A stretch of DNA of 64,000 nt from Blautia parvula (GTDB lineage: Bacteria > Bacillota > Clostridia > Lachnospirales > Lachnospiraceae), in NCBI RefSeq assembly GCF_020215665.1, contig NZ_CP084061.1, positions 2,326,001 to 2,390,000 of the forward strand. Reading direction: 5' to 3'. The position numbers and the translations under genes were made by a program. Shown here in pieces: positions 1-64,000 of this stretch (within the stretch, counting starts at the first letter, position 1; the number at the start of each line of letters is the position of its first letter). The notes under the pieces are model-generated. The model ran no database searches. It was not told the origin of the DNA and was given only the letters and a program-made list of their open reading frames with translations.

Positions 1-495
1 CAGCATGTCACTCCACGCGGAATCCAGGACAATAGTACATCCGGCCTCTTTCAGAGGCCTGCACAGATCCTTCTGCTCAAGAGAAAGGAATGCGATCCGG
101 CATCCTTCGTAAAACTCATATATTTTCTTTTTCTCCACTGCAAACGCCGCTTCCTCCGGCTTATAGGAGACAATCCCCCGATCCTGCATACAGGATACCA
201 CACAGCTCAGGGTAACCGGGTCCTCCTCATCCGTGGAGAGCATATTGGTGTATTCGATCTTATCTTTCTCCAGTTCTTTTACCAGATATCTGCTCAGCGG
301 CCCTTCTCCAATATAGGTTGCCAGCTTTACAGGTACGCCAAGCCTGGACAACTGGATAAGAGTTGCCACCGCTCCGCCTCCGAGCTGTTTGGAACAGCTC
401 TCGCTGTATACCTCCTCACCAAGCTTTGGCATTCTGCGGGCGTTTCCGAAAATAATATCCACATTGGCGATTCCAAATCCCCCTACACTGTTCAT
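1..495 (-). CDS. PfkB-family sugar kinase, C-terminus cut off by window edge
   Basis: Last visible gene of the operon on the left. The frame opens at an ATG (493-495) that overlaps the stop of the upstream GH4 gene as ATGA, so the two are translationally coupled. The 165 visible residues begin MNSVGGFGIANVDIIFGN and contain QLGGGAVATLIQLSRLG and a YIGEG segment, the substrate-binding half of ribokinase/PfkB kinases, which phosphorylate sugars or nucleosides with ATP. The C-terminal GAGD catalytic motif lies outside the window, so the substrate cannot be judged. From context it should phosphorylate a sugar, cyclitol or glycoside handled by this operon. Confidence 0.85.
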   Translation of the reverse strand, partial: MNSVGGFGIANVDIIFGNARRMPKLGEEVYSESCSKQLGGGAVATLIQLSRLGVPVKLATYIGEGPLSRYLVKELEKDKIEYTNMLSTDEEDPVTLSCVVSCMQDRGIVSYKPEEAAFAVEKKKIYEFYEGCRIAFLSLEQKDLCRPLKEAGCTIVLDSAWSDML

Positions 496-1868
496 ACCTT
501 CCATCCTCCTGTATACTCCTCATAAATCTCCAGATACTCCCTGAGCAGTTCCTCTGCCAGGGAATAGGAATTCACCAGAGGGTTCACCATAAGGGCATCT
601 ATGGCCTTCTTTGCATTGCGTTCCACTATGGCCTGGGCAGCTGTTCTCTCATAATACTTGACTGCACAGATGAGCTGCTTTGCGCTTTGGGGTAGAGTAT
701 ACGGCCCGGGTTTCGGCACTGCCCCTGCTTTTGAAATATGACAGGATACTTCAATCACATCCGTATCCTTTAACCAGTCCACAGTTCCCTGGTTGGGCAT
801 ACAGAGAATCATCTCTCCCTCTTTCCCTGTGATTTTAGCCCGCATAAGTGCCAAGGCTACCCCTGCATATCCGCCTTCATCTTTTGTACTCAGATCAAAT
901 TTCGGAATACAGGCATCATCCCTCGCCACAGATGTCTCGCCCTGCATATAATTGCTCTCTCTCATATATGTATGATCACGGTATATTTCCAGCATTTTGT
1001 CAAAATCTTTTCCGGCATCATACCGGCCCAGCTCCTGCAGCATACAGTCATTGATCCTCTTGATCCTTTCGCCCCTGGTCTCGCCGGTCTTCTGTATATT
1101 CTGCAGTGCCTTTTCCCTGTAATAGAAATAATAGAGATATTCATTGAGCATGCATCCCATGTGCTGTGCCAGCTTCGGTTCAAAATACCGCATGTCCGTC
1201 TGCTCATAGAGCCTGGGATCCTTTAATATCTCCGGGAGCATCTCCCTGTTCTCTTTTTTTACACTGGTAAAATAAGATAAATGGTTCAGACCTATGAGAT
1301 GCACCTGAAAATCCGAAGCCTCGGCCTTGTAAAGCCCGGCCACCTGCCGCATAAACCCGGAGGGAGCATCGCAGATTCCATACACAAAGGAATATCCCTG
1401 GTCTCTTAAAGCCTGTGTCACAAGCCCTGCAGGATTGGTAAAGTTAAATACCATCACATTAGGGGCAGCATATCTGCGGATCAGTTCACAATAGTGCAGC
1501 AGGGTGGGAATGGAGCGAAGGGCCATGGCAAACCCGCCTACCCCGGTTGTCTCCTGTCCTATCACTCCATGCTTCAGCGCTACCCGCTCATCTATGATAC
1601 GGCTTTCCTCTTTTCCCGCGCGGATGGTGGTGATGATAAAATCCGCCTCCCACACAGCCTCCTTTTCATCTGTTGTGCACACATAATGTACGGAAGGCGC
1701 TGTCCTGGCAAAGACCTCCTTTACCATTGAGCCGAAAACCCTGACCCGCTCTTGATCCGTATCCATAAAAACAACCTCTGTTATGCCAAGGCTTTCCGCC
1801 TGTTGTGCCAGACATTTTGCCAGCATCAGACTGCGTGAACCGCATCCGCCAATGACTGTTAACTTCAT
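492..1868 (-). CDS. Glycoside hydrolase family 4 (NAD/Mn-dependent glycosidase)
   Basis: 458 residues, the usual GH4 length. The N-terminus MKLTVIGGCGSRS is the NAD-binding Rossmann loop. GQETTGVGGFAMALRSIP (about 104-121), FNFTNPAGLV (141-150), GICDAP (164-169; Cys166 is the expected metal ligand) and GLNHLSYF (193-200; His196) are GH4 hallmarks. The family cleaves alpha or beta glycosides by oxidising C3 and eliminating the aglycone; members act on 6-phosphoglycosides or, in some branches, free glycosides. The CDxP form of the cysteine motif is closer to alpha-6-phosphoglucosidases than to the CNVP of beta enzymes, but that is only a hint. No PTS gene is present; the operon imports by ABC transport and carries its own kinase downstream. 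Confidence 0.9.
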   Translation of the reverse strand: MKLTVIGGCGSRSLMLAKCLAQQAESLGITEVVFMDTDQERVRVFGSMVKEVFARTAPSVHYVCTTDEKEAVWEADFIITTIRAGKEESRIIDERVALKHGVIGQETTGVGGFAMALRSIPTLLHYCELIRRYAAPNVMVFNFTNPAGLVTQALRDQGYSFVYGICDAPSGFMRQVAGLYKAEASDFQVHLIGLNHLSYFTSVKKENREMLPEILKDPRLYEQTDMRYFEPKLAQHMGCMLNEYLYYFYYREKALQNIQKTGETRGERIKRINDCMLQELGRYDAGKDFDKMLEIYRDHTYMRESNYMQGETSVARDDACIPKFDLSTKDEGGYAGVALALMRAKITGKEGEMILCMPNQGTVDWLKDTDVIEVSCHISKAGAVPKPGPYTLPQSAKQLICAVKYYERTAAQAIVERNAKKAIDALMVNPLVNSYSLAEELLREYLEIYEEYTGGWKV

Positions 1869-1881
1869 AAGCCTTCCTCCT

Positions 1882-3426
1882 TCAGTTTCCCATCATAATT
1901 TCCAAAATCTTGCTGTCCGTCTCTCTCATGCCGTCTTTTCCGATTCTGCCCACTGCCTCAATGGTCTCGTCTGCATTTTTACCCACAATACCCTCTCCCT
2001 CCATAAAGCGGCACTGGTTTTTCGCCATCTCATAGGCCAGAAGGCCTGTTTCCACAGACATGGCGATTTTTGCGGCACAGGAGGGCTTTGCGCCATCACA
2101 GAGCATGCCTGATATGGTAGCCAGTGTATTTGTGATAATATCCTCCATCACAGCAAGCGGCGCCTGATCCAGATATGCGATGCCGCAGACTGCGGCACAT
2201 CCGGCATTGACTGCCCCGCAGTAAGCAGAGAGCTTCCCGATTCCACGTTTTATATAAATAGAAATAAGATTTGCAAAGATCATTGCACGGTGCAATGCCT
2301 CCCGGCTCTTATCCTTTTTTTCCGCATAGATAGATATGGGGACCGCAATGGTGATTCCCTGGTTTCCGCTTCCGCAGTTTGCCACTACAGGCAGAACGCT
2401 TCCGCCCATTCTGGCATCACTTCCGGCTGCCGCATAAGCTGCCAGCACTGCAGCGTCTTCCTCTTTGTATAAACGCAGAAGATTTTTCCCCACCTTTGCC
2501 CCATAATCGTTTTTCATTCCTTCTTCCGCTATTTTCCGGTTGCAGGCGATCTGCATATCCAGAATATCCTTTAATTCTGCTGTACTGGTCTCACCTGCAA
2601 ACTCATATATATCTTTTAATTTCAGATCATCCTCATTTGTCTGTGTGCTGCCAACGCACTCCCGGCGCTGATACTGCTTTGTGATATCTCTGCCGTCTTT
2701 CTGTACTTTTGTTATATGGATATGGCTTTTCTGGATCTCCACCAAAGCGGTATGTTCCCCTTTTCGCAGGTCAATACGCACATACAGAGGTTCCTCCACC
2801 TCTGCCAGATGGATACTGTATGTACTCTCCTCCCGCACCAGCTTTCTCACTGTGTCTGCGTCATTGGCGGTGAGTGTGTTCAGTACCTCCAGTTTGCGTT
2901 TTGGATTTCCCCCCACGATTCCGCAGAAGGCAGCTTCTGCTACCCCCTTCAGGTTTCCGGTGTTGGGTATGATCACACTTTTTACATTTTTTAATATATT
3001 GCCGCTGACCCATATCTCCATATATTCCGGAATGTCACCCAGAATCTCTTTGGCACAGGCCGCCGCATAGGCAATGGTTCCCGGCTCCGTACATCCAAGA
3101 GCCAGCATGATTTCCTCTCTCAGCAGTTTATTGCAGGTTCTGTCCCTTCTTTCTCTGCTTTCTGTATCCTGAAGCGCCTGTATAAAGACCGCCTCTATTT
3201 TCTCCTTTGTCGGTACCCCTTCCATAACCATTTCGCCATCTATATAAAAGCAGGGTACATAAGTGAATTTCCTGCCTGCAGGCAGTTCTCTGTCCCGCTC
3301 TGTATCCAGAAAGCGTATCTCGATCTTTTCATATTTTTCATTGCTCCTTCGCAGTTCCTCCATCAGCCCAAAAGCCTGTCTGCAGTATCTGCATGTAACT
3401 CTGTATATCATCTCAATGGTTTTCAT
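1882..3426 (-). CDS. Glutaredoxin-like domain fused to L-cysteine desulfidase (CyuA/UPF0597 family)
   Basis: The frame is open upstream to 3711, but that part lies inside the M20 gene; ATG 3426 with a purine-rich AAGGGG site gives the sensible 514-residue product. Residues 1-85 form a thioredoxin-fold domain with a CRYC active site (12-15) and a cis-proline at YVPCF (58). Residues 95-514 are the cysteine desulfidase/serine-dehydratase-alpha-like domain with GCTEPG (111-116) and cysteines at 403, 410, 414, 443 and 450. The 403/443/450 spacing (40 and 7) matches, as I recall it, the Fe-S ligands of the Methanocaldococcus enzyme. The family breaks L-cysteine into pyruvate, ammonia and sulfide. 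The fused redox domain is unusual and may reduce a disulfide before cleavage. It overlaps the M20 gene by 14 bases. Confidence 0.88.
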   Translation of the reverse strand: MKTIEMIYRVTCRYCRQAFGLMEELRRSNEKYEKIEIRFLDTERDRELPAGRKFTYVPCFYIDGEMVMEGVPTKEKIEAVFIQALQDTESRERRDRTCNKLLREEIMLALGCTEPGTIAYAAACAKEILGDIPEYMEIWVSGNILKNVKSVIIPNTGNLKGVAEAAFCGIVGGNPKRKLEVLNTLTANDADTVRKLVREESTYSIHLAEVEEPLYVRIDLRKGEHTALVEIQKSHIHITKVQKDGRDITKQYQRRECVGSTQTNEDDLKLKDIYEFAGETSTAELKDILDMQIACNRKIAEEGMKNDYGAKVGKNLLRLYKEEDAAVLAAYAAAGSDARMGGSVLPVVANCGSGNQGITIAVPISIYAEKKDKSREALHRAMIFANLISIYIKRGIGKLSAYCGAVNAGCAAVCGIAYLDQAPLAVMEDIITNTLATISGMLCDGAKPSCAAKIAMSVETGLLAYEMAKNQCRFMEGEGIVGKNADETIEAVGRIGKDGMRETDSKILEIMMGN

Positions 3427-4621
3427 CTGTCTCAAACCCCTTTTCTGCAAATTCGGATGCCAGAACACAGAATGCAGCCGTGCCTTCCGCCAATATAGAT
3501 TCATCAATCTCAAAACAACTGCTGTGAAGCGGATACTGCTTTGCCTCTTCTTTTCGCCAGCAGCCCAGCCGCAGAAACAGGGACGGGCACTGAGCGCCGA
3601 AATATGAAAAATCCTCTCCCAGCATAGCCGGTTCTCCCTCTGTGAGGATCTCCGCCTCCTGCAGCTTCTCCCTGAGCACGCGGGCCGCCCAGTGTGCTGC
3701 TGTTTTGTCATTGACCGTTGCAGGATAACCGGAACTCATATGGTACGTCCCTTCCATTTCCCAGGCTTCTGCTATGGATTTTGTCAGTCTTTCCAGGCGG
3801 TGTATGATTTTCTCCCTCACATCCGGGTCATAGGTCCTGATGGTGCCTTCCAGATATCCGGTCTCTGCTACAACATTATATTTCTCTCCGCATTGTATCC
3901 GGCAGATGTTCACCACTGCTGCCTCCTGGGCAGATACCGTATCGGCTGTAATATTACCAATGGCATTTACCAGTGCAGCCATGGCGGGAATGGGATTTCT
4001 GCAGAGATGGGGAGATGCCCCGTGGCCTCCCTTTCCTTTTATCTCAATGCCGAACGCATCGGGCTGTGCCATAACAGGTCCCGGCATACAGGTTATGCTG
4101 CCTGCTCTCTGCGGCCAGACATGAAACGCAACTGTAAATTCCGGCTTTGGCTCATCCATGACTCCCTCTTCGATCATACGCCGGGCACCTCCCTGCTGTT
4201 CCTCGGAGGGCTGGAATAAAAAGACCACATTGCCGTGCAGACACTCCCTGCACTCCTGCAGAAGCCTGATACACCCAAGAAGTACAGCCATATGGACATC
4301 GTGCCCGCAGGCATGCATGACCCCAGGATTCTCAGACTGCCAGGCAAGACCTGTCTGTTCCGTCACCGGCAGAGCATCCATATCCGCGCGGAGGGCAATG
4401 GTATGCCCGGGCCTCCCGCTTTTGATGACTGCGTATACTCCTGTATCTGCACAGGGCCTGCACTCTACCTTCCATTTTTTCAGTTGTCCGAGAATCCATT
4501 CCTGTGTTTTATATTCCTGTCCCGATAGTTCCGGATGTCTGTGGAGATGGATGTAATAGCTTTTTATCTCTGCTTCTGCCTCCCGGACCTTTTGGTAAAA
4601 ATCAATTTTCACTCTGAACAC
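3413..4621 (-). CDS. M20D-family amidohydrolase (N-acyl-amino-acid hydrolase type)
   Basis: 402 residues. HRHPELSGQE (28-37), IALRADMDALP (75-85), HACGHDVHMA (103-112, Cys105 and His107 being likely metal ligands) and the LFQPSEE segment near 135-141 identify the M20D group (hippurate hydrolase, IAA-amino acid hydrolase, N-acetyl-cysteine or N-acetyl-diaminopimelate deacylases). These cytosolic metal enzymes remove an acyl group from the amino group of an amino acid. The gene lies directly before a cysteine desulfidase and after a PIG-L amidase, so an N-acyl-cysteine substrate is a reasonable inference, but the sequence does not fix specificity. Confidence 0.88.
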   Translation of the reverse strand: MFRVKIDFYQKVREAEAEIKSYYIHLHRHPELSGQEYKTQEWILGQLKKWKVECRPCADTGVYAVIKSGRPGHTIALRADMDALPVTEQTGLAWQSENPGVMHACGHDVHMAVLLGCIRLLQECRECLHGNVVFLFQPSEEQQGGARRMIEEGVMDEPKPEFTVAFHVWPQRAGSITCMPGPVMAQPDAFGIEIKGKGGHGASPHLCRNPIPAMAALVNAIGNITADTVSAQEAAVVNICRIQCGEKYNVVAETGYLEGTIRTYDPDVREKIIHRLERLTKSIAEAWEMEGTYHMSSGYPATVNDKTAAHWAARVLREKLQEAEILTEGEPAMLGEDFSYFGAQCPSLFLRLGCWRKEEAKQYPLHSSCFEIDESILAEGTAAFCVLASEFAEKGFETDENH

Positions 4622-4638
4622 CTCCCCGAAGCGTCTGC

Positions 4639-5316
4639 CTATTCTCCAGATTTTTTTCTCATAAGATTTGAGAGACTGTCCACTGTAATACTGTGCCCTA
4701 AAAACAGGCCCTCCGCATACTCTGTCTTTGCATCTCTCCCGTATTCCCTGGCAAGGCTCATAGCATAAGGCAGCACATCCTGGGAGCTGTGTGCCGTACA
4801 GGCACGTTTCTTTATCTCTATGACATCCGTGATATCCACATAGATATCAGGCCTGCGCCGGTTGGTCCTGTTGTCCGCCCCGAAAAAGAGAAGGGCATCA
4901 TAATGCCAGTCCGTATCGTCATCCGCATATTTTTTCAATCCCGCTGTAAAGCAGGCTGCCTTTGTTATTTTTGACACGGCTGTGTGGTCGGGATGGTAAT
5001 CCTCCTCTAAAAGTGTGAGAACAAACCGCGGTGAGCATTTCCGCAGATGCGGTATCAGAGCGTCCACTGCTTCCTTAGAAAAATACATGCCGGCATCCGG
5101 AAAATCCAGCATGGCAAAATAGTCAAGCTGCAGTATGGCGGCTGCTTTTTCCGCCTCCTCTTCTCTCACGCACTTCTGTGCATAACCTCCTGATTCTCCT
5201 CTTGTAAAAATCACAAGACCTGTTTTCAGTCCCTCTTTCTTTGCCTTTGCAAAGATACCCGCTGCGCAGACCTCCAGGTCATCCGGATGTGCGCAGACTG
5301 CCAAGATATCTATCAT
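4639..5316 (-). CDS. PIG-L/LmbE-family zinc deacetylase or amidase
   Basis: 225 residues. AHPDD (9-13) and DYHPDHTAV (106-114) are the two zinc and catalytic motifs of the PIG-L family. Known members are N-acetylglucosaminyl-PI de-N-acetylase, MshB, the mycothiol-S-conjugate amidase Mca and the bacillithiol enzymes BshB; all cut an amide on the nitrogen of glucosamine. The RGESGGYAQKCVREEEAEKAA segment region resembles BshB-like proteins. SD GGAGG lies just upstream. It sits between the permeases and the M20 hydrolase in one transcript, so an imported N-acylated amino-sugar compound is the probable substrate. Confidence 0.9.
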   Translation of the reverse strand: MIDILAVCAHPDDLEVCAAGIFAKAKKEGLKTGLVIFTRGESGGYAQKCVREEEAEKAAAILQLDYFAMLDFPDAGMYFSKEAVDALIPHLRKCSPRFVLTLLEEDYHPDHTAVSKITKAACFTAGLKKYADDDTDWHYDALLFFGADNRTNRRRPDIYVDITDVIEIKKRACTAHSSQDVLPYAMSLAREYGRDAKTEYAEGLFLGHSITVDSLSNLMRKKSGE

Positions 5317-5329
5317 TTCATTGCCTCCT

Positions 5330-6148
5330 TTACTGTTTTACGCCTGTTGTGGCAATCCCCTCCACAAACTGTTTCTGGAAGAGGAAGAAAATTATGATCA
5401 TGGGCAGTATGGCGATAATGCCGCCTGCCATGACCTGAGGATAATAAGTTGTATGTTCCCCGATCAACATAGCCAGCCCGGCTGACAAAGTCATCTTATC
5501 CATAGAGTTATTCACGATCAGCGGCCACATCAAATCCTTGAATGTGGAGATCGCAGTCAGTATTGCCAGAGATGACAGCGCAGGTTTTAAAAGCGGCAGT
5601 AAGATCCTGTAATAAATCTGGAAAAATCCGCAGCCGTCCAGCATAGCCGCCTCATCCAGGCTCCTGGGAAGCCCTTTAAAGAATTCCCTCAGCATAAATG
5701 TTCCGAATGCGCTGAATATCTTCGGAAGCCACAGGGCCGTCACGGTATCGGCCAGATGCAGCTTCACCATAATGTCATAATTGGGCACCAGAAATATCTG
5801 TCCCGGAACCATTAAGAGCGCCAAAAGCACGATAAAGATCACATCCCTGCCCGGAAAATGCAGCCTGGCAAACGCATAGGCGGCCATGGAGCAAATCAGC
5901 AGCTCTATCCCTATGGTAAATAAAAGAACTAAAAACGTATTCACATAAAAATCAAAAAACGGAAATTTATCTACCACTTCCCGGTAACTTCCCACGGTAA
6001 AAACTTCCGGAAAAATCGTAGGCGGTATCTGAATGCTCTCCTCGTATGACTTAAAGGAAGTCAAGATCATCCATAGAAACGGACCCACCGTCACAACCGC
6101 ACACAGAATAAGCAGCAGATACACCGGCCATTTTCTTTTTTTCATCAT
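5330..6148 (-). CDS. Carbohydrate ABC transporter permease (MalG type)
   Basis: 272 residues with an N-terminal membrane helix after KKRKWPV and about six transmembrane segments. The EAA loop is visible as SLDEAAMLDGCGFFQIYYRILLP region, the contact site for the ATPase. Such proteins pair with a MalF-type partner, here the gene upstream. No ATPase gene lies in the visible operon, so a shared MsmK/UgpC-type ATPase elsewhere in the genome is expected. Confidence 0.93.
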   Translation of the reverse strand: MMKKRKWPVYLLLILCAVVTVGPFLWMILTSFKSYEESIQIPPTIFPEVFTVGSYREVVDKFPFFDFYVNTFLVLLFTIGIELLICSMAAYAFARLHFPGRDVIFIVLLALLMVPGQIFLVPNYDIMVKLHLADTVTALWLPKIFSAFGTFMLREFFKGLPRSLDEAAMLDGCGFFQIYYRILLPLLKPALSSLAILTAISTFKDLMWPLIVNNSMDKMTLSAGLAMLIGEHTTYYPQVMAGGIIAILPMIIIFFLFQKQFVEGIATTGVKQ

Positions 6149-6178
6149 TCCATTCTCCTTTCCGCGTCCTGCTGCGCA

Positions 6179-7081
6179 TCAATCATCATAGAATACCAGT
6201 TTTTTCTGGCATATCATCTGCACCGCAGTAATTGCCAGAATCAGGAGAAACAGCATCAGGCTGATCGCCGCCCCATAGCCCTTATGGAACTTTACAAAGG
6301 ACTGCTCAAAGAAATAAGTGACCAGAGACCTGGATGCCTCCGTTCCGCTGCTTCCCTGGGGGATCATCAGATAGATAAAATCAAAGATCTGAAAAACGTT
6401 TATGACTGTTGTGACGCACACAAAGAAAATGGATGGGGACAGCAGCGGCAGTGTGATCTTAAAAAACCTCTGCACTCCATTTGCCCCGTCAATTTCAGCG
6501 GCTTCCCTGTAGCATACCGGAATCCCCTGCAGTCCGGCCAGCAGCACGATCACCTGATATGCCACGCTGGCCCAGATAAATACTATGGAAATAGAAAACA
6601 ACACGATCCGGGAATCCGACAGCCAGGCCACCGGCTCCACGCCGAATTTTCCCAATATCTCATTGAAAATACCGAATTTATAATTCATCAGCCACTTCCA
6701 TAAGAGTCCGATCGCAGCCGGCAGCGTTACGGCCGGCAGGAAGATACAGACCCGGAAGGCTCCGATTCCCTTTACTTTGGAATTGAGCAGAACAGCCAAT
6801 AACACAGCCAGTATCACCACCAGCGGCACGCAGATGACCACATACAGGATGGTATTGATAAACGCCTGATAAAATGCGTCATCCTGGAATAGCTTCACAT
6901 AATTCTCCATGCCCACAAACTTAGGTATTCCGAAACTGGACTTGTTTGTAAAGCTGTAATAAACGTTCTGAAAAAACGCCCCGATAAAAAACACGATCAC
7001 CCCTGCCATCAGCGGCGCGATCATCAGGTATCCTGTTATTATCTCCCGGCGCCTCAGGGAACCCTTTTTCTGTCTTTTCAT
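6179..7081 (-). CDS. Carbohydrate ABC transporter permease (MalF type)
   Basis: 300 residues from ATG 7081; a TTG three bases upstream is also in frame but the ATG is better placed after GGAGAGGG. The positively charged N-terminus MKRQKKGSLRRRE is followed by about six membrane segments. The EAA motif is near YREAAEIDGANGVQRFFKITLP. It forms the translocation channel with the MalG-type protein. A 12-bp inverted repeat separates it from the binding-protein gene. Confidence 0.93.
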   Translation of the reverse strand: MKRQKKGSLRRREIITGYLMIAPLMAGVIVFFIGAFFQNVYYSFTNKSSFGIPKFVGMENYVKLFQDDAFYQAFINTILYVVICVPLVVILAVLLAVLLNSKVKGIGAFRVCIFLPAVTLPAAIGLLWKWLMNYKFGIFNEILGKFGVEPVAWLSDSRIVLFSISIVFIWASVAYQVIVLLAGLQGIPVCYREAAEIDGANGVQRFFKITLPLLSPSIFFVCVTTVINVFQIFDFIYLMIPQGSSGTEASRSLVTYFFEQSFVKFHKGYGAAISLMLFLLILAITAVQMICQKKLVFYDD

Positions 7082-7110
7082 CAAACACCCTCTCCTGTCG
7101 TTTTAAAAAC

Positions 7111-7145
7111 GGAAGTGCTGCAGATTCGTCCTGTGCAGCACTTCC
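7111..7145 (-). terminator. Intercistronic hairpin between binding protein and permeases
   Basis: Perfect 12-bp stem (GGAAGTGCTGCA pairs with TGCAGCACTTCC, 11-nt loop), read on the minus strand and followed by GTTTTTAAAAC. In binding-protein operons such hairpins commonly cause partial termination or protect the 3' end of the binding-protein message, giving more binding protein than permease. Role inferred from position. Confidence 0.6.
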
Positions 7146-7153
7146 ATCCCGTT

Positions 7154-8440
7154 TTATGATTCACTGTCCAATGCGCTCTGTGTTGCTTCCTGCATCTGTT
7201 TACATCCCTCTTCCGGAGTCAGTTCCTTTGCAAATATCTTTGCTGAGATTTCATTTACAGTGGGAAGCCATTCTGCCACGCTGGATGATGTCGGGAAGGG
7301 GAATCCTGTCTCAGCCACATCGAATATGACATTTACATCTACATGCTCTGCTTTGTAATACTGCTGTGCGCTGATCAGTGCAGGGACATCAATCTTCGCC
7401 TCTGCCTGCATCTTATTGGACTCTTCTCCTGCCAGATATTTCACCAGTTTCCACGCTGCATCTTTATCTTTGCTGCTGGAATTGACTGCATATCCAAGGC
7501 CGCCGATGACACTCTGATTTCCGCTTTCCTTTGCGGGCATGGCAATGGTTCCCACCTGCTCTGCAAAGCTTGCTTCGTCAATGACTGCTGTTTTCCAGGA
7601 GCCCATGAAAAGGATGGCCCCCTTCTGGGACAGGAACAGATCTGTTCCCTTCGTATCGGAGAGCACTTCACTTCCCGGCATCAGGCCTTCATCCATCAGT
7701 GATACCATATCTGTATATGCTTTTACGGTTCCCTCCTGGTCAAAACCTGCTTTCTTCATGTCATCACTCAAAACATAACCGCCTGACTGGTTGATAAAAT
7801 TAAAGAAAGACGGCTGTGGATCCAGTTCCATCAAAATCGGGTATTCATCGGAGCCTGCTTCTTCAATCTTAGCTTTTAACTGTCCTGCCAGATTCTTCAT
7901 ATCCTCCCAGGTCCACCCTGCCTGTGGTTCCTCCACACCGTATTTTTCAAAAATACCTTTGTTGTAGAAGACCTGTACAGTGTCCATTCCCTTCGGCATA
8001 CAGTATTGCACATCATTGTAATTGTAAGCATCTTTTACAACACTTACATAGTCATCCATATTTACCTTATCCTTCTCAATGTATTCGTCCAGGGGTTCCA
8101 GAACACCGGCCTCTGCGTATTTGGGAAGATATGTATTCATCCAGAAAACATCTGCTGCACTGTCGGAGCCCATGGCTGCATCCAGCTTTGTCCAATACTG
8201 TGACCACGGCGTCAGCTGCAGTTCCACATCAATATCAGGATTTTCTGTCTCGAATTTCTCTACGATCTCATCAAACACCGGTTTCTGCACTTCATCCCAG
8301 AGTGCAAATGAGATTTTTGTCTTCTCTGAGCTGTTATCCTTTTTTGCCTCGTCTTTACCTGCATCTGCCTGGGAGTTTCCGCAGGCTGCCAGAGAACCTG
8401 CCATTAAGAGTGTCAGCATCATACACATTCCTTTTTTCAT
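7154..8440 (-). CDS. Extracellular sugar-binding lipoprotein of ABC importer
   Basis: 428 residues. The N-terminus MKKGMCMMLTLLMAGSLAACGNS is a lipoprotein signal with lipobox LAAC, followed by a charged low-complexity linker and an SBP_bac_1 fold (FALWDEVQKPVFDEIVEKFE, FFNFINQSGGYVLSDD). It captures the substrate outside the membrane for the two permeases downstream. The family is known for sugars and amino-sugar oligomers. The exact ligand is not predictable here. Confidence 0.92.
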   Translation of the reverse strand: MKKGMCMMLTLLMAGSLAACGNSQADAGKDEAKKDNSSEKTKISFALWDEVQKPVFDEIVEKFETENPDIDVELQLTPWSQYWTKLDAAMGSDSAADVFWMNTYLPKYAEAGVLEPLDEYIEKDKVNMDDYVSVVKDAYNYNDVQYCMPKGMDTVQVFYNKGIFEKYGVEEPQAGWTWEDMKNLAGQLKAKIEEAGSDEYPILMELDPQPSFFNFINQSGGYVLSDDMKKAGFDQEGTVKAYTDMVSLMDEGLMPGSEVLSDTKGTDLFLSQKGAILFMGSWKTAVIDEASFAEQVGTIAMPAKESGNQSVIGGLGYAVNSSSKDKDAAWKLVKYLAGEESNKMQAEAKIDVPALISAQQYYKAEHVDVNVIFDVAETGFPFPTSSSVAEWLPTVNEISAKIFAKELTPEEGCKQMQEATQSALDSES

Positions 8441-8474
8441 TTTGTACCTCCATACCTTTCATCTTTCCGTATTT

Positions 8475-9467
8475 TTATTTCCTGTTTACAGTTTCCTTTG
8501 ATATTGCTTTACTTTTCTGGTTGACAACACAGGTTTCTCCCTGTTCCAGCCGATAGGGCAGTGTGATCTCTATATTTTCTTCCTTTTTCTGATTCTGGAA
8601 CGTATCCAGTGTCTGTTCTATCATTTTTTTAATAGGCTGGCTGATGGTAGTCAGTTTCGGTGTCACCTGTCTGGATAAGCTGATTCCGTCAAATCCCATC
8701 ACAGATACGTCCTCCGGAACTTTCAGTCCCACCTCAGACAGCGCACTGATCACACCCAGGGCTGCTTCATCGCTGAAAGCAAAGGCAGCCGTAAAAGTGA
8801 TCCCTTCTCTGATGGCCTGTGCAGTCATCCGGTAACCGCTGTCATATGTCAGCTCACCATATTTCACCTTATTCTCATCAAACTCCAGACCGAATTCCTC
8901 AAAAGCTCTTTTGCATCCTGTAATACGCTGAAATCCGGAACTGATGCTTTTCGGATAATCGGATAAGATCAAAATCTGTTCGTGCTGCAGGTTAAGCAGA
9001 TATCTGGCTCCCTCATGGGCGGCTGCCAAATCATTGATATGGATCATCTTACATCTCTTGTCAGCACTGATCGCACCGAACATGACTGTCTTGATATTCT
9101 TGGCTGCTATGTAATTCAGCATATCTTGGTCTGCATTTTCCTCCAGATAGATAACTCCCGTAATATCCAGCTCTTTAAAAAATTGTTTGTATGCCTCCCC
9201 CTGTTCCGTAACAGGGATAAATACCATCCTGTATCCGTATCTCGGCACGGCCTCCAGCAGCTCTCTCAGCACCTCGCTGAAATACGCCAGCTTCAGGTTC
9301 GGAATCAGAACAGCTATGACACCGGGGTTTTTCTGCTTATACACAGGTGTATATGCAAGCTCCCGGACAGCCTCCTCAATCCGCTTTGCCGCCTCTGTTG
9401 TCACAATGTTCTTCCCGTGAAAATATCTTGAAACAGTGGCCGGTGATACTCCTGCTCTTTTCGCCAC
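8475..9467 (-). CDS. LacI-family transcriptional regulator; 5' end appears frameshifted
   Basis: LacI-type repressor: helix-turn-helix AKRAGVSPATVSRYFHGKN at the N-terminus, then a periplasmic-binding-protein-like effector domain ending in LEQGETCVVNQKS. The open frame has only a GTG start (9465-9467), which would cut into DNA-binding helix 1. A strong AGAGGTGA site followed five bases later by an ATG (9485-9487) lies upstream in the wrong frame; one extra G in the four-G run after that ATG would give MGATIRDVAKRAGVS, a perfect LacI start. So either a real frameshift, a sequencing error, or a shortened protein. First gene of the operon and its likely local regulator. Confidence 0.88.
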   Translation of the reverse strand: MAKRAGVSPATVSRYFHGKNIVTTEAAKRIEEAVRELAYTPVYKQKNPGVIAVLIPNLKLAYFSEVLRELLEAVPRYGYRMVFIPVTEQGEAYKQFFKELDITGVIYLEENADQDMLNYIAAKNIKTVMFGAISADKRCKMIHINDLAAAHEGARYLLNLQHEQILILSDYPKSISSGFQRITGCKRAFEEFGLEFDENKVKYGELTYDSGYRMTAQAIREGITFTAAFAFSDEAALGVISALSEVGLKVPEDVSVMGFDGISLSRQVTPKLTTISQPIKKMIEQTLDTFQNQKKEENIEITLPYRLEQGETCVVNQKSKAISKETVNRK

Positions 9468-9575
9468 ATCTCTTATGGTTGCCCCATTTACATCACCTCT
9501 CTTTTGTGCACTTTACAATGTTTTCCAGTATTTTCTACCCTTCCCTTGTGCTTTTCAACCAACTTTATGAGACTT

Positions 9576-9604
9576 ATTATAGAAACAGCCATGTAAAATG
9601 TCAA
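9576..9604 (-). promoter_or_regulatory. Sigma-A promoter of the LacI/ABC/GH4 operon
   Basis: On the minus strand, TTGACA (9599-9604) is separated by 17 bases from TATAAT (9576-9581), a full consensus. Directly upstream (9605 to about 9642) are four copies of TGAAAC on the same strand, at steps of 9, 11 and 9 bases, a likely binding site for a regulator. Confidence 0.85.
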
Positions 9605-9712
9605 TATTGTTTCATTTGTTTCACTTTTGTTTCATGAGTTTCATATGATTTCTTTCAATTTACTGATAAAATCCCTCTTTTTTCTGTCCCGCCTCCCTGA
9701 TCTCCCGGCACA

Positions 9713-9749
9713 GAAAAAGCCTCACCGGCATTTCGCTGCCAGTGAGGCT
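9713..9749 (-). terminator. Rho-independent terminator of the dehydrogenase gene
   Basis: Minus-strand stem AGCCTCACTGGCA / TGCCGGTGAGGCT with one mismatch, then TTTTT. It lies about 20 bases after the stop of the dehydrogenase and separates it from the LacI operon. Confidence 0.85.
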
Positions 9750-9769
9750 CTCCTCTTCTATCTAATTAA

Positions 9770-10819
9770 TTATTCATGAATCTTAATAACTGCTTTCACA
9801 ATATCCGCCTTGTTGTTCATAGAGAACTCCATAGCCTTGTCCGCTTCATCCAGCGGGAATTCATCTGTCACAATACCTTTCAGATTGATCTTGCCGTCCG
9901 CAACTGCCTGGATCGCCATAGGATAGATATGACGATAGCGGAATACGGTCTTAAAGGTCAGCTCCTTATCAAGGGCAATGCTCATAGGCAGGGTCACTTC
10001 CCCTGTCCTGCTGTATCCCACGAACACAATGGTAGAGCCTTTTCTTGCCATAAGGATCGCCTGTCTGGAGGTCACTTCCGCGCCTGCAGTCTCGATCACC
10101 ACATCGGTTCCTCTGCCGCCGGTCAGCTCTTTGACCTTAGCCACAACATCCTCTTTTGCACCGTTGATGACGCCTGTGGCACCCAGCTCCATGGCTTTTT
10201 CCAGACGTTTATCCATCACGTCCACAACATAAACTTCGCTGACACCTCTGGCCTTTAAAGCCATCATGGAGACCAGACCGATACAGCCTGCGCCCATGAC
10301 AACAGCCTTCTGTCCCAGATGGGCATCTCCCTGGATCGCAGCATGGAATCCGACTGCCAGAGGCTCGATCAGAGCGCCCTCCAGAGTGCTGACATTGTCC
10401 GGCAGCTTGAAGCAGAGATTTGCCTCATGGGCAACGTATTCCTGGAACACACCGTCAACCGGCGGAGTTGCAAAGAATACCACGTCCGGGCAGAGATTAT
10501 ACTTGCCTTCCTTGCAGAATTCACACTGTCCGCAGGTTTTTCCCGGCTCCAGTGCCACACGGTCACCAACCTGCAGATGCTTAACATCCTTACCGACTTC
10601 CACTACAACTCCGCCCGGCTCATGGCCCAGTACGAAAGGCGGTTTTACCACGTAATCCCCGATTGCCCCTGTCTCATAATAGTGCAGGTCAGAACCGCAG
10701 ATTCCCACATAATCCAGCTTTACCAAAACCTCGTCGTCCTTTGGCTGGGGGATGGGTCTTTCTTCAAAATCCATCTTCTGGATATCCGTCATTATTGCTA
10801 CTTTCATCATGCCTTCCAT
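9770..10819 (-). CDS. Zinc-dependent polyol dehydrogenase (sorbitol/xylitol dehydrogenase-like)
   Basis: About 349 residues; ATGs at 10819, 10810 and 10807 are all possible starts after AGGAGG. Medium-chain dehydrogenase fold: GICGSDLHYYETG with catalytic-zinc cysteine, LGHEPGG, GDRVALEPG, a structural-zinc cluster CGQCEFCKEGKYNLC, and the NAD-binding loop GAGCIGLVSMMALK. The FFATPPVDGVFQEY segment is typical of sorbitol/L-iditol dehydrogenases, which convert polyols to ketoses. Single-gene unit with its own terminator; it could serve a polyol released by neighbouring pathways, but no link is visible. Confidence 0.88.
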   Translation of the reverse strand: MEGMMKVAIMTDIQKMDFEERPIPQPKDDEVLVKLDYVGICGSDLHYYETGAIGDYVVKPPFVLGHEPGGVVVEVGKDVKHLQVGDRVALEPGKTCGQCEFCKEGKYNLCPDVVFFATPPVDGVFQEYVAHEANLCFKLPDNVSTLEGALIEPLAVGFHAAIQGDAHLGQKAVVMGAGCIGLVSMMALKARGVSEVYVVDVMDKRLEKAMELGATGVINGAKEDVVAKVKELTGGRGTDVVIETAGAEVTSRQAILMARKGSTIVFVGYSRTGEVTLPMSIALDKELTFKTVFRYRHIYPMAIQAVADGKINLKGIVTDEFPLDEADKAMEFSMNNKADIVKAVIKIHE

Positions 10820-10953
10820 CTCTTGTTTTCCTCCTCTTATGAATGTACATTATGTGACTTCATTATAAGTCAGAAACGTATATATCACAAGTGAAATTCA
10901 TGTCTTTTTCCTTCAAATTTCTTTGAATTTTTTTATTCCGATTTCTTCCATAA

Positions 10954-11003
10954 TAAAAAAAAGAGGCAGGGATAAAACCGGAAATTCCGGTCTTATCTCT
11001 GCC
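10954..11003 (-). terminator. Terminator of the purH/purO operon
   Basis: Minus-strand stem of about 19 bp (GGCAGAGATAAGACCGGAA against TTCCGGTTTTATCCCTGCC, few mismatches) followed by a run of T residues, about 25 bases after the stop of the formyltransferase gene. Confidence 0.9.
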
Positions 11004-11024
11004 CCAAAGCGGAGGCGAAATCAA

Positions 11025-12203
11025 TTAGTGATGGAACAGACGAATGCCTGTAAATGCCATCGCCATATTGTACTTATTGCAGCACTCAATGACTGCGTCA
11101 TCGCGTACGGAGCCGCCCGGCTCTGCGATGTATTTTACGCCGCTCTTGTAAGCGCGCTCGATATTGTCTGAGAACGGGAAGAAGGCATCAGAACCTAATG
11201 TAACATCTGTCAGCTTGTCCAGCCATGCGCGTTTTTCCTCACGTGTGAACACTTCCGGTTTCTCTTTGAAGATCTTTTCCCATGCTCCGTCAGCCAGAAC
11301 ATCCATATATTCCTCACCGATGTAAACATCAATGGCATTGTCTCTGTCAGCACGGCGGATACCGTCGATAAACGGCAGATCCAGTACCTTCGGGCACTGT
11401 CTCAGCCACCAGTTATCAGCCTTCTGGCCTGCCAGACGGGTACAGTGTACACGTGACTGCTGGCCTGCGCCGATACCGATCGCCTGTCCGTCTTTTACGA
11501 AACAGACGGAATTTGACTGTGTATATTTCAGTGTGATCAGAGAAATCTTCAGGTCCATCAGCGCATTTGCAGGAATCTCTTTATTCTCTGTCACAACATT
11601 GGAAAGCAGCTCATCATCAATGGAAAGCTCCTGTCTTCCCTGTTCAAATGTGATGCCGAATACCTCTTTATGCTCCAGCGGAGCCGGCTGGTAATCCGGG
11701 TCGATCTTGATCACATTGTAGTTGCCGTTCTTTTTCTGTTTCAGGATTTCCAGTGCCTCATCGGTATATCCGGGAGCGATAACACCGTCGGAAACCTCTC
11801 TCTTGATCAGCATTGCTGTGTCTTTATCACACACATCAGACAGGGAGATAAAATCTCCGAAGGAGGACATTCTGTCAGCGCCCCTTGCTCTCGCATAGGC
11901 ACATGCCAGCGGTGATAACTCGCCCATATCGTCTACCCAGTAGATTTTTTTCAGCACATCTGTCATAGGAAGTCCCACTGCCGCGCCTGCCGGAGACACA
12001 TGTTTAAAGGAAGTCGCTGCCGGAAGCCCTGTGGCTTTTTTCAGCTCTTTCACCAACTGCCAGCCATTAAAAGCATCCAGGAAATTAATATATCCCGGCT
12101 TGCCGCTTAAAACTTCGATAGGAAGTTCGCTGCCGTCAGCCACATAGATTCTGGAAGGTTTCTGGTTCGGATTACATCCGTACTTTAACGCTAATTCTTT
12201 CAT
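11025..12203 (-). CDS. purH: AICAR transformylase (stand-alone PurH formyltransferase domain)
   Basis: 392 residues, beginning MKELALKYGCNPNQKPSRIY. SFKHVSPAGAAVGLP, YARARGADRMSSFGDFISL, GIGAGQQSRVHCTRLA and AFFPFSDNIERA are the active-site blocks of the AICARFT domain, which formylates AICAR with 10-formyl-THF in purine synthesis. The N-terminal MGS-type IMP-cyclohydrolase domain of the usual 510-residue bacterial PurH is absent; that activity is supplied by the PurO-type gene just upstream. Together they finish IMP synthesis under ZTP riboswitch control. Confidence 0.95.
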   Translation of the reverse strand: MKELALKYGCNPNQKPSRIYVADGSELPIEVLSGKPGYINFLDAFNGWQLVKELKKATGLPAATSFKHVSPAGAAVGLPMTDVLKKIYWVDDMGELSPLACAYARARGADRMSSFGDFISLSDVCDKDTAMLIKREVSDGVIAPGYTDEALEILKQKKNGNYNVIKIDPDYQPAPLEHKEVFGITFEQGRQELSIDDELLSNVVTENKEIPANALMDLKISLITLKYTQSNSVCFVKDGQAIGIGAGQQSRVHCTRLAGQKADNWWLRQCPKVLDLPFIDGIRRADRDNAIDVYIGEEYMDVLADGAWEKIFKEKPEVFTREEKRAWLDKLTDVTLGSDAFFPFSDNIERAYKSGVKYIAEPGGSVRDDAVIECCNKYNMAMAFTGIRLFHH

Positions 12204-12230
12204 ATTCCGATTCTCCTTTATGCTTTTCTA

Positions 12231-12944
12231 TTATTTATTTTTATTCACGATCCTGGTTTCATACTCACCGGTTGCGATATCTATATAACGTACAAACAGA
12301 GATACCTTATTGTCCTCATTCAGACTCTCCCACACATCTTTTGTGAATGCATCGATATCATTGGGAACTCCCACCAGCTTCGGTTCTCCCTCAAAACTCG
12401 GCAGCGGATTGCCGTCATGCATATAAGTATGAATGAAATGTCCCTCTCCGTTAACCGGGTTTTCATAGGTAAATGTATAACGGCAGCAGCTCTCAGGATT
12501 GCCGTTATTGCTCTTTAAAATAGACATGGCATAGTGGTATGTGCCGTTCTCCACCTGCATGATACCGGAGATTCTCGGTGTATAATTAGGGCCGTCCGGC
12601 TCAAATTCACGAGTTCTCAGGGACTGCTCAAAGGAGATTCCCTTTTCCATACCTTCATAGACAGTGTCTGTCTGGTCACCGTTGGTGACGATCGTCTTAT
12701 TTCCGATCACACGTACCGGTGCATATATAATCAGGCTGGGATCAGTCAGCTTAGACGGGTCAAATGCCTGGGTGCGGATACCCTCTCCCTCTTCAACGAA
12801 CACACGGTTTCTGCTGTTCTCACTTCTGCCCATGATAAAATATGCAGTAACTGCCTTTGTTCCATCCTCAGACTTACCAATAACAATTCCCCTGCCCGGG
12901 TACGCATTTTCTCTCAATTCATTTTCAAGTGATAACATTTTCAT
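12231..12944 (-). CDS. purO: IMP cyclohydrolase, PurO type
   Basis: 237 residues with NAYPGRGIVIG near the N-terminus, YFIMGRSENSRNRVF, and NYTPRISG, matching the PurO/IMP_cyclohyd family first described in archaea, which closes FAICAR to IMP. It lies 27 bases upstream of the stand-alone AICAR transformylase and directly downstream of a ZTP riboswitch, which fixes its role. SD AAGGAG precedes the ATG. Confidence 0.92.
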   Translation of the reverse strand: MKMLSLENELRENAYPGRGIVIGKSEDGTKAVTAYFIMGRSENSRNRVFVEEGEGIRTQAFDPSKLTDPSLIIYAPVRVIGNKTIVTNGDQTDTVYEGMEKGISFEQSLRTREFEPDGPNYTPRISGIMQVENGTYHYAMSILKSNNGNPESCCRYTFTYENPVNGEGHFIHTYMHDGNPLPSFEGEPKLVGVPNDIDAFTKDVWESLNEDNKVSLFVRYIDIATGEYETRIVNKNK

Positions 12945-13013
12945 GAATTCCTTCTCCTTCTCATTTTGACCATAATAAACTGCTGCCGACCAACCGACAA
13001 CTTTTCATAACAA

Positions 13014-13112
13014 CAAAAAAAGCCCACACTCTGAACATACTTGCCCAGACGGTCGGCTTCCAACACTTATACTCCCTGTGGTTCATTCCACTTCCGTCAG
13101 TCATATAAGCAA
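13014..13112 (-). ncRNA. ZTP (pfl) riboswitch with terminator
   Basis: On the minus strand the aptamer runs from about 13106 (TGACTGACGGAAGTGG) through ACCACAGGGAG to the signature CCGACCGTCTGGGCAA (13041-13056), the conserved pseudoknot half of ZTP/pfl riboswitches. The 3' part can re-fold into a 13-position imperfect hairpin (AGCCGACCGTCTG against CAGAGTGTGGGCT) ending in seven or eight T residues at 13014-13021. ZTP builds up when 10-formyl-THF is short. Binding should prevent this terminator and allow expression of purO and purH, exactly the step that consumes 10-formyl-THF. Confidence 0.93.
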
Positions 13113-13117
13113 TTTAA

Positions 13118-13146
13118 ACATTATCACGGAATTCTCCCCTTGTCAA
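13118..13146 (-). promoter_or_regulatory. Promoter of the ZTP-controlled purO-purH operon
   Basis: Minus-strand TTGACA (13141-13146) with a GATAAT/TAATGT -10 region 15-17 bases downstream, immediately before the riboswitch. Confidence 0.65.
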
Positions 13147-13147
13147 C

Positions 13148-13466
13148 GCTTTTTGACAATTTTTATCAAAAACCTTTCACTCCCATGTTATCCGTATCCT
13201 GCAGCCGCTCCTTCCCATGATCAGCCCGGGGAATAAACTCTCCCCGGACAGAATGATTTATAGGACTATAATTTTATTGCGGCAGGACAGATAGTGTGTT
13301 AAAATAGAAAAAAGCATATTTTCTAAAAATATATCTAATTTTGGATCCATCCCAGGATTCAGAATATCTTAGAACATTTCATAACAGCAGGCCACTGCCA
13401 TCCGGCCTGTCCCTTCGGAAAATTCGTGCTTTTATCACCTTTATCAGCAGGGGTTTTCGGAAGAGT
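13148..13466. other. Intergenic stretch without a clear feature
   Basis: AT-rich 319 bases between the purO promoter and the hairpin of the Rpn remnant. It holds scattered -10-like TTAAAAT and TATAAT elements on the plus strand, which may promote the downstream remnant, but no open frame or RNA gene that I can support. Confidence 0.4.
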
Positions 13467-13511
13467 GTAAAACCTCCTGCAAGTGACAATTAAATAAAAA
13501 GGAGGTTTTAC
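13467..13511 (+). promoter_or_regulatory. Hairpin burying the ribosome site of the Rpn-family remnant
   Basis: Perfect 11-bp inverted repeat GTAAAACCTCC (13467-13477) and GGAGGTTTTAC (13501-13511), 23-nt loop. The right arm is the Shine-Dalgarno sequence, directly followed by the ATG at 13512. Paired, it would block translation of read-through transcripts, a device known from transposase genes. Confidence 0.7.
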
Positions 13512-14142
13512 ATGGAAGAACAGAGACCACATGTACTGCAGTGGCATCCGGCCTTTTATGCCGGGATACAAATTGAACTGGAGACTGAAGCGAATACTCT
13601 GCTTTTTGAGAATGAACATCAGCTTGGAACCAAGCCAAAGGAAATTGATGTATTGATCATCAAAAAGGAAAAGGGGCGATAAAATACCCATGCAGCTCAT
13701 CTTGACAAAAGAACTGTCAGAAACCCAGAACCTGTGGCTGAAAAGCCTGACTGATGAACTGGAAGAAATCGAAACCGTAAAGCATTTACTTGAGCAATAC
13801 GGAAAGCATAAAGGAAATATCCTGTATAAATCGGTAATGAATTTAATTGTCCGTGCCAATCAGGAAAAATTCAAGGAGGTGAAAACAATGTGTGAAGCAC
13901 TGGAAGAATTGATGAAAGACGAGATGGAGGCAAAAAGGACAGAAGGAAAGGCTGATGCCGTTTTGGAACTGCTGCTTTCCCTGGGCAGCGTATCTGAACA
14001 ATTACGAAAAGTAATTATGGAACAGAAAAATACAGCCATTTTAAATACCTGGCTTATATATGCAGCCAGAGCAGAATCCATAGCGGATTTTGAGCAAAAG
14101 ATCAAAAATGACAGCTTTACCGCAAAAGCAAATCCCCACTAA
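13512..14142 (+). pseudogene. Rpn-family (PD-(D/E)XK nuclease/putative transposase) gene with internal deletion
   Basis: The first frame (13512-13682) encodes MEEQRPHVLQWHPAFYAGIQ and onward to IDVLIIKKEKGR, the conserved N-terminus of a large Lachnospiraceae Rpn/YhgA-like nuclease family. A stop follows, and the sequence resumes in another frame at about 13681-14142 with KIPMQLILTKELSETQNLWLK region, then VMNLIVRANQEKFKEVKTMC and the charged coiled tail. The middle, roughly 100 residues expected from family members I remember, is missing. The family is linked to recombination and occurs in many copies per genome. Confidence 0.75.
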
Positions 14143-14225
14143 TACACGCTGCGCCCCTCCGCGCCGGTACCAACAGGCCAGCCATATCTGACTGGCCCTC
14201 TGCATAGTCTGCTGTCCGTTTCTTT

Positions 14226-15425
14226 TTATCCCTCACACACCTGAAAAATATAGAATTTCAAATAATAAGACTCCTCCGCGGCCCAAAGAATCGGATGATC
14301 TGCTGCCTGTGTCCGGTACTCCACCTGCCGCAGTCTTTTGTGCACATTTCTTGCCGCCTGCCCGATGGTCTGTGTAAACATCTCATAGGACATAAAATGC
14401 GAACAGGAACAGGTAGCCAAAAATCCCCCGTCCTTCACAAGCTTCATAGCCCGCAGATTGATTTCCCGATACCCCTTCACAGCGTTCTTTACAGAATTCC
14501 GCGATTTGGTAAACGCCGGCGGGTCCAGTATTACCACATCGAACTTCTTCCCCTGCTCCTCCAGCCTGGGAAGCAGCTCAAACACATCCTCACACACAAA
14601 TTTTACAGTCTCTGACAACCCGTTCAGCGCAGCATTTTCCCTTGCCTGCTCAACAGCCAGTTCTGAGGCATCCACGCCCAGCACGCTCTTTGCCCCTGCA
14701 ATCCCTGCATTCAGTGCAAATGACCCTGTATGCGTGAAACAATCCAGCACCTCTGCATCCCTGCATAATCTCTGGATCGCCAGTCTGTTGTACTTCTGGT
14801 CCAGGAAAAATCCGGTCTTCTGTCCGTCTTCCACATCCACCAGATACTTCACGCCGTTCTCGCAGATCTCCACCTTTGTATCAAAGGGTTCCCCGATAAA
14901 TCCTTTTACCAGTTCCATCCCTTCCTGTCTTCGCACCTTGGCGTCACTCCGCTCGTAAACACCGCGGATCACCACACCGTCCCGGGCCATCTCCTCCTTC
15001 AGAAGTTCCAGTATCTTCCCCTTCAGCCTGTCAATCCCAAGTGCCAGTGACTGTACCACCAGCACATCAGAGAATTTATCCACAACAAGTCCCGGCAGAA
15101 AATCCGCCTCACCGAAGATCACACGGCAGCTACTTGTATCCACTGTTTTTTTCCTATATTCCCAGGCATCCCTCACCCGTTTCCTCAGAAATTCCTCATC
15201 TATTTCCTGCTCTGACTTCCTTGTCATCATACGGATTCTGATTTTGGAGTTGGTATTGATAAATCCTCTGCCCAGGGGATAGCCGTCAAAATCGTGAACG
15301 ATCACCATATCCCCATTCTCAAAACTTCCCAGGATACTGGCGATCTCATTGTCATATACCCACGGACCTCCCGCTTTCAGGGAACGTCCCTCCCCCTTCT
15401 TCAGTGTCGCAATTGCAAGACTCAT
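14226..15425 (-). CDS. rlmI: Class I SAM-dependent 23S rRNA cytosine-5 methyltransferase (RlmI type)
   Basis: 399 residues. An N-terminal PUA domain (KKGEGRSLKAGGPWVYDNEI), a middle EEHEE-type domain (DFLPGLVVDKF, GVYERSD), and a C-terminal Rossmann methyltransferase with LDCFTHTGSFALNA and catalytic ILDPPAFTKSR and CSCSHF. RlmI methylates C1962 of 23S rRNA in E. coli; Firmicute homologues have the same architecture. Transcribed after the XRE gene, 21 bases apart. Confidence 0.88.
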   Translation of the reverse strand: MSLAIATLKKGEGRSLKAGGPWVYDNEIASILGSFENGDMVIVHDFDGYPLGRGFINTNSKIRIRMMTRKSEQEIDEEFLRKRVRDAWEYRKKTVDTSSCRVIFGEADFLPGLVVDKFSDVLVVQSLALGIDRLKGKILELLKEEMARDGVVIRGVYERSDAKVRRQEGMELVKGFIGEPFDTKVEICENGVKYLVDVEDGQKTGFFLDQKYNRLAIQRLCRDAEVLDCFTHTGSFALNAGIAGAKSVLGVDASELAVEQARENAALNGLSETVKFVCEDVFELLPRLEEQGKKFDVVILDPPAFTKSRNSVKNAVKGYREINLRAMKLVKDGGFLATCSCSHFMSYEMFTQTIGQAARNVHKRLRQVEYRTQAADHPILWAAEESYYLKFYIFQVCEG

Positions 15426-15446
15426 GTGTGTCTTCCTCCATTTTCT

Positions 15447-16376
15447 CTATTTTTTCTGTCCCAGCACAATATAAGCGATTCCGCAGAACAGGCCGCCTAC
15501 CGGGAATAGGACCCAGCTCACCTGCCAGGCATTCTGTAAAAAACTCCAGAGCAGGAAAACTGCCGTTGTCACGATCATGATGCAGGCTGACCATTTGGCA
15601 GCCAGCGGCATATGGCTTTCCTCATCCAGCATACGCAGCTGCTCCGGTGTCAGACGCTCACGGTACAGCGGATCATGCTCTTTATTGTACTCCTCTATAT
15701 TATATTTGCTTTTTGCAAGGCCTGTATGGACCAGAAGCATAACACCCACACTGACCATGAGAAGCATCACAAAGCTGTAAAATGCGGATGCCTCCACCCC
15801 AAAAGGCGCAGGCAGAAACTTCTGCAGTTCATCTGCCACAATACTCATCAGAATGATCCCGATACCTGCTGCGATCCTCACTGAAAAGACGCGGTTAAAC
15901 CGGTCTGTCTCCTCCTCCGTGTAGAAGGGCTGGATGTAAGGATGCTTTTTTGTAAAATCGCTGTGCCGGATTCCTGCAACCACCACCGTCAGTACAGCTA
16001 CGATCACAAAGGGCAGCATCACAATATCCTGCAGATTTTTCATAAAACCTTCCATCCCCTCAAAAAGAGTGGTGAAGGCACCTCCTATTATCAGTAATCC
16101 CACACATAAAGTAACTGCTTTTCCAAAGCTGTTCATGTGCTCTTCATATTTTGAGGAATCTTCTACACGCTCCGCCTGTGCGTCTCCCCGCATAAGGGTA
16201 TCCATACTGCAGGAAAACAGATCACAGAGCTGCAGGATTTTTTCCATCTCAGGATAAGAAGTGCCTGCTTCCCATTTGGAAATTGTCTGTCTGGACACCT
16301 CCATCTTCTCTGCAAGCTGTTCCTGCGTGATCTCCTCCCTCTTCCTGTAATACTGCAGATTCTCTCCAAAACTCAT
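15447..16376 (-). CDS. XRE-type helix-turn-helix protein with membrane segments
   Basis: 309 residues from ATG 16376, chosen because GGAGG lies eight bases upstream; an in-frame ATG at 16391 has no such site. Residues 1-60 are a Cro/CI-type HTH (LQYYRKREEITQEQLAEKMEVSRQTISKWE region). The rest has about five hydrophobic segments, including pairs near 90-150, 165-215 and the C-terminal pair. Membrane-tethered HTH proteins of this type are common and mostly uncharacterised; a response to membrane state is a guess. Confidence 0.8.
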   Translation of the reverse strand: MSFGENLQYYRKREEITQEQLAEKMEVSRQTISKWEAGTSYPEMEKILQLCDLFSCSMDTLMRGDAQAERVEDSSKYEEHMNSFGKAVTLCVGLLIIGGAFTTLFEGMEGFMKNLQDIVMLPFVIVAVLTVVVAGIRHSDFTKKHPYIQPFYTEEETDRFNRVFSVRIAAGIGIILMSIVADELQKFLPAPFGVEASAFYSFVMLLMVSVGVMLLVHTGLAKSKYNIEEYNKEHDPLYRERLTPEQLRMLDEESHMPLAAKWSACIMIVTTAVFLLWSFLQNAWQVSWVLFPVGGLFCGIAYIVLGQKK

Positions 16377-16480
16377 AATGATTTCCTCCATTTCTTAATC
16401 TTGATTTTGGAATCATTATAGAATTGCGTTCATGTAAACACTACCAATTTCCTGTTGCTTTTGAGGAAATCCATGTAAAC

Positions 16481-17074
16481 TTACGGTTGCACCCCGCTGT
16501 TTAAGCGGGTTTTCACACTTTTCCACCGGGGGCAGAACGCATCCATATATCCATAAAAAATCCGGTTGTGTCCCCGCTCTAAAAGGTGGACCAGCTCATG
16601 GGTGACCACATATTCCAGACATTCCCTGGGATATTCCCCCAGCCAGACATTGAGCCAGATCCTCCTTTTCTCCACATTGCAGGTCCCCCACCTGGTTTTC
16701 ATATCCCGCAGGCGCCACTCCTCGGCGTGGACACCCACTCTCTCTTCACACTCCCGTATGACCTGAGGCAGTATTTCCTCCAGACGTGTTCTGCACTCCC
16801 GCTTCTTTTCCTCCCGCTCCGGGCCTTCATATAATTCCCAGGGCTGCGGACTCTTTCTTTTTCCCTGCCGTTTTGCTTCGATCCAGTCACTTCTCTCCCG
16901 GATGAAACGTCTGATATCATGTTCCGGCATCCGAAGCGGTGCGGATACACGAACGCTCCCGTCCGCGCCCACGCGCAGATACATATTGCGGATGGCTTTT
17001 TTTGTGACCTGGATGTCCAGTCCGTTCTCCGTAAGATGATAAATCTTTACACTTTTCCCGGAGGTCTTTACCAT
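16481..17074 (-). CDS. YgjP-like zinc metallopeptidase (DUF45)
   Basis: 197 residues from ATG 17074, preceded by GGAGG; the open frame extends further but into map. THELVHLLERGHN gives the HExxH zinc site with the third ligand in the GHN segment, followed by a C-terminal W. TRWGTCN and RIWLNVWLGEYP are typical of YgjP/SprT-like proteins, small cytosolic proteases of uncertain role. Overlaps the 3' end of map by seven bases. Confidence 0.8.
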   Translation of the reverse strand: MVKTSGKSVKIYHLTENGLDIQVTKKAIRNMYLRVGADGSVRVSAPLRMPEHDIRRFIRERSDWIEAKRQGKRKSPQPWELYEGPEREEKKRECRTRLEEILPQVIRECEERVGVHAEEWRLRDMKTRWGTCNVEKRRIWLNVWLGEYPRECLEYVVTHELVHLLERGHNRIFYGYMDAFCPRWKSVKTRLNSGVQP

Positions 17075-17940
17075 GCCAGGACCTCCGGTCCGTTCTCTGT
17101 CACAAGCACCATGATCTCCCACTGGGCGGAGGGCAGTCCGTCCTCTGTATAAACAGTCCAGCCGTCTTCGTCATCAATAAAGATATCACTGGCGCCCATA
17201 TTGACCATAGGTTCTATGGTGAACATAAGTCCCGGCGCCATCACCATGCCTGTATCGGCCCTGCCGATATACCCAACCCATGGGTCCTCATGGAAATCCA
17301 GGCCAATACCGTGCCCTCCGATTTCCTTCACTACGCTGTAACCGTTTTTCTCTGCATGCTCATGGACTGCCTGGCTCATATCCCCCAGAAAACCCCAGGG
17401 CCTTACCTGCTCCAGTCCCTTTTCCACACACTCTTTTGTGACACGCACAAGGCGCTCCTTCTCCTCCCCCACGTCACCGATACAGAACATTCTGGAGGAG
17501 TCAGAGTAATAGCCGTTCAAAATCGTGGACACATCCACATTGATGATATCCCCCTCCTTAAGAACGACCTCCTCTGAGGGAATGCCATGACACACCTGAT
17601 TGTCAATGGAGGTGCAGACGCTCTTTTGAAATCCTTCATAGCCGAGAGGGGCCGGCACTGCCCCTGCCTTTGCGGTGATGTCATATACCCAGCGGTCAAT
17701 TTCGGCTGTAGATATTCCCTCTTTGATATGCTCTGCAACATAATCCAGAATGGCAACATTGATCTCAGCGCTCTTCCTGATCCCGGCGATCTGCTCCGGT
17801 GTTTTAATGATCTCCCGCTTCGGGACGATTCGCCCCTGGGACTGCAGATGAATCAGCTTATCATCAAAAGGCCCGTGGCATTTTTTATATTTTTTCCCGC
17901 TGCCGCACCAGCAGACATCATTTCTCCCTAAACGATTCAA
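17068..17940 (-). CDS. map: Methionine aminopeptidase type I with N-terminal SEC-C zinc motif
   Basis: 290 residues. Starts at TTG (17938-17940), with GGAAGG upstream and overlapping the stop of the SGNH gene as TTGA. Residues 1-25 carry the SEC-C motif CWCGSGKKYKKCHG, thought to help bind ribosomes. The catalytic domain removes the initiator methionine; metal ligands are in NVDVSTILNGYYSDSS, IGGHGIGLDFHEDP and FTIEPM. The extended zinc N-terminus is common in clostridia, which often carry a second short Map. Confidence 0.95.
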   Translation of the reverse strand: MNRLGRNDVCWCGSGKKYKKCHGPFDDKLIHLQSQGRIVPKREIIKTPEQIAGIRKSAEINVAILDYVAEHIKEGISTAEIDRWVYDITAKAGAVPAPLGYEGFQKSVCTSIDNQVCHGIPSEEVVLKEGDIINVDVSTILNGYYSDSSRMFCIGDVGEEKERLVRVTKECVEKGLEQVRPWGFLGDMSQAVHEHAEKNGYSVVKEIGGHGIGLDFHEDPWVGYIGRADTGMVMAPGLMFTIEPMVNMGASDIFIDDEDGWTVYTEDGLPSAQWEIMVLVTENGPEVLAW

Positions 17941-18599
17941 TTTATTTCCTTCCTTTCCCTTAAAATCTCCCTTAATTTTTCTGTCACAGCCTCCGCAAAA
18001 ACTCTGTGTCCCTCAGGGTCCAGATGGACAGAATCCTCCGCACCGGGCATAGTCACAGACGCCGCATCCAAAAAGGCGCAGCCCTGCCGCTTCGCTGTCT
18101 CCCTGTAATATCCGGCCAGCTCTCCGGAGATCTTCACTGCCCGCTCTCCGCCGAACATGGGGGAGAATTTGTGGTCCACGATCTCCTCCCGGATCTTAAG
18201 AGGAGATACCAGCAGGATCTCCGGCACCGGCTCCCGGTTCTCCCGGAAATACATCTTTATGGTCTTCACCAAAGTCTCTGCTCCTGCTGCCACATCGGAC
18301 GCAGACAGGGAAAACCGCTGTTTTATATCATTTGTCCCCAGCATCAGCACCACCACATCCAGAGGGCTGTGGCTTTCCAGACAGGGAATCAGGTATTTCA
18401 GCCCGCTTTTCATCCCTTCAATGGGATCATCCCAGACGGTCGTCCTTCCATTCTGTCCTTCCTCGATGATTCGAACCTGTTCCTCCTTCAGGGCCTCCTG
18501 CACCAGACTGGTCCAGCGCACGCCCCAGGGAAAACGGCCCCCGGTCACGCCGTCATATCCGTGGGTATTGGAATCTCCATAGCATAATACATTTTTCAT
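17937..18599 (-). CDS. SGNH/GDSL-family esterase
   Basis: 220 residues. MKNVLCYGDSNTHGYDG carries the block I serine motif GDSN, LMLGTNDIK is block III, and DSVHLDPEGH contains the catalytic Asp-His pair. No signal peptide, so cytosolic; family members are acyl-esterases or lipases of broad specificity. Coupled to map by a four-base overlap. Confidence 0.88.
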   Translation of the reverse strand: MKNVLCYGDSNTHGYDGVTGGRFPWGVRWTSLVQEALKEEQVRIIEEGQNGRTTVWDDPIEGMKSGLKYLIPCLESHSPLDVVVLMLGTNDIKQRFSLSASDVAAGAETLVKTIKMYFRENREPVPEILLVSPLKIREEIVDHKFSPMFGGERAVKISGELAGYYRETAKRQGCAFLDAASVTMPGAEDSVHLDPEGHRVFAEAVTEKLREILRERKEIN

Positions 18600-18602
18600 C
18601 TC

Positions 18603-19145
18603 TTATTTCTCCATTGCCTCGTATTCTTCTCTTGTAATGCAAAACAGATCATGGGGCATGTCGAGCCCATAGTAATGCTTCACAAAGGAACCTGTTATCT
18701 TCATGCCGTTTCTTCTGGCCACATTCCGGGACGGCGTATTGTTATCCCGGATAATAGAATAGACTTTATCAGCCTTTAATGTCTCAAACGCGTAATCCCT
18801 GCAGGCCCTGGCAGCTTCCGCAGCGTAGCCGTGGTGCCAAAATTCTTTACAGAACAGATATCCAACCTCCAGCACCTGTTCTTCCCCGCATTCCTGCATG
18901 GTAAGGCCGCACTGGCCGATCAATTCTCCTGTCTCTTTCGATATAACTGCCCACAGGCCAAAACCATACTGCCTGTAACGGGCAAGCTGCCTTTCCAGCC
19001 ACTCCTCTGCCTCCTCATCGGAAAAAGCATGGGCATAGGCATACATCACTTCCGGGTCCTGCAGCATTTTGTTCAGAGCTGCCTGGTCTTCCCTGCACAT
19101 TTCCCTGAGCACAAGACGCTCCGTCGTAAGCACAGCATTTTTCAT
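18603..19145 (-). CDS. GNAT acetyltransferase, RimJ/RimL type
   Basis: 180 residues from ATG 19145, eight bases after AAGGAG; an earlier ATG at 19151 is only two bases from it. TERLVLREMCREDQAAL, GLWAVISKETGELIGQCGL, EVGYLFCKEFWHHGYAAEAA and NNTPSRNVARRNGM match acetyl-CoA-dependent N-acetyltransferases. Targets of this group include ribosomal proteins and antibiotics; none can be assigned. Confidence 0.88.
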   Translation of the reverse strand: MKNAVLTTERLVLREMCREDQAALNKMLQDPEVMYAYAHAFSDEEAEEWLERQLARYRQYGFGLWAVISKETGELIGQCGLTMQECGEEQVLEVGYLFCKEFWHHGYAAEAARACRDYAFETLKADKVYSIIRDNNTPSRNVARRNGMKITGSFVKHYYGLDMPHDLFCITREEYEAMEK

Positions 19146-19147
19146 GA

Positions 19148-19645
19148 TCATAACTCCTTCTGATATGCGATCCTCGGTGTTCCATCTTCCATGTATACAG
19201 TTCCGCAGCGTTTGAAACCATTCTTTTCAAATACCCGCTGCATAGGTTTATTATCCCTGTGGGTATCTCCCCGCATGTTGCCGCACCGGGCCAGACACCA
19301 CTGTACACAAAAAGAAGCCACGCCCTTCTTTCTCCCTGCAGAGGCTATCCGGTGCAGGAATCCATAGGGCTTTTCATTCAGCCAGCAGCCATTCTCTATC
19401 CTCCGGTAATTGGGTTCTTCTCCTGTCTCGAACATAAAAACACCCTCTGTTCCGTCCGATGACTCACAGAGATATAAGGCGCTGCGGTTTAAATCCTTTT
19501 CTATGTCTTCCCGCGCCGGGTAGCCGTTTACCCACTGTCCGGGATTGCCGTTCTCTGCCATGTACTTTCTGGCATGCTCATACAGGGACATGACTTCATC
19601 TATATCTTTTTCTTCTGCTCTGCGAATATGAAACTCTGCATCCAT
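19148..19645 (-). CDS. GNAT-family acetyltransferase
   Basis: 165 residues from ATG 19645 (MDAEFHIRRAEEKDIDEV); the upstream open frame to 19834 lacks a start with a ribosome site. GVASFCVQWCLARCGNMRGDTHRDNKPM and the FEKNGFKRCGTVY tail fit the GNAT fold. It forms a pair with the RimJ-type gene downstream, their ends overlapping by a few bases. Confidence 0.8.
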   Translation of the reverse strand: MDAEFHIRRAEEKDIDEVMSLYEHARKYMAENGNPGQWVNGYPAREDIEKDLNRSALYLCESSDGTEGVFMFETGEEPNYRRIENGCWLNEKPYGFLHRIASAGRKKGVASFCVQWCLARCGNMRGDTHRDNKPMQRVFEKNGFKRCGTVYMEDGTPRIAYQKEL

Positions 19646-19909
19646 CTCTGTCTCATCCTCTCCTGTGATACACTCCGGGGCTGCCATGACCGGATAATGG
19701 CCGTTCCACAGAATGCGTATACACCTGCGCATGGCCCCCAAAGCACGATATGCACAGTATACCACGGTTTTTTCTGTTTTTCCACCGGGCCTGCAGGATT
19801 TATCTGAGGTTCCCGTTGTATGAATCCTTTGCAATTTTCAGATAATAATATAATTTTCATTCTCTTTACAGTTACATGAATTTTTATTGATAAATTTTCA
19901 TTTTACTTC

Positions 19910-19938
19910 TTGACAAATGAAAACATGACTGTTATAAT
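19910..19938 (+). promoter_or_regulatory. Full-consensus sigma-A promoter facing an orphan transcript
   Basis: TTGACA (19910-19915), a 17-base spacer and TATAAT (19933-19938). There is no credible plus-strand gene for several kilobases; see the RNA entry next to it. Confidence 0.85.
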
Positions 19939-19944
19939 AAAGCC

Positions 19945-20150
19945 ATAAACAAAGAGAGAACAAAATAAAAAACAGAAAGGACTGATACCACCGAAAACGT
20001 AAATTACCATTCATAATTTTAAAGAAAGGAAGGTACGGACCACCAAGAACATAACGATTTAACCCATAATAAAAAAAGGAAGGTAAAGTCCCATGGACAC
20101 ATCAGATTAAAAGAGTCATTCGGAATGTAAACTTCGAATGACTCTTTCCT
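19945..20150 (+). ncRNA. Predicted orphan small RNA of about 200 nt
   Basis: Begins just after the consensus promoter and ends at a 13-bp hairpin (AAAGAGTCATTCG / CGAATGACTCTTT, 20115-20147) with a short T tract. The RNA is A-rich and contains repeated purine blocks: AAAGGACTGATACCACC, AAAGGAAGGTACGGACC and AAAGGAAGGTAAAGTCC, each with GGA or Shine-Dalgarno-like AGGAAGG. The only ATG (20093) opens a five-codon frame. No Rfam-like class is recognisable to me. The strand opposite carries an 83-codon frame that I do not believe. The rest of 19646-19909 and 20151-20220 holds nothing else I can name. Confidence 0.5.
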
Positions 20151-20220
20151 ATTGTCTGAAAAACATTCTGCTGCATCCTTCCATACCGGAAGAATGTTGT
20201 CTGCTGTCTGCAGTACATGA

Positions 20221-20252
20221 AAGAAACCCTTCAGGATTTCTCCCAAAGGGTC
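20221..20252 (-). terminator. Probable terminator of rubrerythrin
   Basis: Minus-strand ACCCTT / AAGGGT stem with a 14-nt loop, then TTTCTTTC, about 25 bases after the rubrerythrin stop. The stem is short, so weak. Confidence 0.5.
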
Positions 20253-20276
20253 TGGTTCATAATACTGCATACTGTT

Positions 20277-20873
20277 TTAATGTGCAAACGGTGAAAGCTC
20301 CAGCCGGATAAAATATCCCTGGTCATGGGAACATACCGGACATTTCTTAGGCGCTTCCTTGCCCCAGTGGATATAACCGCATTTTAAGCAGATCCATCCG
20401 GTCTCCACATCTGATACAAAGAGATTCTTGTCCTCCAGAAACTGTGCGAATTTTCCGAAACGGTCTCCATGGAATTTTTCAATATCAGCGATCATATGAA
20501 AAGAATTCGCGATCTGTGTAAACCCTTCCTCTTTCGCCTTATCCCCAAAGTTCTTATACACATCATCATGCTCTTCATATTCATTGTGCTGTGCCATACG
20601 GAGAAGTTTATCCATATCCGAAGAGATATCTACCGGGTAACCGCCGTCAATCTGAATGGTCTCCCCTGCCATCTCCTTTAAATGCTGGTAAAAAATGTAG
20701 GCATGCTGGCGCTCCTGGTCAGCCGTATAGTTGAACACAGCTTCCACAACATGCAGATGTTCTTTTTTCGCCTGGGCTGCTGCAAAGGTGTAGCGGTTTC
20801 TGGCCTGACTCTCGCCTGCAAAGGCGCGCATCAGGTTCTCTTTTGTTACGCTTTCTCTAAAATCTACAGACAT
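20277..20873 (-). CDS. rbr: Rubrerythrin
   Basis: 198 residues: a ferritin-like diiron four-helix bundle (AGESQARNRYTF, ADQERQHAYIFYQHL, ANSFHMIADIEKFHGDRF) followed by a rubredoxin-like iron site CLKCGYIHWG and CPVC near the C-terminus. It reduces hydrogen peroxide to water in the cytosol of anaerobes. The YIHWG version replaces the usual YIYEG type. A second rubrerythrin lies 4 kb away. Confidence 0.95.
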   Translation of the reverse strand: MSVDFRESVTKENLMRAFAGESQARNRYTFAAAQAKKEHLHVVEAVFNYTADQERQHAYIFYQHLKEMAGETIQIDGGYPVDISSDMDKLLRMAQHNEYEEHDDVYKNFGDKAKEEGFTQIANSFHMIADIEKFHGDRFGKFAQFLEDKNLFVSDVETGWICLKCGYIHWGKEAPKKCPVCSHDQGYFIRLELSPFAH

Positions 20874-20951
20874 ACAATTGCCTCCTGGAATTTATTTTCC
20901 ATGTTATTTTTTCCAGAAGATGCAATTTTATACCTGAATGTTACAGCCGTA

Positions 20952-21551
20952 TCAGATGGTATTGTACAGGGCAACCAGGATTTCCAGGATCTGTTCCCTG
21001 GTAAAACGGCTGCTGTCCAGACACAGGTCGTATCCCTTCATGCTGCCCCATTTCTCATCTGTATAGTTGTTGTAATAGTATTTTCTCTGTTTATCCACTT
21101 TTTTTATGAGCTGCTCTGCCCCTTTTTCATCCCATACGGTCCGCGCCCGGATAGTTTTGATCCTTTCCTCCATAGGCGCGTAGATAAAGACACTTCTGCA
21201 GTCCGGTTTATCCCTGAGAATGTAATTTGCGCACCGTCCTACGATCACACAGTCTTCCCTCTTTGCAGCCTCCTCAATGATCTCCGACTGCGCATTGAAC
21301 AGCACATCATTGAGAGGTTCATAGTGAAACTGACGCTCCATGGCCATATTCTCATCAAAAGAGTATCTCCAGGGACTCTCCCGCTTCTCATCCACTTCCT
21401 CTAACTTCTCCTCCGGAAGGTTCTTTTTCTTGGCCGCAAGTGTGATCAAATCCTTGTCATAATACTTGATACCCAAATGTTCCGCCAGATCCTGAGCGAT
21501 CTTCCTTCCGTTACTGCCAAATTCCCTGCCAAGTGCTATCACTTTACCCAT
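20952..21551 (-). CDS. Cytidylate kinase-like P-loop protein
   Basis: 199 residues from ATG 21551. The start MGKVIALGREFGSNGRKIAQ is the modified P-loop of the cytidylate-kinase-like family (PF13189), followed by GIKYYDKDLI and VIVGRCANYIL. Many Firmicutes have several copies; the substrate is not established. Not the housekeeping Cmk, which differs in the P-loop and length. Confidence 0.85.
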   Translation of the reverse strand: MGKVIALGREFGSNGRKIAQDLAEHLGIKYYDKDLITLAAKKKNLPEEKLEEVDEKRESPWRYSFDENMAMERQFHYEPLNDVLFNAQSEIIEEAAKREDCVIVGRCANYILRDKPDCRSVFIYAPMEERIKTIRARTVWDEKGAEQLIKKVDKQRKYYYNNYTDEKWGSMKGYDLCLDSSRFTREQILEILVALYNTI

Positions 21552-21720
21552 AACATACCATCCTTCCCTATTCACATGGCGCCGGAGGGCTCTGTCCCTT
21601 GCAGAATCCTCCGGCTGCGTTTTCCGGTATCCGCAGGTTTCAGTCTTCCGGCTTTTCACTGACAAAAGACTGAACTCTTATCTTAATTATACTAAATTTT
21701 CGCAACTTTTACAACTTTTT

Positions 21721-23187
21721 TCAATGGGAATCTTCCTCCTGCGTAAGCGCGATTCCCGTCTGTGCCGGGCCATCCACACAATGCCCCATATGGTCGAACC
21801 TGGAGCCGTGGCAGGGACACTCAAAACATTTTTCATCGGGATTCCATTCTAACTGGCATCCCAGATGGGGACATTTTGCGGACACCAGATAGATTTCCCC
21901 CTCCTCATCCCTGTATGCTCCCACTTTTTCCCCGTCATACTCAACAATACCGCCGTGTCCCACAGGAAGTTCCTCCAGGTCACTTCTTCCCGGTGTGAAA
22001 ATACGCCGGCTTAAATCCTTCACCGCGTGGACACTGTCCTTACAGAAATTCCCGGCAGAAGCCCTTGGGGTAAACCGCTGGGGAGAAAAGATGCCGAACA
22101 CTTTCCCGTCATCTTCCTCCCCCAGGATACTCTCCGTTATCATACCGGCCGCTGCCATGGAAGAGCTCATTCCCCACTTTCCGAATCCCGTGGCAGCATA
22201 CCAGTCCGGAGTCTCCGCAGAAAACCTGCCGATATAAGGAATCTGGTCCATGGGCATGCAGTCCTGGGCAGACCACTGGTACCGCACTCTGCTGCCCGGA
22301 TAGAATTCTGCTGCTTTTCTTCTCAGAAGTTCGTATTTGCCCCCGGTACGATTTTCTCCGGTGCGGTGGCCTCCGCCGCCGAAGAGCAGATACTCCCCGG
22401 CACTTCTGAAAGACCATGCCTGTTCCCTGTCTACGCCCAGATACATTCCCTCCAGCTCCGGCACCTGTTCAAGCCCCACTACATAGCTGCGCTCCTGGTG
22501 CATCCGCATAAAATAATATCCGGGCATATTGAGAAAGGGGTAATGGCAGGCAAAAACTATTTTTTTCGCCCTGACACTCCCGTTCTCCGTGACCAGCCTG
22601 TCCCCCTCTGCCTGCAGCACTCTTGAGTGTTCATATACTGCCAGGTCACGGGCCGCTGCTTCCAGAAAAAGAAGGGGATGGAACCTGGCCTGGTTTTCAA
22701 ACCGCACTGCGCCTGCCACCTGAAAAGGAAGTTCTGTCTCCTTGGTAAAGGAGGCTTCGATGGAAAGCCCGGCAGCACACTCAGCCTCCTCCTTAAGAAG
22801 TTCAGGTGCTTCCAGTGTGTATAAATATGCAGGACATCGGACAAAACCGCACGCGATCTGTCTGTCCTGTACAATTTTCTCATACCGGTCTATTGCCTTT
22901 TGGTTTTCCAGGCTGTACTTTTCTGCTGCTTCCCGCCCGTGTTTTGATAAAAGTTTCTGATATATCACTCCATGCTGGGAAGTGATCTTGGCTGTTGTCT
23001 TCCCCGTCTGTCCTCCGCCAATCCTGTCCGCTTCCAGCACAGCCACGTGAACTCCCTGTTCTTTGAGTAAGTATGCAGTCAGTATCCCGGCCATTCCGCC
23101 TCCCACTACAGCCACATCCACGGTGATATCCTGCATAAGCATCGGAAAATCCTGTATCTCTGTTTCATCCATCCATAAACTTTTCAT
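21721..23187 (-). CDS. FAD-dependent oxidoreductase with C-terminal Rieske [2Fe-2S] domain
   Basis: 488 residues from ATG 23187, five bases after GGAGG. An N-terminal DAO-type FAD domain (VAVVGGGMAGILTAYLL at about 25-41, a GGQTGKTTAK segment) and a C-terminal Rieske domain with CPHLGC and CPCHGS, the Cys-His pairs binding a 2Fe-2S cluster. Relatives oxidise amines such as gamma-glutamylputrescine or glycine, passing electrons to the Rieske centre. Cytosolic; single gene with no visible partner. Confidence 0.88.
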   Translation of the reverse strand: MKSLWMDETEIQDFPMLMQDITVDVAVVGGGMAGILTAYLLKEQGVHVAVLEADRIGGGQTGKTTAKITSQHGVIYQKLLSKHGREAAEKYSLENQKAIDRYEKIVQDRQIACGFVRCPAYLYTLEAPELLKEEAECAAGLSIEASFTKETELPFQVAGAVRFENQARFHPLLFLEAAARDLAVYEHSRVLQAEGDRLVTENGSVRAKKIVFACHYPFLNMPGYYFMRMHQERSYVVGLEQVPELEGMYLGVDREQAWSFRSAGEYLLFGGGGHRTGENRTGGKYELLRRKAAEFYPGSRVRYQWSAQDCMPMDQIPYIGRFSAETPDWYAATGFGKWGMSSSMAAAGMITESILGEEDDGKVFGIFSPQRFTPRASAGNFCKDSVHAVKDLSRRIFTPGRSDLEELPVGHGGIVEYDGEKVGAYRDEEGEIYLVSAKCPHLGCQLEWNPDEKCFECPCHGSRFDHMGHCVDGPAQTGIALTQEEDSH

Positions 23188-23246
23188 GGCAACCTCCATT
23201 TTGTATATCCTTCTTCCTAGAATGCGCCTGATGCTTTCAGGATATA

Positions 23247-23282
23247 CAAAAAACAGGGGCCGCTTTTTATGCAGTCCCTGTC
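23247..23282 (-). terminator. Terminator after moaA-MOSC
   Basis: Minus-strand stem ACAGGGACTGC / GCGGCCCCTGT with imperfect pairs, followed by TTTTTTG, directly after the MOSC stop codon. Confidence 0.75.
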
Positions 23283-23286
23283 TGTG

Positions 23287-23721
23287 TCACACTTCCTCGA
23301 TCACCATCTCATCGCCTACCCGGATCTTCCCTCCGTGGATCACCCTGGTAAACACGCCCTCTCTCGGCATGATGCAGTCACCCATCTTCTTAAATATCTC
23401 ACAGCCGTGGTGGCATTCCTTTCCGATCTGTGTCAGCTCCAGCACCACGTCGTTGCAGCGGAATCTTGTCCCAATGGGCAGGTTCTTAAAATCAAATCCG
23501 CTGACCACCAGATTCTCACCGAATGCGCCGTCCGCCACCTCAGCGCCCCGGTTTCTGAAATCCTCTATCTTTTCATAACTCAGAAGACTTACCTGACGGT
23601 GCCATTTTCCCGCATGCGCGTCTTTTTCAATGCCAAAATCTTCTATAAAGCTGGCCTCCTGAATGTTCTTTTTCTGTGTTCCTTTCTTTTCGCTGATACA
23701 CACAGCAAGTACCTTTCCCAT
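23287..23721 (-). CDS. MOSC-domain protein
   Basis: 144 residues from ATG 23721, nine bases after GGAGG; ATG 23730 is also in frame but abuts the ribosome site. DAHAGKWHRQVSLLSYE, AFGENLVVSG and the conserved Cys in GKECHHGCEIF are MOSC features. The domain binds molybdenum cofactor and carries sulfur or reduces oximes. It is coupled to moaA, supporting a cofactor role. Confidence 0.88.
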   Translation of the reverse strand: MGKVLAVCISEKKGTQKKNIQEASFIEDFGIEKDAHAGKWHRQVSLLSYEKIEDFRNRGAEVADGAFGENLVVSGFDFKNLPIGTRFRCNDVVLELTQIGKECHHGCEIFKKMGDCIMPREGVFTRVIHGGKIRVGDEMVIEEV

Positions 23722-23726
23722 CTCAT

Positions 23727-24707
23727 TCATCCTCCAATTTCTGACATCTTTTTGTTTTCCAGCCCTTCCTCCTGCGCCTCGCCAAAGCGGTGGCTTCTGG
23801 GCTTCTCAAATATGATTTTTTCAGCCACGGCTCCGATCTGCTCATCTGAACTTCCGTCTCGGAGCAGGCTGCGCATATCTGCCCCGTGTGAAAACTGCAG
23901 GCACGGTTTTAAAAATCCCTCGGACGTGAGCCTTACCCGGTTGCAGTCCCCGCAGAACTTGTGGGAAATGGCGCTGATAAATCCGATCTTCCCCTTAAAA
24001 CCATCCGGCAGTATATATGTACTGGGACCGTTTCCGAATCTGCCGCTCAGGGAATCCGCTTTGCCGTAAGCTTTCTCCAGCAGATGCCGTACATGGTCCT
24101 CGGTCTCTTCGCCGCAGTATTTTCTTCCGTACCCTATGGGCATCATCTCAATAAACCGCACGTCTATGGGTCTGTCCTTCGCAAGCCCCGCAATGGGGAT
24201 CCACTGGTCCTCGTTGACTCCGTGCAGAAGTACACAGTTTACCTTCACACGCACATCAGGGAACTGAAGGGCCTTATCCATTCCCTCCAATACCCGGTCA
24301 AGTCCTTTTCTCCTGGTGATCTTCTCAAACATCTCTTCTGTCAGCGCGTCAAGGCTGATATTCACTGCGTCGATTCCCGCATCCGCCAGATCCCGCATCT
24401 GTTCCCCCAGCAGGATTCCGTTGGTGGTAAGCGTCACGTTGTCGATTCCCGGTATGCTCTTTATCATTCTCACCAGCTCTGCCGCATTCTTTCTCACAAG
24501 AGGCTCCCCGCCGGTGATCTTTACCTTGCTGATGCCTTTGAGGGCTAAAATACGGCACAGTCTGGTAATTTCATCATAAGTTAGAATATCGCTGTGTTCC
24601 ACCTGTTCGATACCGCCTTCCGGCATGCAGTACATGCAGCGCAGGTTACAGCGGTCCGTGATGGATATGCGGATATATTCTATATTCCGTCTGTATTGAT
24701 CCAACAT
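23727..24707 (-). CDS. moaA: GTP 3',8-cyclase
   Basis: 326 residues. Radical-SAM cysteines are at CNLRCMYC (20-27), and the second Fe-S cluster is KFCGDCNRVRLTSEGFLKPC. KITGGEPLVRK is the SAM-binding GGEP. The enzyme starts molybdenum cofactor synthesis by rearranging GTP. It is followed by a MOSC gene in the same operon. MoaC and the other moco genes are not in the window. Confidence 0.95.
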   Translation of the reverse strand: MLDQYRRNIEYIRISITDRCNLRCMYCMPEGGIEQVEHSDILTYDEITRLCRILALKGISKVKITGGEPLVRKNAAELVRMIKSIPGIDNVTLTTNGILLGEQMRDLADAGIDAVNISLDALTEEMFEKITRRKGLDRVLEGMDKALQFPDVRVKVNCVLLHGVNEDQWIPIAGLAKDRPIDVRFIEMMPIGYGRKYCGEETEDHVRHLLEKAYGKADSLSGRFGNGPSTYILPDGFKGKIGFISAISHKFCGDCNRVRLTSEGFLKPCLQFSHGADMRSLLRDGSSDEQIGAVAEKIIFEKPRSHRFGEAQEEGLENKKMSEIGG

Positions 24708-24826
24708 AATTTTATCTTCCTGTTTTTCTTAATATATCTACAGTATACCTCAAATTTACCGAAATTGCACCTATAACTTTGCCCAATTACGACATTTTAC
24801 ACAAAATACCAGCGGTGCATCTGCCG

Positions 24827-25366
24827 TCAGTAGTCCTCACAGTTCAGTCTGAAATACCCCTGGGGATAACCGCACACCGTACACCTTATTGGGGCACAGT
24901 CCCCGTAGGCCAGATGGCCGCAGTTCATGCAGATCCATACTCTGTCCATATCCTTGCAGAATACATGATTGGTCAGGATATCCTGGGTCAGCTGCTCAAA
25001 ACGATAGTCATGATGCCTTTCAATCTGCGCCACCTCTCTAAAAAGCCTGGCAATTCCCTTAAAGCCCTCCTGCTCCGCTTTTTCGGCAAAAGACGCGTAC
25101 ATGTCTGACCATTCTCTTTTCTCATCCTCATGGGCCTTCTCCAGGTTTCTGCTGGTTTCCGGTATCTGCCCTCCGTTCAGCACATTCTGCCACAGCTCCG
25201 CATGCCGCTCCTCATTGCCTGATGTCTCCTCAAAAATGTCCGCTATGTTCATATAGCCCTCTTCCCTGGCCTGTTTTGCATAAATGCGGTATTTTCCGCT
25301 GGCCTGCAGTTCTCCTTGGTAAGCTTTTATCAGATTTCTAAAGGTTTCGCTCTCTCTTAATTCCAT
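24827..25366 (-). CDS. Rubrerythrin-family protein
   Basis: 179 residues: ferritin-like helices with YQGELQASGKYRIYAKQA, NEERHAELWQ and AQIERHHDYRFEQL, plus C-terminal CMNCGHLAYG and CTVCGYPQGYF for a rubredoxin-like iron. It is more divergent than the rbr at 20277 and probably also a peroxide reductase. Confidence 0.9.
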   Translation of the reverse strand: MELRESETFRNLIKAYQGELQASGKYRIYAKQAREEGYMNIADIFEETSGNEERHAELWQNVLNGGQIPETSRNLEKAHEDEKREWSDMYASFAEKAEQEGFKGIARLFREVAQIERHHDYRFEQLTQDILTNHVFCKDMDRVWICMNCGHLAYGDCAPIRCTVCGYPQGYFRLNCEDY

Positions 25367-25398
25367 CTTCTCTCCGCTGTTTCCTGTTTTACAATATT

Positions 25399-25749
25399 CT
25401 ATGTACGGCGGGTAGATTTCTTTCCTCTCACCAGGTCATAACTTTCCTCTATCATTCTGTATATCTCTTTCTCAGGTATGGAGCCGTCCAAAATCACGGA
25501 ATTCCAGTGCTCTTTATTCAGATGATAGGCCGGAAGCACTGAGGTGTAGGTGCTCCGCCAGAAATCCCTCCACTGGGGGTCTGTCTTTAAATTCACCCAG
25601 ATATTGCCCTCCCGCTCAAAAATCCATGCAAATACTTTTCTGCTGCTTTTCATTCGGATAACGGTCCAGTTCGGGTCATGAAACGGATAGTCCTCAAACA
25701 CATCCGGCATTTTCAGACAATACGAAACTGCTTCCTCTCTGGTTCTCAT
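25399..25749 (-). CDS. MmcQ/YjbR-family protein
   Basis: 116 residues with the compact YjbR fold: PFHDPNWTVIRMKSSRKVFAW, IWVNLKTDPQ and HLNKEHWNSVILDGSIP. The family is a CyaY-like fold with a suggested DNA-binding role; function unproven. SD AGGAGG upstream. Confidence 0.85.
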   Translation of the reverse strand: MRTREEAVSYCLKMPDVFEDYPFHDPNWTVIRMKSSRKVFAWIFEREGNIWVNLKTDPQWRDFWRSTYTSVLPAYHLNKEHWNSVILDGSIPEKEIYRMIEESYDLVRGKKSTRRT

Positions 25750-25826
25750 ATATGCCTCCTTTCTTTCAACACAGTTTCAGTATACAGGATTCCATTTATC
25801 CCGTCAAATTGTTCATTTTTCACCCA

Positions 25827-25855
25827 TTGACAGAATTCAATTTGTGTGTTATGCT
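25827..25855 (+). promoter_or_regulatory. Promoter of the ilvBN T-box transcript
   Basis: TTGACA (25827-25832), 17 bases, TATGCT (25850-25855), a short distance upstream of the T-box leader. Confidence 0.8.
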
Positions 25856-25869
25856 ATAAAACAATTAAA

Positions 25870-26175
25870 AAAGCATTTTGTTAAATGCGGTGACGGGGAG
25901 GAGTACATACCCAGCCGGCTTTCAGAGAGAAGATGTCTGGTGCGAATCTTCAGCAAGGAAGTATGGAAGTAGCCCCTGAGCAGTGAGCCCAACAGAGATG
26001 TGATATCTCTCAGTAGACCTCAACGTCTCTTTCCCACGTTACAGGGAAAACAGTATCGATATTTCTCTTAGTATCCGTACTGGCAGAGCGCAGGATTTTT
26101 CCTGAAATCAGGTGGTACCACGGATGACTTATCCGCCCTGAACTGAATTCTCAGTTCAGGGCGTTTTTCATTCTG
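25870..26175 (+). ncRNA. T-box leader upstream of ilvBN
   Basis: Stem I starts near GACGGGGAGGAGTA (25892) and closes at GCCCCTGAGCAGTGAGC. The conserved T-box element AGGTGGTACCACGG is at 26110-26123, followed by a strong terminator CGCCCTGAACTGA / TCAGTTCAGGGCG plus TTTTT (26139-26170). Uncharged tRNA binding favours the antiterminator. The specifier looks like GTA in GGAAGTAGCC, which would mean valine and fits a branched-chain operon, but I placed it by eye. Confidence 0.92.
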
Positions 26176-26215
26176 TAAAAACCATCTAACAATGAGTTAA
26201 AGGAGGATTTTGTCC

Positions 26216-27934
26216 ATGACAGGAAATGAATTATTTGTAAAAGCACTGCAGAAAGAAGGCATTGATTATCTCTTCGCATACCCGGGCGGTTACGCCATCG
26301 ACATTTTTGATGAGCTGTATAAACAGGATTCCATCCAGGTGATACTCCCCCGCCACGAGCAGGGTCTGATCCACGCCGCAGACGGCTATGCCAGAGCTAC
26401 CGGACGCACAGGCGTCTGCCTGGTCACAAGCGGCCCCGGTGCCACCAATCTGGTCACCGGAATCGCCACTGCCAACTATGACAGTGTTCCCCTGGTATGC
26501 TTCACCGGCCAGGTTCCCACAAATCTCATCGGAAATGATGCCTTCCAGGAGGTAGACATTGTGGGGATCACACGCGGTATCTGCAAATACGCCGTGACCG
26601 TACGCGACCGGAACGACCTTGGCCGTATCATCAAGGAAGCCTTCTATATTGCCAATACCGGCAAAAAAGGTCCTGTCCTCATTGATCTTCCAAAAGATAT
26701 CATGCTGCAGGAGGGTGACGAACACTATCCCAAGGAGGTTCACATCCGCGGCTACAAACCAAGCAGCGGCGTACACATGGGACAGTTAAAGAAAGCAGTC
26801 AACCTCTTAAAAGAAGCCAAAAAGCCCCTGTTTCTCATGGGCGGCGGTGTAAACATCGGCAGGGCCAACGAGACTGCCCTGGCCCTTGTGGAGACCACAA
26901 GAGTCCCTGTTATCACTACTATTATGGGTAAGGGCTCCATCCCCACCAGCCATGAACTCTATGTGGGCAATGTGGGAATGCACGGCTGCTATGCGGCCAA
27001 CCACGCCATCAGCGAATGTGACCTGCTCTTCTCCATAGGAACCCGATTTAATGACCGAATCACAGGCAAGATCGAGGAGTTTGCCAAGAATGCCAAGATC
27101 GTGCATGTAGACATTGACACAGCCTCCATCTCCAGGAATATCCAGGTGGATATCCCCATCGTGGCAGACGCAAAGGACGCTATGGAGGCACTGTTAAAGC
27201 ACGTAAAATGCTGTGAACATAAAGAATGGCTGGAGCAGATCGACGGCTGGAAGCAGGAACATCCTCTTGATATGGACCAGAACAAAGGCATCACTCCACA
27301 GAAGATCGTGCAGTGCATCAACGAACAGTTCGAGGAGGGCATCTTTGTCACGGACGTAGGTCAGCATCAGATGTGGGTCACACAGTATCTGGAAATGAAC
27401 GAGAAAAAACAGCTTCTCACCTCCGGCGGCCTTGGCACCATGGGATACGGGTTCCCTGCTTCCCTGGGCGCAAAATTCGCCTATCCGGGCAAGCCTGTAG
27501 TCTGTGTCTCCGGTGACGGCGGCATGCAGATGAACATTCAGGAGATGGCTACTGCCGTATCCTACGGCCTTCCGGTCATTATCTGTATCTTCAACAACAG
27601 CTATCTGGGCATGGTGCGTCAGTGGCAGCAGCTCTTCTATGACAAGCGCTACTCCTCCACCTGTACACGCCGCAGAAAGACCTGCAGCGCCAACTGCAAG
27701 GGCCCGTCAAAGGACTGCCCGGAATACACCCCCAACTTCGTAAAACTGGCGGAGAGCTATGGCGCGTATGGCATGCGCGTGGAGAAAGAGGAAGATATGG
27801 CCCGGGCCTTCCAGTTTGCAAAGGGCAATACGGATGCCCCCACGATTCTGGAATTTATCATTGACAGTGATGAGCTGGTACTGCCTATGGTACAGGGCGG
27901 AAAACCGCTGCATAACATGATTTTGGACTGCTAG
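26216..27934 (+). CDS. ilvB: Acetolactate synthase large subunit with cysteine-rich insert
   Basis: 572 residues from ATG 26216; a TTG two codons upstream also lies in frame, but the ATG fits the AGGAGG spacing. ThDP enzyme: EGIDYLFAYPGG, RHEQGLIHAADGYAR (catalytic Glu), SGPGATNLVTGIA, and the ThDP motif GDGGMQMNIQEMATA to IFNNSYLGMVRQWQ. It condenses two pyruvates or pyruvate and 2-oxobutyrate in branched-chain amino acid synthesis. Between FYDKRYS and NFVKLAE, where most IlvB have a short link, there is a roughly 20-residue insert with Cys483, Cys490, Cys494 and Cys501. First gene behind the T-box. Confidence 0.96.
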   Translation: MTGNELFVKALQKEGIDYLFAYPGGYAIDIFDELYKQDSIQVILPRHEQGLIHAADGYARATGRTGVCLVTSGPGATNLVTGIATANYDSVPLVCFTGQVPTNLIGNDAFQEVDIVGITRGICKYAVTVRDRNDLGRIIKEAFYIANTGKKGPVLIDLPKDIMLQEGDEHYPKEVHIRGYKPSSGVHMGQLKKAVNLLKEAKKPLFLMGGGVNIGRANETALALVETTRVPVITTIMGKGSIPTSHELYVGNVGMHGCYAANHAISECDLLFSIGTRFNDRITGKIEEFAKNAKIVHVDIDTASISRNIQVDIPIVADAKDAMEALLKHVKCCEHKEWLEQIDGWKQEHPLDMDQNKGITPQKIVQCINEQFEEGIFVTDVGQHQMWVTQYLEMNEKKQLLTSGGLGTMGYGFPASLGAKFAYPGKPVVCVSGDGGMQMNIQEMATAVSYGLPVIICIFNNSYLGMVRQWQQLFYDKRYSSTCTRRRKTCSANCKGPSKDCPEYTPNFVKLAESYGAYGMRVEKEEDMARAFQFAKGNTDAPTILEFIIDSDELVLPMVQGGKPLHNMILDC

Positions 27935-27946
27935 GAGGAGAAGAAT

Positions 27947-28444
27947 ATGAAGAAAAGATGGATTTCCTTATATGTAGAAAATGAAGTAGGTGTGCTGGCA
28001 AAGATCGCAGGCCTGTTCTCCGGAAAATCATACAACCTCACAAGCCTCACCGTGGGCACCACAGAGGATCCCACCATGTCACGGATGACCATCAGCGTGG
28101 AGAGCGATGATGCCACCTTTGAACAGATCAAAAAGCAGTTAAACCGCTGTGTGGAGGTCATCGAGGTCATTGACTTCACCAATTCCCGCATCCACAGGAA
28201 AGAAGTTCTGTACATTAAGATCAAGGACTGCGACGAGGCTGTGAAGACGGAGATCTTCCGCATTGCAACTATTTTCCATCTGGCTGTCGTAGACTACGGC
28301 AAAACAGAGATGCTGCTGGAGAGCCTTCAGACAGAAAAACGGAATGATGAGATCATTTCCTATTTCTCCAGCTACTTTAAGAATATTGAGGTGGTACGCG
28401 GAGGAAGTGTTGCCATCAAAGGTGTCAGCATCCAGGATAAATAA
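27947..28444 (+). CDS. ilvN: Acetolactate synthase regulatory subunit
   Basis: 165 residues. N-terminal ACT domain: WISLYVENEVGVLAKIAGLF, RGYN-like KSYNLTSLTVG, MSRMTISVE. The C-terminal ALS_ss_C domain supplies valine feedback control. It lies 12 bases after ilvB. Confidence 0.95.
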   Translation: MKKRWISLYVENEVGVLAKIAGLFSGKSYNLTSLTVGTTEDPTMSRMTISVESDDATFEQIKKQLNRCVEVIEVIDFTNSRIHRKEVLYIKIKDCDEAVKTEIFRIATIFHLAVVDYGKTEMLLESLQTEKRNDEIISYFSSYFKNIEVVRGGSVAIKGVSIQDK

Positions 28445-28455
28445 AAACAGAAAAA

Positions 28456-28495
28456 AGTGGAGCCATGCCCATCACAGCATGACTCCGCTTTTTCT
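28456..28495. terminator. Bidirectional terminator between ilvN and the GGDEF gene
   Basis: Stem AGTGGAGCCATGC / GCATGACTCCGCT flanked by A and T runs on both sides, so it serves ilvBN on the plus strand and the convergent signalling gene on the minus strand. Confidence 0.85.
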
Positions 28496-28506
28496 ATTGA
28501 CCGGTA

Positions 28507-30777
28507 CTACTGCCGGTCCTCTCCTGCCTCTTTTTTCAGATCCGTAATATCATGGCAGGTGAGCAGAACTGCCTGCTCCCCCTTCCACTCAATAAAGCAT
28601 GCGTCCGCTGATGTCCACACCTGAAGAAAGGGATTGTAAACCTGCCGGACGCAGCGGGGATGCGCGCTGTCCAGCGCTTTTGCAGGACAGAAATCACAGG
28701 GCGTATCCCGGCGGAAGAAGGCTTTATGGCAGGTAACCCCCGGCTTTGCCTCAGGCACCCATATTTTCGTCTTCCGGTTAATATACAGCATTTCTTTTGT
28801 CTCCGGATGTACCACATAGATCCAGGAACTCTGATTGTCAAGGATTGCTTCCAGGGATGCCGCGTTCTGCACCGCATTGTCCTGGGCCCGGAGTTTCAGG
28901 AGAAAGGTACTCAATATCTGCGCGATGAATACCAGTGTATTTACCTGTTCCTGGGTCCAGTAACGGTTGACACGGCACTCGTCAAAGCCCACAAATCCCT
29001 TGAACTTCCCTTTGTCGTAAATGGCGCACTGCAGCATGGACTTGATTCCCTGGGGCTCCAGTATCTCCCGCTGCTGCGGTGTCAGTGCATCTATGTCACG
29101 GCAGTAAAATACACCGCTCTCGTTGAAATTGCTCTGGTATCCGCCCTCCAGATCATCTGCATAGGGCACATGCTGAAGATTTCCAATCTCCGGCCACACA
29201 CCCTCGTTGCACCATTCATATGTATTCTTACAGTAGTCCGGGTCCTCCTCATTCTCAAAGATGTAGACACGGCTCACGTCAAACTGGCGCCCGATCACCT
29301 CCAGTATGGCATTGACTGCTGTATCCGGATTGGAGGATTTATAAAGTATCCGGAACACATACTCAAACAGGCGGAGCTCCACATTGCCCTCTGTCTCCTC
29401 ATCCGAATCTATCCTGGTATTGGCCGCACTGCAGGGCTTCTGAGGGAACTCATCTGAAAAAAGCTTTGCATCCGCTATGCAGTATCCATTCTTTCCCCGG
29501 TTCTTAGCACGGTACAGTGCCTGGTCTGCCCGTTTAAAAAGTTCATTGTAGGACTGGCCGCAGTCCGGGAAGACAGCTATGCCGATGCTGCAGGACAGCT
29601 CCACATCTGTCAGCTCCTGTACTGCCATCTCACCTATGGCTTTCATGATCTGGGCTGCTTTCTGCTCAGCCAGGGAGACATCCGGTATCTGTCCGAGAAA
29701 CACTAAAAATTCATCTCCCCCTACACGGCCTACAATATCCTCACTGCGGAACTGCTTCTGGATCGTGTGCGCAACCTCCGCCAGAAGGGCATCCCCGAAG
29801 AGATGTCCCATGGTGTCATTCATATGCTTGAAGTTGTCCAGGTCAATGATCATAAGTGCAGACTTCCTCTCGGGTCCGCTGCCTTCCAGAACCGCCTGGA
29901 TATATTCCTGGCTGGTCCCCTTATTATACAGCTTTGTCAGCATATCGCGCTGGGCGCGCTCCATAAGATTCTGTGCCTTTCTCTTTTCGGCATCAATATC
30001 CAGAATGGCGCCCACAGCCCGCACCACGCGCCCTGACTTGTCCGCCAGCCCCGTGATCCGGATACGGCACCAGACAGGCTTATGCTTATCGCTTACGATA
30101 CGGATTTCCTCCTCTGCGTAATGCTCTCCGCTGCGGATGCGCATCAGCAGCTTGGAAAAAAGAATCTGGTCCTCCTTCAGGATGTATGGTGCCTTCCAGA
30201 AAAGGCGGCTGACATGCTGTGTGACCGGAGGACAGCCGAATTTTTTCTCCCAGTTCCCTGTAAAGGTCATGGTGTCTGCCTGGATATCCCACTCAAAAAG
30301 AATATCTGTGGTCTGGTCCATGATGATCTGGTGCCGTTCCAGAGAAATGCGCAGCTTCTCTTCCAGCTCCTTACTCCGTGTCACATCCACCAGCACACAG
30401 CAGAAATAACCCGCGCCCTCTTCGTCGCGGACCAGATGACCCTTATCCAGAACCCATATGGTACGTCCGTCCCCGCGGGTCATCCGGTATTCCAGCTCCT
30501 TGTCCGGTCCAAGGGAAATCTGCCTCTGCACTTCCTCCAAAGTGCGCAGGCGGTCTCTGTAATCTATCATTTCCCAGAAACTGTTCCGGAATTTATCACT
30601 TATCTCCTGCCGTGTATATCCCAGCATGGACAAAAATCCTTTATTCATCTGCAGAAGCGTCAGCCTTTCATCAAAACGGCAGGAAAACATTCCCCCCGGA
30701 ATATTATCGCTCAGTATCTGCAGGTCACGGCCGCCGACTTCTTCCGGCAGCGGCATTTTGTGCTCTTCGCTCTTCAT
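28507..30777 (-). CDS. PAS-PAS-GGDEF-GAF-PAS signalling protein, probable diguanylate cyclase
   Basis: 756 residues, no membrane segment. Two PAS-like domains (about 20-135 and 150-265), a GGDEF domain (about 270-430) with intact GGDEF at 353-357 and an upstream RSED inhibitory I-site (344-347), a GAF-like region (about 460-625), and a C-terminal PAS-like part containing CHKAFFRRDTPCDFCPAKAL. It should make c-di-GMP from two GTP under product inhibition. The cysteine-rich C-terminal PAS might hold a cofactor, but this is a guess. Convergent with ilvN. Confidence 0.88.
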   Translation of the reverse strand: MKSEEHKMPLPEEVGGRDLQILSDNIPGGMFSCRFDERLTLLQMNKGFLSMLGYTRQEISDKFRNSFWEMIDYRDRLRTLEEVQRQISLGPDKELEYRMTRGDGRTIWVLDKGHLVRDEEGAGYFCCVLVDVTRSKELEEKLRISLERHQIIMDQTTDILFEWDIQADTMTFTGNWEKKFGCPPVTQHVSRLFWKAPYILKEDQILFSKLLMRIRSGEHYAEEEIRIVSDKHKPVWCRIRITGLADKSGRVVRAVGAILDIDAEKRKAQNLMERAQRDMLTKLYNKGTSQEYIQAVLEGSGPERKSALMIIDLDNFKHMNDTMGHLFGDALLAEVAHTIQKQFRSEDIVGRVGGDEFLVFLGQIPDVSLAEQKAAQIMKAIGEMAVQELTDVELSCSIGIAVFPDCGQSYNELFKRADQALYRAKNRGKNGYCIADAKLFSDEFPQKPCSAANTRIDSDEETEGNVELRLFEYVFRILYKSSNPDTAVNAILEVIGRQFDVSRVYIFENEEDPDYCKNTYEWCNEGVWPEIGNLQHVPYADDLEGGYQSNFNESGVFYCRDIDALTPQQREILEPQGIKSMLQCAIYDKGKFKGFVGFDECRVNRYWTQEQVNTLVFIAQILSTFLLKLRAQDNAVQNAASLEAILDNQSSWIYVVHPETKEMLYINRKTKIWVPEAKPGVTCHKAFFRRDTPCDFCPAKALDSAHPRCVRQVYNPFLQVWTSADACFIEWKGEQAVLLTCHDITDLKKEAGEDRQ

Positions 30778-30913
30778 ATTGTCATATGGCTCCTATTTGT
30801 TATCCTCTGTATCCGGCTATGATTGGAAAACAGAGTTAACCACGTTCATTTTCTATCATTCTAACAAATGCCCTGTAGTTATGCAAGGAACAAAAAGAGG
30901 AAAAGCTTTATTT

Positions 30914-31108
30914 TTACATCCATCCGTTGACCCAGGCTATAGGGCACACCACAGCGGAGGCCAAAACACAGACCGCTCCCAGAATTAAAAACGGTACCCC
31001 GATAAAAGTGCAGAACAGCGCTATGCACGGATGTCTCCGTGCAAAACGGGCTGCTGTTGTGTCAAACCGATATTCTGCTCTTCGGATCGTCTCCCTGATA
31101 TATTTCAT
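30914..31108 (-). CDS. Small membrane protein, 64 residues
   Basis: Good GGAGGGACAGTT ribosome site before the ATG. The basic first half, MKYIRETIRRAEYRFDTTAA then RFARRHPC, is followed by one or two membrane segments (IALFCTFIGVPFLILGAVCVLA, VVCPIAWVNGW regions). I do not recognise a family. It stands alone between two minus-strand genes. Confidence 0.65.
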   Translation of the reverse strand: MKYIRETIRRAEYRFDTTAARFARRHPCIALFCTFIGVPFLILGAVCVLASAVVCPIAWVNGWM

Positions 31109-31232
31109 AACTGTCCCTCCTATGGCATTTATCCTACCACCCGCCGTATTAAAACGGTAAAAGTGATATACAGATGAAATAAAAATGCCATAAAAGAGTT
31201 CTCTGCAAAACGGCTTTGATGTCCGGAAACCT

Positions 31233-32135
31233 TTATTCCAACCCTTCTTTCACATATTCAATATATCTCCTGCTGCACCCCCCAAGCTCCCTGCCGGCAC
31301 GTTTAATATATCCGCAGCACACTTTCACCCTGCAGTCCTCCAGCTCGATTCTGTGTATCCTGCTGTCTCTGTGCAGTCTGGAGTCCATCAGACAACTGAT
31401 ATTCCCCAAATCTGTTTTCAGCAGAAGCTGGGTCATGGCATGGTCACTGCACACCTCCACCCCTCTGTAGAAAAACTGGGAATCCACCAGCTTTTCCTTC
31501 AGATTGCCGGGATGCTGAAACAGGGGAATCCCCTCTTCCAGGTTCTGGACAAAGCGTATCTTCTGCAGTTCCGCTTTTGTTACACTTTTCCTGTCATAAT
31601 AGGGATTGCCGGGGCCTGCGAACAATACAAGCCTTGTCTCCTTTAACATATGGAATTCCAGATGCCTCTGCTCCAGCATACGGTCAACCGCATTTTTCTG
31701 AAATTCCGAGACAAAGACGAATCCCAGTTCTGCACGGCGGTGTGTCACCTGATGCAGCACCATTTCCAGGGTACCTTCCAGATATCTGGCCTGCAGGTTC
31801 TGTTCCCGCCTGTAAAATTCCGCAAACAGACCGGCCAGAAGGTTGCTTGGCATGGAGGAAAGACAGAACACTTCTGACTTAACGCTTGTCTGCACCTGCT
31901 GGATCACCTGCATGTCTTTTAAAATCCTGCGCGCCTGTTCATAGACCAGTTCCCCCTCCACGGTCATCTCCACACCCTTCTTACTCCGCCTAAGAAGACG
32001 GACCCCCAGGCTTTTCTCCATCTTGCCGATCGTCATGCTCACATGCGGCTGTGTTGTATAGAGCATCTCCGCCGCCTTGCTGATCGAACCGGTATCCACG
32101 CTCACCACAAAATACTGCAGTTGTTTCATCTCCAT
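31233..32135 (-). CDS. LysR-family transcriptional regulator
   Basis: 300 residues from ATG 32135 (ATG 32129 is an equal choice); the frame is open further upstream but that overlaps the ATPase gene. The N-terminal winged HTH MKQLQYFVVSVDTGSISKAAEMLYTTQPHVSMTI is classic LysR, followed by a substrate-sensing domain. It is the last gene after the B12-controlled ABC importer and overlaps nothing, so it may be co-transcribed. Confidence 0.9.
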   Translation of the reverse strand: MEMKQLQYFVVSVDTGSISKAAEMLYTTQPHVSMTIGKMEKSLGVRLLRRSKKGVEMTVEGELVYEQARRILKDMQVIQQVQTSVKSEVFCLSSMPSNLLAGLFAEFYRREQNLQARYLEGTLEMVLHQVTHRRAELGFVFVSEFQKNAVDRMLEQRHLEFHMLKETRLVLFAGPGNPYYDRKSVTKAELQKIRFVQNLEEGIPLFQHPGNLKEKLVDSQFFYRGVEVCSDHAMTQLLLKTDLGNISCLMDSRLHRDSRIHRIELEDCRVKVCCGYIKRAGRELGGCSRRYIEYVKEGLE

Positions 32136-32185
32136 TCCTGAACCCCCGTCTTCTCTCTTGTCTGATAAGAAATATCTGCTTTCTT

Positions 32186-33145
32186 TTATCCAAAGCGGTG
32201 GCAGGCTGCCTGGTGACCCGGCCTGATTTCCCGAAGCTTTGGCTTCTCTGTTCTGCACCTGCTGCCGCAGAAACTGCATCTGCTCTGAAACGGACATCCC
32301 TCCAAAACGTCAAGTGGACTTGGGACCTCCCCTTCAATGCTCCTGATCTCACAGTTCTGCTCCATATGTATGGAAAACAGCGAGCCCAGCAGCGCCTGCG
32401 TATAGGGATGCACTGCCCTGGTCCGCACTGCCTCCCCCGGTATCACTTCCACAATATGCCCCAGGTACATCACAGCGATCTGATGGGCAAATGCCTGTAT
32501 CAGCGCAATATCATGACAGATAAATACAATACTGATATCCTTCTCCTTCTGGAGCTTTACCAGAAGTTCGATGATCGTCTTCTGTATGGATACGTCAAGA
32601 GCCGATGTGGCCTCGTCGCACACCAGCACCTCAGGCTCCAGGGAAAGTGCTCTGGCTATCCCCACCCTCTGCCGCTGCCCCCCGCTCATACTGTGGGGAT
32701 ATCTGTATAAAAAGTCCTCGGAGAGCTCCACCATCCCAAGCAGCTCCTTTGCCTTCTCCTCTTTCTCACTCTTCTTCAGCCGTTTAAAATTCATGAGCGG
32801 CTCTGTCAGGATATCTATGATCTTCATCTTGGGATTAAAAGAAGCCAGCGGGTCCTGAAACACCATCTGCATGTTCTGGCGGTTCAGCCGTTTTTCCTTT
32901 TCCGGCAGATGTACAATGTCCCTGCCGTGGCAGAGGATCTCACCGCTGGTAGGGGCGTCCATCTGGATCAGCATCCGCACAAGGGTGGATTTTCCGCAGC
33001 CGCTCTCCCCCACAATCCCCAGGGTCTTTCCTTTGTACACATTCAGACTGATGTCACTGCAGGCAGTCAGTACCTTTTTTCCCGGCGCGGAAAACTGCTT
33101 TACAATATGGTTTGCCTTTAACACAACATCCGATTCATGAAACAA
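32186..33145 (-). CDS. Peptide/nickel-type ABC transporter ATPase (DppF/OppF/NikE type)
   Basis: 319 residues from a TTG at 33145, nine bases after GGAGG; a GTG at 33154 is the alternative. GESGCGKSTL (Walker A), SGGQRQRVGIARAL (signature), LVCDEATSALDVS (Walker B), and the C-terminal oligo_HPY zone with CPFQSRCSFCGSRC, whose four cysteines can bind a Fe-S cluster as in Opp/Dpp ATPases. It overlaps the previous ATPase gene by 11 bases. Confidence 0.92.
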   Translation of the reverse strand: MFHESDVVLKANHIVKQFSAPGKKVLTACSDISLNVYKGKTLGIVGESGCGKSTLVRMLIQMDAPTSGEILCHGRDIVHLPEKEKRLNRQNMQMVFQDPLASFNPKMKIIDILTEPLMNFKRLKKSEKEEKAKELLGMVELSEDFLYRYPHSMSGGQRQRVGIARALSLEPEVLVCDEATSALDVSIQKTIIELLVKLQKEKDISIVFICHDIALIQAFAHQIAVMYLGHIVEVIPGEAVRTRAVHPYTQALLGSLFSIHMEQNCEIRSIEGEVPSPLDVLEGCPFQSRCSFCGSRCRTEKPKLREIRPGHQAACHRFG

Positions 33146-33923
33146 AACGTTCACCCTCCATTTCCGGAACAGCCTGCAAAAGACTTTTGGTATAATCACT
33201 GACCGGATGATTCATCACCTCATCCCGGGTACCCTGATCCACCACTTTGCCGTTCTGCATGACAACCAGTTTATCCGCCATATAGGCAGCTACGCCAAGG
33301 TTATGTGTCACGATAATAATCCCTGTCTCGTATCTGTCTCTCAGCTCCATCATCTGCCGCACGATCTGCGCCTGTGTGGTCACATCCAAAGCGCTGGTGG
33401 GCTCGTCAGCCAACAGAAGCTGAGGCTGAAATGTCATGGCCATGGCGATTCCCACTCTCTGGCGCATACCGCCGCTCAACTGGTGGGGATAGCTCTTCAT
33501 AATGTTTTCCGCGTCGGCCAGACGCATCTTCTTCAGCATTTCTGCAGCCTTGTTCCAGGCCTGCGGTCTGGTAACTCTGCTGTGGGTACAGATATACTCC
33601 ACATACTGTTTTCCGATCTTCCGAATGGGGTTGAGGGTTCCGCCGCAGTCCTGGAAGATCATGGACATTCTGGTTCCTCTCAGATTTCGCCACTCCTCCC
33701 CGGATTTCTGTGTGAGTGCCTCCCCCTGGAAATATATCTCACCGGCGCTTATATATCCCGAACCGGGGAGCGCTCCCAGCACTGCCCGGATCACCGTTGT
33801 CTTGCCGCTGCCGCTCTCACCTACTATGCTGACAATCTCGCCTTTTTTCATGGAAAGCTGAAAACTCTCCACTGTGGGCTCCTGCTTTCCGTAACGGACT
33901 GTCAAATCCTTGATCTCAAGCAT
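33135..33923 (-). CDS. Peptide/nickel-type ABC transporter ATPase (DppD/NikD type)
   Basis: 262 residues. GESGSGKTTVIRAVLG (Walker A), QLSGGMRQRVGIAMAM (signature) and LLLADEPTSALDVT (Walker B). Shorter than DppD (about 330) because the C-terminal oligo_HPY extension is missing, which is the size typical of NikD-like ATPases. Works as a heterodimer with the next gene. Confidence 0.92.
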   Translation of the reverse strand: MLEIKDLTVRYGKQEPTVESFQLSMKKGEIVSIVGESGSGKTTVIRAVLGALPGSGYISAGEIYFQGEALTQKSGEEWRNLRGTRMSMIFQDCGGTLNPIRKIGKQYVEYICTHSRVTRPQAWNKAAEMLKKMRLADAENIMKSYPHQLSGGMRQRVGIAMAMTFQPQLLLADEPTSALDVTTQAQIVRQMMELRDRYETGIIIVTHNLGVAAYMADKLVVMQNGKVVDQGTRDEVMNHPVSDYTKSLLQAVPEMEGERFVS

Positions 33924-33933
33924 ATCCTCTCCT

Positions 33934-35553
33934 CTATTCAGCCAGGGAAATGTCCTTGGTCAGCCAATAATAATCCATGGGATACATCTTCACCCCTGTC
34001 ACACTTTTTGATGAAAACAGATAGGTGGTCTCATAGCCGAAGAACACCGTTGCCGCGTCATCCATGATGAGCTGCTGTATCTGCATGATCAGATTCTTTC
34101 TTGTATCCTCATTAAATTCTGTGACAAGCTGGTCCAGAAGCTCATCCACCTGCGGATTGCTGTATCCCATCTGGTTGGAGGATGAGGTGCTGTACCAGTT
34201 CTCACGGAGATATTTTTCCGGGTCACCGGTGTTTGCCACCAGGACATTCCAGATGAGCATGTCAAATTCTCCGGAATCTCTCATGTCAAGCAGAGTCTCA
34301 TAGCTGACTGTATTCAATTTTACATTGATTCCCATATCCTTCAGGCTCGCCTGTGCTGCCTGCGCGTAGACATTGAGCTCCTCGCGGCTTGTATATATGA
34401 CAAAATTCAGCTCCAGTTTTTCTCCGGAAGGTGTCTCCACAAATCCATCCCCGTCTGTATCCTTGTAACCTGCTTCCTCCAGAAGCGCTTTCGCGCCGTC
34501 CGGGTCATATGCGTTTTCATCCTTCAGCTCATCGAAGCCAAAATCAAGTGTGGGGGGAACCGGAGCTTTTCCCGCTGTGGCTCCGCCTTCCAGCAGGGTA
34601 TCACAGTAAGTTTCCTTATCCAGCCCTCTGATGACCGCCTGGCGCAGTGCTTTATCACCAAGCACGCCATTCTGGTTCATAAAGGCATAGGTGGACCGCA
34701 GGGACTCTAACTGCTGTATATTATATTCCCCGCTGTCCTCAAAATCTGCCAGATTCTCCGTCTTCAGATTGTACGCGATCTGCACTTCATCTGTCTGCAG
34801 GGCCATGGAACGCGTTGTCTGGTCATCTATGCACTTAAGCGTCACCTTGTCAAGAGGCACTTCCCCATCCCAGTAATATTCGTTGCGGACTACAACGCAG
34901 GAATCTGTGGGGCTGAAAGATTCCACTGCGTAAGGTCCGGTACAGATGGGACCTTCCATGGCAAAGGCGTCCGTATCCGCCTGGGTATCCACAATGAGGA
35001 ACAGCGGGTCTGCCAGACTTCCCGGCAGGATGGCCACCGGCTCTTTTGTCTTGATAAGCAGGTTCTGTCCGTCCACCTCCATGGATGCAGGCTCAAAGAA
35101 GGAGACTGCCCTGTCGCTGAGCTCAAAGGTACGTTCCAAGGATGCTTTCACAAGCTCTGGTGTCATGTCATCCCCATTAGAGAACTTGACTCCCTCACGA
35201 ATCTTAAACGTCCAGGTGAGCTGGTCCTCGCTGATCTTCCAACTCTCTGCCAGGCAGGGCACGATCTCGCCGTTTTCATCAAAACGCACCAGCGTCTCCC
35301 CGACTCCGTATCTGGACACCACCCAGCTGAAATACTGCTCTGTAGGCTCCAGAGTATCCGCAAAGCTTGTAACGCCTATGGTGATCTCACCGCCGTCTCC
35401 GCCTGTTTTATCTAAGGCGGAGTTCTCCCCGGAAGCTGCCGTATCCTCTGTATCCGCCTTTTCCCCGGCGCTTTTTCCGCAGCCTGCCAGCAATCCCGCT
35501 GCAAGACTTCCCGCCAGCAGGGCACACATGATTTTTCTGTAAAATTGATCCAT
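33934..35553 (-). CDS. Substrate-binding lipoprotein, SBP_bac_5 family (peptide/nickel type)
   Basis: 539 residues. Signal peptide and lipobox: MDQFYRKIMCALLAGSLAAG then LLAGC. After an acidic linker comes the SBP_bac_5 fold (ETLVRFDENGEIVPCLAESW, WTFKIREGVKFSNGD, AYNLKTENLADF). Family members bind peptides, nickel chelates, haem or opines. Because the operon is behind a cobalamin riboswitch, cobalt, nickel or a corrinoid-related ligand is the best inference. Confidence 0.92.
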   Translation of the reverse strand: MDQFYRKIMCALLAGSLAAGLLAGCGKSAGEKADTEDTAASGENSALDKTGGDGGEITIGVTSFADTLEPTEQYFSWVVSRYGVGETLVRFDENGEIVPCLAESWKISEDQLTWTFKIREGVKFSNGDDMTPELVKASLERTFELSDRAVSFFEPASMEVDGQNLLIKTKEPVAILPGSLADPLFLIVDTQADTDAFAMEGPICTGPYAVESFSPTDSCVVVRNEYYWDGEVPLDKVTLKCIDDQTTRSMALQTDEVQIAYNLKTENLADFEDSGEYNIQQLESLRSTYAFMNQNGVLGDKALRQAVIRGLDKETYCDTLLEGGATAGKAPVPPTLDFGFDELKDENAYDPDGAKALLEEAGYKDTDGDGFVETPSGEKLELNFVIYTSREELNVYAQAAQASLKDMGINVKLNTVSYETLLDMRDSGEFDMLIWNVLVANTGDPEKYLRENWYSTSSSNQMGYSNPQVDELLDQLVTEFNEDTRKNLIMQIQQLIMDDAATVFFGYETTYLFSSKSVTGVKMYPMDYYWLTKDISLAE

Positions 35554-35573
35554 ATCTCTTTTCTCCTTCTGTT

Positions 35574-36398
35574 TTACTCTTGTTTTGGGTCCAGGATATC
35601 CCGGATACTGTCGCCCAGCATATTGAAGACGACCACAACGACTACAATGGCAATGCCGGGATAGATCATCAGCCAGGGGGCTTTGGATATGTAGGTTCTG
35701 CCCTCATTGAGCATCAGCCCCCATTCCGGGGTGGGCGCCTGCGCCCCGAATCCCAAAAAGGACAGGGATGCCAACTCCAGCATCATGGTCCCAATATCTG
35801 TGGCTGCTGTCACCACCATGGTTGTGATCATGTTGGGGATCACATATTTCATAATTATGCTGCCCCTTTTCGTTCCTGTTACAACAGCCGCCTCAATATA
35901 CAGGTTCTGTTTGATCTTCAGGACCATACTGCGGGCAAGTCTGGCATATTTTGTCCAGCTCACAGCCGAGATGGCAATAACGGCATTTACCATATTGGGC
36001 CCCAGAAGACCTGCTATGGCGATTGCCAGCACCAGACCGGGAAAGGAGATCATCATATCCGCAATCCGCATGATCACAGCGTCCACAGCTCCGCCAAAAT
36101 ATCCCGCCAGAATTCCAAGAGCAGTCCCCACCACAAAGATGACCGCCACCAGACACAGCGTCATGGTCAGGGATGACCTGGTTCCGTATATAACTCTGGA
36201 GAGCACGTCCCTCCCCAGCTTGTCAGTTCCCCAGACATAAGTGCTCCCCGGCTCCTTTAGAGAATCACTCATCACAGCATCATAGGGGTCCCGCGGAGCG
36301 ATCCAGGGTGCAAAGACAGCTATTGCCGCAATTGCCAGGGCCAGAAGAAGAAAGACGGTAAACTGTTTGTTGTTCTTCAAAAATCTTAATACCTTCAA
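35574..36398 (-). CDS. ABC transporter permease (DppC/NikC type)
   Basis: 274 residues, TTG start at 36398 after GGAGGAG. The N-terminal OppC_N segment LRFLKNNKQFTVFLLLALA and WGTDKLGRDVLSRVIYGTR identify the DppC type. Several membrane helices with an EAA-like loop (ITGTKRG-equivalent VVTGTKRGSIIMKYVIPN). Confidence 0.92.
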   Translation of the reverse strand: MKVLRFLKNNKQFTVFLLLALAIAAIAVFAPWIAPRDPYDAVMSDSLKEPGSTYVWGTDKLGRDVLSRVIYGTRSSLTMTLCLVAVIFVVGTALGILAGYFGGAVDAVIMRIADMMISFPGLVLAIAIAGLLGPNMVNAVIAISAVSWTKYARLARSMVLKIKQNLYIEAAVVTGTKRGSIIMKYVIPNMITTMVVTAATDIGTMMLELASLSFLGFGAQAPTPEWGLMLNEGRTYISKAPWLMIYPGIAIVVVVVVFNMLGDSIRDILDPKQE

Positions 36399-36399
36399 A

Positions 36400-37338
36400 T
36401 CACCGCTCCTCCTTTAATCTGGGATCCAGACGGGTATAGGAAAGGTCAACCAGCAGATTGATTCCCATGTAGAGCAGTGCGATCCACAGCACATAGCCCT
36501 GTACCAGGGGATAATCCCTGCAGGAAATGGCTTTTACCGCCATACTGCCCATGCCCGGCCAGTTGTAAATGATCTCCACCACTGCGGTTCCTCCCAGAAG
36601 ACTTCCCAGGGAAAGACCCAGCAGGGTCACCAGCGGCAGCATGGCATTTGGCAGCACATGCTTCCACAGAATTGTTCGCTCCCTGATTCCCCGCATGCGG
36701 GCACCCGTCACATAATCCTGGTTCAGTTCCTCCAGAACAGCTATCCTCACCTGTCTTGTGTATTTTGCGGACATGGCAATAGCCAAAGTCACGGCGGGAA
36801 GGATCAGGGATTTGAAATCCGTGCTTCCCCCGGAAACGGTTACCCACCGCAGCGTCACACCGAATATACTCAGAAGGATCAGTCCGATCCAGAAATTCGG
36901 AACCGATACTCCAAGGAAGGTCAGCGCCCGCACCAGATAATCCACCCATTTATTCCGGTAGACTGCTGATAAGATTCCCAGCGGAACGGATATCAGCACC
37001 ATGATGACCAGAGAAGCCAGCGCCAGTTCCAGCGTGGGCCGGAAACAGGATACCAGTTTGTCCACCACGGGAACCTTCATAGAATAAGAAGTTCCCATAT
37101 CTCCGGTCATCACTCCCTTCAGCCAGGTTCCGTACTGCACCAGAAACGGTTTGTCGAGTCCCAGTTCAGCCCTTGTCTTTTCCAGAAGTTCTGGCGTGGG
37201 CACATTGCCGCACTCTGTTAACATGATCTCCGCCGGATCCCCCGGCGACAGATAGGTGAGTCCAAATGTAAAAAAACTGATCCCCATCAGTACGATCACA
37301 ATCTGGACCAGCCTTCTGCCTGTGTTTTTCTTGTTCAA
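36400..37338 (-). CDS. ABC transporter permease (DppB/NikB type)
   Basis: 312 residues from a TTG at 37338, eight bases after GGAGGTG; an upstream in-frame ATG at 37353 has no ribosome site. LVQIVIVLMGISFFTFGLTYL then SPGDPAEIM is the DppB start; GARMRGIRERTILWKHVLPNA is the EAA loop. First gene of the operon after the cobalamin riboswitch. Confidence 0.92.
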   Translation of the reverse strand: MNKKNTGRRLVQIVIVLMGISFFTFGLTYLSPGDPAEIMLTECGNVPTPELLEKTRAELGLDKPFLVQYGTWLKGVMTGDMGTSYSMKVPVVDKLVSCFRPTLELALASLVIMVLISVPLGILSAVYRNKWVDYLVRALTFLGVSVPNFWIGLILLSIFGVTLRWVTVSGGSTDFKSLILPAVTLAIAMSAKYTRQVRIAVLEELNQDYVTGARMRGIRERTILWKHVLPNAMLPLVTLLGLSLGSLLGGTAVVEIIYNWPGMGSMAVKAISCRDYPLVQGYVLWIALLYMGINLLVDLSYTRLDPRLKEER

Positions 37339-37423
37339 CCTTTTCACCTCCATTGTTATTAACAGCTCTGAGATATCTGCGGTCCGCATCGCTGCCGGAT
37401 GCAGTCGCGTTCCTTCTGCGCAT

Positions 37424-37456
37424 CAAAAAAGGACAGCCCGATACACAGACTGTCCC
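37424..37456 (-). terminator. Riboswitch-linked terminator before the DppB-type permease
   Basis: Minus-strand GGACAG / CTGTCC stem plus TTTTTTT, located between the cobalamin aptamer and the first gene. With bound B12 the leader would be expected to stop here. Confidence 0.75.
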
Positions 37457-37534
37457 TAACTCTCAAAATTTACCTAAAAATGCAGAATCCTGCCCTTATT
37501 TCAAGAGTTCCCATCAGCCGTGCGAAACATCTTA

Positions 37535-37695
37535 AAGATATAAGCAGTTCTCCTGACTTCAGTTCAGCGCACCCGGATACCTTCCCGGACTTCTGTCCAG
37601 TGGCATAACATCTGAGCGCTCCCTGTCACAGTGGCGGGACCGTACCGGACTTGCACCGGTTTCTCTTTTCATGCTGCAATAGCAACTTATATCCT
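37535..37695 (-). ncRNA. Cobalamin riboswitch
   Basis: On the minus strand: AACCGGTGCAAGTCCGGT (37644-37662), then GGTCCCGCCACTGTGA, ATGCCACTG, and CCGGGAAGG, the ordered conserved blocks of class I cobalamin riboswitches including the B12 box. It precedes the peptide/nickel-type ABC importer and should repress it when adenosylcobalamin is plentiful. Confidence 0.93.
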
Positions 37696-37718
37696 GTATG
37701 ATCAATCTCTAAGTCTTT

Positions 37719-37746
37719 ATTATACTTGAATATTTATGGATTGCAA
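37719..37746 (-). promoter_or_regulatory. Promoter of the cobalamin-controlled ABC operon
   Basis: Minus-strand TTGCAA (37741-37746), 16 bases, TATAAT (37719-37724), just upstream of the riboswitch. Confidence 0.7.
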
Positions 37747-37832
37747 CTTTTTATACATCACAATTTGTTATAGATAAAAATTTCCCATCCATTATCTATC
37801 CGCTTCATTTCAAATAAATACCGAAAAAGCCC

Positions 37833-37860
37833 TTGCAATCTGGAAAAAATCTGTTATAAT
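37833..37860 (+). promoter_or_regulatory. Promoter of the tRNA-Tyr/tRNA-Leu transcript
   Basis: TTGCAA (37833-37838), 16 bases, TATAAT (37855-37860), ending about 40 bases upstream of the tRNA-Tyr 5' end. Confidence 0.75.
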
Positions 37861-37901
37861 AATATCTTGTCAGAGAGAACTGACATATCTAAATAAAACA
37901 T

Positions 37902-37983
37902 GGACGGTTTCCCGAGTGGCCAAAGGGGACAGACTGTAAATCTGCTGCAAATTGCTTCGGTGGTTCGAATCCACCACCGTCCA
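37902..37983 (+). tRNA. tRNA-Tyr (GTA)
   Basis: 82 nt. Acceptor arms GGACGGT and ACCGTCC pair, discriminator A; anticodon loop CTGTAAA gives GTA; long variable arm; TTCGAAT T-loop. CCA is not encoded. Confidence 0.96.
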
Positions 37984-37987
37984 TCTT

Positions 37988-38017
37988 ATCGGATAGGTTC
38001 GCCTATCCGATATCTTT
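37988..38017 (+). other. Hairpin between the two tRNAs
   Basis: Perfect 10-bp stem ATCGGATAGG / CCTATCCGAT with a TTCG tetraloop, then ATCTTTT. It may be a processing signal or a partial terminator between tRNA-Tyr and tRNA-Leu. Confidence 0.6.
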
Positions 38018-38018
38018 T

Positions 38019-38104
38019 GCCGCAGTGGCGGAACTGGCAGACGCCCGGGACTTAAAATCCCGTGGGTAGTGATACCCGTACCGGTTCGATTCCGGTCTGC
38101 GGCA
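38019..38104 (+). tRNA. tRNA-Leu (TAA)
   Basis: 86 nt. Acceptor GCCGCAG / CTGCGGC, discriminator A, anticodon loop CTTAAAA giving TAA, long class II variable arm (GTGGGTAGTGATACCCGT), TTCGATT T-loop. Confidence 0.96.
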
Positions 38105-38108
38105 TGAT

Positions 38109-38140
38109 AAAAAGACCGGCACATTCAGCCGGTCTTTTTG
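38109..38140. terminator. Bidirectional terminator after the tRNAs
   Basis: AAAAAGACCGGC / GCCGGTCTTTTT stem with flanking A and T runs; ends the tRNA transcript and the convergent GH13 gene. Confidence 0.88.
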
Positions 38141-38147
38141 TATGCTT

Positions 38148-40274
38148 TTAATCATTTCTTCTGTCTTTATCCACAACACATTTAATCACCATGGCTCCGT
38201 GGGAGGGCACTCTCATCCGCACAACTCCGCCCTTACAGACATGAATCTTCTTAATCAGGCTATAGCCGAAGTCACCGGTCACGATGAGCTGTTTAAAACG
38301 CGCTTCCCTGCTCCTGGATATCCCCAGCTCCCAGACAGACAACTCCACCATCTTGGTCTGGTCACTGTTGTTCACAGCCACCACAGTTTTTTCCCTGTCC
38401 GTAAATCTGCCGTAGCACAAAAGCTGGTAATCATTTGCCAGGAACTTTAAAGAGCCGTCTATCAGCTCCCGGTTCCCCTTATGAATGGCGATCATGTCCC
38501 TGTGGAACTGGATCAGTTCCCTGTCCTCCCGGCCCCAGGGATATGTTCTCCGGTTGTCCGGGTCCGTGAATCCGCACAGTCCGGCTTCATCTCCGTAATA
38601 GATCGTGGGTGCACCGGGCCATGTCATCTGCATGACTACCGCTTCCCTGAAAACTGCCTTGTTGATGTCCTGCCCTGCTGCCTCGGAACCCAGATGCGCC
38701 ACACGGCCCACCTTGTGGTTTGTCCTTGTAAGGAAACGGGAATGGTCATGGTTGGACAGTTCATTCATGGCAGTCATCAGAGACGGTGCATAAAAGCTTG
38801 CCATATGATACTGCATGGCACTGATAAAACAGTCGCTGTTGCCATACATCCCCTCACTGTACTCGTCACTGTGCTTTTCCATTCCGGTCAAAAACCAGGT
38901 GACCGGCTCCATAAAGGCATCATAGTTCATGACAGTATCCCACTGGTCACCCTGGAGCCAGGATTTTGCCTCACCATAGTGCTCGGCCAGAATAATAGCC
39001 TCCGGATTGGCTTCTTTCACATTCTTTCTGAAATCCCGCCAGAACTGGTGATTATATTCATTGCTGTGTCCCAGATCCGCTGCCACATCCAGACGCCAAC
39101 CGTCCACATTATAGGGCGGTGACACCCACTTCCTGGCAATCTTCATAATATATTCATACAGCATGGGGGAATCCTCGTAGTTCAGTTTAGGCAGTGTATC
39201 ATGCCCCCACCAGCCGTCATAAAACTGGTTATACGGCCAGTCAAATTCATTGTGGAAACGGAAAAACGTGCGGTAGGGACTATCCCCTGTAATGTACGCG
39301 CCCTTCTCGTATCCCTCTTGGTGCTCATATATCCGCTCCCTGTCAAGCCATTTGTTGAAGGAACCACAGTGATTGAACACGCCGTCCAGAATCACCTTCA
39401 TACCTCTTTTGTGCACTTCCTCCACAAATCTGGCAAAAAATTCATTGCTGGCCTCCAGGTTCTCATAATCAGTCACTCTTTTAATGTATTTGGAGGCATG
39501 GGAATTATCCTTGTCGCCCCAGTTCAGGGCATCCCCGCCGTCACTGACGATCTTCCCGTAATGGGGATCAATATAGTCATAGTCCTGGCTGTCGTACTTA
39601 TGGTTGGAGGGGGAGACAAAGATAGGATTAAAATAAATCACATCTACCCCCAGCCCCTGCAGATAGTCCAGCTTATCCCAGACCCCCTGCAGATCACCGC
39701 CGTAGAAATCCCGCACATCCATGGACTGCGGCCAGCGGTACCAGTCCTCCACTCTCTGTACATGCTCGTCAATATAGCAGTATTCTCCTGTCACCACATC
39801 ATTGGCCGTATCGCCATTGCAGAAGCGGTCCACAAATATCTGGTACATCACCGCGCCTTTTGCCCATTCCGGAGTCTTAAAGCCCGGCACAATGCCAAAG
39901 GAATAATGCGGGTCTATCTCCCGCACCACGCCCATCCTGTTGTAATAACAGTTCAGTTTGCCTGTATATATCTCAAAATAATACCTGACTGTCTCAGTGC
40001 CCAGGGAAATGTTGGCTTCATAATAGTCAAATCCGTCCTTGGAATCAGCCAGGTCCATTACTTTTTTCTTATCCTCGTATACCAGATAGACCAGATCCAC
40101 ATTGTTTTTCTTTGTGCGGATCCTCACATTTACAACGTCTCCCGGTTCCGGTTCAAAAGGTGTCCTGTAATTTTCTGTCTCATCACTGAACACCGCACGT
40201 TTATTGAAAGCAGGACGCATGTTCGTCACATACTCCTGAATTTTCTGTGCATTCTTCATATATTCGTAATTCAT
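38148..40274 (-). CDS. GH13 alpha-glucan hydrolase, neopullulanase/cyclomaltodextrinase type
   Basis: 708 residues, no signal peptide, so cytosolic. An N-terminal beta domain (about 25-130, CBM34-like position), then a TIM barrel starting AVMYQIFVDRFCNGD (141-155). Catalytic residues: nucleophile Asp396 in DGWRLDVAAD, acid/base Glu431 in LAEHYGEA, and Asp510 in ELSNHDHSRF. It cuts alpha-1,4 links of maltodextrins, cyclodextrins or pullulan taken up by the cell. It is preceded by its own promoter. Confidence 0.92.
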   Translation of the reverse strand: MNYEYMKNAQKIQEYVTNMRPAFNKRAVFSDETENYRTPFEPEPGDVVNVRIRTKKNNVDLVYLVYEDKKKVMDLADSKDGFDYYEANISLGTETVRYYFEIYTGKLNCYYNRMGVVREIDPHYSFGIVPGFKTPEWAKGAVMYQIFVDRFCNGDTANDVVTGEYCYIDEHVQRVEDWYRWPQSMDVRDFYGGDLQGVWDKLDYLQGLGVDVIYFNPIFVSPSNHKYDSQDYDYIDPHYGKIVSDGGDALNWGDKDNSHASKYIKRVTDYENLEASNEFFARFVEEVHKRGMKVILDGVFNHCGSFNKWLDRERIYEHQEGYEKGAYITGDSPYRTFFRFHNEFDWPYNQFYDGWWGHDTLPKLNYEDSPMLYEYIMKIARKWVSPPYNVDGWRLDVAADLGHSNEYNHQFWRDFRKNVKEANPEAIILAEHYGEAKSWLQGDQWDTVMNYDAFMEPVTWFLTGMEKHSDEYSEGMYGNSDCFISAMQYHMASFYAPSLMTAMNELSNHDHSRFLTRTNHKVGRVAHLGSEAAGQDINKAVFREAVVMQMTWPGAPTIYYGDEAGLCGFTDPDNRRTYPWGREDRELIQFHRDMIAIHKGNRELIDGSLKFLANDYQLLCYGRFTDREKTVVAVNNSDQTKMVELSVWELGISRSREARFKQLIVTGDFGYSLIKKIHVCKGGVVRMRVPSHGAMVIKCVVDKDRRND

Positions 40275-40342
40275 AATGCATCCTCTCCATCATTCAGTCG
40301 AAAAAGTTGCCGGTCATGGGTCTACTTTCCCATCTTTCATCT

Positions 40343-40371
40343 ATTTTATCCCACTCTTACTGCATATACAA
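40343..40371 (-). promoter_or_regulatory. Promoter of the GH13 gene
   Basis: Minus-strand TTGTAT (40366-40371), 17 bases, TAAAAT (40343-40348), about 70 bases upstream of the start codon. Confidence 0.65.
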
Positions 40372-40486
40372 CCATTTTTTGAAAACAGACACTTTTATAC
40401 AAAAAATGACAACTTTTGTATAAATTCCCACAGGAACAAAATATATCCTTCAGAAAAGCCCCGAAACAGCCGGTGTCCTCAGAAAA

Positions 40487-40518
40487 GTAAAAGAGACAGT
40501 CTTACGACTGCCTCTTTT
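40487..40518. terminator. Hairpin terminator downstream of ftsH
   Basis: AAAAGAGACAGTC / GACTGCCTCTTTT, one mismatch, TTAC loop; on the minus strand it is followed by TTTTACTTTT. It lies 210 bases after the ftsH stop, so assignment to ftsH is by orientation only. Confidence 0.7.
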
Positions 40519-40729
40519 GGAGAAGGTATTTCTTCTTATGGGGTGTAGCAAAAACTATATAATGTATTGGGGGGTTTTTACAGTTATTATAATACCATGC
40601 AGCACGGAAAAAGTGTGCACAATCTTAAATAAATTTTTAACGATTTTTTGACCAATTTTACACGCATCAAAAATCGGCATTTCCCATTCTTTCGGAAATC
40701 TGTACAAAACCCGCCGCAAAACCTACATT

Positions 40730-42562
40730 TTAGCTTTCTGCCACCGCATTTTCCTGAAATAACGCCTCGAACTCTTCCCGTCCGATTTTTTCCTTTTCCA
40801 ACAGCAGCTCCACACATTTGTGAAGAACATCCATATGTGCACTGATCAATTCTTTTGCCTTGCCGTAAGACTCGTCGATGATCCGTTTTACTTCACTGTC
40901 GATCAGAGCCGCTGTCTGCTCACCATAATTTCTGGCGTGGGCCAAATCCCGGCCGATAAACACTTCATCTTCATCGGAACCGTAATTGATAAGCCCTACT
41001 TTATCCGACATACCAAACTGTGTGACCATGGAGCGGGCAAGCTGTGTCGCCTGCTTGATATCCTGGGAGGCACCTGTTGTCACATCCCCGAATATAAGCT
41101 CTTCCGCCACACGTCCGCCCAGGTCCACAATGATGTTCTCCAGCATTTTATTCTTGCTGTTGAACATTTCGTCCTGCTCCGGCAGAGGCATGGTATAACC
41201 TGCAGCTCCCATTCCGGTAGGGATAATGGATATGGTATGCACAGGTCCCATCTCCGGCAGCACATGGAACAGGATCGCATGGCCTGCTTCGTGGTACGCG
41301 GTAATCTTCTTTTCCTTTTCGGAAATCACGCGGCTCTTCTTCTCCGCTCCGATTCCCGTCTTGATGAATGCCTGGCGGATATCCTTCTGGGTCAGAAAAT
41401 ATCTGCCGTCCCTGGCAGTGATAATCGCTGCCTCATTCATCAGGTTCTCCAGGTCAGCACCTGTAAAGCCCGCTGTAGTCCTGGCGATTTCTTTTAGATC
41501 CACGTCCTCGCCGAGGGGTTTCTTCCTGGCGTGAACCTGTAATATCTCTTCTCTTCCCTTCACATCAGGTCTTCCCACGCCCACCTTACGGTCAAAACGG
41601 CCGGGGCGCAGAATTGCCGGGTCAAGAATATCCACACGGTTAGTAGCTGACATTACGATGATGCCCTCATTGACACCGAAGCCGTCCATCTCCACCAAAA
41701 GCTGGTTCAGGGTCTGCTCCCTCTCGTCATGGCCGCCGCCCATGCCGGTTCCCCTTCTTCTGGCAACCGCATCGATCTCGTCGATAAATATAATACAGGG
41801 CGCGTTCTTCTTGCCTTCCTCAAACAGATCCCTCACACGGGAGGCACCCACACCTACGAACATTTCCACAAAGTCGGAACCGGAAATGGAGAAGAACGGA
41901 ACGCCCGCCTCTCCTGCCACGGCTTTTGCAAGAAGAGTCTTACCTGTTCCCGGAGGGCCTACAAGCAGCACTCCTTTCGGAATCCTGGCGCCTACTTTTA
42001 CATATTTCTGAGGGCTTTTCAGGAAATCCACGATCTCCTGCAGCTCCTCCTTCTCCTCCTGAAGACCCGCCACATCTTTGAATGTAACGCTCTTTTCGCT
42101 GTCCACCGTCATCTTGGCGCGGCTCTTGCCGAAATTCATCATCTTGGCATTGCTGCCGCCTGACATCTGCCGGCTCATAAGATTGAACACAAAAATGACC
42201 ATGATACCCACTAAGATAAGAGGCAGGATGGAAGACATAAAAGTATTGTCTCCGGGTACGTCCCCCACTTTTGGTTTCACACCCTTTTCCTCCAGGAAAT
42301 CACTTAATTTCTGCACATCTGTTGTGTTGAACTGTTCCTGGTCCCCGCTTTTCAACTCCACACTGACTTTGCCGTAGGGACTTACTTTTTCGGGATGGAT
42401 ATACACTTCCACAACCTGATCATTCTCAACTGCGACTTTGAATTCTGCCTCGCTGTACTCGTTATTCACTGTAAGCTGCCGGCTGAAGAGCCAGTATCCC
42501 CCTATGACCAGTACAACGATCAAGAGGACGCTGGGCAGCCAGCTTTTTGCCTGTCTGTTCAC
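40730..42562 (-). CDS. ftsH: ATP-dependent zinc metalloprotease FtsH
   Basis: 610 residues from GTG 42562, eight bases after AAAGGAG. N-terminal membrane segment [19 protein letters not shown], an external loop, a second segment near [18 protein letters not shown], then the AAA module ([45 protein letters not shown]) and the protease with HEAGH. It degrades membrane and regulatory proteins and is required for sporulation in B. subtilis. Same order tilS-hpt-ftsH as there. Confidence 0.97.
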
Positions 42563-42589
42563 GTCATGTTCTCCTTTCACCTTATATCA

Positions 42590-43111
42590 CTATAATTCCA
42601 CCACACCAATATAAGGCAGGTTTCTGTATTTCTGTGCATAATCCAGCCCATATCCCACTACAAATTCGTCCGGGATATTAAAGCAGACATAATCCACTTT
42701 CACGTCCTTCACTCTGCGCTCCGGCTTGTCAAGAAGTGTACAGAGGCGGAGGCTGCTGGGCTTCCTCTGCTTCAGCACCTCTATGAGATAGCTCAGTGTC
42801 CTGCCGGAATCAATAATATCCTCCACGATCAGGACATCCTTGCCCTCTATACTCTCATCCAGATCCTTTACGATCCTGACCACACCGCTGGAGCTGGTGT
42901 CATCCCCATAGCTGGATACTGACATAAAATCAAGGCTCACCGGAACATTGATCCTCTTTGCCAGCTCACAGGTAAAAAACACGCCGCCCTTGAGCACACA
43001 GATCAAATGTACCTGCCTGCCCTCATAATCCCTGCTTATCTGCTCTCCGATCTCACGGATCTTTCTGTCCACATCCTCTTCGCTGATCAGCTGTCTGATT
43101 GTCTCACTCAT
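42590..43111 (-). CDS. hpt: Hypoxanthine phosphoribosyltransferase
   Basis: 173 residues. ICVLKGGVFFTCELAKRI, SSYGDDTSSSGVV and the PRPP site VLIVEDIIDSGRTL are diagnostic. It salvages hypoxanthine and guanine to IMP and GMP. It overlaps the tilS end by eight bases, as in the conserved tilS-hpt pair. Confidence 0.96.
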   Translation of the reverse strand: MSETIRQLISEEDVDRKIREIGEQISRDYEGRQVHLICVLKGGVFFTCELAKRINVPVSLDFMSVSSYGDDTSSSGVVRIVKDLDESIEGKDVLIVEDIIDSGRTLSYLIEVLKQRKPSSLRLCTLLDKPERRVKDVKVDYVCFNIPDEFVVGYGLDYAQKYRNLPYIGVVEL

Positions 43112-44447
43112 CTTCCATTTCTCCTTTGACCTGTACTTCGATTACTGTTTTTGTCTGCTCGGTAATTTTGTAATATTCACTGATACGGTACCCCACTACC
43201 CATACGATGTGGGAACCGTCCGCCAGCAGGGTCAGGTTCTCCCGCTCCTGCCTGGGAATCTTGCAGTCTATAAGATAATCTTTTAATTTTTTTCTTCCTC
43301 CCGCCGGGGTGACAGTCAGATAATCTCCGGGCTGCCGTTTTCTCACGGTGAGGTTTCCTTTTATTTTATCATAATCGAACCATTTCGTATACTTTTTTTC
43401 AGGAATTTGCTGGTTTTCCCGGGAAAAAACATGGAATTCCAATTCTTTTTCGGGAATTTCCCGTTCTGCGTTTTTATAAAACAGAAGATTGCCGTAGGAC
43501 TGCTGTACCGTGATGCCATGTGCCAGGGATTTCTGCCTCCCTGTCCTGTGCCCCAGCAGCTCAAGGGCCTCCTCCACATGGACGGAGGTGATGTCTTTTT
43601 CCCCTCCCGCCAGATATGCCAGCACGCGCTTTACCACGTAAGCCTGCATGACAGGGTGTTCACCGGAGATCTCCTTTGAAAGGATGATCCCGCCCTCTTT
43701 TTCCCCGGCATACCTACTATAAAGCATATCCGCCTGCTGCCCAAGATATTCCTCCACAGATAGAAAAGTTTGCGCGGCCCTGGCAATGTGCTGCGCGGCG
43801 CGGGGATTAATTTCCTCAAGCTGCGGCAGGACTTTTTGACGGATTTTATTTCTGGTGTAGGACAGCTCCCGGTTGGTGCTGTCCTCCATCCACGCAATGC
43901 CTCTTTTTGTCAGCCATTTTTCGATGCCGCACCTTCCCACGCACAAAAGGGGACGGATATAGACTCCGTCCCCCATCCGGCGCACAGGATGGATTCCCGC
44001 CAGGCCCGCGGCTCCGCTTCCCCTTGCCAGGTTGTGAAGGACCGTTTCTGCCAGGTCATCCCGGTGGTGGGCAAGTGCCGTGCTTTTCGCGCCTGTCTTT
44101 TTACAAGCATCGCCAAACGCCTGCTGGCGCACAGCCCGTCCTGCCTCCTCCACCGTCATATGTCTCTCGGCGGCAATCCGCTCCACATCATAGGAATACA
44201 CTCTGCAGGGTACGGACAGCTCCCTGCACAGCCTGACCACGTACTCCTCATCCCGCTTTGCCTCACTGCCGCGAAGCTGATGGTTTACATGTACTGCCTG
44301 TACGGAAAACGGCACCTTTTTCTGATACTCCCATAACAAAAACAACAGGCACACCGAATCTGCCCCGCCGGATACCCCGGCGATCACCCGGTCGCCCGCT
44401 TCTATCATTCTGTACTGTTCTATATAAGAAAATACCTTTTCTTCCAT
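43104..44447 (-). CDS. tilS: tRNA(Ile)-lysidine synthase
   Basis: 447 residues from ATG 44447, seven bases after AAGGA; ATGs at 44465 and 44501 are alternatives. PP-loop AGVSGGADSVCLL, NHQLRGSEAKRDEEYV, ALAHHRDDLAETVLHNLARGSG and the TilS C-terminal domain with GGRKKLKDYLID. It puts lysidine on C34 of tRNA-Ile(CAU), an essential step. Confidence 0.95.
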   Translation of the reverse strand: MEEKVFSYIEQYRMIEAGDRVIAGVSGGADSVCLLFLLWEYQKKVPFSVQAVHVNHQLRGSEAKRDEEYVVRLCRELSVPCRVYSYDVERIAAERHMTVEEAGRAVRQQAFGDACKKTGAKSTALAHHRDDLAETVLHNLARGSGAAGLAGIHPVRRMGDGVYIRPLLCVGRCGIEKWLTKRGIAWMEDSTNRELSYTRNKIRQKVLPQLEEINPRAAQHIARAAQTFLSVEEYLGQQADMLYSRYAGEKEGGIILSKEISGEHPVMQAYVVKRVLAYLAGGEKDITSVHVEEALELLGHRTGRQKSLAHGITVQQSYGNLLFYKNAEREIPEKELEFHVFSRENQQIPEKKYTKWFDYDKIKGNLTVRKRQPGDYLTVTPAGGRKKLKDYLIDCKIPRQERENLTLLADGSHIVWVVGYRISEYYKITEQTKTVIEVQVKGEMEDE

Positions 44448-44488
44448 ATTTTTTCCTTGGTCCATTGGGTATTTCAGTCCTTTCTTAC

Positions 44489-45976
44489 TCACTTTTTCCA
44501 CAGGCCTGCTGCAAGCACTGTCATATCATCACTGGCTTTATACTCGCACTGGGCCAGTACCCGCTCCAGAATCCCTCTTCCCAGGTCCTGTGCTGCTTCT
44601 GCGTGGGTCTGCAGGATGATCTCTTTCATGGTATCCTCCGCATTCTCAGGCGGCAGGGCGTCCAGCACCCCGTCTGTCACCATGATGATAAAATCTCCCT
44701 CGTAGAGCTTCTTGCTGGTAGATTCATAATCCACCTGCTGGACCAGTCCCAGAGCCAGGCTTGTGGAGGAAATGGCTTCCACCCAGTGGTCTCTCTTGAT
44801 GAAGGTAGTGGCTGCGCCGGCTTTCAGGAAATGGCACATTCCGGAGTACAGATCCACAATGGAAATATCCACCGTGGAGAATTTTCCTTCCCTGGTCTGC
44901 AGGTTCAGAACGGAATTGACCATTCTGGCTGCTGTCTCACCGGTAAACCCGGAATCCACAAACTGCTCCAGCATGTCCACCACGTTCTCACTCTCCCGGC
45001 AGGCCTCCAGGCCGGATCCCATGCCGTCGGACAGGCACATGAAAAACTGGCCGTTGTCCTCTGTTGTGCACATGTAATTGTCACCGGATATAGTCTCCCT
45101 CTCCTTTGTCACCTTCGCCACCCCGTACAGCATCTTGAAGTTCACTTCCTCCACAAAACGGATGACCGTGAACTCCCGGGTGATCAGGGTCTTGCCCTCC
45201 ACCTTGGGGGTCATTCTGCTGCCGCTCATTTTCGAGAGCACTGCCCCGGCCTCCGAGGCGGAGATACAGGCCTGTCCCTTTGCCCGCAGCTCGCAGAAAT
45301 ACTGCAGCTTACCGTCCGGCTGCTCCAGCATCCAGACATTTCTCAAAAGTATATGCTTCTTTTTCAGTCTCTTGGCAAATTCCTCCCGGAACACAGGGTC
45401 CGTCTGAACAATGTCGAACAAATCCCTGGACAGCACCTTCATAAGCTGTGCCATCTCTCCCAACTGTTCTGCAACCGCAATCCGGTTTTCCAAAAGTTTA
45501 TTATTCCACATCAGATTCTGTCGTTCTCTCTCCATTAACCTCTGCATTTCCTGCGTAAGCTTGCCCTGGTTGATACAGACCCCTGTGAGCTCCGTCTTCG
45601 CCACCCTGAGTTTCTCCTCGTCCCCTTCCTCCATAACACGGAAAAGGCTGTAGACTCTCTGGTATGACTGCACGGAATGCTGCTTCCAGCAGATATGGTT
45701 TGCCGGGCATGTCTTACACTGTCTCTCTCTAAGTTGTTCCACCAGTTCTTCCAGTTCCCCGCCTGATAAGTAATCTTTACGGTATGGCATGCCGTAAAAG
45801 CTGTCTGCAAGTTTCTGGAAAGAACGTGCATAGCGCTGCATTTTCTCTTTCTGTGGATGCTGGTCGTACACCAAAGTGGCTGCACTTTTTTTCATGTCTG
45901 AAAAAATAGTTTTTGCCATGTCCCGCAGTATCAACAGGGCGCTGACCACGAGCATGGCAATGATCCATTCCTGCAT
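44489..45976 (-). CDS. spoIIE: SpoIIE-type PP2C phosphatase, short N-terminus
   Basis: 495 residues, against about 830 in B. subtilis SpoIIE. Only one membrane segment (MQEWIIAMLVVSALLILRDM) replaces the ten-helix domain. A middle coiled region carries CKTCPANHIC (87-96). The PP2C domain (about 270-495) has SGDN (297-300), SDGMGSG (316-322) and VTDGVLDAL. SpoIIE dephosphorylates SpoIIAA to free sigma F in the forespore. The neighbours divIC upstream and tilS downstream match the B. subtilis order, supporting the name despite the length. Confidence 0.88.
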   Translation of the reverse strand: MQEWIIAMLVVSALLILRDMAKTIFSDMKKSAATLVYDQHPQKEKMQRYARSFQKLADSFYGMPYRKDYLSGGELEELVEQLRERQCKTCPANHICWKQHSVQSYQRVYSLFRVMEEGDEEKLRVAKTELTGVCINQGKLTQEMQRLMERERQNLMWNNKLLENRIAVAEQLGEMAQLMKVLSRDLFDIVQTDPVFREEFAKRLKKKHILLRNVWMLEQPDGKLQYFCELRAKGQACISASEAGAVLSKMSGSRMTPKVEGKTLITREFTVIRFVEEVNFKMLYGVAKVTKERETISGDNYMCTTEDNGQFFMCLSDGMGSGLEACRESENVVDMLEQFVDSGFTGETAARMVNSVLNLQTREGKFSTVDISIVDLYSGMCHFLKAGAATTFIKRDHWVEAISSTSLALGLVQQVDYESTSKKLYEGDFIIMVTDGVLDALPPENAEDTMKEIILQTHAEAAQDLGRGILERVLAQCEYKASDDMTVLAAGLWKK

Positions 45977-46019
45977 CTGGTATTACCTCCCCTGAATAAG
46001 CAATCGCTATCAAAGGTGT

Positions 46020-46052
46020 ATTATAGATGCTTTTGGCTTCAATCTTTGTCAA
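46020..46052 (-). promoter_or_regulatory. spoIIE promoter with 21-bp spacer and possible 0A box
   Basis: Minus-strand TTGACA (46047-46052) and TATAAT (46020-46025) are both consensus but 21 bases apart, too far for normal sigma-A use. The B. subtilis spoIIE and spoIIG promoters have this same over-long spacing and need Spo0A-P. TTTGACA overlapping the -35 differs by one base from the 0A box TTCGACA. Confidence 0.75.
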
Positions 46053-46096
46053 AAACACGCTGCAGAAGTGAAAAACTTTTAGACAAAATCCGTTCC

Positions 46097-46396
46097 TTAT
46101 TCTTCCTCTTTAAAGATAATCTGATTTCCTTCCACAAGACCCAGTTTGTCCCTGGCCACTTCCTTGGCGTATTCATCTGTCTGCATGTACTTTTTCAGTT
46201 CATCAATCTCTTTCGTCCGAGCTTCCTCGTCTTTTATTTTAGCGCTCACTTCGCTCTTTTTCGTCTCGTACTGTGCTACTTTTCCTTCTAATCTGCTGCT
46301 TTCTGCCATTAAACCTATAAATAAAACACCTACAACAAACGTCACGCTAACCATGGCGATCTTGTTCTGCAGGCTTTTTTTCTTTTTTCTTCTCAT
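46097..46396 (-). CDS. divIC: DivIC/FtsB-like septum formation initiator
   Basis: 99 residues: basic N-terminus RRKKKKSLQNK, one membrane helix (IAMVSVTFVVGVLFIGLMA), a coiled coil (SSRLEGKVAQYETKKSEVSAK), and the conserved DEYAKEVARDKLGLV tail. Part of the divisome in the membrane. Overlaps yabQ by 50 bases. Confidence 0.9.
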   Translation of the reverse strand: MRRKKKKSLQNKIAMVSVTFVVGVLFIGLMAESSRLEGKVAQYETKKSEVSAKIKDEEARTKEIDELKKYMQTDEYAKEVARDKLGLVEGNQIIFKEEE

Positions 46397-46835
46397 TCTG
46401 ATTCTTCCTGACTTTTCGTATCGACTTTTGTTTGGATAAGGAAATTTTAACCCCTGACAGCCAAAATTTCAACCTTTTTCTCAGATAGTACAGTGGTTTC
46501 AGCGGTATTTTTAATAAACACTTAATCTTTGACAAAAAAGCGGAAAGATACTTCACCAGAAAACCGCTCAGGCCCCAATGATAGATCAGCGCGCCAAGAC
46601 ATATGCCCGCCAGAGCATATACCCGTATGATCCCATCATTTTCCAGATAAATGACGGAGAAAAGAAAAACGCCTGCCACGCACCAGTATAGCAGGTCCTC
46701 CAGGCTAACAAATAAATCATTGTGGGATATGACATTCCGGAAAATACGGAGTATATCGTAAGCTGCCGCAAGCAGGACTCCGGCCAGAAAGGTCCTGCAG
46801 AAAAACAACAGCTCCTGCTGCATATATCCGCTCAT
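46347..46835 (-). CDS. yabQ: Spore cortex biosynthesis protein YabQ
   Basis: 162 residues with an N-terminal membrane domain: FFCRTFLAGVLLAAAYDILRIFR and further helices at DLLYWCVAGVFLFSVIYL and YALAGICLGALIYHWGL, then a basic lysine-rich tail. YabQ is a mother-cell membrane protein needed for cortex formation in B. subtilis. Located between yabP and divIC as expected. Confidence 0.9.
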   Translation of the reverse strand: MSGYMQQELLFFCRTFLAGVLLAAAYDILRIFRNVISHNDLFVSLEDLLYWCVAGVFLFSVIYLENDGIIRVYALAGICLGALIYHWGLSGFLVKYLSAFLSKIKCLLKIPLKPLYYLRKRLKFWLSGVKISLSKQKSIRKVRKNQNEKKKEKKPAEQDRHG

Positions 46836-46836
46836 A

Positions 46837-47124
46837 TTACTTAAAGAGCCTCTTTAACATGCCGTCTCCGCCCTTGGACTTCAGAACCGTCCCCTGGCTG
46901 TAGACAAGACTGTCCACCTGGCCTGCTATGTCCACCTCCTGTTTATCCAGATCGAGACGGGTCACATGGAGTTCAGACCCTTTTATAGTCAGCATGCCGG
47001 CATTTGTGATCAGACTGATCTCCCCGTCATCAAAAGCCACCACATCTTTTACTCCGGATATGCTTCCCGTCTCCCTGTCAGTCATCTGGAGCTTATGTCC
47101 GGTCTTCACCTGCTTCTCTTCCAA
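46837..47124 (-). CDS. yabP: Sporulation protein YabP
   Basis: 95 residues from a TTG at 47124, eight bases after GGGGGA; this length fits the family, whereas the longer frame to 47214 would add 30 unrelated residues. MTDRETGSISGVKDVVAFDD and LTIKGSELHVTRLDLDKQEV are the YabP/YqfC fold. Involved in spore formation together with YabQ. Confidence 0.9.
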   Translation of the reverse strand: MEEKQVKTGHKLQMTDRETGSISGVKDVVAFDDGEISLITNAGMLTIKGSELHVTRLDLDKQEVDIAGQVDSLVYSQGTVLKSKGGDGMLKRLFK

Positions 47125-47229
47125 AATAACAAATCCCCCATATATCTCTCTTAAAAGATTATATGGGGGGTTCAAAAACAATATACCTTTTCCATTCACA
47201 TTCGGTAATTTCACAGAATGCGGCCGTGC

Positions 47230-47469
47230 CTAAAGATAGCGGAACAGTTCACTGGCCGCCTCTTTTTTCACAGTCTCCTGTACGTCCAGTATTTCCACAC
47301 GCACATTCTTGCTGCCGAATTGAATCTCCAGGATATCACCGGCCTTCACCTGAGCGGATGCCTTGGCGGGCTTGTCATTGATCAGGACACGCCCTGCATC
47401 GCAGGCCTCATTTGCAACGGTTCTGCGTTTTATCAGGCGGGATACCTTTAAATACTTGTCAAGTCTCAT
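47230..47469 (-). CDS. rqcP: S4-domain RNA-binding protein RqcP (YabO/HslR type)
   Basis: 79 residues: MRLDKYLKVSRLIKRRTVAN then AGRVLINDKPAKAS, a stand-alone S4 domain. In B. subtilis RqcP (YabO) binds stalled 50S-nascent chain-tRNA complexes and helps RqcH add alanine tails. Between hup and yabP, the conserved position. Confidence 0.92.
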   Translation of the reverse strand: MRLDKYLKVSRLIKRRTVANEACDAGRVLINDKPAKASAQVKAGDILEIQFGSKNVRVEILDVQETVKKEAASELFRYL

Positions 47470-47476
47470 TTTTCTC

Positions 47477-47752
47477 TTATTCGTTCACAGCATCTTTTAA
47501 AGCTTTGCCTGCTTTGAATTTCGGAGATTTGGAAGCTGCGATTGTCATAGTCTCGCCAGTCTGAGGATTTCTTCCCTCTCTTGCAGCTCTCTCGGATACT
47601 TCAAATGTACCAAAGCCGACTAACTGAACTTTTTCACCTTTCTTCATCTCAGCAGTTACAACATCGATAAATGCTTTTAAAGCTGCCTCTGCGTCTTTTT
47701 TGGATAATTCTGTTGCTTCAGCCATAGCTGCAACTAATTCTGTTCTGTTCAT
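47477..47752 (-). CDS. hup: DNA-binding protein HU
   Basis: 91 residues. [20 protein letters not shown] and [21 protein letters not shown] then PQTGETM are the HU helical and arm regions. A histone-like DNA-bending protein. First gene of the cluster behind its own consensus promoter. Confidence 0.97.
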
Positions 47753-47848
47753 GAGTATTTCCTCCTAAATGAATTCTCCCTTATTTCTCAATAAGTTTCA
47801 TAGTCTCATAGGGCTTTTTACCACTTACCCGGTGAAAGCCTACTGTTA

Positions 47849-47877
47849 TTTATACCTTTTTTCCCTGTGTTTGTCAA
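47849..47877 (-). promoter_or_regulatory. hup promoter
   Basis: Minus-strand TTGACA (47872-47877), 17 bases, TATAAA (47849-47854), about 95 bases before the start codon. Confidence 0.85.
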
Positions 47878-47933
47878 GCACATACATTACGCTTGCAGGG
47901 AATTTTTTTGAATCTTCGGGCAAATACCCCTTT

Positions 47934-49670
47934 TTACATCATTTTATCTATTAATTCCTTTACAGCCTGTCCAAGTGCAGCGGATTTCTCGTCTGCATCT
48001 GCCAGGGATGTACCCTTGATTCCATAGTATAATTTGATCTTAGGCTCCGTGCCGGACGGACGAACGCATACCCATGCATCATCAGTCAAATCATAGTAAA
48101 GTACATTGGAGCTTGGAAGTCCGGTTGCCTTTACCTCTTTTGTCTCCATGTCCACAACGGTGTCTGCCTTGTAGTCTCTTGCGGAGGTCACCTTGTACGC
48201 ACCGATGGCGGACGGCGGGTTCTTTCTCAGGTTCTCCAGGATGGTCTGGATCTTCTCCAGGCCCTCAATTCCCTTCAGGGTGATGGACTGGATATCATCT
48301 TTGTAGTAGCCGTATTTGTCGTACATGGCGATCATGGCATCCCACAGTGTCATATTTTTTGTCTTGTAATATGCGGCAGCCTCACAAAGAGCCATAGTTG
48401 CCACAATGGCATCTTTATCCCTTGCGTGGGTACCGATGAGGCAGCCGTAGCTCTCCTCAAATCCGAACAGATAGGTACCTTTTCCTGATGTCTCAAATCC
48501 CAGGATCTGCTGGCCTATGTATTTGAATCCTGTCAGCACTTCAATGAAGCGGATGCCGTAATGTCTGGCAATGGCTCCTGCCATATTGGTGGTAACAATG
48601 GTGGATACCATGGCACCGTCCCCCGGCAGTCCTCCGTTCATTTCTTTTCTCTGGCCGATCTCATAGTCAGCCAGCAGGCAGCCTGACATATTGCCGGTAA
48701 GGGTATGGTATTCCCCTGTCTTACTGTCTTTTACACGGACACCCAGACGGTCAGCATCCGGGTCAGTGGCAAGCACCAGATCTGCATCCACCTCTTTGGC
48801 AAGCTTTAAGCCCAGGTCAAAGGCCTCATCTGCTTCAGGGTTTGGATAGCTGACTGTAGGAAATTCACCATCCGGCAGCTCCTGCTCTTTTACTACATAT
48901 ACATTTTCAAATCCCAGCTCTTTTAACACGCGTCTTGCAGGAATATTTCCTGTGCCGTGCAGAGGGCTGTACACGATTTTCAGTTCTTTTGCCATGGCTT
49001 TGATGGCATCCATGTGGATTACCTGGCTTTTCAGCTCTTCCATATAAGCGTCATCCACTTCCTGTCCGATCACCTGGTACAGGCCGGCTGCCTTTGCTGC
49101 CTCCTCGTCCATGGTCTTAACAGCGGCAAAGTCTGTGACTTTTTTTACCTCGTCCATGATTCCTGAATCATGAGGCGGTGTGATCTGGGCTCCGTCCTCC
49201 CAGTAAACCTTGTATCCGTTGTACTCCGGCGGGTTATGGCTGGCTGTGATATTGATTCCGGCAATACATCCAAGCTTTCTCACTGCAAAGGAAAGCTCCG
49301 GTGTGGGGCGCAGTGAATCGAAAATATAGGCTTTTACACCGTTGGCAGCCAGGCACAGCGCTGCTTCTTTGGCAAATTCCGGGGACATGCGGCGGGAGTC
49401 ATGGGCAATCGCCACGCCCTTGGCCTGACCGTTCACTGCTGCTATGTAATTTGCCAGACCCTGTGTGGTCTTTCTCACTGTGTAGATGTTCATGCGGTTA
49501 ACACCGGCACCGATCACACCTCGAAGACCTGCGGTACCAAATTCCAGCTCTTTATAAAAGCGTTCTTTCACTTCATTTTCATCATTTTCAATTGCTTTCA
49601 ACTCTTTTTTGGTATCTTCATCAAAATACGGGTTGGAGAGCCATTCCTCATAAAGCTTTTTGTAGTCCAT
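47934..49670 (-). CDS. pgcA: Phosphoglucomutase/phosphomannomutase (PgcA type)
   Basis: 578 residues. FGTAGLRGVIGAGVNRMN, the catalytic serine loop GITASHNP-like NITASHNPPEYNGYKVYW, the metal loop ATDPDADRLGVRV, and the phosphate-binding VRPSGTEPKIKLYYG. It interconverts glucose-1-phosphate and glucose-6-phosphate for glycogen, cell-wall and UDP-glucose synthesis. It has its own promoter and a leader of about 130 bases in which I see no known riboswitch. Confidence 0.96.
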   Translation of the reverse strand: MDYKKLYEEWLSNPYFDEDTKKELKAIENDENEVKERFYKELEFGTAGLRGVIGAGVNRMNIYTVRKTTQGLANYIAAVNGQAKGVAIAHDSRRMSPEFAKEAALCLAANGVKAYIFDSLRPTPELSFAVRKLGCIAGINITASHNPPEYNGYKVYWEDGAQITPPHDSGIMDEVKKVTDFAAVKTMDEEAAKAAGLYQVIGQEVDDAYMEELKSQVIHMDAIKAMAKELKIVYSPLHGTGNIPARRVLKELGFENVYVVKEQELPDGEFPTVSYPNPEADEAFDLGLKLAKEVDADLVLATDPDADRLGVRVKDSKTGEYHTLTGNMSGCLLADYEIGQRKEMNGGLPGDGAMVSTIVTTNMAGAIARHYGIRFIEVLTGFKYIGQQILGFETSGKGTYLFGFEESYGCLIGTHARDKDAIVATMALCEAAAYYKTKNMTLWDAMIAMYDKYGYYKDDIQSITLKGIEGLEKIQTILENLRKNPPSAIGAYKVTSARDYKADTVVDMETKEVKATGLPSSNVLYYDLTDDAWVCVRPSGTEPKIKLYYGIKGTSLADADEKSAALGQAVKELIDKMM

Positions 49671-49814
49671 ATTCTACTACCTCCCTGTGCAACGTTGATT
49701 TATAGCGGACGTCCTCGGCACCAACTCCTCTATGGCCTGCCGGACCGCTCCTTTATGGGTCATCACAGCCCGCAGCCTGCGTATTGAGCGCTGCGGACAG
49801 TAACTATGGAATAC

Positions 49815-49843
49815 ATTATACACTATCACCGATGAAAATTCAA
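49815..49843 (-). promoter_or_regulatory. pgcA promoter
   Basis: Minus-strand TTGAAT (49838-49843), 17 bases, TATAAT (49815-49820). Confidence 0.75.
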
Positions 49844-49869
49844 ACATTGCACAGGGGTTTTCAGAAACT

Positions 49870-50844
49870 TTATACCGAAATATTTTCGACAAAGTTCATC
49901 CAATTATCATGCTGGGCTATGAGTTTCTCCAGTTTTTCTAGGTTTTTCTCGGAAATCCATGCTTTGCTGTGGGAATAGTAGTAGTTTGCCAGCTTCCAGA
50001 ATTTCTCCGGATAGGCAAAACGGATGCGCAGGTTCTCTAACTCCTGCACATTCATAGGCTTCTCCTCATGATAGGCCAGAAGCATCTGCCGCCCCATCTC
50101 CAGGTCCCAGTTATGCTTTTCCAATATTTTGCGCATGAACTGGTAGAGATCCTCCATCTGGACATCATAGTGCCACCGGTCAAAGTTGATGACAGCCGTA
50201 TTCTGGGCAAGCATCAGCACATTGTGCTGGTTGTATTCCCCGTGGCACACATCCCCTGTCTCCAGGGACCGGCACCGCAGATCCTCATAGTCAGAGCAGT
50301 TAAGCCTCCTCTGGGCCTCCTCCGCATGCCACAGATAACAGGCAATGCTGTCCAGATACCTGAGCTCAAAATCATTTTTCCGCCGTTTCTGGCAGACAAA
50401 TTTACGGATCTTCCGCAGCTCCCTGTTTTTCCTTTCATATTCCATGAGAAGCGGTTCCTTGACATAGTGCGTCTGGACCGGCATTTTCATTGTTTTATGT
50501 AGACTCGCCAGGGCTGTTACGCTGCGTTTAATGTCTTTCATAGACTGGGTGTCACATTCTCTTCCTTCGTACCACCGCTTTACCACATAGGGTATGTTGT
50601 CTTTGTCGGCTGAGACGTATGCGCCTTCCTGGTTAGGAAGGAGTGAATCCACGCTGATCTGATTCCGGGTGCTTACAATCTCCAGAAGCTTAGCCTGATA
50701 ACCAAGCTTTCTCGGTGAGCCGTTATATTCACGGATTTGAACCAGACCGGCCTGGGTGTCGCAGATGAGTGCACCTCTTCCGCGGTATGTGGATTTTGCT
50801 TCCAGTCCGTATTGCTCCAGTACGCTGAGACCCCTATCATACAC
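49870..50844 (-). CDS. CotS/YutH-family spore coat kinase-like protein
   Basis: 324 residues with an aminoglycoside-phosphotransferase fold: VKRWYEGRECD, GDVCHGEYNQHNVLM as the catalytic HGD-like loop (HGEYNQHN; the usual aspartate is replaced by glutamate) and VINFDRWHYDVQMEDLYQFMRK as the metal segment. CotS, CotI and YutH are coat-associated proteins of this fold. Separated from the next gene by the repeat region. Confidence 0.85.
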   Translation of the reverse strand: MYDRGLSVLEQYGLEAKSTYRGRGALICDTQAGLVQIREYNGSPRKLGYQAKLLEIVSTRNQISVDSLLPNQEGAYVSADKDNIPYVVKRWYEGRECDTQSMKDIKRSVTALASLHKTMKMPVQTHYVKEPLLMEYERKNRELRKIRKFVCQKRRKNDFELRYLDSIACYLWHAEEAQRRLNCSDYEDLRCRSLETGDVCHGEYNQHNVLMLAQNTAVINFDRWHYDVQMEDLYQFMRKILEKHNWDLEMGRQMLLAYHEEKPMNVQELENLRIRFAYPEKFWKLANYYYSHSKAWISEKNLEKLEKLIAQHDNWMNFVENISV

Positions 50845-50928
50845 TTCCTTGTCCCCCTTTACTTTGTGTCCTCTCTATTTTATGCAGGAGATTAGAAACG
50901 TAGAAGGCGAAAATATATGCAGGCGGAC

Positions 50929-51126
50929 GACAGCAGGCGGGGAGGGCGGGCGGGGGGAAGGCAGGGCGGCTCCTGGCTCCGTTCCCCTCAGCTAACTTGC
51001 TCCCAGTTGCTAAATTCGTCAGCAATGGCTTCCTCATTAATCAACTGGGGCAAGTGGATCTTCGGCTCTCTCCGCAAAACACTCGCCTCCCTGCCTTCCC
51101 CCCGCCCGCCCTCCCCGCCTGCTGTC
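50929..51126 (-). repeat. Self-complementary repeat element, copy 1
   Basis: Two perfectly complementary 38-base GC-rich arms (50929-50966 and 51089-51126) enclose a 122-base core. On the minus strand the core reads ASVLRREPKIHLPQLINEEA to ...SNWEQVS and a TGA stop, then GGGGAACGGAGCCAGGAG. An inner stem (CTTGCCCCAGTTG against CAACTGGGAGCAAG) sits inside. The core is shared with copy 2, while the arms are unrelated to those of copy 2. A frame of 89 codons (50988-51257) runs through it; I do not trust it as a gene. Confidence 0.8.
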
Positions 51127-51459
51127 TGATTATAGGAGTGCTGCGGTTGGCTTTCGGCTTGCCTGTTGATATGAGCACTGCGGTTGTCGGTCTCCTTATC
51201 CGCTCTTTTAATGACTGCGGATGAAAATAGCTCACCCATAAGCTCACCCATAACCAAAAACCGTTGACACTACGATCATTACTCGCAGTATCAACGGTTT
51301 TTTACTTTTCCCCTATACGAATTGTTTCTATAACAATATACAGCTCCAAAAAATCACTTCCGCTATCCCAACGCATCTCCCGATTCCAACACCTTCCCTC
51401 ACCTAAAAACTCCTCACGGTGAGGACTTTTCCCTCACAACTATCCGGTCTTCACTGTCA
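51127..51459. other. Spacer between the two repeat elements
   Basis: Contains repeats of AGCACTGCGGTTG-like words (51132, 51173), a tandem AGCTCACCCATA duplication (51230-51253) and a strong hairpin at 51255-51306. No supported gene. Confidence 0.6.
51255..51306. terminator. Bidirectional hairpin terminator between the repeat elements
   Basis: AAAAACCGTTGA / TCAACGGTTTTTT outer stem with further inner pairs; T6 on the plus strand and T5 on the minus strand. On the minus strand it would stop transcription coming from cca. Confidence 0.75.
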
Positions 51460-51679
51460 GCCCGAACAGCCGGTGTGGTGTGAGGGCAGGGGAGGCGGGG
51501 ATACAGGCTGGCGAGTGTCCAGCGAAGAGAGCCGAAGATCCACTTGCCCCAGTTACTTAATGAAGAGGCCCTTGCCGATGAATTTAGTAAATGGGAGCAA
51601 GTTAGCTGAGGGGAACGGAGCCAGGAGCCAGGCTGTATCCCCGCCTCCCCTGCCCTCACGCCGCACCGGCTGTTCGGGC
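51460..51679 (+). repeat. Self-complementary repeat element, copy 2 (opposite orientation)
   Basis: Arms of 52 bases (51460-51511 and 51628-51679) pair almost fully; two of the differences keep G-U pairs. Between them lies the same core as copy 1 but on the plus strand: ASVQRREPKIHLPQLLNEEA to ...SKWEQVS and TGA, then GGGGAACGGAGCCAGGAG. The frame upstream is closed by a TGA inside the arm and no start codon is near, so this copy is not a complete gene. Confidence 0.8.
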
Positions 51680-51707
51680 GTCCGCAAAAGCCACTCCCTT
51701 GCCTTGC

Positions 51708-53045
51708 TTATCCTCTCCCCAACTCCCTCTCAACAATCCCCATCAGCCTCCCCTTCTCATTAATCTCCGGCTCCTCCAGCACCTCTTCCAGCAGCCTATT
51801 AAGCATCCCCCCAATTTCCGGCCCCGGCTTCATCCCCGCCTCTATCAGATCCCTTCCATTGACAGCCAGCGTCTTCACCGAAACACATTCCTTTCTCTCC
51901 AGCACTCCCCGGTAAATCTCCTCCACCTTCCGTATCCGCTCCAGCTTTTCCTCCCTGCGGTACTCACTCTGCGCCATAGTATCCGCATACTGCACCTTCA
52001 GCAGCAGAGGAAACAGATCCTCCCCTACCTTATTCAGTGCCCTGCGGACAGCTTTTGCATTGGGTTCCGGACGGTAATCATGCCAGTAAACCAACTTTGT
52101 CACCTTTTGAATGGTATCATTGTCCAGCTTCAGCCTTCTCAGAACATTCCTTGCAGTCTTCTCACTTCCCGTACTATGCCCTTTAAAATGGTCCCTGCCG
52201 TTATCATCCGTAGTCCTGGAAGCCGGTTTTCCGGTGTCGTGAAGGAGCATGATGAAACGCAGGATCTTATCCGCATCCACATATTCCAGGCTTTTCAGCG
52301 TGTGTTCCCCCACACTCAGACAGTGATGCGGCGTATTCTGCGGTGTTTCCATCATGGCATCAAACTCCGGAAGGACCACCTTTGTGATACCTGCTTCCCA
52401 GGCTGTTTTCAGCAGATGTGGATTTTTCGATACGAGAAGCTTTGTCAGCTCCGTGGCAATGCGCTCCGCACTGATCTTTGCCAGTGTGGGGGCAAGCTCC
52501 TGTGCGGCCTTTTTTGTCCGCTCCTCTATGGAGAATCCAAGCTGCGCCGCAAATCGGACGGCACGCAGAATGCGCAGGGCATCCTCTGTAAAACGCTCAT
52601 ATGGGTCGCCTACACAGCGGATGATCCCCTGTTCCAGATCCCGGATACCCCCGAAGGCATCCACAAGCCCCTCCCTGTCATTATAGGCCATGGCGTTGAT
52701 GGTAAAATCCCGGCGGCGGAGGTCTTCCCGCAGTTCACCTGTGAAGACCACCTCTTTTGGATGGCGGCTGTCTTCATATTCCCCGTCAATACGGTATGTG
52801 GTCACTTCAAAGCCTTCCCTGCCAAGCATCACGGTCACAGTGCCGTGCACAAGCCCTGTGTCCACAGTGCGGCGAAACAGCGATTTGACCTCCATGGGTT
52901 TTGCTGATGTGGTAATGTCCCAGTCCGCCGGAGATGAATGGAGGAGGCTGTCACGAACACAGCCTCCTACCGCATAAGCATCATATCCATGTTCCTGCAA
53001 GGTTTCTATTATCTCTTTTACTCTCTTAGGAACTTCTATTTTCAT
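51708..53045 (-). CDS. cca: CCA tRNA nucleotidyltransferase
   Basis: 445 residues from ATG 53045 (MKIEVPKRVKEIIETL); the frame is open further upstream but inside proS. Head domain AYAVGGCVRDSLL, DWDITTSA (metal DxD type), RRRDFTINAMAYN and DPYERFTEDALRILRAVRFA, then an HD domain with LLHDTGKP and GHSTGSEKTA. Adds CCA to tRNA 3' ends, needed here since the tRNAs in the window do not encode CCA. Confidence 0.95.
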   Translation of the reverse strand: MKIEVPKRVKEIIETLQEHGYDAYAVGGCVRDSLLHSSPADWDITTSAKPMEVKSLFRRTVDTGLVHGTVTVMLGREGFEVTTYRIDGEYEDSRHPKEVVFTGELREDLRRRDFTINAMAYNDREGLVDAFGGIRDLEQGIIRCVGDPYERFTEDALRILRAVRFAAQLGFSIEERTKKAAQELAPTLAKISAERIATELTKLLVSKNPHLLKTAWEAGITKVVLPEFDAMMETPQNTPHHCLSVGEHTLKSLEYVDADKILRFIMLLHDTGKPASRTTDDNGRDHFKGHSTGSEKTARNVLRRLKLDNDTIQKVTKLVYWHDYRPEPNAKAVRRALNKVGEDLFPLLLKVQYADTMAQSEYRREEKLERIRKVEEIYRGVLERKECVSVKTLAVNGRDLIEAGMKPGPEIGGMLNRLLEEVLEEPEINEKGRLMGIVERELGRG

Positions 53046-53046
53046 T

Positions 53047-54486
53047 CTAGTACGCACGCCCCCAGTAGACCATCTTCTTAGCCGGTTTGCCGCAGCAAAC
53101 GCATTTGTCTGATAAGTTTTCCTGCTCAAAAGGTATGCAGCGGGATGTTGCCTGGACGTCCTCTTTGATCTTGTCCTCACATTCCTGGCAGCCGCACCAC
53201 ATGGCCTTGATAAATCCCGGTTTCTCGTTGACAGTCTGTTTGAACTCTTCATAATCAGTTGCCACATATGTGTGTGCATCACGGTGTGTTCTGGCACGCT
53301 CCAGCATATCACTCTGCATGATTTCCAGAATTTCCGCTGTCTTCTCTGCCAGAGCATCAAGGGATACCACTGTCTTCTCTCTGGTGTCTCTGCGGACAAT
53401 GACTGCCTGGTTGGCCTCAATGTCTTTTGGACCGCACTCGATGCGGACCGGAATGCCGCGCATCTCCTGCTCTGCGAATTTGAATCCCGGGCTCTTGTCT
53501 GTCTCATCCACTTTCACACGGATTCCGGCAGCCTTCAGTGCGTCGGAAAGCTCACGTGCCTTTTCCAGAACACCCTCTTTTCTCTGCTGGATGGGGATCA
53601 CCACTGCCTGAACTGGAGCGATCCTCGGGGGAAGCACAAGGCCGCTGTTGTCGCCGTGCACCATAATGATGGCGCCGATCATACGAGTGGTCATGCCCCA
53701 GGATGTCTGGTGTACATATTTTAATGTGTTGTCCTTGTCTGTATACTGAATGTCAAATGCCCTGGCAAATCCATCGCCAAAGTTGTGGCTGGTGCCTGAC
53801 TGCAGTGCTTTTCCGTCGTGCATGAGGGACTCAATGGTATAAGTAGCCTCCGCGCCTGCGAATTTTTCCTTGTCTGTCTTGCGGCCTTTGATCACCGGGA
53901 TCGCCAGCACCTGCTCACAGAAATCCGCATACAGGTTCAGCATCTGAACGGTTCTCTCCTCTGCTTCCTCTGCAGTGGCATGGGCGGTGTGGCCCTCCTG
54001 CCATAAGAACTCCCTGGAACGGAGGAATGGACGTGTTGTCTTCTCCCAGCGTACCACAGAACACCACTGGTTGTATACTTTCGGCAGATCCCTGTGGGAC
54101 TGGATGTCTCTTGCGTACAGGTCACAGAAAAGTGTCTCAGAGGTTGGGCGGACGCAGAGTCTCTCCTGGAGCGGTTCCAGACCGCCGTGTGTCACCCAGG
54201 CAACCTCCGGCGCGAATCCTTCCACATGGTCCTTTTCTTTCTGGAGCAGGCTTTCCGGGATGAACATGGGAAGATATACATTCTCCACACCTGTCTCTTT
54301 AAAACGTCTGTCCAGCTCGTGCTGGATATTCTCCCAGATCGCATAACCTGCCGGTTTGATCACCATACATCCTTTTACACTGGTATAGTCAACCAGCTCT
54401 GCTTTTTTTACTACATCGGTATACCACTGCGCAAAATCTTCCTCCATGGAAGTAATGGCCTCTACCATTTTCTTGTCTTTTGCCAT
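53047..54486 (-). CDS. proS: Prolyl-tRNA synthetase (archaeal/eukaryotic-like short form)
   Basis: 479 residues. Class II motifs: [53 protein letters not shown] and [10 protein letters not shown]; zinc-binding tail [12 protein letters not shown] and [18 protein letters not shown] ending in tyrosine, typical of the type-3 ProS without the editing INS domain. Charges tRNA-Pro. One base before cca. Confidence 0.96.
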
Positions 54487-54530
54487 AGTAATGTTTTGTC
54501 TCCTTCTACTGTTTATTTTTGTACAGACAG

Positions 54531-55016
54531 CTACACGTCAAAGCTGATGTTTCTGCCTGTGTGATTATATTTATAATAACGGACTCCCGCTGCGTCAAGC
54601 ATTCGTTTGGAAGCCTGGACAGACGGAGTATCCGCGTATTTATCACTGTCATAGACAATGGTCTTGATTCCTGCCTGGATAATGGCCTTGGCACATTCAT
54701 TGCAGGGAAACAGAGATACATAGAGCTTTGCTCCCTCCAGTGAACCGCCCCTGTAGTTTAGGATGGCGTTCAGCTCACTGTGGGTCACATAGAGATATTT
54801 TGTGTCCAGCTCCTCCCCTTCCCTTGCCCAGGGAAACACATCGTCTGAGCATCCTTTCGGGAAGCCATTATAGCCCATAGACAGAATCTTGTTGTCCGGG
54901 CTTACTATACAGGCTCCCACCTGGGAACTCGGGTCCTTGGAACGCATTCCCGAAAGCTTTGCAACCCCCATAAAATACTCATCCCAGGAAATATAGTCAT
55001 TTCTCTTACCTGTCAT
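54531..55016 (-). CDS. Deoxycytidylate deaminase (ComEB/dCMP deaminase)
   Basis: 161 residues from ATG 55016, eight bases after GGGAGG; a TTG two codons upstream is ignored. Zinc motifs HSELNAI and PCNECAKAI, preceded by [13 protein letters not shown]. It turns dCMP into dUMP for thymidylate synthesis and fits the nucleotide-salvage neighbours upp and rpiB. Confidence 0.93.
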
Positions 55017-55042
55017 TTTCAAAACCTCCCGAAAAACACCTG

Positions 55043-55672
55043 TTATTTTGTCCCGAAAATACGGTCTCCGGCGTCACCAAGACCCGGCACAATATAGCCG
55101 TGGTCATTCAAATGTTCATCCAGGGCACCGATATAGATGTCCACATCCGGGTGTGCTTCGCTTAAAGCCTTCACACCTTCCGGCGCTGCGATCACACACA
55201 TGAAGTGGATATTTTTCACGCCTTTTTCCTTCAGCATAGTGATGGCTGCCTCAGCGGAGCCGCCGGTGGCAAGCATGGGATCTGTGACGAAAACTTCACG
55301 CTCTTCACAGTCAGCCGGCAGTTTGCAGTAGTATTCCACCGGTTTCAGGGTCTCCGGGTCACGGTACAGACCAATATGGCCCACCTTGGCAGCGGGAATC
55401 ATGGTGAGCATACCTTCCACCATGCCCAGTCCGGCACGGAGAATGGGAACTACTGCCAGTTTCTTGCCTGCCAGTTCTTTGACCGTTGTCTTTGTGATCG
55501 GTGTATCTATCTCAATATCTCTTAACTTCAGGCCTCTGGTGGCTTCGTATGCCATGAACATGGCGATCTCACTTACCAGCTCCCGAAATTCCTTTGAACT
55601 TGTCTCTGTACGGCGGATGATGCCGATTTTGTGCTGAATGAGCGGATGCTCCATTACCTGTATTTTACCCAT
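55043..55672 (-). CDS. upp: Uracil phosphoribosyltransferase
   Basis: 209 residues: [35 protein letters not shown], the PRPP site [16 protein letters not shown] and [11 protein letters not shown] at the C-terminus. It salvages uracil to UMP. Confidence 0.97.
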
Positions 55673-55691
55673 TTGTTTTCTCCTTTGTCTT

Positions 55692-56120
55692 CTATTCTTC
55701 GATCAGGTCGATTCTTCTCTGATGTCTCTCCTCACCGGAAAACTCTGTATTCAAAAAGGTATCCACAATCTTTACAGCCAGCCCCGGTCCTACCACGCGG
55801 CCGCCAAGAGCCAGTACATTGGCATTGTTGTGCTGTCTGGTGGCCTCAGCGCAGAAGCAGTCTGTGCACAGCGCCGCACGGATTCCTTTCATCTTATTTG
55901 CCGCTATGGAAATGCCGATGCCTGTGCCGCAGATCAAGATCCCCTTGTCACACTCTCCGCTCTGAATGGCCTTCCCGACTTTTCTCGCGTAGACGGGATA
56001 GTCCACTGACTTGTTGCTGTCACATCCGAAGTCCTTGTATGGAATCTTGTGTTCCTCCAGATATCCGATGATCTCCTGTTTCAGCTCAAATCCGCCATGG
56101 TCACAGCCTAATGCTAACAT
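55692..56120 (-). CDS. rpiB: Ribose-5-phosphate isomerase B
   Basis: 142 residues: [37 protein letters not shown] with the active cysteine, RAALCTD and [13 protein letters not shown]. It interconverts ribulose-5-phosphate and ribose-5-phosphate, feeding PRPP. Nineteen bases upstream of upp. Confidence 0.96.
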
Positions 56121-56224
56121 TTAAATTTCCTCCTGTATTTTCATTTTTTATCGCTCTGCAGTTTATGTGCCTGCACACGGAAACGGCTTGTCCGGCATAT
56201 GTCTGCCCACCGCCCGCAGGCCTG

Positions 56225-57274
56225 TTAAACATGTATCAGATGATGCCCTGCCGCCTTGAGAAGCCGGTTCATAATGGCCTGTCCCATTCTGGGCGTATCA
56301 AAGGACTCTGAAAAAATATGATCTACCTGCTCCTCATCAAACTCTCTCAAAAGCCCGAACAGATGTCTCGCAATGGTCTCCTCATCCTGCCGTGTTCCGA
56401 TACTCTTTATGACCTGGGCCTCATAGGCGCCCACAGTCTCATCCGTGCCGATGACTCCCACACGTTTTCCCTGAGCCTGCAGTTCACGGCTTTTTTCATT
56501 GATGGTTTTAATAACCTGCTCCGTGCTGCCTTCCACAATGGTCAAGCCGGCATTGGGGGCGTAGTGACGGTACTTCATTCCCGGGGCCTTTGGCTTTACC
56601 TTTTCATCCGTGATCAAAAGACCCTTGTCCATCCGCACCGGGCCGATCACCTCCTCAGCCATCTTCTGGCTGATATATCCGGGGCGCAGGATTACGGGTA
56701 TCTCCTCTGTAAAGTCCACAATTGTGGACTCCAGCCCGATTCCCACATCTCCGCCGTCCAGGATCATATCCACTTTTCCGGTCAGATCTTCAGCCACATG
56801 GGCAGCCCTGGTGGGGCTTGGACGCCCGGATGTGTTGGCACTGGGTGCCGCAATATATCCTCCGCCGAGACGAATCAGCGACAGCGCTACCGGGTGGGAG
56901 GGCATCCGCACCGCTACGCTGTCAAGGCCGCCTGTAGTCTCATAAGGCACCGCATCGCTTTTTTTGAAAATCATGGTCAGAGGGCCGGGCCAGAACTTTT
57001 CAGCCATCTTTCTGGCTTTTTCCGGAATCTCACTGACAATCCGGTCCAGGCTCTCCATATCCGCAATATGGATGATCAGCGGATTGTCTGAGGGCCTGCC
57101 TTTTGCCGCATATATTTTCTCAGAAGATTCTGCATTCAGCCCGTCTCCGCCCAGCCCGTAAACGGTCTCTGTGGGAAACGCAACCAGGCCGCCGTTTTTC
57201 AGGATCTCTCCCGCCTGCCTGATCACAGATTCATCGGGGTGTTCCCTGTCTACTGCCAATATTATGGTCTTCAC
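56225..57274 (-). CDS. sua5: L-threonylcarbamoyladenylate synthase (Sua5 type)
   Basis: 349 residues, GTG start at 57274. An N-terminal YrdC domain (GGLVAFPTETVYGLGGDGLN, KGRPSDNPLIIHI, WPGPLTMIFKKS, MPSHPVALSLI, APSANTSGRPSPT) and a C-terminal Sua5 domain after a linker with PGMKYRHYAPN. First enzyme of t6A37 tRNA modification. Confidence 0.95.
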   Translation of the reverse strand: MKTIILAVDREHPDESVIRQAGEILKNGGLVAFPTETVYGLGGDGLNAESSEKIYAAKGRPSDNPLIIHIADMESLDRIVSEIPEKARKMAEKFWPGPLTMIFKKSDAVPYETTGGLDSVAVRMPSHPVALSLIRLGGGYIAAPSANTSGRPSPTRAAHVAEDLTGKVDMILDGGDVGIGLESTIVDFTEEIPVILRPGYISQKMAEEVIGPVRMDKGLLITDEKVKPKAPGMKYRHYAPNAGLTIVEGSTEQVIKTINEKSRELQAQGKRVGVIGTDETVGAYEAQVIKSIGTRQDEETIARHLFGLLREFDEEQVDHIFSESFDTPRMGQAIMNRLLKAAGHHLIHV

Positions 57275-57370
57275 GTTTTCTCTCTTCTTCCTGTCTGTTC
57301 TTTACATACATAACCATAATACCATTGTCTCTATGGTTTTTCCACAATTTTTTTACAGCCGGTGAGAAAT

Positions 57371-58066
57371 TCAGGACTCCGCGTCTCCCAGATATGTAAG
57401 AATACCGTCCCGGACCGCTTCTGCCACCTTATCCTGGTATTCATCTGTCTCCAGAAGGCCCGCCTCTTTTGTATTGCTTAAAAATCCGCATTCCACAATA
57501 TTTAAGATCCCCTCGCTGCGTTTCAACAGATAATAGGTGGAATTGGCCTTCTCCACTCTCGGTCTGCTCACATCAAGCTGGCTGTTCATGGCATCCTGAA
57601 TGCATTTTGCCAGTTTCCCGCCCTCTGCTGAGTGAGTGAAATAAAAAACCTGGGGGCCGCAGACCGCCTCGTCAGGATAACTGTTCTGATGGATGCTCAC
57701 AGTGAGCAGGGGCTTCTTTTCCCTGATAAGCTCGCACCGCTTCTGCATATCCTGTACCTTCTTGTTTCTGCTGTCCGCGTCGTAAAGGCCGCCGTCCTCA
57801 GATCTGGTCATGATCACCTGATACCCTTCTTTTTCCAGAAGCTTCTGGAGCTTTTTCGATATTTTCAGGTTGATCTCCTTTTCCTCCAGTTTCTTTATGC
57901 CCACCACTCCGGGATCCATACCCCCGTGTCCGGCATCCACAACGATGACGCCTTTCTTTCCTTCCGCTTCCTTGCTCACCAGCCGCGCCCCTTCCCTGGA
58001 GAGCAGAAATGCAGAGGCAAGCAGAAGAACAGCCATTCCCAGTTCCACAACACGTCTTTTCTTCAT
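57371..58066 (-). CDS. cwlD: N-acetylmuramoyl-L-alanine amidase, CwlD-like
   Basis: 231 residues from ATG 58066. N-terminal signal anchor (KKRRVVELGMAVLLLASAFLLS), then Amidase_3: VVDAGHGGMDPGVVG, EKEINLKISKKLQKLL, VSIHQNSYPDEAVCG and the glutamate in VECGFLSN. CwlD makes muramic-delta-lactam in spore cortex. Its ribosome site lies inside the terminator of the gene upstream. Confidence 0.88.
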   Translation of the reverse strand: MKKRRVVELGMAVLLLASAFLLSREGARLVSKEAEGKKGVIVVDAGHGGMDPGVVGIKKLEEKEINLKISKKLQKLLEKEGYQVIMTRSEDGGLYDADSRNKKVQDMQKRCELIREKKPLLTVSIHQNSYPDEAVCGPQVFYFTHSAEGGKLAKCIQDAMNSQLDVSRPRVEKANSTYYLLKRSEGILNIVECGFLSNTKEAGLLETDEYQDKVAEAVRDGILTYLGDAES

Positions 58067-58069
58067 CAC

Positions 58070-58118
58070 AAAAAAATCCCTCAAAGCCTATTCGTTAAAG
58101 TATATGCTTTGAGGGACT
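58070..58118 (-). terminator. Terminator of the GGDEF-EAL gene, overlapping the cwlD ribosome site
   Basis: Minus-strand CCCTCAAAGC (58106-58115) pairs with GCTTTGAGGG (58078-58087), 10 bp, then seven T residues (58071-58077). GAGGG in the right arm is the only Shine-Dalgarno-like sequence of cwlD, whose ATG begins four bases after the T run. Confidence 0.85.
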
Positions 58119-58129
58119 TTCCTAATCTT

Positions 58130-60340
58130 TTAATTTCTGCCCGGCTGCAGTTTTTCAAAAAACTGTTCTGCCGGAACCGGCCGTCCGAAATAGAAGCCCT
58201 GTATGAGCCGCAGGCCCATGCTGCTCACTCTTCCGTATTCCTCTTCTGTCTCCACACCCTCCAGGCAGACCTGTTTCCCCACATCATTGCACAGTTCTGT
58301 GATGGAACGGATAAATGTGGCGTTGAACAGATCCGTGGTGATTCCCTTGACAAATCCTCTGTCTATCTTCACAATATCTGCAGGTATATACTTTAGCATA
58401 AAGAGGGAAGAATACCCCACGCCAAAGTCATCCATTGCCACCCGGACACCCATTTCCCGAAAGCTCTCCAGTGTCTCCCTGACTATGGCATCCTCCTTGA
58501 CAAAATAGGACTCTGTCAGCTCCAGTGTAAGATTTGCGGGACTGAGTTTTATTTCGTCCAGGGTGTCCCTCACAAAGGACGTCAGATCCCCTTCCAGGAA
58601 CTGCTGATAGGACAGATTCACACTCATGTTGAAATCAGGTTTCTGTTCACACCACTGTCTGCACTGGGCGGCGGCCTTGCGCAGGATCCACATGCCCATA
58701 GGAACGATCAAACCGTTCTGCTCCAAAAGAGGTATGAACTCACCGGGTGACACATCCCCGTATTTGCTGCAGTGCCAGCGGGCCAGCGCCTCGGCTCCGT
58801 AAAGCCTGCCTGTCTTTGCATCCACCTGAGGCTGGTAGCAGACAGAGAATCCGGCAAAGCCCCGCTCTATACTCTCTCTGAGCATCTGCACCATTTCCAG
58901 TTTTTTCTCCTTCTCCAGGGGAATCTCCGGAGAATAAATCGTCATCCGGTTCTTGCCCCTGACCTTGGAGCGCTCCAATGCATAGTTCGCGCACTTTAAG
59001 AGGTCCAGGTAATTGTCCGCATTCTCAGGGCAGACCGCGTAGCCCCCTGATATGGTACAGTAATATTTCTTTCCGCTGTACTCCTGCTGGCGTGTATACT
59101 TATTCTGGATCTTTGAAAAGATCTCCTGCGCGTCCTCTTCGGTACCGTTGGTAAGGATAATTCCGAACTCATCCCCGTCAAGGCGGTAAAGCCTGGCATT
59201 ATCAGGGAGCATAGCACTTATATTTCCTGCCGTTATCCGCAGGATCTCATCCCCGAACATCCGGTCATACAGGTCATTTACATTCTTAAAGGCATCCATA
59301 TCCAGGATCATGATCCCGATTCGGGTGATCTGGCTGCCGTCCATAAGGTATTTCTTGATACTGCCCTCAAATTCAAACCGGTTATACAGGCCTGTCATAT
59401 GGTCAATCTGCTTTTCTTTGCCCAGATTCGTGATTATGCCGGCAAACATATCCGGTTTCCCGTACTGGTCGCGGATCAGCTTGCCTCTGCACCTCAGCCA
59501 GATCCATTCTCCCTCCGTATTCTTAGCTCTGTATTCAATGTTGTGTTCCTCTATACGTCCGTCCGCGATCTCCTGATTACTCTCAAGGAAATGTGCCTCA
59601 TCATGGGGGTGAATCAGGCCGATCCAGCAGGCTGCCGCGTTCTCCACCACCTCACCCGGCAGGCCAAATTCCTGCACCATGGCCGGAGGATAACGAAACA
59701 CGCCGGTCTTCATATTGCCTATAAATATGTAGTCATCTGTACTCTCTGTCAGCGCGTCATACAGACGAGCCTGGTTATATTGAAATTCATCCTTTGATTC
59801 CGCTTCCGAATCATTGTATTTTAATCTGTTCTTTGCCCGCATAATATGATAATTACGCTTCTGCATATACATCAATTCATCCGTTTTGGCTATGATATCG
59901 GAAACTGTAAAGCAGTCCTCAGGATAGACTTCCACTGCTCCATAAGAAAAAGACGGCTGGCACTCCAGTCCGTAATCTTCCCGCTCTCTCTCCAGTATTT
60001 CCAAAATCTTCTGTATGCGCTTATCCGCGCAGATCAGCTCTTCCCCGTAAAATGCCACGATGAACTCATCACTGCTCAGACGGAAAATCACATCCTCCGG
60101 ACACAGACAGCGTCTGGAAGCAGATGTGACAAACTGAAGCACCCTGTCACCTTCCCCGTCTCCATAACGATTGTTGATCCAGTTCAGACTGTCAATATCA
60201 AACATTGCCACTGTCAGCATTTTCTTCTCTTTTTTGGCTCTCTTGACGATCAGTTCCAGCCTGTCCTTGCCTTCCCTTCGGCTGGATACCCCTGTCAAAG
60301 AATCCATTGCTGCCAGCTGCCACAATTCCCTGTGCTCCAT
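58130..60340 (-). CDS. GGDEF-PAS-GGDEF-EAL protein, probable c-di-GMP phosphodiesterase
   Basis: 736 residues, no membrane segment. First GGDEF domain degenerate (SSDEF, 89-93), PAS domain about 190-305, second GGDEF with DGDEF (388-392), and an EAL domain (about 485-730) with EALARW (517-522), VNLSYQQF, LELTES, MDDFGVGYSS, KIDRGFVK and EGVETEEEY. The EAL catalytic residues seem intact while both cyclase sites are altered, so c-di-GMP hydrolysis is the likely output, perhaps modulated by GTP at a GGDEF site and by PAS signals. Confidence 0.88.
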   Translation of the reverse strand: MEHRELWQLAAMDSLTGVSSRREGKDRLELIVKRAKKEKKMLTVAMFDIDSLNWINNRYGDGEGDRVLQFVTSASRRCLCPEDVIFRLSSDEFIVAFYGEELICADKRIQKILEILEREREDYGLECQPSFSYGAVEVYPEDCFTVSDIIAKTDELMYMQKRNYHIMRAKNRLKYNDSEAESKDEFQYNQARLYDALTESTDDYIFIGNMKTGVFRYPPAMVQEFGLPGEVVENAAACWIGLIHPHDEAHFLESNQEIADGRIEEHNIEYRAKNTEGEWIWLRCRGKLIRDQYGKPDMFAGIITNLGKEKQIDHMTGLYNRFEFEGSIKKYLMDGSQITRIGIMILDMDAFKNVNDLYDRMFGDEILRITAGNISAMLPDNARLYRLDGDEFGIILTNGTEEDAQEIFSKIQNKYTRQQEYSGKKYYCTISGGYAVCPENADNYLDLLKCANYALERSKVRGKNRMTIYSPEIPLEKEKKLEMVQMLRESIERGFAGFSVCYQPQVDAKTGRLYGAEALARWHCSKYGDVSPGEFIPLLEQNGLIVPMGMWILRKAAAQCRQWCEQKPDFNMSVNLSYQQFLEGDLTSFVRDTLDEIKLSPANLTLELTESYFVKEDAIVRETLESFREMGVRVAMDDFGVGYSSLFMLKYIPADIVKIDRGFVKGITTDLFNATFIRSITELCNDVGKQVCLEGVETEEEYGRVSSMGLRLIQGFYFGRPVPAEQFFEKLQPGRN

Positions 60341-60446
60341 AACGCCCTCTCCTACACGAAACCCTTTATCCCTCTGCTATCTTATCATTGTAAATGGCAG
60401 CAGGGAGAGATACAAGTGTATTTTACCACATATTTGAAATAAATTC

Positions 60447-60476
60447 AAAAAACCCCGGGACTTTATCCTCCCGGGG
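60447..60476 (-). terminator. Terminator after the DivIVA-like gene
   Basis: Minus-strand CCCCGGGA / TCCCGGGG stem with an 8-base loop, then seven T residues, ten bases after the stop codon. Confidence 0.9.
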
Positions 60477-60485
60477 CAATGAATC

Positions 60486-61256
60486 TTATTTTTCGTTTTC
60501 CAGTTCTTCCTCAAGAAGGGCTTCGTCTTCCTCACTCAGCAGCCTGGATATCTGCATGGCAAGTTTGGAGTCTTCGTCTTCCTCCTCCTCAAACTCTTCC
60601 AGCTCCGCAATATCATCCAGAGCATCTAAAAGGTCCAGCTCCTGGGTGTCTCCCAGGTGCAGCTCCTCCGCATCCTCCACCGGCTGGGGAAGTTCCACTT
60701 CCGGTTCTTCCTCAATGTCATTGAGTGAAGTGGGCATTGTGCTGATGATCTGGTGCACCTCTTTATAGGAAGCCATGAAACGCTTCTGCGCCTGGTTGAT
60801 GAGCTGAACGATCTCATTCATCTCATCCTGGACAGCTATGTATTTTTTCTTGCCTTCCCGAAGCTTGTCATCGATCTCAGACTGTACAGCCTCCACCCGC
60901 TGTTTTGCCTCTGCCTCCGCCTCGGAGATCATGGTGTTGCATTTCTCCTCAGCATCTTTGATCATAGCATCTGACTTTAACTGAGCGTCAAAGACCAGTT
61001 TTCCGATGCTTTCATAATTGTCAATATACTTCTGGTATTTCTCGTGGATCTCCATCTCCAGTCGCTCCTGGTGCGCGTCCTTTAACTCAATGCGCTTCAT
61101 AAGCTCTGCGATCTTGGCATCCTTTTCTGAGATGAGCTTTTTCAGTCTCAACTGTTCAGCAGCAGCTTCATCCTTCATTCGCTGCACCTGTTCTAATACG
61201 TCCTCCTTATCAAATCCCCCCATGATCGTGGTTTTAAATATTTCATGTTCTCCCAT
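60486..61256 (-). CDS. DivIVA-like coiled-coil protein with acidic tail
   Basis: 256 residues from ATG 61256 after GGTGGAG; the frame opens a little earlier. N-terminal EIFKTTIMGGFDKEDVLEQVQ resembles the membrane-binding start of DivIVA/GpsB-like proteins. A long coiled coil follows to about 170, and the last 60 residues are rich in Glu and Asp (ELEEFEEEEDEDS). Probably a structural cell-division or polarity protein. No named family is certain. Confidence 0.65.
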   Translation of the reverse strand: MGEHEIFKTTIMGGFDKEDVLEQVQRMKDEAAAEQLRLKKLISEKDAKIAELMKRIELKDAHQERLEMEIHEKYQKYIDNYESIGKLVFDAQLKSDAMIKDAEEKCNTMISEAEAEAKQRVEAVQSEIDDKLREGKKKYIAVQDEMNEIVQLINQAQKRFMASYKEVHQIISTMPTSLNDIEEEPEVELPQPVEDAEELHLGDTQELDLLDALDDIAELEEFEEEEDEDSKLAMQISRLLSEEDEALLEEELENEK

Positions 61257-61295
61257 TACTCCACCTGTTCCTTTCTGCATCACATCCTGCTGTTT

Positions 61296-63014
61296 TTACT
61301 GCAGGTACTGGCTGATGGTATTCCACACGTCAGCCCTCTCAAATCCCAGTTTCCATTCTGCCACGCCTCCCAGCTCATACTTCTGTACAAGCTGCATCTT
61401 GGCATCCAGTGACTGCTCATCCTCCAGCCACATCTGATATAAACCATTGTCTGTTGACAGCTCCGCATAGTTCTGCGAAACATCCTTGTTCCAGTACATT
61501 TCCATGCCCATCTCTGTCACAATTTTACTTGCCTGGTCCATACCCATGATCTCACTCGTTACAGTGCCGGCATTGTCAGTAAACCAAAGCCTTGTATAGA
61601 AGGGAACTCCGTTGATCACCTTATTCTTCGGAACTTCCTTTAAGGTCTGCTGGATTCCCTCCTCCACAAAAGGCAGGGAGGCGACAGAACCTGCTTCCTC
61701 TGTTCCGTCTGTGTGTTCATCATATCCCATGATAATGACATAATCCGCCACGATTCCCTGTTCCTTCCTATTATAAAAGGAGGTAAACTGCGGAACCGGA
61801 TTGTCTACAGACAACACCAGGTTATTTTTCCGGCAGGATATGGACAGTTCGCGTATAAACTGGATAAAATGGGGCGCCTCCTCCTGCGTCAGTGCCTCAA
61901 AATCCACATTAATGCCGTCCAGCCCTACCCTTACTGCCTCTTCTATGAGTTTCTGAATGAGATGTTCCCTGGATGTGCGGTTAGACAGCGTGTCCAGAGT
62001 GCTCACATCTTTATTGAAATTGTCGATCAGTCCCCAGACCTCCAGCCCCTTTTCATGGGCCAGGTTCACGTAATCCGCACTGGCAAGGGAGGAGATGGTT
62101 CCCTCTGCCCCGGTAACGGAAAACCAGGTAGGTGAGATCACATTGATTCCCTTAATGCTCTCCAGTGTCTGGGCAAGTCCTGCATTGGCATCCTCTGATG
62201 TAACCTGGTGCCATGCCAGATTGATCTTGTGGTCTCTTGTCAGGCTGGTAAACTCCTCTTTATAGCTGCCGTCATATTCTGCCTTCTTCTCCTCAGGGGC
62301 TGTGAGTTCCTCCTTGGACACATAGCCGTTGAAGCCGTCAGAAGTTGCTACCTGGGACCAGTTGTCCAGCTCTTCTATAAGCGTCAGCTCCGTTCCCTTT
62401 GCCACATCCGTCAGAATATCACTCTTGATGCCGCCGCGGTAACGGATCACGGTATCGTTCTTTGCTTTTACGATCTTTTCACTGCCCCACTGATAGCGGA
62501 TCACCGCTTTGTTTGGACTTTCGGTCACCGTACTGGTGATCTCCATATATTTCTGAATAAAATCAAGGGCCAGATAAATTTTATCATCTGTCTGGCGGAT
62601 GATTTTATAACCTTCATCTTTATTTTCACCATTCACCGTATAAGACGTGCTCTCCGGTGCTATGGCAAGAATCTCCTTTGGTGTGGTGTAGAGCATCTGG
62701 CTGCTGTCCGCTTCCCAGTAAAAACGCCCTCCCAGCACATTTGACACTGTTTCATAATCCAGATAGACCCTTCCGTCCATCCATTTGCCCTTCGTATCAC
62801 TCACTGTATTCTGGAGCACCAGGGCCACGTCATCCTCTTTCTCCAATCCATAGTAAGTGTTCAGATCCATTCTCGTATCGGAAGGTGTATGTCTCTTGAT
62901 CGCGGCAGTCAGCACTCCCACAGCTGCAACCACAACGATCAGAAGGATGACTACCAGCACCATAACGGCATTGCTGTTCCTTCTTCTCCTCCGCCTTCTC
63001 TTCTTTTGACTCAT
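61296..63014 (-). CDS. GH18-domain protein with SH3-like domain, membrane-anchored
   Basis: 572 residues from ATG 63014 after AAGGAG. Very basic start (QKKRRRRRRRNSN), one membrane helix, a copper-amine-oxidase-like N-terminal region, an SH3b segment (KGTELTLIEELDNWSQVAT), then a GH18 barrel with catalytic DGINVDFEAL (366-375) and C-terminal GGVAEWKLGFE. Related to YaaH/YdhD-type spore germination and cortex-lytic proteins that cut beta-1,4 GlcNAc bonds; a cell-wall role outside the membrane is likely. Confidence 0.88.
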   Translation of the reverse strand: MSQKKRRRRRRRNSNAVMVLVVILLIVVVAAVGVLTAAIKRHTPSDTRMDLNTYYGLEKEDDVALVLQNTVSDTKGKWMDGRVYLDYETVSNVLGGRFYWEADSSQMLYTTPKEILAIAPESTSYTVNGENKDEGYKIIRQTDDKIYLALDFIQKYMEITSTVTESPNKAVIRYQWGSEKIVKAKNDTVIRYRGGIKSDILTDVAKGTELTLIEELDNWSQVATSDGFNGYVSKEELTAPEEKKAEYDGSYKEEFTSLTRDHKINLAWHQVTSEDANAGLAQTLESIKGINVISPTWFSVTGAEGTISSLASADYVNLAHEKGLEVWGLIDNFNKDVSTLDTLSNRTSREHLIQKLIEEAVRVGLDGINVDFEALTQEEAPHFIQFIRELSISCRKNNLVLSVDNPVPQFTSFYNRKEQGIVADYVIIMGYDEHTDGTEEAGSVASLPFVEEGIQQTLKEVPKNKVINGVPFYTRLWFTDNAGTVTSEIMGMDQASKIVTEMGMEMYWNKDVSQNYAELSTDNGLYQMWLEDEQSLDAKMQLVQKYELGGVAEWKLGFERADVWNTISQYLQ

Positions 63015-63148
63015 AATTAAACTCCTTATTTTTTCTCGCATTTCTCCACCATTATAACATACTTTTTCCGTTCGTCATTACTTTCTTCGACAATTTATAT
63101 TTTTTTAATAGTAGGAAATTCGGGAAAACTTAACAGCCGGATTGGGGA

Positions 63149-63185
63149 AAAGCCCTGAAACTCCCAGGGTTTTTCCCTGTTCCGG
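63149..63185 (-). terminator. Hairpin terminator after the 71-residue hypothetical gene
   Basis: Minus-strand GGGAAAAACCCTGGGAG / AAACTCC-like stem (AAAACCCTG against CAGGGCTTTT) followed by CCCC; T content is only in the stem, so moderate. Confidence 0.5.
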
Positions 63186-63237
63186 CCCCCTGTTATACAT
63201 ACCGGGAACGCAAATATTACAGGGTTACATCTATGGC

Positions 63238-63453
63238 TTACTCATTTTTCACGAAATCAAACTGCAGTCTTTCCACCTCCCCTCTTTCGTTCTGCACATA
63301 GTCGCGCATATAGACACCTTCCTCTGCGATACTGCATGCCTGTTCAATCTCTTCCGGCGTGCTGGGGCTTCCGTTTAGTAAAAGGGGAATCCCCTGACGC
63401 CGGTAAGTCTCCAGCTCACATCGGAGCGCTCTGGTTTCCTTGTCTTTCTTCAT
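63238..63453 (-). CDS. Conserved-looking small hypothetical protein, 71 residues
   Basis: From ATG 63453: MKKDKETRALRCELETYRRQ, then GIPLLLNGSPSTPEEIEQAC, VYMRDYVQNERGEVERLQFD. The pattern (short acidic, soluble, no signal) looks like a real gene, and a TATAAT lies about 35 bases upstream, but no strong ribosome site is visible; the frame is open up to 63576. I do not know its function. Confidence 0.5.
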   Translation of the reverse strand: MKKDKETRALRCELETYRRQGIPLLLNGSPSTPEEIEQACSIAEEGVYMRDYVQNERGEVERLQFDFVKNE

Positions 63454-63710
63454 GTTTGCTGTGGACAAAAGTTCGTGATATATTATACCTCTGTCCTCTC
63501 CTTTCTTCTTGAAACGCGGTTCCAGTATTACAGATAAAGAAAGGCGCTGTAATCCCCATAATAAAAATAAATCCATGGTCTTAGTGTTCTGTCACATGGG
63601 ATCATGCAAATCGTACAGAATGTACTCTCTGCCTGCGGTCAGACGCCGCCTGAAATGAAAACTTAGAATATTGTCATTGACGAAGGCCTACGGGATATCA
63701 TCACTCCCCT

Positions 63711-63728
63711 CTGTAAAATATTTTACAG
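63711..63728. promoter_or_regulatory. 18-bp perfect palindrome, possible operator
   Basis: CTGTAAAATATTTTACAG reads the same on both strands. It lies 230 bases before mecA and 258 bases upstream of the small minus-strand gene, without a T tail, so it resembles a dimer-binding operator more than a terminator. No regulator assigned. Confidence 0.4.
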
Positions 63729-63859
63729 CACTCCTTCTTTGTCTGTGAAAATCATTATATCATACATGAATTTGTCTTAGCAAGCTGTTTTATGTAATTA
63801 TTTCCCTTTTTTATCATATTTTTTATTTTTTCCACATATATGAAAAAAGTATGAAGCGC

Positions 63860-63889
63860 TTTACATACCGGCGTTTCATAGTATATAAT
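63860..63889 (+). promoter_or_regulatory. Promoter of mecA
   Basis: TTTACA (63860-63865), 18 bases, TATAAT (63884-63889), about 70 bases before the start codon. Confidence 0.7.
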
Positions 63890-63957
63890 ATAAATGAGAT
63901 ACCAGCATCTTTGTTTTGCCAGACGGCAGAACCGACAGATAGACAGGATGTGATAAA

Positions 63958-64000
63958 ATGAAGATAGAAAAAATCAACGACAACCAGATACGTTGCACGC
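63958..64000 (+). CDS. mecA: MecA-like adaptor protein, only first codons in window
   Basis: ATG at 63958-63960 after AGGATGTGAT. The 14 visible codons, MKIEKINDNQIRCT, match the start of MecA/YpbH adaptor proteins, which hand substrates to the ClpC protease. Rest lies beyond the right edge. Confidence 0.75.
   Translation, partial: MKIEKINDNQIRCT

What the first reader, a model, noticed from the sequence alone, without database searches (positions are those of the whole stretch)
1..9604. Possible salvage operon for a cysteine-glucosamine thiol such as mycothiol or bacillithiol
Seen: one minus-strand transcript codes for a LacI regulator, ABC sugar importer, PIG-L amidase, M20 acyl-amino-acid hydrolase, cysteine desulfidase with a glutaredoxin-like domain, GH4 glycosidase and PfkB kinase. 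Known: mycothiol is N-acetyl-Cys amide-linked to GlcN, alpha-linked to inositol; Mca (a PIG-L enzyme) cuts the Cys-GlcN amide, M20 enzymes remove N-acetyl from amino acids, CyuA-type enzymes break Cys to pyruvate, ammonia and sulfide, and GH4 can cut alpha-glycosides. Bacillithiol (Cys-GlcN-malate) fits nearly as well. Inference: each enzyme matches one bond, and the redox domain would open the disulfide. A non-thiol N-acyl-amino-sugar compound is the main alternative; cysteine desulfidase argues against it.
Basis: partly seen in the sequence, partly recalled or inferred. Interest (0 to 1): 0.85.

Follow-up and report, generated by a model that had tools for sequence, protein, structure and literature searches.

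The report
Gut-bacterial operon that may eat mycothiol
A gut-type bacterium carries an operon whose enzymes, read together, look like a pathway for importing and dismantling mycothiol, a protective sulfur compound of other bacteria, into cysteine, amino sugar and inositol; no enzyme has been tested.

Summary
Window 9604 to 1 (minus strand) carries a perfect sigma-70 promoter, then LacI, ABC binding protein, two permeases, PIG-L, M20, a CxxC thioredoxin domain fused to a CyuA-type cysteine desulfidase, GH4 and PfkB. PfkB ends beyond the window edge and is followed by a terminator.

(1) M20's close solved relatives include YxeP, an N-acetylcysteine deacetylase.
(2) CyuA keeps the Cys/Glu dyad that separates cysteine desulfidases from serine dehydratases.
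(3) GH4 belongs to the 6-phosphoglycosidase type (8 of 9 ChbF subsite residues) and sits beside PfkB, so the kinase probably acts before GH4 and glucosamine-6-phosphate is released.
(4) PIG-L is BshB1-like but lacks the Arg proposed to contact GlcNAc-malate.

Points 1, 4 and 5 favour mycothiol (AcCys-GlcN-inositol) over bacillithiol. Against certainty: only 4 of 7 operons hold all five enzymes. CyuA is missing from two, M20 from one and GH4 from one. The redox domain is lost or absent in others. Substrate and activities are inferred.

The parts
9576..9604 (-). sigma-70 promoter TTGACA-17-TATAAT; tandem TGAAACA repeats (probable LacI operator half-sites) lie just upstream, 9607-9643
   Evidence: 12 of 12 match; the pattern TGAAACAAATGAAACAA has its only exact match in the genome here, a second 2-mismatch copy 20 bases further, and two 2-mismatch copies elsewhere; the backwards control gave one match; similar repeats stand upstream of the operons in L042-L045
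8475..9467 (-). LacI-family regulator (start uncertain, HTH frame continues upstream to about 9490)
   Evidence: Pfam LacI, Peripla_BP_3; 54-56% identical to LacI of four simpler GH4-PfkB modules
7154..8440 (-). ABC solute-binding lipoprotein (carbohydrate type)
   Evidence: Pfam SBP_bac_1; best solved match Lmo0181 127 bits; further down other sugar binders and the acarbose/maltose binder GacH, 81 bits
6179..7084 (-). ABC permease 1 (sugar, UgpA-like)
   Evidence: Pfam BPD_transp_1, NCBIfam UgpA below cut-off
5330..6148 (-). ABC permease 2 (sugar, UgpE-like)
   Evidence: Pfam BPD_transp_1, NCBIfam UgpE below cut-off
4639..5316 (-). PIG-L/LmbE amidase; proposed to cut the AcCys-GlcN amide
   Evidence: Pfam PIG-L 89.6 bits; BshB1 148.9 bits, below cut-off 182.5; keeps His10, Asp12, Asp13, Arg51, His108, Asp110, His111, with Tyr107 at BshB Arg109
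3413..4621 (-). M20 amidohydrolase; proposed N-acetylcysteine deacetylase
   Evidence: TIGR01891 343 bits, cut-off 153.75; solved relatives 4ewt 219 bits and YxeP 1ysj 215 bits; YxeP deacetylates N-acetylcysteine (PMC9706529)
1882..3426 (-). thioredoxin-like domain (CRYC, residues 12-15) fused to CyuA-type L-cysteine desulfidase
   Evidence: Thioredoxin_3 and SDH_alpha; solved cysteine desulfidase 9he0, 98.5 bits; CTEP 112-115 and Fe-S cysteines in AYCGAV 401-406 and CDGAKPSCA 443-451
492..1868 (-). GH4 NAD-dependent glycosidase of the 6-phosphoglycosidase type (CDAP motif)
   Evidence: Pfam GH4; best solved match 6-phospho-beta-glucosidase 169 bits, plain alpha-glucosidase 1obb 31 bits; 8 of 9 ChbF -1 subsite residues kept
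1..504 (-). PfkB kinase, cut by the window edge (complete in L004:11575-12504); proposed to phosphorylate GlcN-X
   Evidence: Pfam PfkB; ribokinase-like solved matches, weakly also acarbose 7-phosphotransferase 6wb7 at 30.7 bits

Best explanation
A LacI-controlled catabolic operon for a cysteinyl-glucosamine glycoside, most likely mycothiol (N-acetyl-Cys-GlcN-inositol) or its disulfide or conjugates. Proposed order: the ABC system imports it; PIG-L hydrolyses the AcCys-GlcN amide (as Mca does); M20 deacetylates N-acetylcysteine; CyuA splits cysteine into pyruvate, ammonia and sulfide, with the fused thioredoxin domain, where present, perhaps keeping the thiol reduced; PfkB phosphorylates GlcN-inositol at C6; GH4 releases GlcN6P and inositol; inositol enters the host's iol pathway encoded elsewhere. 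Shown here: gene content, conservation, key residues, co-occurrence with iolD. Inferred: every reaction and the substrate.
For: Single unit with perfect promoter and a terminator-like stem. Same order in four genomes and variants in three more. CyuA and M20 were seen only where PIG-L is: by tblastn 0 of 10 GH4 neighbourhoods without PIG-L hold either (L024-L031, L033, L078). CyuA has the Cys/Glu dyad and the three Fe-S cysteines (PMC12647591 passages). M20 is close to YxeP, an N-acetylcysteine deacetylase. GH4 keeps 8 of 9 ChbF subsite residues including Arg96 and Arg282, which E. coli MelA lacks in the alignment, and PfkB homologues stand in 9 of those 10 other GH4 neighbourhoods; ChbF acts only after deacetylation to GlcN6P (PMC13197890), which would explain PIG-L with GH4. 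BshB Arg109 is Tyr or Cys in 7 of 7 PIG-L rows. iolD over cut-off in 7 of 7 operon genomes against 40 of 299. In G329 a PIG-L paralogue with its own ABC genes lies about 8 kb from an iol cluster.
Against: Only 4 of 7 operons hold all five enzymes; Dorea and G329 lack CyuA, Robinsoniella lacks M20 and GH4 in the operon, though Robinsoniella has a GH4-PfkB module elsewhere and Dorea another CyuA. PIG-L scores far higher to BshB1 than to Mca (148.9 against 27.6 bits). No LacI site within two mismatches was found near iolD; two such sites elsewhere were not followed. A supply of mycothiol in these hosts' habitats was not shown.
Confidence: 0.47

Rival explanations
1. Bacillithiol (Cys-GlcN-malate) or a close relative is the substrate: PIG-L acts like Bca, CyuA uses the cysteine, PfkB and GH4 release GlcN6P and malate.
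For: PIG-L is nearest to BshB1, the GlcNAc-malate deacetylase (solved 6p2t, so named, and 2ixd). Robinsoniella's operon lacks M20, as expected for a thiol without N-acetyl.
Against: BshB Arg109, a docking-proposed substrate contact whose Lys mutant loses activity (PMC4101496), is Tyr or Cys in 7 of 7 rows. A YxeP-like M20 is in 5 of 7 operons and a 36% M20 beside a sixth. The iolD association has no place in it.
Confidence: 0.13
2. An ordinary N-acetylglucosaminide (chitobiose, GlcNAc-inositol, GPI-type fragment) is the substrate: PIG-L deacetylates it, PfkB phosphorylates, GH4 cuts, as ChbG and ChbF do; M20 and CyuA serve something else or were added by chance.
For: Core of ABC genes, PIG-L and PfkB is in 7 of 7 and GH4 in 6 of 7, whereas CyuA is in 5 and M20 in 6. 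PIG-L also matches diacetylchitobiose deacetylases. ChbG-ChbF logic is published (PMC13197890).
Against: CyuA and M20 sit inside the unit, overlap or abut neighbours, and the operon CyuA copies are closer to each other (60-78% to the window) than to other copies in the same genomes (28-44%). They were seen only with PIG-L (0 of 10 without).
Confidence: 0.24
3. The substrate is an S-linked GlcNAc-cysteine from S-glycosylated peptides: PIG-L deacetylates, PfkB phosphorylates, GH4 breaks the S-glycosidic bond, M20 frees cysteine, CyuA degrades it.
For: GH4 enzymes cleave S-glycosides too (PMC10628242 passage). All five enzymes would be used.
Against: Does not explain iolD co-occurrence. Natural S-GlcNAc-Cys is scarce (recalled).
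Confidence: 0.07
4. Mucin-type GalNAc-Ser/Thr is the substrate and the CyuA homologue is a serine dehydratase.
For: Pfam names the domain serine dehydratase alpha chain.
Against: The Cys/Glu dyad absent from SdaA/B is present; L-serine inhibits MmCyuA (PMC12647591). GH4 is not of the MelA type.
Confidence: 0.03

Closest known systems
Mycothiol conjugate amidase Mca and mycothiol recycling in Actinobacteria
   Same: A PIG-L-family enzyme cuts the Cys-GlcN amide, giving a mercapturic acid and GlcN-inositol (PMC4101496, section 2.6 read)
   Different: There GlcN-inositol is reused and the mercapturic acid exported; here importer, deacetylase, desulfidase, kinase and GH4 point to full catabolism. 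Window PIG-L is BshB1-like, not Mca-like, by score
Enterobacterial chb operon (ChbG deacetylase with GH4 ChbF)
   Same: N-deacylation before GH4 cleavage of a 6-phosphorylated glucosaminide (PMC13197890 passages); 8 of 9 subsite residues
   Different: ChbG is unrelated to PIG-L (YdjC type, recalled), phosphorylation is by a PTS, and there is no cysteine chemistry
Bacillus yxe (scm) operon for S-(2-succino)cysteine
   Same: ABC importer plus M20 enzyme YxeP deacetylating N-acetylcysteine (PMC9706529 passages)
   Different: No PIG-L, GH4, PfkB or CyuA in the components that those passages list
E. coli cyuPA and MmCyuA L-cysteine desulfidase
   Same: CyuA-type enzyme with CTE motif and three conserved cysteines
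   Different: Here inside a sugar-type operon and, in two genomes, fused to a CxxC thioredoxin domain
LacI-GH4-PfkB modules of other genomes of the family (L025-L028; L024 has GH4-PfkB only)
   Same: Homologous LacI (54-56%), GH4 (49-53%) and PfkB (37-42%)
   Different: They lack PIG-L, M20 and CyuA

Membership tests
PIG-L/LmbE amidase-deacetylase superfamily | HXDD plus distant His zinc site; conserved Arg and His (MshB Arg68, His144) | tested here: met
   H10-P-D12-D13, H111, R51, H108, D110 invariant in 7 rows; PF02585 89.6 bits
Mycothiol conjugate amidase Mca (TIGR03446) | equivalog cut-off 277.15 bits | tested here: not met
   27.6 bits
Bacillithiol deacetylase BshB1 (TIGR04001) | equivalog cut-off 182.5 bits | tested here: not met
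   148.9 bits window; 161, 147.6 and 146.9 in three relatives
Bacillithiol deacetylase BshB1 | Arg109, docking-proposed contact with GlcNAc-malate | tested here: not met
   Tyr107 in window, Tyr or Cys in 7 of 7 rows
L-cysteine desulfidase CyuA | Cys23/Glu25 dyad and three Fe-S cysteines of MmCyuA | tested here: met
   pairwise alignment to 9he0 and alignment with E. coli CyuA
L-cysteine desulfidase CyuA | turnover of L-cysteine to sulfide, pyruvate, ammonia | not testable with these tools
   needs enzyme assay
GH4 6-phosphoglycosidase | -1 subsite residues of ChbF (R96 E112 T113 N150 C172 N173 H203 Y258 R282) | tested here: met
   8 of 9 kept, N173 is Asp; MelA has Thr at R96 and a gap at R282
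GH4 6-phosphoglycosidase | activity on a 6-phosphorylated glucosaminide | not testable with these tools
   needs enzyme assay
M20 N-acetylcysteine deacetylase (YxeP type) | subfamily profile TIGR01891 and closeness to YxeP | tested here: met
   343 bits over 153.75; 1ysj 215 bits, second to 4ewt; activity not tested
Mycothiol catabolic pathway | all five enzymes together in orthologous operons | tested here: inconclusive
   4 of 7 genomes, three of six lineages
Mycothiol catabolic pathway | host carries the inositol-catabolism marker iolD | tested here: met
   over cut-off in 7 of 7, against 40 of 299; use of inositol itself not tested

The most novel reading that the evidence does not exclude
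Gut Clostridia possess a dedicated import-and-degradation pathway for mycothiol-type redox thiols of other bacteria, running through GlcN6P-inositol made by a PfkB glycoside kinase and cut by a GH4 enzyme, and releasing sulfide through a thioredoxin-fused cysteine desulfidase: feeding on a neighbour's redox buffer.
Probability: 0.4. Interest if true: 0.8.

Novelty: new variant of a known kind. Interest (0 to 1): 0.62.

Why it matters
If right, it would be a pathway by which an anaerobe uses the redox thiol of another phylum as a source of carbon, nitrogen and sulfur. It would tie bacterial thiol turnover to sulfide release, give a function to a clade of GH4-PfkB pairs, and provide a genomic marker for mycothiol use. 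Of ten searches of the open-paper library, five were aimed at mycothiol or bacillithiol breakdown; their listings showed no description of such an operon. Subscription journals are mostly not held there.

Tried and rejected
Plasmid search with PIG-L gave one distant haloarchaeal record (31%), not useful. Looking for a link between LacI and iol genes: apart from the promoter, only two 2-mismatch sites, neither near iolD and neither followed. The iol neighbourhoods fetched from five other hosts (L092-L096; that of G568 was not fetched) held no PIG-L or GH4 homologue by tblastn. The serine-dehydratase reading was rejected on the Cys/Glu dyad. A stand-alone thioredoxin-like protein in Robinsoniella (L079) lies beside genes that looked unrelated by eye and was dropped. 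No structure prediction was run: the folds are clear from sequence and a model would not settle the substrate.
Full report
WHAT IS THERE. The window is positions 2326001-2390000 of a single-contig 6.25 Mb genome. On its minus strand, from a perfect promoter at 9604-9576, lie lacI, binding protein, two permeases, PIG-L, M20, thioredoxin-CyuA, GH4 and PfkB. PfkB runs off the window; the complete gene (309 aa) is in L004 and is followed by a 15-pair terminator-like stem. The next gene, an SNF-family transporter, lies beyond it.

WHERE ELSE. PIG-L relatives are rare: 1 of 20 genomes of the genus and 4 of 392 of the order (both at E 1e-25), and 1 of 398 of the phylum (at E 1e-40); each count includes the window genome. 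G000, L042, G568 and L043 have the full order. L044 lacks CyuA. L045 lacks M20 and GH4. L040 lacks CyuA and has a 36% M20 beyond a transporter gene and a distant lacI, so perhaps on another transcript (absences checked by tblastn). So PIG-L, PfkB, binding protein and permeases are in 7 of 7, GH4 and M20 in 6 of 7, CyuA in 5 of 7, and all five enzymes in 4 of 7, i.e. three of six lineages.

A SIMPLER ANCESTOR. In a sample of 299 family genomes, 10 carry this GH4 at E 1e-60. L025-L028 hold LacI-GH4-PfkB and L024 holds GH4-PfkB, without PIG-L, M20 or CyuA. More distant GH4 neighbourhoods (L029-L031, L033, L078) also lack them. In all, CyuA or M20 homologues appear in 0 of 10 GH4 neighbourhoods without PIG-L, and PfkB homologues in 9 of 10 (tblastn at 1e-5; fetched stretches of 14-20 kb; the 4 kb contig L032 was left out). 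This suggests that amide-cutting and cysteine-handling enzymes were added together to a GH4-PfkB glycoside module.

ENZYME BY ENZYME. CyuA: 98.5 bits to solved L-cysteine desulfidase 9he0. Passages of the MmCyuA paper (PMC12647591) name Cys23 and Glu25 as essential and not conserved in serine dehydratases, and Cys287, Cys329 and Cys336 as cluster ligands; all align with identical residues in the window and the other operon copies. The thioredoxin domain has CRYC in the window and CRHC in L043. In Blautia only a remnant of its beginning is left, and Robinsoniella has none. M20: TIGR01891 well over cut-off, solved relatives 4ewt and YxeP; YxeP deacetylates N-acetylcysteine to cysteine (PMC9706529 passages). 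PIG-L: zinc and catalytic residues kept, BshB1-like but below the equivalog cut-off; Arg109 of BshB, a docking-proposed substrate contact whose Lys mutant loses activity (PMC4101496 passages), is Tyr or Cys in all 7 rows aligned. GH4: nearest solved proteins are 6-phospho-beta- and 6-phospho-alpha-glucosidases; the plain alpha-glucosidase 1obb scores 31 bits. Eight of nine ChbF subsite residues listed in PMC13197890 (passages) are kept, including two arginines that E. coli MelA lacks in the alignment. The ninth is Asp, as in the CDMP motif that I recall for 6-phospho-alpha-glucosidases; a search with that motif found no paper naming it. PfkB: generic ribokinase-like; a PfkB named acarbose 7-phosphotransferase (6wb7), which acts on an intact pseudo-oligosaccharide, is among weak matches.

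THE PATHWAY. ChbF does not cut GlcNAc6P-GlcNAc but needs prior deacetylation to GlcN6P-GlcNAc (PMC13197890). By the same logic PIG-L frees the amine, PfkB supplies the 6-phosphate that a PTS supplies in chb, and GH4 releases GlcN6P. Because CyuA and an N-acetylcysteine-type M20 travel with PIG-L, the acyl group is probably N-acetylcysteinyl. This is mycothiol if the aglycone is inositol. All steps are inferred.

THE INOSITOL LINK. iolD (TIGR04377) is over cut-off in 7 of 7 operon genomes and in 40 of 299 family genomes (the 40 include three operon genomes). Caveats: carriers have large genomes; 19 of the 40 positives are at least 3.3 Mb, whereas 3 of the 21 genomes G001-G021 are; extrapolating that gives, very roughly, 40-45% iolD among large genomes, which would make 6 of 6 lineages a chance of the order of 1%, not 1e-6. 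Carriers of the GH4 clade as a whole are enriched too: 6 of 10 against 34 of 289 (Fisher one-sided 0.0006, three of the six being operon genomes). In G329 a PIG-L paralogue (39-40%) with ABC genes and what look by eye like two-component genes stands about 8 kb from an iol cluster whose iolC, iolD and iolE pass NCBIfam cut-offs (iolB does not). In the five other hosts whose iol region was fetched, no PIG-L or GH4 lies there, and no LacI site within two mismatches lies near the window genome's iolD.

WHAT SPEAKS AGAINST. The enzyme set varies; PIG-L resembles BshB1 more than Mca; the operon's LacI is shared with modules that lack the cysteine enzymes; no mycothiol source in the habitat was shown; and E-values and residue conservation cannot fix a substrate. 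A plain N-acetylglucosaminide remains the main alternative.

NOVELTY. Each enzyme family is known; the combination and the proposed pathway were not seen in the listings of five literature searches aimed at mycothiol or bacillithiol breakdown; five further searches concerned single enzymes. Of papers, I saw passages of six (PMC12817932, PMC12647591, PMC4101496 with one section, PMC10628242, PMC13197890, PMC9706529). I file it as a new variant of a known kind, a catabolic operon with an unusual proposed substrate.

Noticed in passing
window about 9467-9510, minus strand; also L042, L039, L043, L044: lacI has a good ribosome site and an ATGGGG that lie one base out of frame with the conserved HTH (ATIRDVAKRAGVS) in five genomes of four lineages. 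Blautia and G568 have no in-frame ATG, GTG or TTG before the HTH and the window's first is a GTG inside it; but L043 has an in-frame GTG two codons before it and L044 an in-frame ATG 14 codons before it, and Robinsoniella has ATGGGG in frame. Substitutions in the HTH fall mainly at third codon positions, so it is translated: perhaps a -1 slip at GGGG or an unusual start.
   Followed up: partly
L091 3904-18881 and L041 3775-10872 (G329 contig 18): A PIG-L paralogue with ABC importer genes (and, by eye, two-component genes) stands about 8 kb from an inositol catabolism cluster; the contig ends right after PIG-L.
   Followed up: partly
L031 3038-16221 (G000 about 3.08 Mb), L029, L030: A recurring module joins a GH38 alpha-mannosidase, an M17 aminopeptidase, PfkB, ABC genes and a CDAP-type GH4; substrate unknown, possibly a mannose-containing glycoside (GH38 and M17 were checked in L031 only, GH4 in L031 by tblastn).
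   Followed up: no
L006 679-8059 (G000 about 6.16 Mb): A third CyuA paralogue (38%) lies in a cluster with ABC sugar-type genes, a response regulator and another M20-like peptidase, possibly a second cysteine-conjugate pathway (regulator and peptidase named by eye).
   Followed up: no
window 11025-12944, minus strand: Next to the operon lie a separate AICAR transformylase-domain protein and an IMP cyclohydrolase-like protein (PF07826) instead of one fused PurH.
   Followed up: no
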